A stretch of 19,601 bases of DNA. Origin: Bdellovibrionales bacterium CG10_big_fil_rev_8_21_14_0_10_45_34. Its GTDB lineage: Bacteria > Bdellovibrionota > Bdellovibrionia > Bdellovibrionales > 1-14-0-10-45-34. Every line of letters starts with the position of its first letter. The stretch's first letter is position 1. The notes beneath the pieces were generated by a model. That model saw only the letters and a program-made list of their open reading frames with translations. It searched no databases and was not told the DNA's origin. The stretch spans positions 55,485 to 75,085 of the forward strand of contig PEZS01000003.1 in assembly GCA_002778785.1 (NCBI GenBank), read 5' to 3'. Shown here piece by piece: positions 1 through 19,601 of this stretch. The translations under genes were made by a program, and so were the position numbers.

Positions 1-24
1 CAAAATCTTCCTCCGACGTATATG

Positions 25-2553
25 TCATACGCCTGCGGTCGATTTTGAAGCTGCGGCCTTGCATCCGCCAAATTTTGAACCGCGAATTTGTAGGGCGTTG
101 GCGGCGAATATAGCGAATAAAGGAGTAAGCACGATGATGGCCCAATCAAACATAGAGACTGCACTTAGAGAAAGTACCTTTTGAGTTGCTGGAAGGCTTA
201 CACAAAGGACGATCAGTCCAAAACAAAATGCGACAGAGAGCAGCGCAGTGGGGCTTTTAATGATGTCGTTGTTCCATAAGGCACGCCTTTGTGTGCGAAA
301 AGTGTAAATATGAAACAATTGCGCAGAGGCCAATGTCAGAAACGCCATAGTTCGAGCTCGCATATCATCGTATTCAAGTATGTAGTGCGAATAGTAGTAA
401 ACACCTAAACAGATGCCACTAATGATCAAGCCGTACTTAACTATTACCTGCCACTGAGCTTTTTGAAGTAGGCTCGCTCTCATATGAGGTTGAGACGTGG
501 CAAGATCGCCTCTTGAAGCGGGACTACCAAGTGCCAAAGCAATTGCGGGGAATACATCGGTGACGAGATTCAAAAAAAGTATCTGCATGGCAGTTAAAGG
601 TGGATTTCCTGTAATCAAGGACGTCAGACCGACAACCAAAACTTCACTGAGATTACATGACAGCAAGTAGGTGACTGCGCGACGGATATTGTGAAAAATA
701 TTTCGTCCCTCGGCGACAGCGTCGACAATTGTTTCAAATCGATCGTCCTTTAGAACGATATCAGAAACCTCTTGAGCCACCTGAGTGCCCCTAATGCCCA
801 TGGCAATACCCACATCAGCTTTCTTCAAGGCGGGGGCGTCATTGACCCCATCTCCCGTCATTGCAACGACTTCGCCCATTTGCTGAAGTGCTTCGACAAG
901 ACGAAGCTTGTTTTCTGGACTCACGCGAGCAAACACAACTGCGGACTCGAATTTTTCTTTTGTACTTTTTTCGGAGAGTTCTTCTGATAGTTCTCTTCCT
1001 GTAACCACAATACTTTCGCTGTTAGCAATTCCCAATTCTTTCGCGATGGAGTGGGCCGTGGCGGGCTGATCTCCACTTGCCATCACAATTCGAATACCTG
1101 CCGACTGGCAAAGTTCAATGGTACTCTTCACCCCTTTGCGGGGAGGGTCTACTAACCCAACTAGCCCAAGCATAGTGAGCGACGAAAAAGCAGAGTCGTT
1201 CACATCCTGCACTTCCTTCTGAGCAAAACCAATGACGCGTAACCCACGCCCAGCTATCTCCAAATTCATGCGTGACCAAAAGTCTTTTCCTTCGGCGTTG
1301 AGATTCGCCCTTTCAATTAAAAATTCTGGAGCCCCTTTTACTGTTACAAAGTAGTTCTCGTTCTGCCGGTGAAAGGTCGCCATCATCTTGGTTTTTGACT
1401 GAAACGGAATTTCGCGGGCTCGCGCATACTGCTGACAGACAGTTTGCTGCAAAACCGACTTCTCTTTTAAGTACCTAAGTAGTCCGAGTTCAAGAGTATC
1501 CCCTGTTTTTGTAGAAAGATCGGAGTTGTTGTTGAGCGCCATAGCACGAAGCAGGAGTTCACGGTCCTCTTCTCTAGCAAGAAAAACTTCTTGCACATCC
1601 ATACGGCCTTCAGTGAGAGTTCCCGTTTTGTCTGTGACTATCGACGAAGTTGCACCAAGAGTCTCAATAGAAGAAAGCCGGTTAACAAGCGCATTCTTTT
1701 TTGCCATTCGCGAAACTCCACGAGCTAGCGCGATAGTACCAATAATGGGCAAACTCTCGGGTATTGTTGCTATCGCCAAAGCAATAGATGTCTTGATCAT
1801 CAGCACCATGTCGGATTCTCTAATAAAACTGACTAAGACCATCGCCCCTGCGAACAAAGCTGAAACCCACATCAGCGTCTTGCCTAGCTGACTCAGTCGT
1901 TTTTCTAAAGGTGTGACTTCTTCATCAGCACTCTGGGTGAGCTTTGCGATGTGACCAAGCTTCGTATTCATCCCAGTCTTAGTGGTCTGCAAAAGTGCCC
2001 AACCGGTAACTATGTGGCTTCCGGTATAAACGACAGTTTCTTGGTCGCTTGAACCTCCGATATCAGAGGCGTGCTTGGTGACGGGCACCGACTCACCGGT
2101 TAATGAAGACTCATCCACACTTAAGTCAACCGATTCTAAAAGAACTCCATCTGCTGGTACCAGTTCACCCATTCGGACATAAACCAGATCATCTGGAACA
2201 ATCGCAGAAGTTGGGATTTTTTGGGTTTTCGAATCGCGGAGAACTTGCGAGTACTTTTGAGTCAAATTCTTAAGCGAATGAAGTGCAATCAGGGCCCGCT
2301 TCTCCATCGCAAAACCGATGAGGGTATTGAGGACGAGCACAAGCAGAACTGCCGCCGCCTCTACAAAATCCTGATTTATTGCCGAAAAGAGGGCCGCCAA
2401 AAATAGCAAGACAACAACAACATTCTTTAGCTGCCTGGCAACGAGTTCAAAATTACTCGGGGGCGGAGCAGATACAATTTGATTAGGTCCAAATGTCTGG
2501 AGTCTGTGCTCGGCTTCGGATTCGCTAAGGCCTACGTGGTTAGAATTTGCCAT
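25..2553 (-). CDS. P-type cation-transporting ATPase, P2A (Ca2+-type)
   Basis: This is an inner-membrane ATP-driven cation pump of 842 aa, the full length for a P2-type ATPase. Visible landmarks in order are an N-terminal cation-ATPase domain, TGES (152-155) of the actuator domain, PESLP (265-269) in M4, the phosphorylated Asp in DKTGT (D308), KGAPE (406-410) of the nucleotide-binding domain, TGDGVNDAP (566-574) and about ten membrane segments. Ion-site residues of SERCA/PMR1-type pumps are kept: E266 in M4, N634 and E637 in M5, and N662, T665 and D666 in M6. The acidic M8 residue of SERCA site I seems to be absent (a Gln sits near 744), and M4 reads PESLP rather than PEGLP. Ca2+ export is therefore the best guess, with Mn2+ or another divalent ion possible. 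The ATG lies 3 bp after the preceding gene's stop with no good Shine-Dalgarno sequence, which suggests translational coupling. Confidence 0.93.
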   Translation of the reverse strand: MANSNHVGLSESEAEHRLQTFGPNQIVSAPPPSNFELVARQLKNVVVVLLFLAALFSAINQDFVEAAAVLLVLVLNTLIGFAMEKRALIALHSLKNLTQKYSQVLRDSKTQKIPTSAIVPDDLVYVRMGELVPADGVLLESVDLSVDESSLTGESVPVTKHASDIGGSSDQETVVYTGSHIVTGWALLQTTKTGMNTKLGHIAKLTQSADEEVTPLEKRLSQLGKTLMWVSALFAGAMVLVSFIRESDMVLMIKTSIALAIATIPESLPIIGTIALARGVSRMAKKNALVNRLSSIETLGATSSIVTDKTGTLTEGRMDVQEVFLAREEDRELLLRAMALNNNSDLSTKTGDTLELGLLRYLKEKSVLQQTVCQQYARAREIPFQSKTKMMATFHRQNENYFVTVKGAPEFLIERANLNAEGKDFWSRMNLEIAGRGLRVIGFAQKEVQDVNDSAFSSLTMLGLVGLVDPPRKGVKSTIELCQSAGIRIVMASGDQPATAHSIAKELGIANSESIVVTGRELSEELSEKSTKEKFESAVVFARVSPENKLRLVEALQQMGEVVAMTGDGVNDAPALKKADVGIAMGIRGTQVAQEVSDIVLKDDRFETIVDAVAEGRNIFHNIRRAVTYLLSCNLSEVLVVGLTSLITGNPPLTAMQILFLNLVTDVFPAIALALGSPASRGDLATSQPHMRASLLQKAQWQVIVKYGLIISGICLGVYYYSHYILEYDDMRARTMAFLTLASAQLFHIYTFRTQRRALWNNDIIKSPTALLSVAFCFGLIVLCVSLPATQKVLSLSAVSMFDWAIIVLTPLFAIFAANALQIRGSKFGGCKAAASKSTAGV

Positions 2554-2556
2554 TTT

Positions 2557-3648
2557 CTAAAACATCGGTGCAACAGAACATTCATTGTTTCTCGAAACAA
2601 CTTCGTTGGATTTCTCTAGGCTATGCCCCAAATCTTGTTTTGCACTTTTCTCTAGATTCCGCTCTACAGAAGCGCCAGTTCTGTTATCATTGACTTCACC
2701 ACTTTTGTTCAACCCAGACTTAGCAATTTCCTCTTGAATCTCTGAAGATGCAGTAAGCTGGTCTTGAACCTGACTACCAGTTGGTGAGCTGCGAGGAGAC
2801 TCTAACTGTGGCTCAGCGGCAGCGGACATTTGAGGTTCAGCGGGGTCAGCAACCCTATTTTTCTTTGTTTGTTCGTCTTCAGATATCTCTTTTGCTGCGC
2901 TGACAATATTTCGAAACTCTTTGTCTTCGTTCGCATCTTGCCAGCTAACCCGCCTCTGTGAACACTCCACCACAAGATACTTCTGATACTTCTTCGATTT
3001 AATGGTAAATCCGACTGCAAACTTATCTTTAAGGTTTAGAGGCAAAACCGAATCACTCACATCGATAGGGTCCTGCAGTTCATCATCTACCAAAAATTTA
3101 AATGATTGGGTGTCGAAAACTGCAACCTGTCTCTTGTAAGAGTTAGTTGAGTTAGACACTCCCAAGATCAAAGAGTGATCGCTTGTCGCAAAATAATCTC
3201 TTCCTGGAATTTCGTAAATCTCTCCGTTGGGGTTTACAAAATATCCACGAAAACGGTCCTTGTCGTTAATTCTAAGAAAGTATCCACTTGCCCACTGGAC
3301 AAATTTAACTTCAGGGCTACCATTCTTGCCGTCAGCCAGGGTCTCTACCTTTTCACTAAGAAGTCGTCTGCCGCTTCGAGTTTTAAGACTAAACAGGTGG
3401 TACCCAGGTAGGTTCGAATACATTCTTACTTCAATTCCAATCTTGCCAAACTTATAGTTTTCTTTGACCGATTTTCTCACTGTTTTTGCGATGAGCGGGT
3501 CACTTGAGTAGGCGGTGGGCGCGTAATAAATAGATGCGCACAAACTAGCCACAGCCAAACAGCGACCAATGCAAATAGAACGACGCCCTACTCGACATGA
3601 GAACGCTCGAAGCAACTGAATACCAAAAGAGAAAGTACGAGATTTCAT
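2557..3648 (-). CDS. Exported protein of unknown function with low-complexity tail
   Basis: I do not recognise this 363-aa protein. It begins with an Arg-rich n-region of about 30 residues, then a hydrophobic core (about 31-45) and a plausible signal-peptidase site near AYS-SD (about 48). It is probably exported to the periplasm or cell surface. Residues about 50-235 look folded, with alternating beta-type segments and many aromatic residues. From about 240 to the C-terminus the sequence is a Ser/Glu/Lys/Gln-rich tail that is probably disordered. The ATG is preceded by GAAAGG at good spacing. The gene follows typA by 92 bp and precedes the P-type ATPase by 3 bp, so it is probably the first gene of a two-gene unit. 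A link to the pump's ion is possible but has no sequence support. Confidence 0.8.
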   Translation of the reverse strand: MKSRTFSFGIQLLRAFSCRVGRRSICIGRCLAVASLCASIYYAPTAYSSDPLIAKTVRKSVKENYKFGKIGIEVRMYSNLPGYHLFSLKTRSGRRLLSEKVETLADGKNGSPEVKFVQWASGYFLRINDKDRFRGYFVNPNGEIYEIPGRDYFATSDHSLILGVSNSTNSYKRQVAVFDTQSFKFLVDDELQDPIDVSDSVLPLNLKDKFAVGFTIKSKKYQKYLVVECSQRRVSWQDANEDKEFRNIVSAAKEISEDEQTKKNRVADPAEPQMSAAAEPQLESPRSSPTGSQVQDQLTASSEIQEEIAKSGLNKSGEVNDNRTGASVERNLEKSAKQDLGHSLEKSNEVVSRNNECSVAPMF

Positions 3649-3686
3649 ATTTAGCCTTTCTCGTTGATTTCTATTGGGAGCCTTCT

Positions 3687-3715
3687 ATTCTCCTAAGTTC
3701 AATTGAAAATGTCTA
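3687..3715 (-). promoter_or_regulatory. Candidate sigma-70-type promoter for the exported-protein/ATPase pair
   Basis: On the minus strand TAGACA (3715-3710; 5 of 6 matches to TTGACA) is followed after 17 bp by GAGAAT (3692-3687; 4 of 6 matches to TATAAT). This lies in the 92-bp gap between typA and the exported-protein gene, about 40 bp before the start codon. It was judged by eye only, and single promoter-like pairs arise by chance. Confidence 0.3.
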
Positions 3716-3740
3716 GATAAGAGTTTCGCACCAAGAGCGT

Positions 3741-5555
3741 CTACTTTTTCTTAGGCTGCATGTTTTGTTTAAGGATTCTTTTGCGCATTCGAAACGACTT
3801 CGGCGTCACTTCAACAAGTTCATCGTCTCGGATCCATTCGAGAGCCTGTTCGAGCGAAAATTGCAAAGGTGGTCTGAGCTGAATCATTTCATCTGTTCCT
3901 GAAGCACGCACATTGGTGAGTTTCTTTTCTCTACAGCAGTTAACCCAAAGGTCGTTATCGCGACTGTGTTCGCCAATGACCATACCCTCATAGACGGGAA
4001 CATTGGGTCCCACAAATAACTTTCCACGAGGCTCAAGGCCAAAAAGTCCATAGGTCACAGTATCACCTAGACGGTCAGACACAATTGCCCCGCTAGTCCT
4101 TTCAGGGGTCTCGCCTCGAAACGGACCGTATTCCAAAAACAAACTGTTTAAGATACCTGTGCCGCGCGTGATAGTTAAAAAATTGGAGCGAAAACCAATA
4201 AGTCCGCGGGCCGGTATATCATACTCAAGTCGCACTCTTCCTGAGCCTTTATTAACCATGTTCCGCATAACGCCTTTTCTTTGATGCATGAGTTCCGACA
4301 CGGCTCCAAAATGTTCTTCAGGGATATCAACCGAAGCGAGCTCAATGGGCTCCATCGTTTCACCGTTGATCACTTTAAGAACCGCGGTAGGTTTTCCAAC
4401 GGCAAGCTCGAAGCCTTCGCGCCGGATTGTTTCTATAAGTACCGACAACTGAAGCTCTCCGCGACCATAAACTTTAAAAGTGTCTGAAGAGCCGGTTTCT
4501 TCAAATCGAATAGAAACATTTCGTTGAGTTTCTTTAAAAAGCCGATCAATCATCTCTCGAGAAAGCAAAACTTTACCTTCTTTGCCGGCATAAGGAGAAG
4601 TATTTACGATAAACGACATATGAACGGCAGGAGGTTCGATAGTTATTCTTTTCTGAATTACCGGCGTTTCAATGTTGGTTACTGTATCACCAATGTTGAC
4701 ATCCTCAATTCCAGCGAGAATGGCAATGTCCCCAGCCATGACTTTGTCAGCGCGAACTTGATTGAGCCCTTCAAAAACCATGACGTCCTGAAGTCGGAGC
4801 TGCTGTTTTTTGTCGCCTTCGCCGACGACAAGGATTCGCTCGTTTTGATGTAGAATTCCTTGCAGGACTCGGCCGATAGCTAAACGCCCCAGGAAGTCTG
4901 AATGACCCACGTTGCTCACTAAAAGCGAAAGAGGCGCATCCTCTGAAAAATTGGGTGAAGGCACTTCTTGCAAGATAGTTTCAAAAAGATCTGACAAGTC
5001 ACCTTTTGCATCTTTTACGGTCGACAGATCAGGAAGCTCCTTGAAGGCGATGCCATTTCTGGCCACGCAGTATACCATTTTGTAATTCATTTGTTCGTCG
5101 GTAGCTTCTAAGTCGATAAACAAATCGAAAATCTCGTTTTCAACTTCCTGTACGCGCGCGTCAGGCCGATCGATTTTATTGATAACAACTATAATTTTCA
5201 GGTTTTGATCCAGGGCTTTACGCAAGACGAACCGAGTCTGAGGGAGAGGGCCCTCCGAAGCATCGACGAGCAGACAGGCTCCATCAACCATTCCAAGAAT
5301 TCGCTCCACTTCGCCGCCGAAGTCAGCGTGTCCTGGGGTGTCCACGATATTGGTTTTTACGCCTTTGTAAGAGTAAGAGCAGTTTTTTGCCTGAATAGTG
5401 ATGCCGCGCTCTCGCTCTTGGTCCATCGAATCCATGACACGATCTTGAACATGCTCGTTGGAGCGAAAAACGCCTCCCTGCTTAAGCATGGCATCTACTA
5501 AGGTTGTCTTTCCGTGATCGACGTGAGCAATAATCGCAATATTCCTGATATCCAT
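3741..5555 (-). CDS. typA: Ribosome-associated translational GTPase TypA/BipA
   Basis: TypA/BipA is an EF-G-like GTPase that binds the 70S ribosome and assists 50S assembly and stress or low-temperature growth (family knowledge). The G-domain motifs are all present: AHVDHGKTT (about 10-18), [16 protein letters not shown] and NKID. They are followed by the beta-barrel, EF-G domain III/V-like parts and the TypA-specific C-terminal region with [15 protein letters not shown] and a basic end. The reading frame is open upstream to a TTG at 5618. I chose the ATG at 5555 because AGGGAAG lies just before it, the protein then starts [18 protein letters not shown] as in the family, and the resulting 604 aa matches the usual length of about 605-610. 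The gene stands 144 bp downstream of the PHP gene and probably has its own promoter. Confidence 0.96.
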
Positions 5556-5699
5556 TGTCTTCCCTGTTTTTAGATTCGTAGCCTTGAAAGAGATACCGAA
5601 GTCTTGGTCGGAGCGCAACTCGCGAATCGCGTTTTCGAGGGTTCTAGGGTGTGTTTATGAGAATAAACTTAAAGACTAACAGCTTTAGGGAATCTAGGG

Positions 5700-6446
5700 T
5701 TACGACTTGGCCGGGGAGAATTGAGGCACACACCCCGTGTGTCGAAAGGGATATCCCACCGAGTTCTGAAAAAATCGGAAATCGAGTTTCTGCCCTTTTA
5801 TGTTCTCCAAAACTTGCTCTTTCGTCTCAGCCTTGTCCATGACAGTTTTCCAAGAGGCTATTTGCCGAGGGTGATGCAAATCACTACTTGCAATCATTGG
5901 CAGCCGCGCGTGCTGCACTTCATGGAACAAGTGTTTACCGCTGGCGACCTCCCAGGCATCGAACAAGTTCTTGTAATGCTCGAGTTTATCCCAGAGATGA
6001 AATGTTTGTTTTTCTATCTTTCGTGTCCACACTGGGTGAGCTGCAATAGAGATGGCGCCCTGTTCACGAATTTCCATAAGAATTTCATCAACGCTTTGAT
6101 TGGCGGATATAAACTTCCGAGCGCCCAAGGCTACGATATGGGCAGATCTATGGTTTGAAATTGAGTTCTTAGTCACTTCAAAACCCGGTAGAACCAACAT
6201 GTTGAATTTCTTCAAAGCACGCTCGCCTTCGGAGTCTATTTCTTCAATGTAAGAGTTAAAGGAATCTTCGGTGAGAGTCCTGCTTAAATAATGGGCAGAT
6301 CTACCTAAAAAAGAATTGGTTTCACACAAATGATCGGTGATAGCGATGGCTTTAAAACCGAGGTTTCCATAGAGGTCAACGAGCTGGGCAATAGAAAGTT
6401 GCCCATCGCTGTAGGTGGAGTGGATGTGAAAATCTCCAAGAACCAT
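5700..6446 (-). CDS. PHP-domain metal-dependent phosphoesterase
   Basis: This 248-aa cytoplasmic protein is a PHP (polymerase and histidinol phosphatase) hydrolase of the single-domain type that includes the YciV/RNase AM and nucleotide 3',5'-phosphatase enzymes. The four metal-binding motifs are visible: DFHIHSTYSDG (5-15; D5, H7, H9, D14), TDH (37-39), PGFEV (Glu motif), AAHP, and SDLHH near the C-terminal end. The length is close to that of short PHP hydrolases. A 3',5'-nucleoside bisphosphate or oligonucleotide substrate is possible, but sequence alone does not separate this from other PHP phosphatases. The ATG has AGAGGA upstream inside a small hairpin. It lies upstream of typA on the same strand. 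Confidence 0.88.
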   Translation of the reverse strand: MVLGDFHIHSTYSDGQLSIAQLVDLYGNLGFKAIAITDHLCETNSFLGRSAHYLSRTLTEDSFNSYIEEIDSEGERALKKFNMLVLPGFEVTKNSISNHRSAHIVALGARKFISANQSVDEILMEIREQGAISIAAHPVWTRKIEKQTFHLWDKLEHYKNLFDAWEVASGKHLFHEVQHARLPMIASSDLHHPRQIASWKTVMDKAETKEQVLENIKGQKLDFRFFQNSVGYPFRHTGCVPQFSPAKS

Positions 6447-6463
6447 CTGAGTTTTCCTCTCAG
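6447..6463 (-). promoter_or_regulatory. Small hairpin presenting the ribosome binding site of the PHP gene
   Basis: Read on the minus strand, CTGAG (6463-6459), a 7-base loop AGGAAAA and CTCAG (6451-6447) form a 5-bp stem that ends exactly at the ATG (6446-6444). The Shine-Dalgarno core AGGA lies in the loop. It may modulate initiation. A 5-bp stem is weak and could be chance. Confidence 0.25.
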
Positions 6464-6529
6464 TGCGTTTTTGACTGTAGCTTGGTCATATCACCAACGG
6501 TCAAAATTCCATTTTATGTATTTAGCCAA

Positions 6530-6548
6530 TAACAATATGTTAGCGCTA
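6530..6548. promoter_or_regulatory. Overlapping palindromes upstream of the PHP gene (possible operator)
   Basis: TAACA-ATA-TGTTA (6530-6542) is a perfect inverted repeat, and it abuts the perfect 8-bp palindrome TAGCGCTA (6541-6548). Both lie about 85-100 bp before the PHP start codon, inside the 206-bp gap (6447-6652) between the PHP gene and the protease-propeptide gene. Apart from these and the small hairpin next to the start codon, the gap shows no gene. A dimeric repressor site is a possibility, and no known regulator motif was recognised. Confidence 0.25.
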
Positions 6549-6652
6549 TTCGGGCCGGTTTTGCTTTAGGAGTGAGTGTGGCCTGAGTCAGGTTAGCAGT
6601 CAGAAAATGTTAAGTTCTGGTTAAGAAGAGTATTTAGAGTGCCAGTGGCGGT

Positions 6653-7423
6653 TTACTCAGTGTCGAGCGGTTTATGATCCAAAGAAGAAGGCTCACGTCG
6701 AAATTCTACGGAAAGGATTTTACCGTTGACGGCACTTACTAAAACCTCACGTCTCGAGCCATTTCTGTTCCCGGATGAATCTGCTGACTTCGCTAGGTAG
6801 GCTTTTACGGCTGATCCCGACGGATCTACAAAAAGCCAGGTGTGACTGTCGACCTGAGGGCTTTCGCTATCAAGTAGTTTTGGTACTTCCGCGGCAGTCA
6901 GCTTTGTCTCGTTAAAAACAGAGCGAACAGTTTTCAATTCATTCAGTATAGAGTAAACCGTGCCATTACTATTGTGAACGTAAAGGGCCAGATAACTGTT
7001 GTAGAAGGCGTCATCGTTCACGGCCTGAAAGATTCGGTATATTTTGGTGCCTTCTGTGAGTGGCTCCGACAAAACCTCGCTGTGTAACTGATTCGGTGGA
7101 AGACCAAAGAAAGGGCTAATCGCGCGCGCAAATGTGAGAGCCGTTCGATTGTCGTGAATCCCCGCCTCAATTTTTCCCCCGAATATGGAAGTTAGCCCAC
7201 CTTGGTGATTGCGTAGGATCTGCCAGCTCGAACTTGGATCCAATCTTTGTATGTAAGCATGGAGCTCAGGAATACTCTGAGGATTTCGCCAGTGAGCTTG
7301 AAAAGAAGGTTGGTGAATTACGCCCTTCTTATCTTTTTTGTTTACGGAATCTCGTCGAGCCAGAGGCCAGGCAAAGAACAAAAAGAATACGGCAATTACT
7401 AGTGCGACGCGAAAGGATAACAT
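6653..7423 (-). CDS. Free-standing FTP/PepSY (M4/M36 protease propeptide-like) exported protein
   Basis: The 256-aa product has an N-terminal hydrophobic segment (about 4-20, signal peptide or anchor). It then resembles the propeptide of thermolysin (M4) and fungalysin (M36) metalloproteases. An FTP-like part includes GGLTSIFGGKIEAG (about 75-88) and YRIFQAVNDDAFYNSYLALY. A PepSY-like part follows, with HTWLFVDPSGSAVKAYL and a final VLVSAVNGKILSVEF. In proteases these regions chaperone folding and inhibit the enzyme. Here the reading frame stops (TAA) about 17 residues after the PepSY end, and no HExxH catalytic domain follows in the 206 bp downstream. It may act in trans as a foldase or inhibitor, or be a protease remnant. 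The ATG lacks a strong Shine-Dalgarno sequence. It is divergent from exbB. Confidence 0.72.
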   Translation of the reverse strand: MLSFRVALVIAVFFLFFAWPLARRDSVNKKDKKGVIHQPSFQAHWRNPQSIPELHAYIQRLDPSSSWQILRNHQGGLTSIFGGKIEAGIHDNRTALTFARAISPFFGLPPNQLHSEVLSEPLTEGTKIYRIFQAVNDDAFYNSYLALYVHNSNGTVYSILNELKTVRSVFNETKLTAAEVPKLLDSESPQVDSHTWLFVDPSGSAVKAYLAKSADSSGNRNGSRREVLVSAVNGKILSVEFRREPSSLDHKPLDTE

Positions 7424-7459
7424 AGGCTTTGAACTCGTGCGTTAGGTTAAATCTCTTAA

Positions 7460-7489
7460 TTAAGTATCGGCGGATTTCTATTGTATGAC
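7460..7489 (+). promoter_or_regulatory. Weak candidate promoter in the divergent gap before exbB
   Basis: TTAAGT (7460-7465) and TATGAC (7484-7489; 4 of 6 to TATAAT) are separated by 18 bp in the divergent gap 7424-7560. This is the only promoter-like pair I could find ahead of the TonB unit. No Fur-box-like GATAATGATAATC pattern is seen there. The support is weak. Confidence 0.2.
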
Positions 7490-7560
7490 TAGGAAGTCAT
7501 TTTCTTTTGGACCCGAGTCTGAAATGTGGCAAAGAAACTTCAGAAAAAGCGAGCGCAAAT

Positions 7561-8139
7561 ATGCATTGGACACAACTTTTAGGAGTCATTGAGACCTTAG
7601 TCTTAGTAACTTTGCTAGGTCTTTCGGTCTGGTCAGTAACCGTAATTATAGATCGCAGACGGTTTCTTAAGGCTTATCTCTCGGATGAGAGTGTGGCCGA
7701 ACTGAGAGGCGTCATTAAGGGTGGAAAGCCGGGAGCGTCAGCCCTTCTCAAATCAAAAGCTATTTGCGCTGCTTTAGAAGCGGCAAAAGACTCAAGAATG
7801 AGCGACACGAAGAAAATGCGACTCATTAAAGAACAACTTGTCGAGTTTAAGTTAGAAACAGAAAAGGGATTGGCTGTTTTGGCCACCTTGGGGGCGAATG
7901 CACCTTTTATTGGACTTTTTGGTACGGTCTTGGGAGTGGTTCGAGCCTTTTCGAAGTTAGGCGAGGCGAGTTCAAGTGGAACCGCCTCAGTTATGACAGC
8001 AATTTCGATGGCTTTGATCGCCACCGCAGCGGGTTTGTTCGTCGCGATCCCTGCGGTTGCTGCGTACAACGTTTTCGCAAAGAAGATTCGTGTAGCGCTT
8101 CTTCAAATTCAAACTTCTTTAGAAGCAGGAATCGATTAA
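7561..8139 (+). CDS. exbB: ExbB/TolQ/MotA-family proton channel subunit
   Basis: This is the inner-membrane motor subunit that, with ExbD, uses the proton gradient to energise TonB. Three membrane segments are visible: about 5-28, about 103-127 (LATLGANAPFIGLFGTVLG, the family signature) and about 137-160 (AISMALIATAAGLFVAIPAV, the MotA/TolQ/ExbB signature). A cytoplasmic helical region with many charges lies between the first and second. From the ATG at 7561 the protein is 192 aa. A TTG at 7507 in frame would add 18 residues and has AGGAAG 10 nt upstream, so the start is uncertain. I prefer the ATG because it puts the first membrane helix directly at the N-terminus, as in TolQ. It is the first gene of the exbB-exbD-tonB-receptor-lipoprotein unit. 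Confidence 0.92.
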   Translation: MHWTQLLGVIETLVLVTLLGLSVWSVTVIIDRRRFLKAYLSDESVAELRGVIKGGKPGASALLKSKAICAALEAAKDSRMSDTKKMRLIKEQLVEFKLETEKGLAVLATLGANAPFIGLFGTVLGVVRAFSKLGEASSSGTASVMTAISMALIATAAGLFVAIPAVAAYNVFAKKIRVALLQIQTSLEAGID

Positions 8140-8157
8140 AGTTTTTTCGAGGTGACT

Positions 8158-8574
8158 ATGGCATCCCAAGCAGAAGATTTCGATCAGGATGAAAACCTAC
8201 TCTCGCAGATCAATGTGACACCTTTTGTAGATGTCGTTCTCGTGTTGCTGGTGATTTTTATGGTTACCGCTCCCATGTTGGCCAGAGAGGCGCTTGAGCT
8301 CAGTTTGCCAAAGGCCGGTTCAGGACAAGAAAAGCCTACTCAAACACTGGCCGTGGCTATCAATAGAAACGGACAGATTCTCGTAGATGGTTTAGCTGTT
8401 TCAGAATCAGAACTTGCTGGCGAATTGAGCGCTCGTGCTCAGGGTATTGCTGGCGTCGTCGTCAGCGCCGACAAACAGATAGACTATGGCCTCTTTGTTA
8501 AGGTTGTTGATTTGATCAAGTCTTCTGGGATCGAAAAATTGGCAATTGAAGTATTGCGCGAGAATAGAGAGTAG
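8158..8574 (+). CDS. exbD: ExbD/TolR-family proton channel subunit
   Basis: ExbD is the partner of ExbB in the proton-driven TonB motor. It has a short cytoplasmic N-terminus, one membrane helix (about 21-40) and a periplasmic ExbD/TolR domain to residue 138. The family's protonatable Asp lies in NVTPFVDVVLVLLVIF as residue 25, the same number as in E. coli ExbD when the ATG at 8158 is used. That ATG is preceded by GAGGTGA, a near-perfect anti-Shine-Dalgarno match at normal spacing, whereas the GTG at 8152 has none, so 8158 is chosen. It begins 18 bp after exbB. Confidence 0.94.
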   Translation: MASQAEDFDQDENLLSQINVTPFVDVVLVLLVIFMVTAPMLAREALELSLPKAGSGQEKPTQTLAVAINRNGQILVDGLAVSESELAGELSARAQGIAGVVVSADKQIDYGLFVKVVDLIKSSGIEKLAIEVLRENRE

Positions 8575-8670
8575 GGGCGTTTTTTTGGTGTTCGCTGGCA
8601 ATTTCACACGAGACTACTTAGGGGTTGTTGCCAACTCATCTTCTTGCTTTTCCACACTAGTTTGTAAGAA

Positions 8671-9360
8671 ATGGCAACAGCCTTATGGAAAAGCGACGAG
8701 GTCAGTTTGAAATCCCAAAGTTTGTCTCGAGCCTCATTTGGACTTGTTCAGCGTCCTCTGAGTTTGTCGTTAATAGTCCATTTCGGTTTCGCATTGTTTG
8801 TAGGTGCATTGATCAATTCTCAGTTCCGTTCGTCTAAAAGCCAAGTTGAACTAACGGTCTTCTATCCCGAGCAAGCCATAAAGTCGCCGGTGATCGAGCA
8901 AATTCAGGCGAGAAGTGCTCCGAAAGTTGACCCTAAAAAGTCAGTCTATGGGTTAAGTCGAAAGGCCATCACAGAAGATCAAAGTGACGTCACGACAAAG
9001 CAGGGCAATACTCTTGCTAAACAGAGAGACGAAAAAGTTTTAAATGAAGACGATCCTGATTCGCTTCCGATCCCAACGGACGAATATCTCTTGACCCAGA
9101 TGCCTGTCGTGAAAAGAGAAGTAAGAGCAAGATATCCCGATGAAGCTCGACGAAACAGGGTAGAGGGAGCCGTGGTGTTAGATGTGCTCATCGATCGTGC
9201 CGGACTTGTGCGAGAGGCGAGAGTGCTCGAAGGACTTGGTTATGGAACCGAAGCCGCAGCCCTTGAGGCGATAAGGCAGTTTGAGTTTTCACCCGGAATG
9301 ATGGGTGAAAAATCTGTCGCTGTTCGGATCAGGTATCTTTACCGGTTTGTATTGGAGTAA
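8671..9360 (+). CDS. tonB: TonB energy-transducing protein
   Basis: TonB spans the periplasm and transmits motor force to outer-membrane receptors. The 229-aa product has a cytoplasmic N-terminus of about 28 residues, one membrane helix (about 30-50) containing the SxxxH motif that TonB uses to engage ExbB (S33, H37), a spacer of about 90 residues, and a C-terminal TonB domain (about 148-229) with YPDEARRNRVEGAVVLDVLI and FEFSPG. The spacer lacks the usual Pro-Glu/Pro-Lys repeats and is Lys/Gln/Asp-rich instead. A 96-bp gap separates it from exbD, and only 3 bp separate it from the receptor. The start has no strong Shine-Dalgarno sequence. Confidence 0.93.
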   Translation: MATALWKSDEVSLKSQSLSRASFGLVQRPLSLSLIVHFGFALFVGALINSQFRSSKSQVELTVFYPEQAIKSPVIEQIQARSAPKVDPKKSVYGLSRKAITEDQSDVTTKQGNTLAKQRDEKVLNEDDPDSLPIPTDEYLLTQMPVVKREVRARYPDEARRNRVEGAVVLDVLIDRAGLVREARVLEGLGYGTEAAALEAIRQFEFSPGMMGEKSVAVRIRYLYRFVLE

Positions 9361-9363
9361 GAC

Positions 9364-11694
9364 ATGAAATTTTTTGATCTGCCGAAATGGCTCCTTTGTT
9401 TCTCTTTTTCGGCTCGCCTGTCTTTTCTCGCTAGCCTGAGCGTTTTGGTGGTGATGGACTTTTCTCAGGCTCTCGCTGAGACTCTCGAAGGTGATGAAGT
9501 GCCCGCAGAAGTCACTTTTCAGTTTTCTGGTTATTTGAAAGAAAAGGGCACCAAAAAGCCCTTAGAGTCACAGAATATTTATTTGTTACCGAAAAAGCTT
9601 AAGGCCACAACGGATAAGAGCGGTTTTTTTGTGATTCCGAATGCACCTTCAGGAAAGTTTGAGATCGTGGTTCGGGTTGCTAATTTTGAATCTTACAATG
9701 AGAGTTTTGATCTCAATCAAGATTCAGAAGTTACTATTTATATCGAAAAGTCCCAGTACATTTCTTTTGAATCAACTGTGGTCGGGCAGGCCGATCGAGA
9801 TCGAACGAGTAGAAGTTTAAAAACTGAGGAGTTTCTTAAGTTGCCGGGTGGCGGAGACGGAGACCCAGTAAAGGCGATACAAAACTTACCCGGCGTTAAT
9901 AGGCAAGTAGGATTTAGCTCGCAGATAGTTATTCAGGGCTCTGAACCAAAAGACACCTCATATGTTTTAGAGGAGCATGAGATACCTTTGGTTTTTCACT
10001 TCGGCGGGTTGACGTCGGTTTTTTTTCCAGAAGCCGTGAGCGAGGTTGAATATCTTTCGGCTGGCTATGAAGCCAATTACGGCAGAGCAATGGGTGGTCT
10101 TGTAGGCTTAAAGGTAAGAAAGCCGCGCTCAGACCGATTTCACGCACTTGCTTATGTTGATACGGCTAAATCGGGCTTGCTATTAGAAACTCCCTTAGAT
10201 GATAGATCTTCTATTATGGTTGGAGGGCGATACAGCTACATCGGAGAAGTAGTTAGAGCCGTTCTTGAAGATTCAGAAGGCGATCTTGATCTCACGGTCG
10301 CGCCCACTTTCGGTGATGTGATGGCGGTTTACGATCGGGACTTCTACGATGGGTGGAGTCTACATTGGGTGAATCTTTACTCTTTTGATCGACTGGCCTT
10401 TTTACTCGCCCAGCCAAGTGAGATGGACCCTACCATCAGAGGAGATTTCGAGAATCAAACGAGCTTTTATCGGCTAATACCTAAGGTGACCAAAGAGTGG
10501 GGCGAGGCTCGATCGAATTTGTCTTTAGGTTACGGGAAGGACTGGATTTTCTTTAAAAGCTCTAGCAATTATTTTTCTTTGGGTTCGACCAATTTTACAG
10601 CTCGAGGCGATCACAGGTGGAAGCCATCTTCGAGTTGGACATCTACAATGGGATTCGACAATCAGTACGTTTGGGCTTCCGTGAATGTGAGTTTGCCCAC
10701 GAACACATCACGCGGCGGGGTTTCGTCTCCACTGGCATCGGAAATGATAAACAGAGACATAACACTTAAGTCAAATCTGCTTGGCCTTTATTGGAAGAAC
10801 AATTTTTCACTCTCAGATCAGTTTGAAATATCTCCGCAGGTGCGTTTCGATCGCTACTCAGTGACTAAAGAAAACCTTTTTTCGCCAAGATTCACAGCAG
10901 CCTATAGCTTGGCGAGTGCCTCGAAAATTGTACTTGCCAGCGGTATTTACTATCAGCCCCCAGAACCTCAAGAAACAGACACGGGATTTGGTAACCCAGA
11001 TCTAAAATCTCCGAATGCAAAACATGTTGCCATCTACTATGAAACAGATTTTAGAAAAGGAGCTACGGATGGTTGGGAGCTCAGAGCGGGGCCCTATTAT
11101 CGACTCTTCAACGATTCGGTTGCAAACTCAAGTAGCTATGTTGTGAGAGATGGCGCTCTCACCCCCGAGCGCTATAACAATTCCGGGGGAGGAAGTGCCT
11201 ATGGGCTGGAGACACTCCTGCAGCTTTCGGGTGACCCTTTTTCGGGTTGGCTTTCTTACACTGTTTCGCGAAGTGAGCGATTTGACAATGGCGGGCCAGT
11301 CTTTCCAGCGAGATTTGACCAGACTCACAATTTGAATCTTCTTGCGTCCTATAATCTCGGAAGAAAGTGGCTCCTATCGGCACGATTTAGATATGTTACG
11401 GGTAATCCTGTGACTCCCATCGCCGGATCGGTGTTTGACTCTGATAATGATGTTTACACGCCGATACGCGGTCCATTTTATTCAGAAAGATTGTCGGAGT
11501 TTTATCAGTTCGATTTAAGAGTTGATAAGAAGTGGATTTACGACACTTGGATACTTTCTGCGTATCTGGATATTCAAAACGCCCTCAATGCCAAAAATCA
11601 AGAGGCCATTGTGTATTCGTATGACTACAGTCAGAAGACAGCAGTAACCGGCTTGCCGGTTTTTCCAACCTTAGGAGTTCGCGGTGAATTTTAG
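9364..11694 (+). CDS. TonB-dependent outer-membrane receptor with CarboxypepD_reg-like N-terminal domain
   Basis: This 776-aa protein is a gated outer-membrane beta-barrel energised by TonB. It has a signal peptide with a likely cut after ALA (38), then a carboxypeptidase-regulatory-like beta-sandwich (about 50-130). The plug domain (about 145-250) contains LPGVNRQVGFSSQIVIQGSEP and HFGGLTSVFFPEAV, a pattern I associate with myxobacterial receptors. The barrel ends in an aromatic residue (...GEF), as is typical for BAM substrates. I could not identify a TonB box with confidence. The ATG uses GGAG within the end of tonB, so the two are translationally linked. Next to its own ExbB, ExbD and TonB it forms a self-sufficient uptake or export unit. 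The substrate is unknown. Confidence 0.94.
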   Translation: MKFFDLPKWLLCFSFSARLSFLASLSVLVVMDFSQALAETLEGDEVPAEVTFQFSGYLKEKGTKKPLESQNIYLLPKKLKATTDKSGFFVIPNAPSGKFEIVVRVANFESYNESFDLNQDSEVTIYIEKSQYISFESTVVGQADRDRTSRSLKTEEFLKLPGGGDGDPVKAIQNLPGVNRQVGFSSQIVIQGSEPKDTSYVLEEHEIPLVFHFGGLTSVFFPEAVSEVEYLSAGYEANYGRAMGGLVGLKVRKPRSDRFHALAYVDTAKSGLLLETPLDDRSSIMVGGRYSYIGEVVRAVLEDSEGDLDLTVAPTFGDVMAVYDRDFYDGWSLHWVNLYSFDRLAFLLAQPSEMDPTIRGDFENQTSFYRLIPKVTKEWGEARSNLSLGYGKDWIFFKSSSNYFSLGSTNFTARGDHRWKPSSSWTSTMGFDNQYVWASVNVSLPTNTSRGGVSSPLASEMINRDITLKSNLLGLYWKNNFSLSDQFEISPQVRFDRYSVTKENLFSPRFTAAYSLASASKIVLASGIYYQPPEPQETDTGFGNPDLKSPNAKHVAIYYETDFRKGATDGWELRAGPYYRLFNDSVANSSSYVVRDGALTPERYNNSGGGSAYGLETLLQLSGDPFSGWLSYTVSRSERFDNGGPVFPARFDQTHNLNLLASYNLGRKWLLSARFRYVTGNPVTPIAGSVFDSDNDVYTPIRGPFYSERLSEFYQFDLRVDKKWIYDTWILSAYLDIQNALNAKNQEAIVYSYDYSQKTAVTGLPVFPTLGVRGEF

Positions 11695-12511
11695 ATTTAT
11701 GAGCTTACTTCCGCTGGCTTTTCAATTAATGAGTTGCAGCAACGATAACTTTTTAAAGTCTTCCAATCTCATCGGGTTAAGAATAATCGGAATTATAGCA
11801 GATCAACCGGAGGTGAGCCCTGGAGCCACGGTTACACTGACGCCGATCGTAAGCGACTACAACGGAGGCGGACGAGCGATTAGTTACCAATACCAGTTGT
11901 GTGGTGACCCCGGTATATCTTACGGTGCAGCTCCTTCCTGCACGGGGCAGACCATTGTTTCTTCAAGCAGCGGAACTCTTGCGGGGCTATCTGCACCAAA
12001 CTATGTGGGGCCGACTTCAGCGATTTCATTAAGTTTGCCCGATGCAGCCACTGTATTTGCGAATCGATCTTCTATCGATCAGTTCAATGGTGTTGATCTT
12101 TTGTTTGTAATGACTGTTTCAGCCGGTAAAGAAAGTTTAACGGCATTTCGTCGCATCAGTGTGACCACTAAGACGGTAGTTAATCAAAATCCTGTAATCG
12201 CAGATATATTGTCAGTAGGAGTGTCGGTAACAACACTTCCGGCGACGAAAGTTTCGATCTCGCCTTCTCTTGCGTCGCAACCCGAAGTCTTTGAAACCAT
12301 GAGTATAGATGGAGTTGTCAAATCGCAAACAGAAACTTTGATAGTTAGTTGGTACAGTACGGGCGGGATATTGAAATACGTTCGCACTCTTTCTGATTCT
12401 GCAAACGAATGGGACCCTCCGACTGCACAGACAGACGGAAGGAGCCAGGTGTTAATTGCCATTGTTAGAGACGCGAGGGGCGGTTTGGGATACCTGATTC
12501 GCGAGCTGTAG
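11684..12511 (+). CDS. Lipoprotein of unknown function paired with the TonB-dependent receptor
   Basis: The 275-aa protein has a lipoprotein signal peptide with lipobox L-M-S-C, giving C18 as the lipid-modified residue. Ser follows it rather than Asp, which is compatible with outer-membrane sorting under the E. coli rule. The rest is Ser/Thr/Val-rich and beta-like, and could contain Ig-like domains. A Cys pair (about residues 73 and 86) may form a disulfide. The GTG at 11684 is preceded by AGGAG at 6-nt spacing and overlaps the receptor gene by 11 bp, so I prefer it to the ATG at 11699. The overlap indicates co-translation and a possible role as a receptor-associated substrate-binding or surface lipoprotein. 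I recognise no named family. Confidence 0.82.
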   Translation: MNFRFMSLLPLAFQLMSCSNDNFLKSSNLIGLRIIGIIADQPEVSPGATVTLTPIVSDYNGGGRAISYQYQLCGDPGISYGAAPSCTGQTIVSSSSGTLAGLSAPNYVGPTSAISLSLPDAATVFANRSSIDQFNGVDLLFVMTVSAGKESLTAFRRISVTTKTVVNQNPVIADILSVGVSVTTLPATKVSISPSLASQPEVFETMSIDGVVKSQTETLIVSWYSTGGILKYVRTLSDSANEWDPPTAQTDGRSQVLIAIVRDARGGLGYLIREL

Positions 12512-12621
12512 CTGCCGTCGATTTAAACGAATTGAGCTTCTTGTGCGTCGTTAATGTCTTGATTGAAACGAAGTATTAATGAATAACCTTTCTATGAATG
12601 AACTGAGTTTGGTGGAATCCT
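12512..12621 (+). other. Intergenic gap between the TonB unit and the carotenoid operon
   Basis: This 110-bp AT-rich gap is the only sizeable break between the plus-strand genes of the TonB unit and crtY, so it probably carries the carotenoid promoter. No convincing sigma-70 pair was found. The best guess is TTGATT (12559-12564), then 17 bp and AATAAC (12582-12587). No rho-independent terminator is evident, so read-through from the lipoprotein gene is possible. Confidence 0.35.
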
Positions 12622-13773
12622 ATGCAGACTAGTAACTTACGGTCGGTAGTATTAGTGGGAGGCGGCCTTAGTTCTTCTATTTTAGCTTGGTACTTTAGGT
12701 CTACCCACCCATTAGTTGAAATCACAATCTTTGACGAAAAATCAGAAGCCGAGCTATCGAAGAAAACTTGGTCCTTTCATAGGTCTGATATAGGTCAGGA
12801 GTATGAAAGAATTCGACCACTAGTAAATTTTAGTTGGCCTCAGTATGAAGTAAGGTTCAGAAGTTATTCAAAAATATATGATTCAGAATACTCAACTCTG
12901 AAACCTTCTCACTTAAAAAAACGTCTTGAAGAGGTCGGAGTTAATTTCTACATCAACTGTAAAGTCCAAATAGTAGATGCGCAGACGGTTAGCCATGCGA
13001 ATGGCGTTGTGAAGGCGGATCTTGTGATAGATGGCCGGGGCCAGAGCCCTTATTCGAAAGGGACATGTGGCTACCAGAAGTTTCATGGCTTAGAGATTCA
13101 AACAGTCTCTGATCACAAAATTGCCGTTCCAATCCTTATGGATGCCACGGTCAATCAGATTGATGGTTATCGCTTTTTTTACGTCTTGCCTTTGTCAAAA
13201 GATCGCCTACTTGTCGAAGACACGCGTTACTCAGATACAACAGAGCTGAACGTGTCAGATTATAAAAATGAAATTGCTAGATACTGCGCAGATGTCCTCA
13301 AGATTCAAATCAAAGAGGTGACATCTGAAGAAACAGGAGTGCTGCCAATACCTTTCGCGCCTCGCCTTGCGAAGACTTTCCTCTTTCCGACAATCGGTAC
13401 AGCGGGCCAATATTGCCACCCGGTGACGAGCTACACACTGGCAGACAGTGTTAGAGTTTCAAAAGAAATTTGTCAGCTTGAGAATATTAACACAACTTCT
13501 GTTATGGACTTGCTCAATCAATATCGAGAATCACGAGCGAAAGTGAATTCATTTTATTTTAAACTGAATCGACTTTTGTTTCTTGCGGGTAAGCCAACAG
13601 AGAGATGGCGAATATTTGAGCACTTTTATGCAATGCCCGCCTCGACTGTTGCGCGGTTCTACGCTGGAGAGACAACCGCTCTCGATAAAATGAGAATTCT
13701 CAGCGGCAAACCCCCGGTGCCTATTTTAGATGCAATTCGAGTGCTTCGAAAATCAGAAATGGAGTTTACATGA
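12622..13773 (+). CDS. crtY: Lycopene beta-cyclase CrtY
   Basis: CrtY converts lycopene to beta-carotene via gamma-carotene at the inner membrane. The 383-aa length and the whole sequence match proteobacterial CrtY. It has an N-terminal FAD-binding glycine-rich motif VGGGLSSS (12-19), TWSFHRSD, VIDGRG, PILMDATV, the LPLSKDRLLVEDTRY block that contains the catalytic-site Glu, an LPI motif, a CHPVTSYTL segment equivalent to FHPTTGYSL, and the C-terminal ARFYAGETTALDKMRILSGK block. The third Gly of GxGxxG is Ser here. A GGTGGA Shine-Dalgarno sequence precedes the ATG. The stop overlaps the crtI start (ATGA), so it heads a translationally coupled operon. Confidence 0.96.
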   Translation: MQTSNLRSVVLVGGGLSSSILAWYFRSTHPLVEITIFDEKSEAELSKKTWSFHRSDIGQEYERIRPLVNFSWPQYEVRFRSYSKIYDSEYSTLKPSHLKKRLEEVGVNFYINCKVQIVDAQTVSHANGVVKADLVIDGRGQSPYSKGTCGYQKFHGLEIQTVSDHKIAVPILMDATVNQIDGYRFFYVLPLSKDRLLVEDTRYSDTTELNVSDYKNEIARYCADVLKIQIKEVTSEETGVLPIPFAPRLAKTFLFPTIGTAGQYCHPVTSYTLADSVRVSKEICQLENINTTSVMDLLNQYRESRAKVNSFYFKLNRLLFLAGKPTERWRIFEHFYAMPASTVARFYAGETTALDKMRILSGKPPVPILDAIRVLRKSEMEFT

Positions 13774-15287
13774 GTTCAAATCGAGACAGTTCAAAAGTTA
13801 AAAAAACTGCGGCTGTTATCGGCAGTGGATTTGGTGGGCTTGCCGTAGCCATTCGGCTTCAAAGCCAAGGATTTCAGGTGAAAATCTTCGAAAAGAGAGA
13901 AATGCCCGGAGGCAGAGCATATGTCTATAGAGAAGGCGGCTTTACCTTTGATGCCGGGCCAACGGTTATTACTGCACCTGAAACATTGTCGGAGCTGTTT
14001 GAAATCAACAATAAAAAAATTGAAAACTATGTAGAGCTTATGCCCGTGGATCCTTTCTACAAACTTTGCTGGGAAGACGGAAAGACCTTCAATTACAACG
14101 GAGACCTTGAGCAAACGCTTGCAGAAATACGTCGGTTTAATCCAGCGGATATCGAGGGTTACAAGAAATTTTTGGCTTACTCGAAAGAGGTTTACCAGCA
14201 GGGATATGTGAAGTTGGCTGACAAGGCCTTTCTCACTGTAGCTAGTATGCTCAAGACGGCTCCTCAATTGCTTCGGCTAAGAGCAGATCGCAGCGTTTAC
14301 TCAGCTGTAAGTAGGTTCATTGAGAATGAACATCTGAGGCAAGCGTTTAGCTTCCACAGCCTTTTGGTTGGCGGAAACCCATTTGGCACTTCAAGTATTT
14401 ACACCCTTATTCACTATCTCGAGAGAAATGGGGGAGTTTTCTTCCCGAGGGGCGGTACCGGAGCTTTGGTGCAGGCTCTCGCAAAACTCTTTAAAGAGAT
14501 AGGTGGAACCATTGAACTCAATGCAGAAGTGAGCAAAATAACAACTTCGCGGGGTACAGTGACAGGCGTTCTCAAACAGAATGGCGAGAGTGAAAAATTC
14601 GATTTAGTAGTTTCTAACGGTGATGTCGTTCACACCTACCGAAAACTGCTGAGTGACGAAAATCTGGTAGAAAAGACCGCCTCTCGCGTTGGCCGGATGC
14701 GCCATAGCATGGGGCTTTTCCTGATTTATTTTGGCACTCGTCGCGAGTTTCCTCAAGTGGCTCATCACAATGTGCTTTTTGGTCCAAGGTACAAAGAGCT
14801 TTTGAAGGACATATTTAGCAGAGGGCATCTCCCCGATGACTTTTCCCTTTATCTTCACGCACCAACGCGCACTGATAAGTCGCTGGCGCCTCCGGGACAC
14901 GAGTGTTTTTACGTTCTTTCGCCGGTTTCTCATTTGGGTAAGTTAAATGTTGATTGGAGCGTGGAAGGGCCCAGATATGCCGATAAAATTTTGAAATACT
15001 TAGACGAGAGATACTTGCCCGGGCTTTTGGATTCCCTGGTATATAAAAAGATTTTTACGCCAACAGATTTCAAACAAGAACTTAATGCGCATTGGGGTTC
15101 TGCATTTTCTCTAGAACCGATTCTCACTCAGAGCGCCTACTTTAGAACTCACAACAAAGACTCCAAGCTGAAGGGCTTGTACTTTGTTGGTGCGGGAACA
15201 CATCCTGGAGCAGGTGTTCCAGGAGTAGTCGCTTCGGCAAAGGCGACGGCGAGAGTCGTTGCGGCCGACTTTGGAGTGCCTTTATGA
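13770..15287 (+). CDS. crtI: Phytoene desaturase CrtI
   Basis: This FAD-dependent membrane-associated bacterial desaturase/isomerase takes phytoene to lycopene (usually four steps). The 505-aa length is normal. It has the FAD-binding G-x-G-x-x-G (G18, G20, G23) followed by PGGRAYVYREGGFTFDAGPT, a substrate-side region with HSLLVGGNPFGTSSIYTLIHYLE, FPRGGTGALVQAL, and the C-terminal signature GLYFVGAGTHPGAGVPGV. The 4-bp ATGA overlaps at both ends join it to crtY and crtB. Desaturation step number (neurosporene or lycopene end) cannot be read from sequence, but a partner CrtY fits lycopene. Confidence 0.96.
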   Translation: MSSNRDSSKVKKTAAVIGSGFGGLAVAIRLQSQGFQVKIFEKREMPGGRAYVYREGGFTFDAGPTVITAPETLSELFEINNKKIENYVELMPVDPFYKLCWEDGKTFNYNGDLEQTLAEIRRFNPADIEGYKKFLAYSKEVYQQGYVKLADKAFLTVASMLKTAPQLLRLRADRSVYSAVSRFIENEHLRQAFSFHSLLVGGNPFGTSSIYTLIHYLERNGGVFFPRGGTGALVQALAKLFKEIGGTIELNAEVSKITTSRGTVTGVLKQNGESEKFDLVVSNGDVVHTYRKLLSDENLVEKTASRVGRMRHSMGLFLIYFGTRREFPQVAHHNVLFGPRYKELLKDIFSRGHLPDDFSLYLHAPTRTDKSLAPPGHECFYVLSPVSHLGKLNVDWSVEGPRYADKILKYLDERYLPGLLDSLVYKKIFTPTDFKQELNAHWGSAFSLEPILTQSAYFRTHNKDSKLKGLYFVGAGTHPGAGVPGVVASAKATARVVAADFGVPL

Positions 15288-16153
15288 GCGGCCAACTGAA
15301 ATCCACTATACGTAATGGATCCAAAAGTTTCTTTCTGGCGAGTTTGTTTTTTTCAAATGAAATTCGACTGGCCTGCTGGAAGCTTTATCAATGGTGTCGA
15401 CACTGCGACGACAAGATCGATAAAGGCGGCACACTTGAAGATATAACGACCTTAAGAGAACAGACAAAGCGGGGAATCTTGGCAAGTGAAGACGACGAAG
15501 TCTTTCGTCACTTAGGTAGCCTTGTGAGAGAATACAAAATACCTGAAAAGTATCCTTTTGAATTACTTGAAGGTCTTCAGAAAGATGCTTCTGGCGAGAG
15601 GTATCACACCATCTCAGAACTCGAAGTTTACTCCTATCACGTAGCAGGAGTTGTGGGGTTAATGATGTCATACATAATGGGAGTAAAATCGCGCGAAGCT
15701 AGTGATCAGGCAGTGAGCATGGGGAATGCTATGCAGTTGACAAATATTGCGCGAGATGTGCGCGAAGATTATTTGCTCGGCCGGATATATTTGCCACTGA
15801 ACTGGCTAAAAGAAAACGGTGTAGATACCGAATCCATGCTTGAAAAGAAAAATTTGCCCGCCTTGTTCGAAGTCGTTGAGCGCCTTCTCGCTCATGCTGA
15901 TGGACTTTATCAAAAGGGGTACGCGGGGCTCAAGTATTTGCCCTTAAGAGCAGCCTTTGCCGTGTCAATTGCTGGATCCATTTATTCTGCAATAGGTAAG
16001 AAGGTTTTGAGATTAGGGCCTAAGGCACTTGAAGGCAGGGTGAGCGTGGGCCTGCCCGAAAAGATTTTATGGATAATTCATGGTCTTCTCAGAGTCGTTT
16101 CACAAATGCCGCAAAGAATTTCTGAAAGGTTTTTTCATGTCTACAATTCTTAA
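15284..16153 (+). CDS. crtB: Phytoene synthase CrtB
   Basis: CrtB condenses two geranylgeranyl diphosphates to 15-cis-phytoene, the first committed carotenoid step. The 289-aa length is usual. Both Mg2+/diphosphate-binding aspartate motifs are present: WCRHCDDKID (37-46) and QLTNIARDVREDYLLGRIYL (151-170). The YSYHVAGVVG block (116-125) and the N-terminal SKSFFLAS pocket segment are also seen. The start overlaps crtI (ATGA) and the end overlaps the next gene by 17 bp. The GGPP synthase (crtE) that would feed it is not in this window. Confidence 0.96.
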   Translation: MSGQLKSTIRNGSKSFFLASLFFSNEIRLACWKLYQWCRHCDDKIDKGGTLEDITTLREQTKRGILASEDDEVFRHLGSLVREYKIPEKYPFELLEGLQKDASGERYHTISELEVYSYHVAGVVGLMMSYIMGVKSREASDQAVSMGNAMQLTNIARDVREDYLLGRIYLPLNWLKENGVDTESMLEKKNLPALFEVVERLLAHADGLYQKGYAGLKYLPLRAAFAVSIAGSIYSAIGKKVLRLGPKALEGRVSVGLPEKILWIIHGLLRVVSQMPQRISERFFHVYNS

Positions 16154-16730
16154 AGATTCGTTTCTATACGATGCGCTAGTTTATGTTTCAAGAATCAAGC
16201 AATTCAAACCAATAGATGTGGCTGTTTATATCGTGTGGGTGGGGCTCATGTATGGCTTGTTCGCCGTTGTTTCAGCGTTTCTGTATGTGGGATACAGTAA
16301 CGGAGTGATATATCCTGATTATGTTTGGAACATTCCGCTTGGGACATTCATTTTTTCGACGGCAATTGCTATAGACACAATTGGTCATCGAACTATCTAC
16401 AAAGAAGTGCTCAAAAAAGGCGAGGCACTCATTCACCACATTACAATAGCAAGCGGAATAACCAGCGTAATGGCACTCTGTCTAGCCTATGGGCATAGGG
16501 AGTTTATGATGATGCCTGCCGCGGTATTGATTTTTCTGAGTATTCTCTACAGCGTTATTGACGAAGCTATGCATTGGCACAGATACCTCACATCTAACTC
16601 TGACCGAGTTGAAATGTGGAGTCATTTCTCTATTCTTTTGGGTCATCTCATTATGATTGGCAGCTGGTGGATTTGGTTTTCAGAAGGATATTTAGGTGTG
16701 AGTGAGACTTTGGCGGTACTTGCCAAATGA
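16137..16730 (+). CDS. Unknown five-helix membrane protein with duplicated D-x3-H/E-x3-H units; candidate carotenoid-modifying enzyme
   Basis: The frame is open upstream to 16080. I chose the ATG at 16137 because GAAAGG precedes it and the overlap with crtB falls to 17 bp, giving 197 aa. Five membrane helices are likely (about 28-50, 65-82, 100-118, 124-141, 163-182), with the basic N-terminus inside. Residues 79-107 and 141-169 align as an internal repeat: I-D-x3-H, then 11-12 residues, then E-x3-H and a hydrophobic stretch to Gly. This gives D80/H84/E96/H100 and D142/H146/E159/H163, plus H101, E143, H148 and H170. The topology puts all of these at the cytoplasmic face, which resembles a di-metal site. 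It lacks the HxxHH boxes of CrtZ, CrtW or CrtR. Its place between crtB and a glycosyltransferase suggests hydroxylation or ketolation of the carotenoid. The enzyme role is inference. Confidence 0.75.
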   Translation: MSTILKDSFLYDALVYVSRIKQFKPIDVAVYIVWVGLMYGLFAVVSAFLYVGYSNGVIYPDYVWNIPLGTFIFSTAIAIDTIGHRTIYKEVLKKGEALIHHITIASGITSVMALCLAYGHREFMMMPAAVLIFLSILYSVIDEAMHWHRYLTSNSDRVEMWSHFSILLGHLIMIGSWWIWFSEGYLGVSETLAVLAK

Positions 16731-17926
16731 TTTTCGACTACCTCTTGGGTTTTTTGGGATTACTTGTTCTCGTTTTACGATTGAAGCCAAAAAAGAAAGA
16801 ATCCTACAATCAGTTGTTGTCAGACTTCCCGTTAGTTTCAATAGTGGTTCCCTGTCGCAATGAACAGGCGAACATCGAACCTCTGCTGAAGAGTTTGGTA
16901 CAAATCGAGTACCCTCAGTTTGAAGTTTTGGTCGTCGACGACGAATCAACCGATAGAACTTGGAACATAGCAGAGGCCATCAGAGATGCAGAACGAGTTC
17001 ATGGAAGAGATAACATTGTGCTTTTGAAGGCGCCCTCGAAGCCCGCTGAGTATGTTGGCAAGAACTGGGCTTGCGCAATCGGGGCTGAGCACGCACGCGG
17101 AAGCTGGATTCTGTTCACGGATGCGGACACGCGGCATGAAAGGCAGTCCCTGAAAGAAGCTTTGCAATTTGCATACGCCAAGGATCTTTCACTTGTTTCA
17201 GCAATACCCTATCACCTTTGCAGCAAGGGCTTTGAAAGGTTCTTGGGTTTGTTTCACTTGCTGCCCCTCATTGCTTCATGTGCTTTTAGAGGCGAATACT
17301 CCGCTTTGAAAAGAGTAAGTCGCAAATCTCGAATATATGCCATCGGCCAGTATCTATTGTTTCGCAAGAAAACATACGAAGCCATCGGCGGGCACACAAG
17401 AATTCACGCTAGCCTCTCCGAAGACATTGATCTAGCAACTTTGGTACTTTTAGAGGGGAAAAAAGAAAACAGCAGTGAGGGTGGGGCTAAAGAAGAGTGC
17501 AAAGAGATAGACAAACAAGAATACAATAAAGAGTACAAAGAAAAGTGCAAAGAAGAATACAAAGAAAAATACAAATACGGGGTTTTTACACAAACACCTC
17601 TTTACAAAGTGCAGATGTACGGCTCCTTCAAGGAGTTTTTTAAAGGGTGGCAGCGTCTTATTCGAATTGGCTCAAATAGGGTGAGCGCTATGGCTTTCGT
17701 TGAAATTGCATTAATTTTTTCGTTGTTTACCCAGATGACTTGGTTAAGTTTGATCGGAGTTGTACTTCTGTTGCGGATTCAAAGGAGCCACGGAGACTTT
17801 TCCTTTATAGGGGCTGTTTTAGCTCCGCTAAGTCTGTTGCTTTTTCTGACGATCAGCATTTTGGGGTTTATTGAGAATTTTCAAAGAAAGGGCATTGTCT
17901 GGCATGACCGCATTTACAATACCTAA
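16727..17926 (+). CDS. Family 2 glycosyltransferase, CrtQ/CruC-like carotenoid glycosyltransferase
   Basis: This 399-aa membrane-bound GT2 enzyme probably adds a sugar to a hydroxylated carotenoid. It has an N-terminal hydrophobic segment (about 3-18), then the GT-A fold with VVPCRNEQANI (40-50), VVDDESTD (69-76), the GKNWACAIGAEHARG segment shared with CrtQ-type enzymes (111-125), the DxD site TDAD (131-134) and the ED acceptor-site pair (E232, D233). After a segment ending QMYGSFKEFFKGWQRL (296-311) there are C-terminal membrane helices (about 319-376). Between the ED motif and YGVF sits an unusual Lys/Glu/Tyr/Cys-rich insert of about 35 residues (about 247-283), made mostly of a 12-bp tandem repeat. 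It overlaps the preceding gene by 4 bp. Lipid or exopolysaccharide acceptors are alternatives, but the operon favours carotenoid. Confidence 0.87.
   Translation: MIFDYLLGFLGLLVLVLRLKPKKKESYNQLLSDFPLVSIVVPCRNEQANIEPLLKSLVQIEYPQFEVLVVDDESTDRTWNIAEAIRDAERVHGRDNIVLLKAPSKPAEYVGKNWACAIGAEHARGSWILFTDADTRHERQSLKEALQFAYAKDLSLVSAIPYHLCSKGFERFLGLFHLLPLIASCAFRGEYSALKRVSRKSRIYAIGQYLLFRKKTYEAIGGHTRIHASLSEDIDLATLVLLEGKKENSSEGGAKEECKEIDKQEYNKEYKEKCKEEYKEKYKYGVFTQTPLYKVQMYGSFKEFFKGWQRLIRIGSNRVSAMAFVEIALIFSLFTQMTWLSLIGVVLLLRIQRSHGDFSFIGAVLAPLSLLLFLTISILGFIENFQRKGIVWHDRIYNT
17489..17578 (+). repeat. 12-bp tandem repeat, about 7.5 copies, inside the glycosyltransferase gene
   Basis: Consecutive 12-bp units start at 17489, 17501, 17513, 17525, 17537, 17549 and 17561, with a final half unit at 17573-17578. 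The consensus is AAAGAARARTAC. The units read K-E-E-C, K-E-I-D, K-Q-E-Y, N-K-E-Y, K-E-K-C, K-E-E-Y, K-E-K-Y, K-Y (residues 255-284). A unit is four codons, so gain or loss of copies keeps the frame. Confidence 0.93.
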
Positions 17927-18359
17927 AGGCTGGTTTTTGGTAGCAACCGGTTTTGTGCTACTGCTAGCATCGCAAACGGCTTTTTCGGACACTATAGAAG
18001 TAAGGTTCTATGGCTTTCGATCTTCTGAAGGGTTTATAGCATTTAACGTTTTTGAAGCTGAGAAGTCAGATAGCTTTCCGGATAAGTCCACAGAGGCAGT
18101 GAAAAGCTATTATCTGCCGCTCGATGGAAAGACGGAAATCGTGCAAACCATCGAGATTGCTTCGGGTGATTATGCCATCTCAGCTATGCACGACGAAGAT
18201 GGTGATCGCAAGTTTCGAACCGGTTTATTTGGTATTCCAAGGGAAGGGTATGGATTCTCTAAAGATGCTAAAGTTTATTTTGGACCCCCCAGCTTTGATC
18301 GAGCAAAATTCAATACCCAAGGAATTTCAAAGATCGATATCAAAATCCGATATTTTTAG
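17904..18359 (+). CDS. DUF2141 exported protein at the end of the carotenoid operon
   Basis: The product is 151 aa from the ATG at 17904. It has a signal peptide (hydrophobic core about 10-26, likely cut after AFS at 28), followed by a DUF2141 domain ending with the family's characteristic block: ISAMHDEDGDRKFRTGLFGI, EGYGFSKDAKVYFGPPSFD and a beta-rich end. D-E-D-G-D resembles an EF-hand-type Ca2+ loop. DUF2141 genes recur next to carotenoid glycosyltransferases and desaturases in several bacterial groups (family knowledge), so a periplasmic role in pigment placement or transfer is plausible but unproven. An in-frame TTG at 17871 would lengthen the protein. I prefer the ATG because it gives a better signal peptide. 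It overlaps the glycosyltransferase by 23 bp. Confidence 0.88.
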   Translation: MTAFTIPKGWFLVATGFVLLLASQTAFSDTIEVRFYGFRSSEGFIAFNVFEAEKSDSFPDKSTEAVKSYYLPLDGKTEIVQTIEIASGDYAISAMHDEDGDRKFRTGLFGIPREGYGFSKDAKVYFGPPSFDRAKFNTQGISKIDIKIRYF

Positions 18360-18389
18360 CATAGCATCAAACAAGCATATAAGAGCTAT

Positions 18390-19370
18390 CTAGAGGAGAG
18401 AGCCACTTACCCAAAATCCAACCGAGCTTACATCAAGCAATGAGACAGTGGTGCCGTCGCTTCGAATCCGCTGCTCTTCAATCGGGAATGTTTGAAGAAA
18501 TCCGTATACAGATACGAGTTTAGAAAATTCATAGGCGTAACCAGCTGTTACCGGAGTTGGCCATAGTCGCCACGCCCCACTGTCTTCTGAAGGTTTCAGG
18601 GTTGACTCAAAAGGATTCCAGTCAGACCTAACAAGTTTTCGATAATCGAGAGTGGTGCCAACGCGGATCGCGCCCTTTTCGCTTGTGTGGTAGTTAATGT
18701 TTGGAGTCAGCGAGACAACAAATTCTGGTTTGAACCTGCCGTCTCCCCACTGATTTAAGAAAGGCTGTTCGGCGGCTGAAGGGTCTTCGTAAAGAAAGTA
18801 TCTTGGCGAAAGAATCGTGAACAAAGACCAAGCAGATCCTATTGGTCTATAGTTGAGTCCTGCAAACATTCCCGGCGTTAGGAGGGTCGTTCTGCCTTGG
18901 GTTGTAAAGCCCCCTCCAAAGGGTGCGGGTACCGAGTAGGGAAAGTCTGTATTGAGGGCTCCGGTGAGGCTCCACTCTTCTGCCCCCGCCAAACGACCTG
19001 AAATTCCAATTCTGGGCGACTCCCACCGAAATTGTTCAGAAGGATTCTGAATTTCATTCGCACGATTAACAACCCACTGCGTTCTTGTCTGTAAATCTAC
19101 AGCCAGATCAGAAAGAACCTTAAAACGAAATGAAACAAGATTGAAAAAGTTTACTCCATCATCGGAAGGTCTACCAAATGAGTTTGGTCGATAATCCGAT
19201 GTTTCATTGGTTAAGCCTGGACCATCAAAGAAGCTAAAATAAGTGATTCCTAAAAAATCTGAGACGGCGGATTCCTTCTCGGTTGCCTCTAGTTTAAGGC
19301 TCGAGCTGGCATTACTTTGCTGAGCGAATGCCTGATTGTCCAAGTGGCAAAAGGCAAGAGCAATCAGCAA
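18390..19370 (-). CDS. Outer-membrane beta-barrel protein of unknown function
   Basis: The 326-aa protein has a signal peptide ending AFA-QQ and then alternating polar and hydrophobic strands rich in Phe, Tyr, Trp and Gly, as in 10- to 14-strand barrels. An N-terminal segment SDFLGITYFSFFDGPGL resembles outer-membrane proteins I associate with Bdellovibrio relatives. No transport or enzymatic motif is recognised. The start is uncertain: the only standard start codon in this open frame before the signal core is a TTG at 19370, preceded by TAAGG. The frame then stays open without ATG, GTG or TTG to a stop at 19563-19565. In-frame residues VPVKAAF just upstream would supply the missing basic n-region. 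It converges on the DUF2141 gene with a 30-bp gap. Confidence 0.75.
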   Translation of the reverse strand: MLIALAFCHLDNQAFAQQSNASSSLKLEATEKESAVSDFLGITYFSFFDGPGLTNETSDYRPNSFGRPSDDGVNFFNLVSFRFKVLSDLAVDLQTRTQWVVNRANEIQNPSEQFRWESPRIGISGRLAGAEEWSLTGALNTDFPYSVPAPFGGGFTTQGRTTLLTPGMFAGLNYRPIGSAWSLFTILSPRYFLYEDPSAAEQPFLNQWGDGRFKPEFVVSLTPNINYHTSEKGAIRVGTTLDYRKLVRSDWNPFESTLKPSEDSGAWRLWPTPVTAGYAYEFSKLVSVYGFLQTFPIEEQRIRSDGTTVSLLDVSSVGFWVSGSLL

Positions 19371-19553
19371 GAAAGCAGCCTTAACGGGGACAAGTTGTAG
19401 AGGCTCCCGGCATGTAGTCTTAGTGCCGACGAGCCCCTGCTTGCCTTTCTTCTCTAATGTCGTATAGCTTTGCCTACCTAAAATGAAATTCCATTTATTT
19501 TGACTACGAATTGAATCATTGAAAATCGTACCGAAAGGGGCAGTTGACTCGTA

Positions 19554-19575
19554 ATGGGGCCACTAAGAGCCCCGT
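19554..19575. other. GC-rich hairpin in the terminal 230-bp gene-free stretch
   Basis: ATGGGGC (19554-19560), an 8-base loop and GCCCCGT (19569-19575) form a 7-bp stem with one wobble pair. No T-run follows on either strand, so a rho-independent terminator is not supported. The remainder of 19371-19601 holds no recognisable gene and probably contains the promoter of the outer-membrane protein gene. Confidence 0.4.
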
Positions 19576-19601
19576 TGCCTCATAATCCTGACACCGACTA
19601 A

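Follow-up and report, generated by a model that had tools for sequence, protein, structure and literature searches.

Across the Bdellovibrionota, a small membrane protein of carotenoid gene clusters, here called X, takes the place of CrtZ, the usual carotene hydroxylase, in that the two nearly exclude each other. We propose that X may be a metal-dependent hydroxylase of the beta-ring that has replaced CrtZ without recognisable relationship to it, a reading to which we give about even weight and in which the activity, the metal and the ring position are proposed from sequence. The gene was analysed in a stretch of 19,601 nucleotides (the window) of a Bdellovibrionales genome. A first-pass annotation of this DNA had read X as a new type of membrane di-metal oxygenase acting on the carotenoid and made by internal duplication. 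The conservation of the residues concerned, the linkage to crt genes, the lack of a family match and a genome free of CrtZ and CrtW are in line with the oxygenase part of that reading, whereas the duplication is not supported. The near-exclusion of CrtZ, which is the strongest functional clue, was absent from it.

Gene X and its neighbourhood

The cluster in the window runs in the order crtY, crtI, crtB, X, GT2 and DUF2141 (Table 1), and the reading frame of X shares 17 bases with the 3' end of crtB and 4 bases with the start of GT2. The open reading frame, the coordinates and all residue numbers given for X in the first-pass annotation were correct, as was the location of the gene between crtB and the GT2 gene; the start at 16137 is favoured over an upstream ATG at 16080, with homologues starting near 16137. 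A low-complexity stretch rich in Lys, Glu and Tyr (KEYKEKCKEEYKEKYKYG) was seen within the GT2 protein of the window, at about residues 253-287. By sequence, positions 7507-11694, which lie just 5' of the crt genes and share their strand, read as ExbB/ExbD/TonB-like genes and, after them, a large protein that resembles an outer-membrane receptor.

Table 1. Features of the carotenoid cluster and codons of conserved residues of X in the window
Feature	Position	Strand	Details
crtY, lycopene beta-cyclase, makes beta-rings	12622..13773	+	TIGR01789 286 bits, above cut-off; PF05834 E 9e-69
crtI, phytoene desaturase	13770..15287	+	TIGR02734 672 bits, above cut-off
crtB, phytoene synthase	15284..16153	+	PF00494 E 4e-61; CrtB models best, yet under cut-offs
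X, 197-aa five-helix membrane protein	16137..16730	+	subject of this analysis
D80-H84 codons, first [DE]x3H pair, end of TM2	16374..16388	+	both 53/53; helix 61-84
E96-H100 codons, second pair, start of TM3	16422..16436	+	53/53, 52/53; helix 89-116
D142, E143-H146 codons, third pair, end of TM4	16560..16574	+	53/53, 53/53, 52/53; helix 121-153
E159-H163 codons, fourth pair, start of TM5	16611..16625	+	both 53/53; helix 157-182
H170 codon, fifth invariant His, TM5, seven residues past H163	16644..16646	+	53/53
GT2 glycosyltransferase	16727..17926	+	PF00535 E 5e-25; HpnB and CruG models under cut-off
DUF2141 protein	17919..18359	+	PF09912 E 3e-27

Relatives of X were found in 47 of 368 Bdellovibrionota genomes, with three further matches from the phylum (E 0.006 to 0.009) left out. 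When GTDB genomes were scanned with the alignment of X, 45 loci were obtained, mainly from the Bdellovibrionota; the genome scan with the single X sequence found none. The loci from outside the phylum belong to single MAGs labelled Myxococcota, Polyangiaceae, Sericytochromatia and Kariarchaeota. A second archaeal copy is located on a 271-kb contig of a genome related to the Kariarchaeota MAG, and the archaeal copies are therefore probably not stray contigs; one of them (L084) directly follows crtI, and the other (L187:9747-10385, minus strand) adjoins an alpha/beta-hydrolase-like ORF, at a distance from crt genes. The phage and plasmid collections contained no X, and in the literature we found no paper that gives the gene a function.

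Linkage of X to crtB, crtI and crtY is near absolute. The gene immediately 5' of X, in the same orientation, is crtB in all of the 45 loci except three, namely L047, L071 and the archaeal L084 (42 of 45). Because several contigs are short, the counts of the other neighbours are lower bounds: a GGPP synthase gene in at least 35 of the 45 loci, crtY in at least 32, GT2 in at least 12, an FA_hydroxylase-family gene in at least 7 and DUF2141 in at least 5. A strong CrtY match (E below about 1e-20) is present in 45 of the 47 X genomes, compared with 25 of the 321 other genomes of the phylum. In locus L047, with the order GGPP synthase, crtI, crtB, CrtYcd-like cyclase, ABC pair, X and GT2, X pairs with a CrtYcd-type cyclase; it thus goes with beta-rings and not with one cyclase. 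Locus L071, over 9 kb, contains no crt gene.

The neighbouring glycosyltransferase had also been taken as an argument for a hydroxylated product. Its adjacency to X holds in the window, but a general linkage does not, and the argument is weakened because GT2 is near only 12 of the 45 loci; the GT2 of the window is a candidate glycosylator of the hydroxylated product and an optional partner of X. Among genomes that lack X, G021 has GT2 together with CrtW and CrtZ, and G041 has a partial GT2 beside CrtZ. In the GT2 tree, the GT2s of these two genomes group with the X-linked ones and are separated (100/100) from the CruG-type GT2s that belong to rhodopsin loci.

Near-exclusion between X and CrtZ

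A true CrtZ, defined as a match to the CrtZ alignment with E below 1e-30, is present in 29 genomes, and the two genes were compared across the 70 crtY-positive Bdellovibrionota genomes. Of the 45 that carry X, 1 has CrtZ, compared with 10 of the 25 that lack X (Fisher p = 7e-5, the genomes being phylogenetically non-independent; p = 0.002 when counted by genus), and 15 crtY genomes carry neither. In G028 and G317, which lack X, CrtZ is found within the crt cluster itself. The sole genome with both genes is G352, in which X (L148:1200-1800, minus strand) is broken by an in-frame stop and a frameshift. This may be decay or an assembly error, the latter being possible because other drafts (G044, G278 and L085) carry frameshifted copies too. 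As would be expected of a beta-ring hydroxylase, X is coded with beta-carotene genes and, apart from G352, is absent from the crtY genomes that have CrtZ.

No FA_hydroxylase-family protein, and therefore no CrtZ, is encoded by the window genome, which is one of twelve X genomes without any protein of this family and which also lacks CrtW; its two FA_desaturase-family proteins look, by sequence, like AlkB-type alkane hydroxylases. A clear CrtW was not found in 45 of the 47 X genomes. In G119 and G321, CrtW occurs together with an intact X, without CrtZ and near the rhodopsin genes of these genomes, and the role of CrtZ, rather than that of CrtW, is therefore indicated for X. In G352, CrtW has CrtZ beside it.

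Conserved residues and predicted structure

Conservation was scored over an alignment of 53 non-redundant homologues. The eight residues that had been put forward as a two-metal site (D80, H84, E96, H100, D142, H146, E159 and H163) are conserved, six of them without exception and H100 and H146 in all homologues but one each. Among the residues that had been added to this set, E143 and H170 are likewise invariant, whereas H101 (40/53) and H148 (16/53) are variable. The core-residue observation is thus stronger than the first-pass annotation had stated. A near-invariant Asp or Glu stands at position -4 of four of the five near-invariant His (p = 4.5e-5, letters shuffled among the 42 near-invariant columns), and Y138, W147, R149, D156 and G169 are also near-invariant. 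As read from their sequences, the two archaeal copies retain all ten of the Asp, Glu and His residues, with the neighbouring R85 and R157 changed.

The AlphaFold2 model of X, made with a 16-member alignment, has a pLDDT of 91.5 and a pTM of 0.86, and its long helices span residues 25-54, 61-84, 89-116, 121-153 and 157-182, the ends of neighbouring helices carrying the four [DE]x3H pairs. Averaged over the sequences, the number of Lys and Arg is 3.4 for the N-terminus, 0.2, 3.1, 0.25 and 2.9 for loops 1 to 4, respectively, and 0.7 for the C-terminus. By the positive-inside rule, this distribution turns the helix ends with the pairs towards the cytoplasm, in support of the cytoplasmic-face placement that had been predicted for both units. 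Judged by sequence position and predicted helices, conserved carboxylates and His from four helices lie at one membrane face, and the helix ends suggest that these residues would cluster in space.

The two units can be aligned by eye near the register that had been described (I-D-x3-H, then E-x3-H, then Gly), but their origin by internal duplication has no significant support from sequence: hhalign of the two halves gave P = 0.35, and a profile Smith-Waterman comparison scored 0.5 sd over shuffles, 56 of the 200 shuffles being equally good.

No match of weight was obtained when Pfam, NCBIfam and PDB sequences were searched with X, as a single sequence or as the 16-member alignment, and no family of the three collections matches X; an Mpo1-like match, with two members and a best E of 0.33, was regarded as a chance hit. 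Foldseek of the model against PDB returned nothing at E <= 0.001. Among the VIA matches listed for X, a PhoU-like protein ranked best (Z 10.0 over 164 aligned residues, rmsd 3.8), ahead of TSPO and TMEM120 (both about 9), and none of the three reaches the level of 13 given for helical bundles. The control, a CrtZ model (pLDDT 85.9) of the same phylum, had the Scs7p hydroxylase domain first (Z 7.3, 130 residues), followed by an unrelated match with Z 3.3.

Discussion

In the mechanism that we propose, X would be a five-helix inner-membrane enzyme. Its metal site, probably of two irons, would lie at the cytoplasmic face and consist of the four Asp/Glu-x3-His pairs and possibly H170. Acting downstream of CrtB, CrtI and lycopene cyclase, the enzyme would hydroxylate beta-carotene, or a keto derivative, on the beta-ring, which is the job of CrtZ, and in the window genome and a minority of others GT2 would then glycosylate the new hydroxyl. 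What we infer here is the metal, the chemistry with oxygen, the position on the ring and the glycosylation. CrtZ has metal-ligand-type residues at the cytoplasmic face, as X has by prediction, and it is likewise a small membrane protein of beta-carotene clusters, with the slot after crtB and the same GT2 partner in genomes that lack X. The motifs differ, the boxes of CrtZ being HxxxxH, HxxHH, HxxxxHRR and HRxHH, whereas X has four [DE]x3H pairs, five invariant His and five long helices. Counting against a hydroxylase, the FA_hydroxylase-family gene in 7 of the 45 X loci could be the hydroxylase there, and the L071 and archaeal L187 copies lie away from crt genes.

A metal-dependent carotenoid oxygenase with a product other than that of CrtZ, formed for example by CrtG-like 2-hydroxylation, CrtW-like 4-ketolation or a further ring desaturation, is in our judgement clearly less probable, though still a serious alternative. 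The conserved residues and the linkage would suit any ring oxygenase, a clear CrtW is missing from 45 of the 47 X genomes, and the FA_hydroxylase-family gene of some X clusters, including that of G030, could be the 3-hydroxylase. However, the near-exclusion is against CrtZ, and the CrtW beside intact X in G119 and G321 means that X need not supply the ketone. CrtR and CrtW (PF00487) resemble X as membrane enzymes that oxygenate the beta-ring, the activity proposed here, but X has neither the His boxes nor a profile match of PF00487, no match to NF045688 or NF045690, and an hhalign value of 1% to CrtW. CrtG, the carotenoid 2,2'-hydroxylase, is another beta-ring hydroxylase unlike CrtZ and was first known from a few carotenoid clusters only (PMC3111180); X, however, has no NCBIfam match, and CrtG usually acts on the products of CrtZ or CrtW (PMC3111180), of which CrtZ is absent here.

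It is unlikely that X is a non-enzyme, that is, a membrane partner or scaffold of CrtB, CrtI and CrtY, or a carotenoid- or metal-binding protein. Its position directly 3' of crtB, often overlapping, and the lack of an enzyme family match would fit such a role, but ten invariant Asp, Glu and His residues at the ends of membrane helices would be unusual for a scaffold. Moreover, CrtZ clusters function without X, many carotenoid clusters need no such partner, and the archaeal L187 copy has no adjoining crt genes.

More doubtful still is a reading of X as a strongly diverged relative within the fatty acid hydroxylase superfamily, to which CrtZ belongs, with some His-box positions turned into Asp or Glu. 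CrtZ did give the highest hhalign value of the seven profiles compared with X, and in the alignment DTIGHRT of X falls opposite the CrtZ box with THRR at its end; the value of 3.8 to 5.3%, however, is no better than that of CrtZ against CrtW (4.6%), in a test that is weak, as CrtZ reaches only 32% against its own Pfam relative. PF04116, which the true CrtZ of the phylum matches, was not matched by the single X protein at E <= 1 or by 16 members at E <= 10. The HxxxxH, HxxHH and HxxHH boxes are absent from the 53-sequence alignment, in which the conserved His are H84, H100, H146, H163 and H170, and the lack of His boxes of the CrtZ, CrtR and CrtW type that the first-pass annotation had noticed thus extends to the homologues. 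Scs7p, listed for the CrtZ model, was not among the matches listed for X, a list that is not exhaustive, so that its absence is not decisive.

A carotenoid hydratase of the CruF type, feeding GT2, or a retinal-forming dioxygenase is highly improbable: GT2 is distantly similar to CruG and rhodopsins occur in some X genomes, but CruF (PF04240) and Blh (PF15461), although they too are carotenoid-pathway membrane proteins without FA-hydroxylase His boxes, are separate genes in X genomes with no family match to X (profile probability 0.3% and 0.1%, respectively), and the CruG-type GT2s form another clade. The retinal-forming role was rejected, as the window genome has no rhodopsin and a separate Blh is found where rhodopsin exists.

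Beyond the hydroxylase that we propose, a wider view, in which we place somewhat less than even confidence, is that X is the founding member of a superfamily of membrane metal oxygenases that is new. This would be marked by the four [DE]x3H pairs and by a five-helix fold unlike those of the fatty acid hydroxylases and desaturases, and it would have taken over carotenoid hydroxylation in predatory bacteria, with distant copies in the Kariarchaeota group. Ferritin-like and heme-oxygenase-like diiron oxidases use helix pairs of carboxylate and His ligands, and a D-x3-H pair within a single helix is among the known diiron patterns; X shares with them the carboxylate and His pairs on helices, but theirs are soluble folds, to which X has no sequence or structure match.

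The known enzyme types for oxygenation of the beta-ring are few and unrelated, comprising CrtZ, CrtR, a P450, CrtG, CrtW and CrtO (PMC3111180). If our proposal is true, X would widen the known membrane metal oxygenases by a type that combines carboxylates with His instead of using His boxes, provide a new tool for xanthophyll production and fill the last pigment-pathway step of Bdellovibrio. Genome G030, a single contig of 3,782,950 bases that we take to be like the chromosome of B. bacteriovorus HD100, carries X after crtB at 1,662,067, adjoining an ABC transporter pair, an FA_hydroxylase-family gene (Pfam) and crtY, and the presence of X there would make its function testable in a model organism. 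B. bacteriovorus HD100 is yellow and makes carotenoids, and strain Tiberius is white and lacks bd1723-1725 and bd1730 (PMC3539863).

Other features of the carotenoid loci

Directly 5' of X, a fused crtI-crtB frame of about 810-830 codons was seen in L053:7506-10010 and L061:7575-10010, with similar fusions in L055, L063, L065, L067 and L070. A pair of ABC-2 transporter genes, in most cases together with an FA_hydroxylase-family gene, occurs near crt clusters with X or with CrtZ, examples being L183:7612-10023 (G030), L137, L145, L164, L165 and L047; pigment export or lipid modification is possibly its function.

Adjacent to rhodopsin genes, a salinixanthin-type set of CrtW, CruF (PF04240), an acyltransferase (PF01553) and a CruG-like GT2 is present in L169, L170, L167 and L177 (genomes G321, G119, G116 and G352, respectively), which suggests a xanthorhodopsin with a ketocarotenoid antenna in the Bdellovibrionota. 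A compact cluster of GGPP synthase, crtI, crtB, a CrtYcd-type cyclase, CrtZ and rhodopsin, found in L179, L180 and L181 (G150, G215 and G240), would by its gene content be a zeaxanthin-making rhodopsin cassette. The idea that rhodopsin-CrtZ genomes without CrtY use carotenoids of the prey was rejected, as a CrtYcd-type cyclase is present. In L045 and L046, MerR-type regulator, photolyase-like, lipocalin-like and DUF2141 genes, named by eye, surround the crt cluster, and these surroundings resemble the light-induced carotenoid regions of other bacteria.
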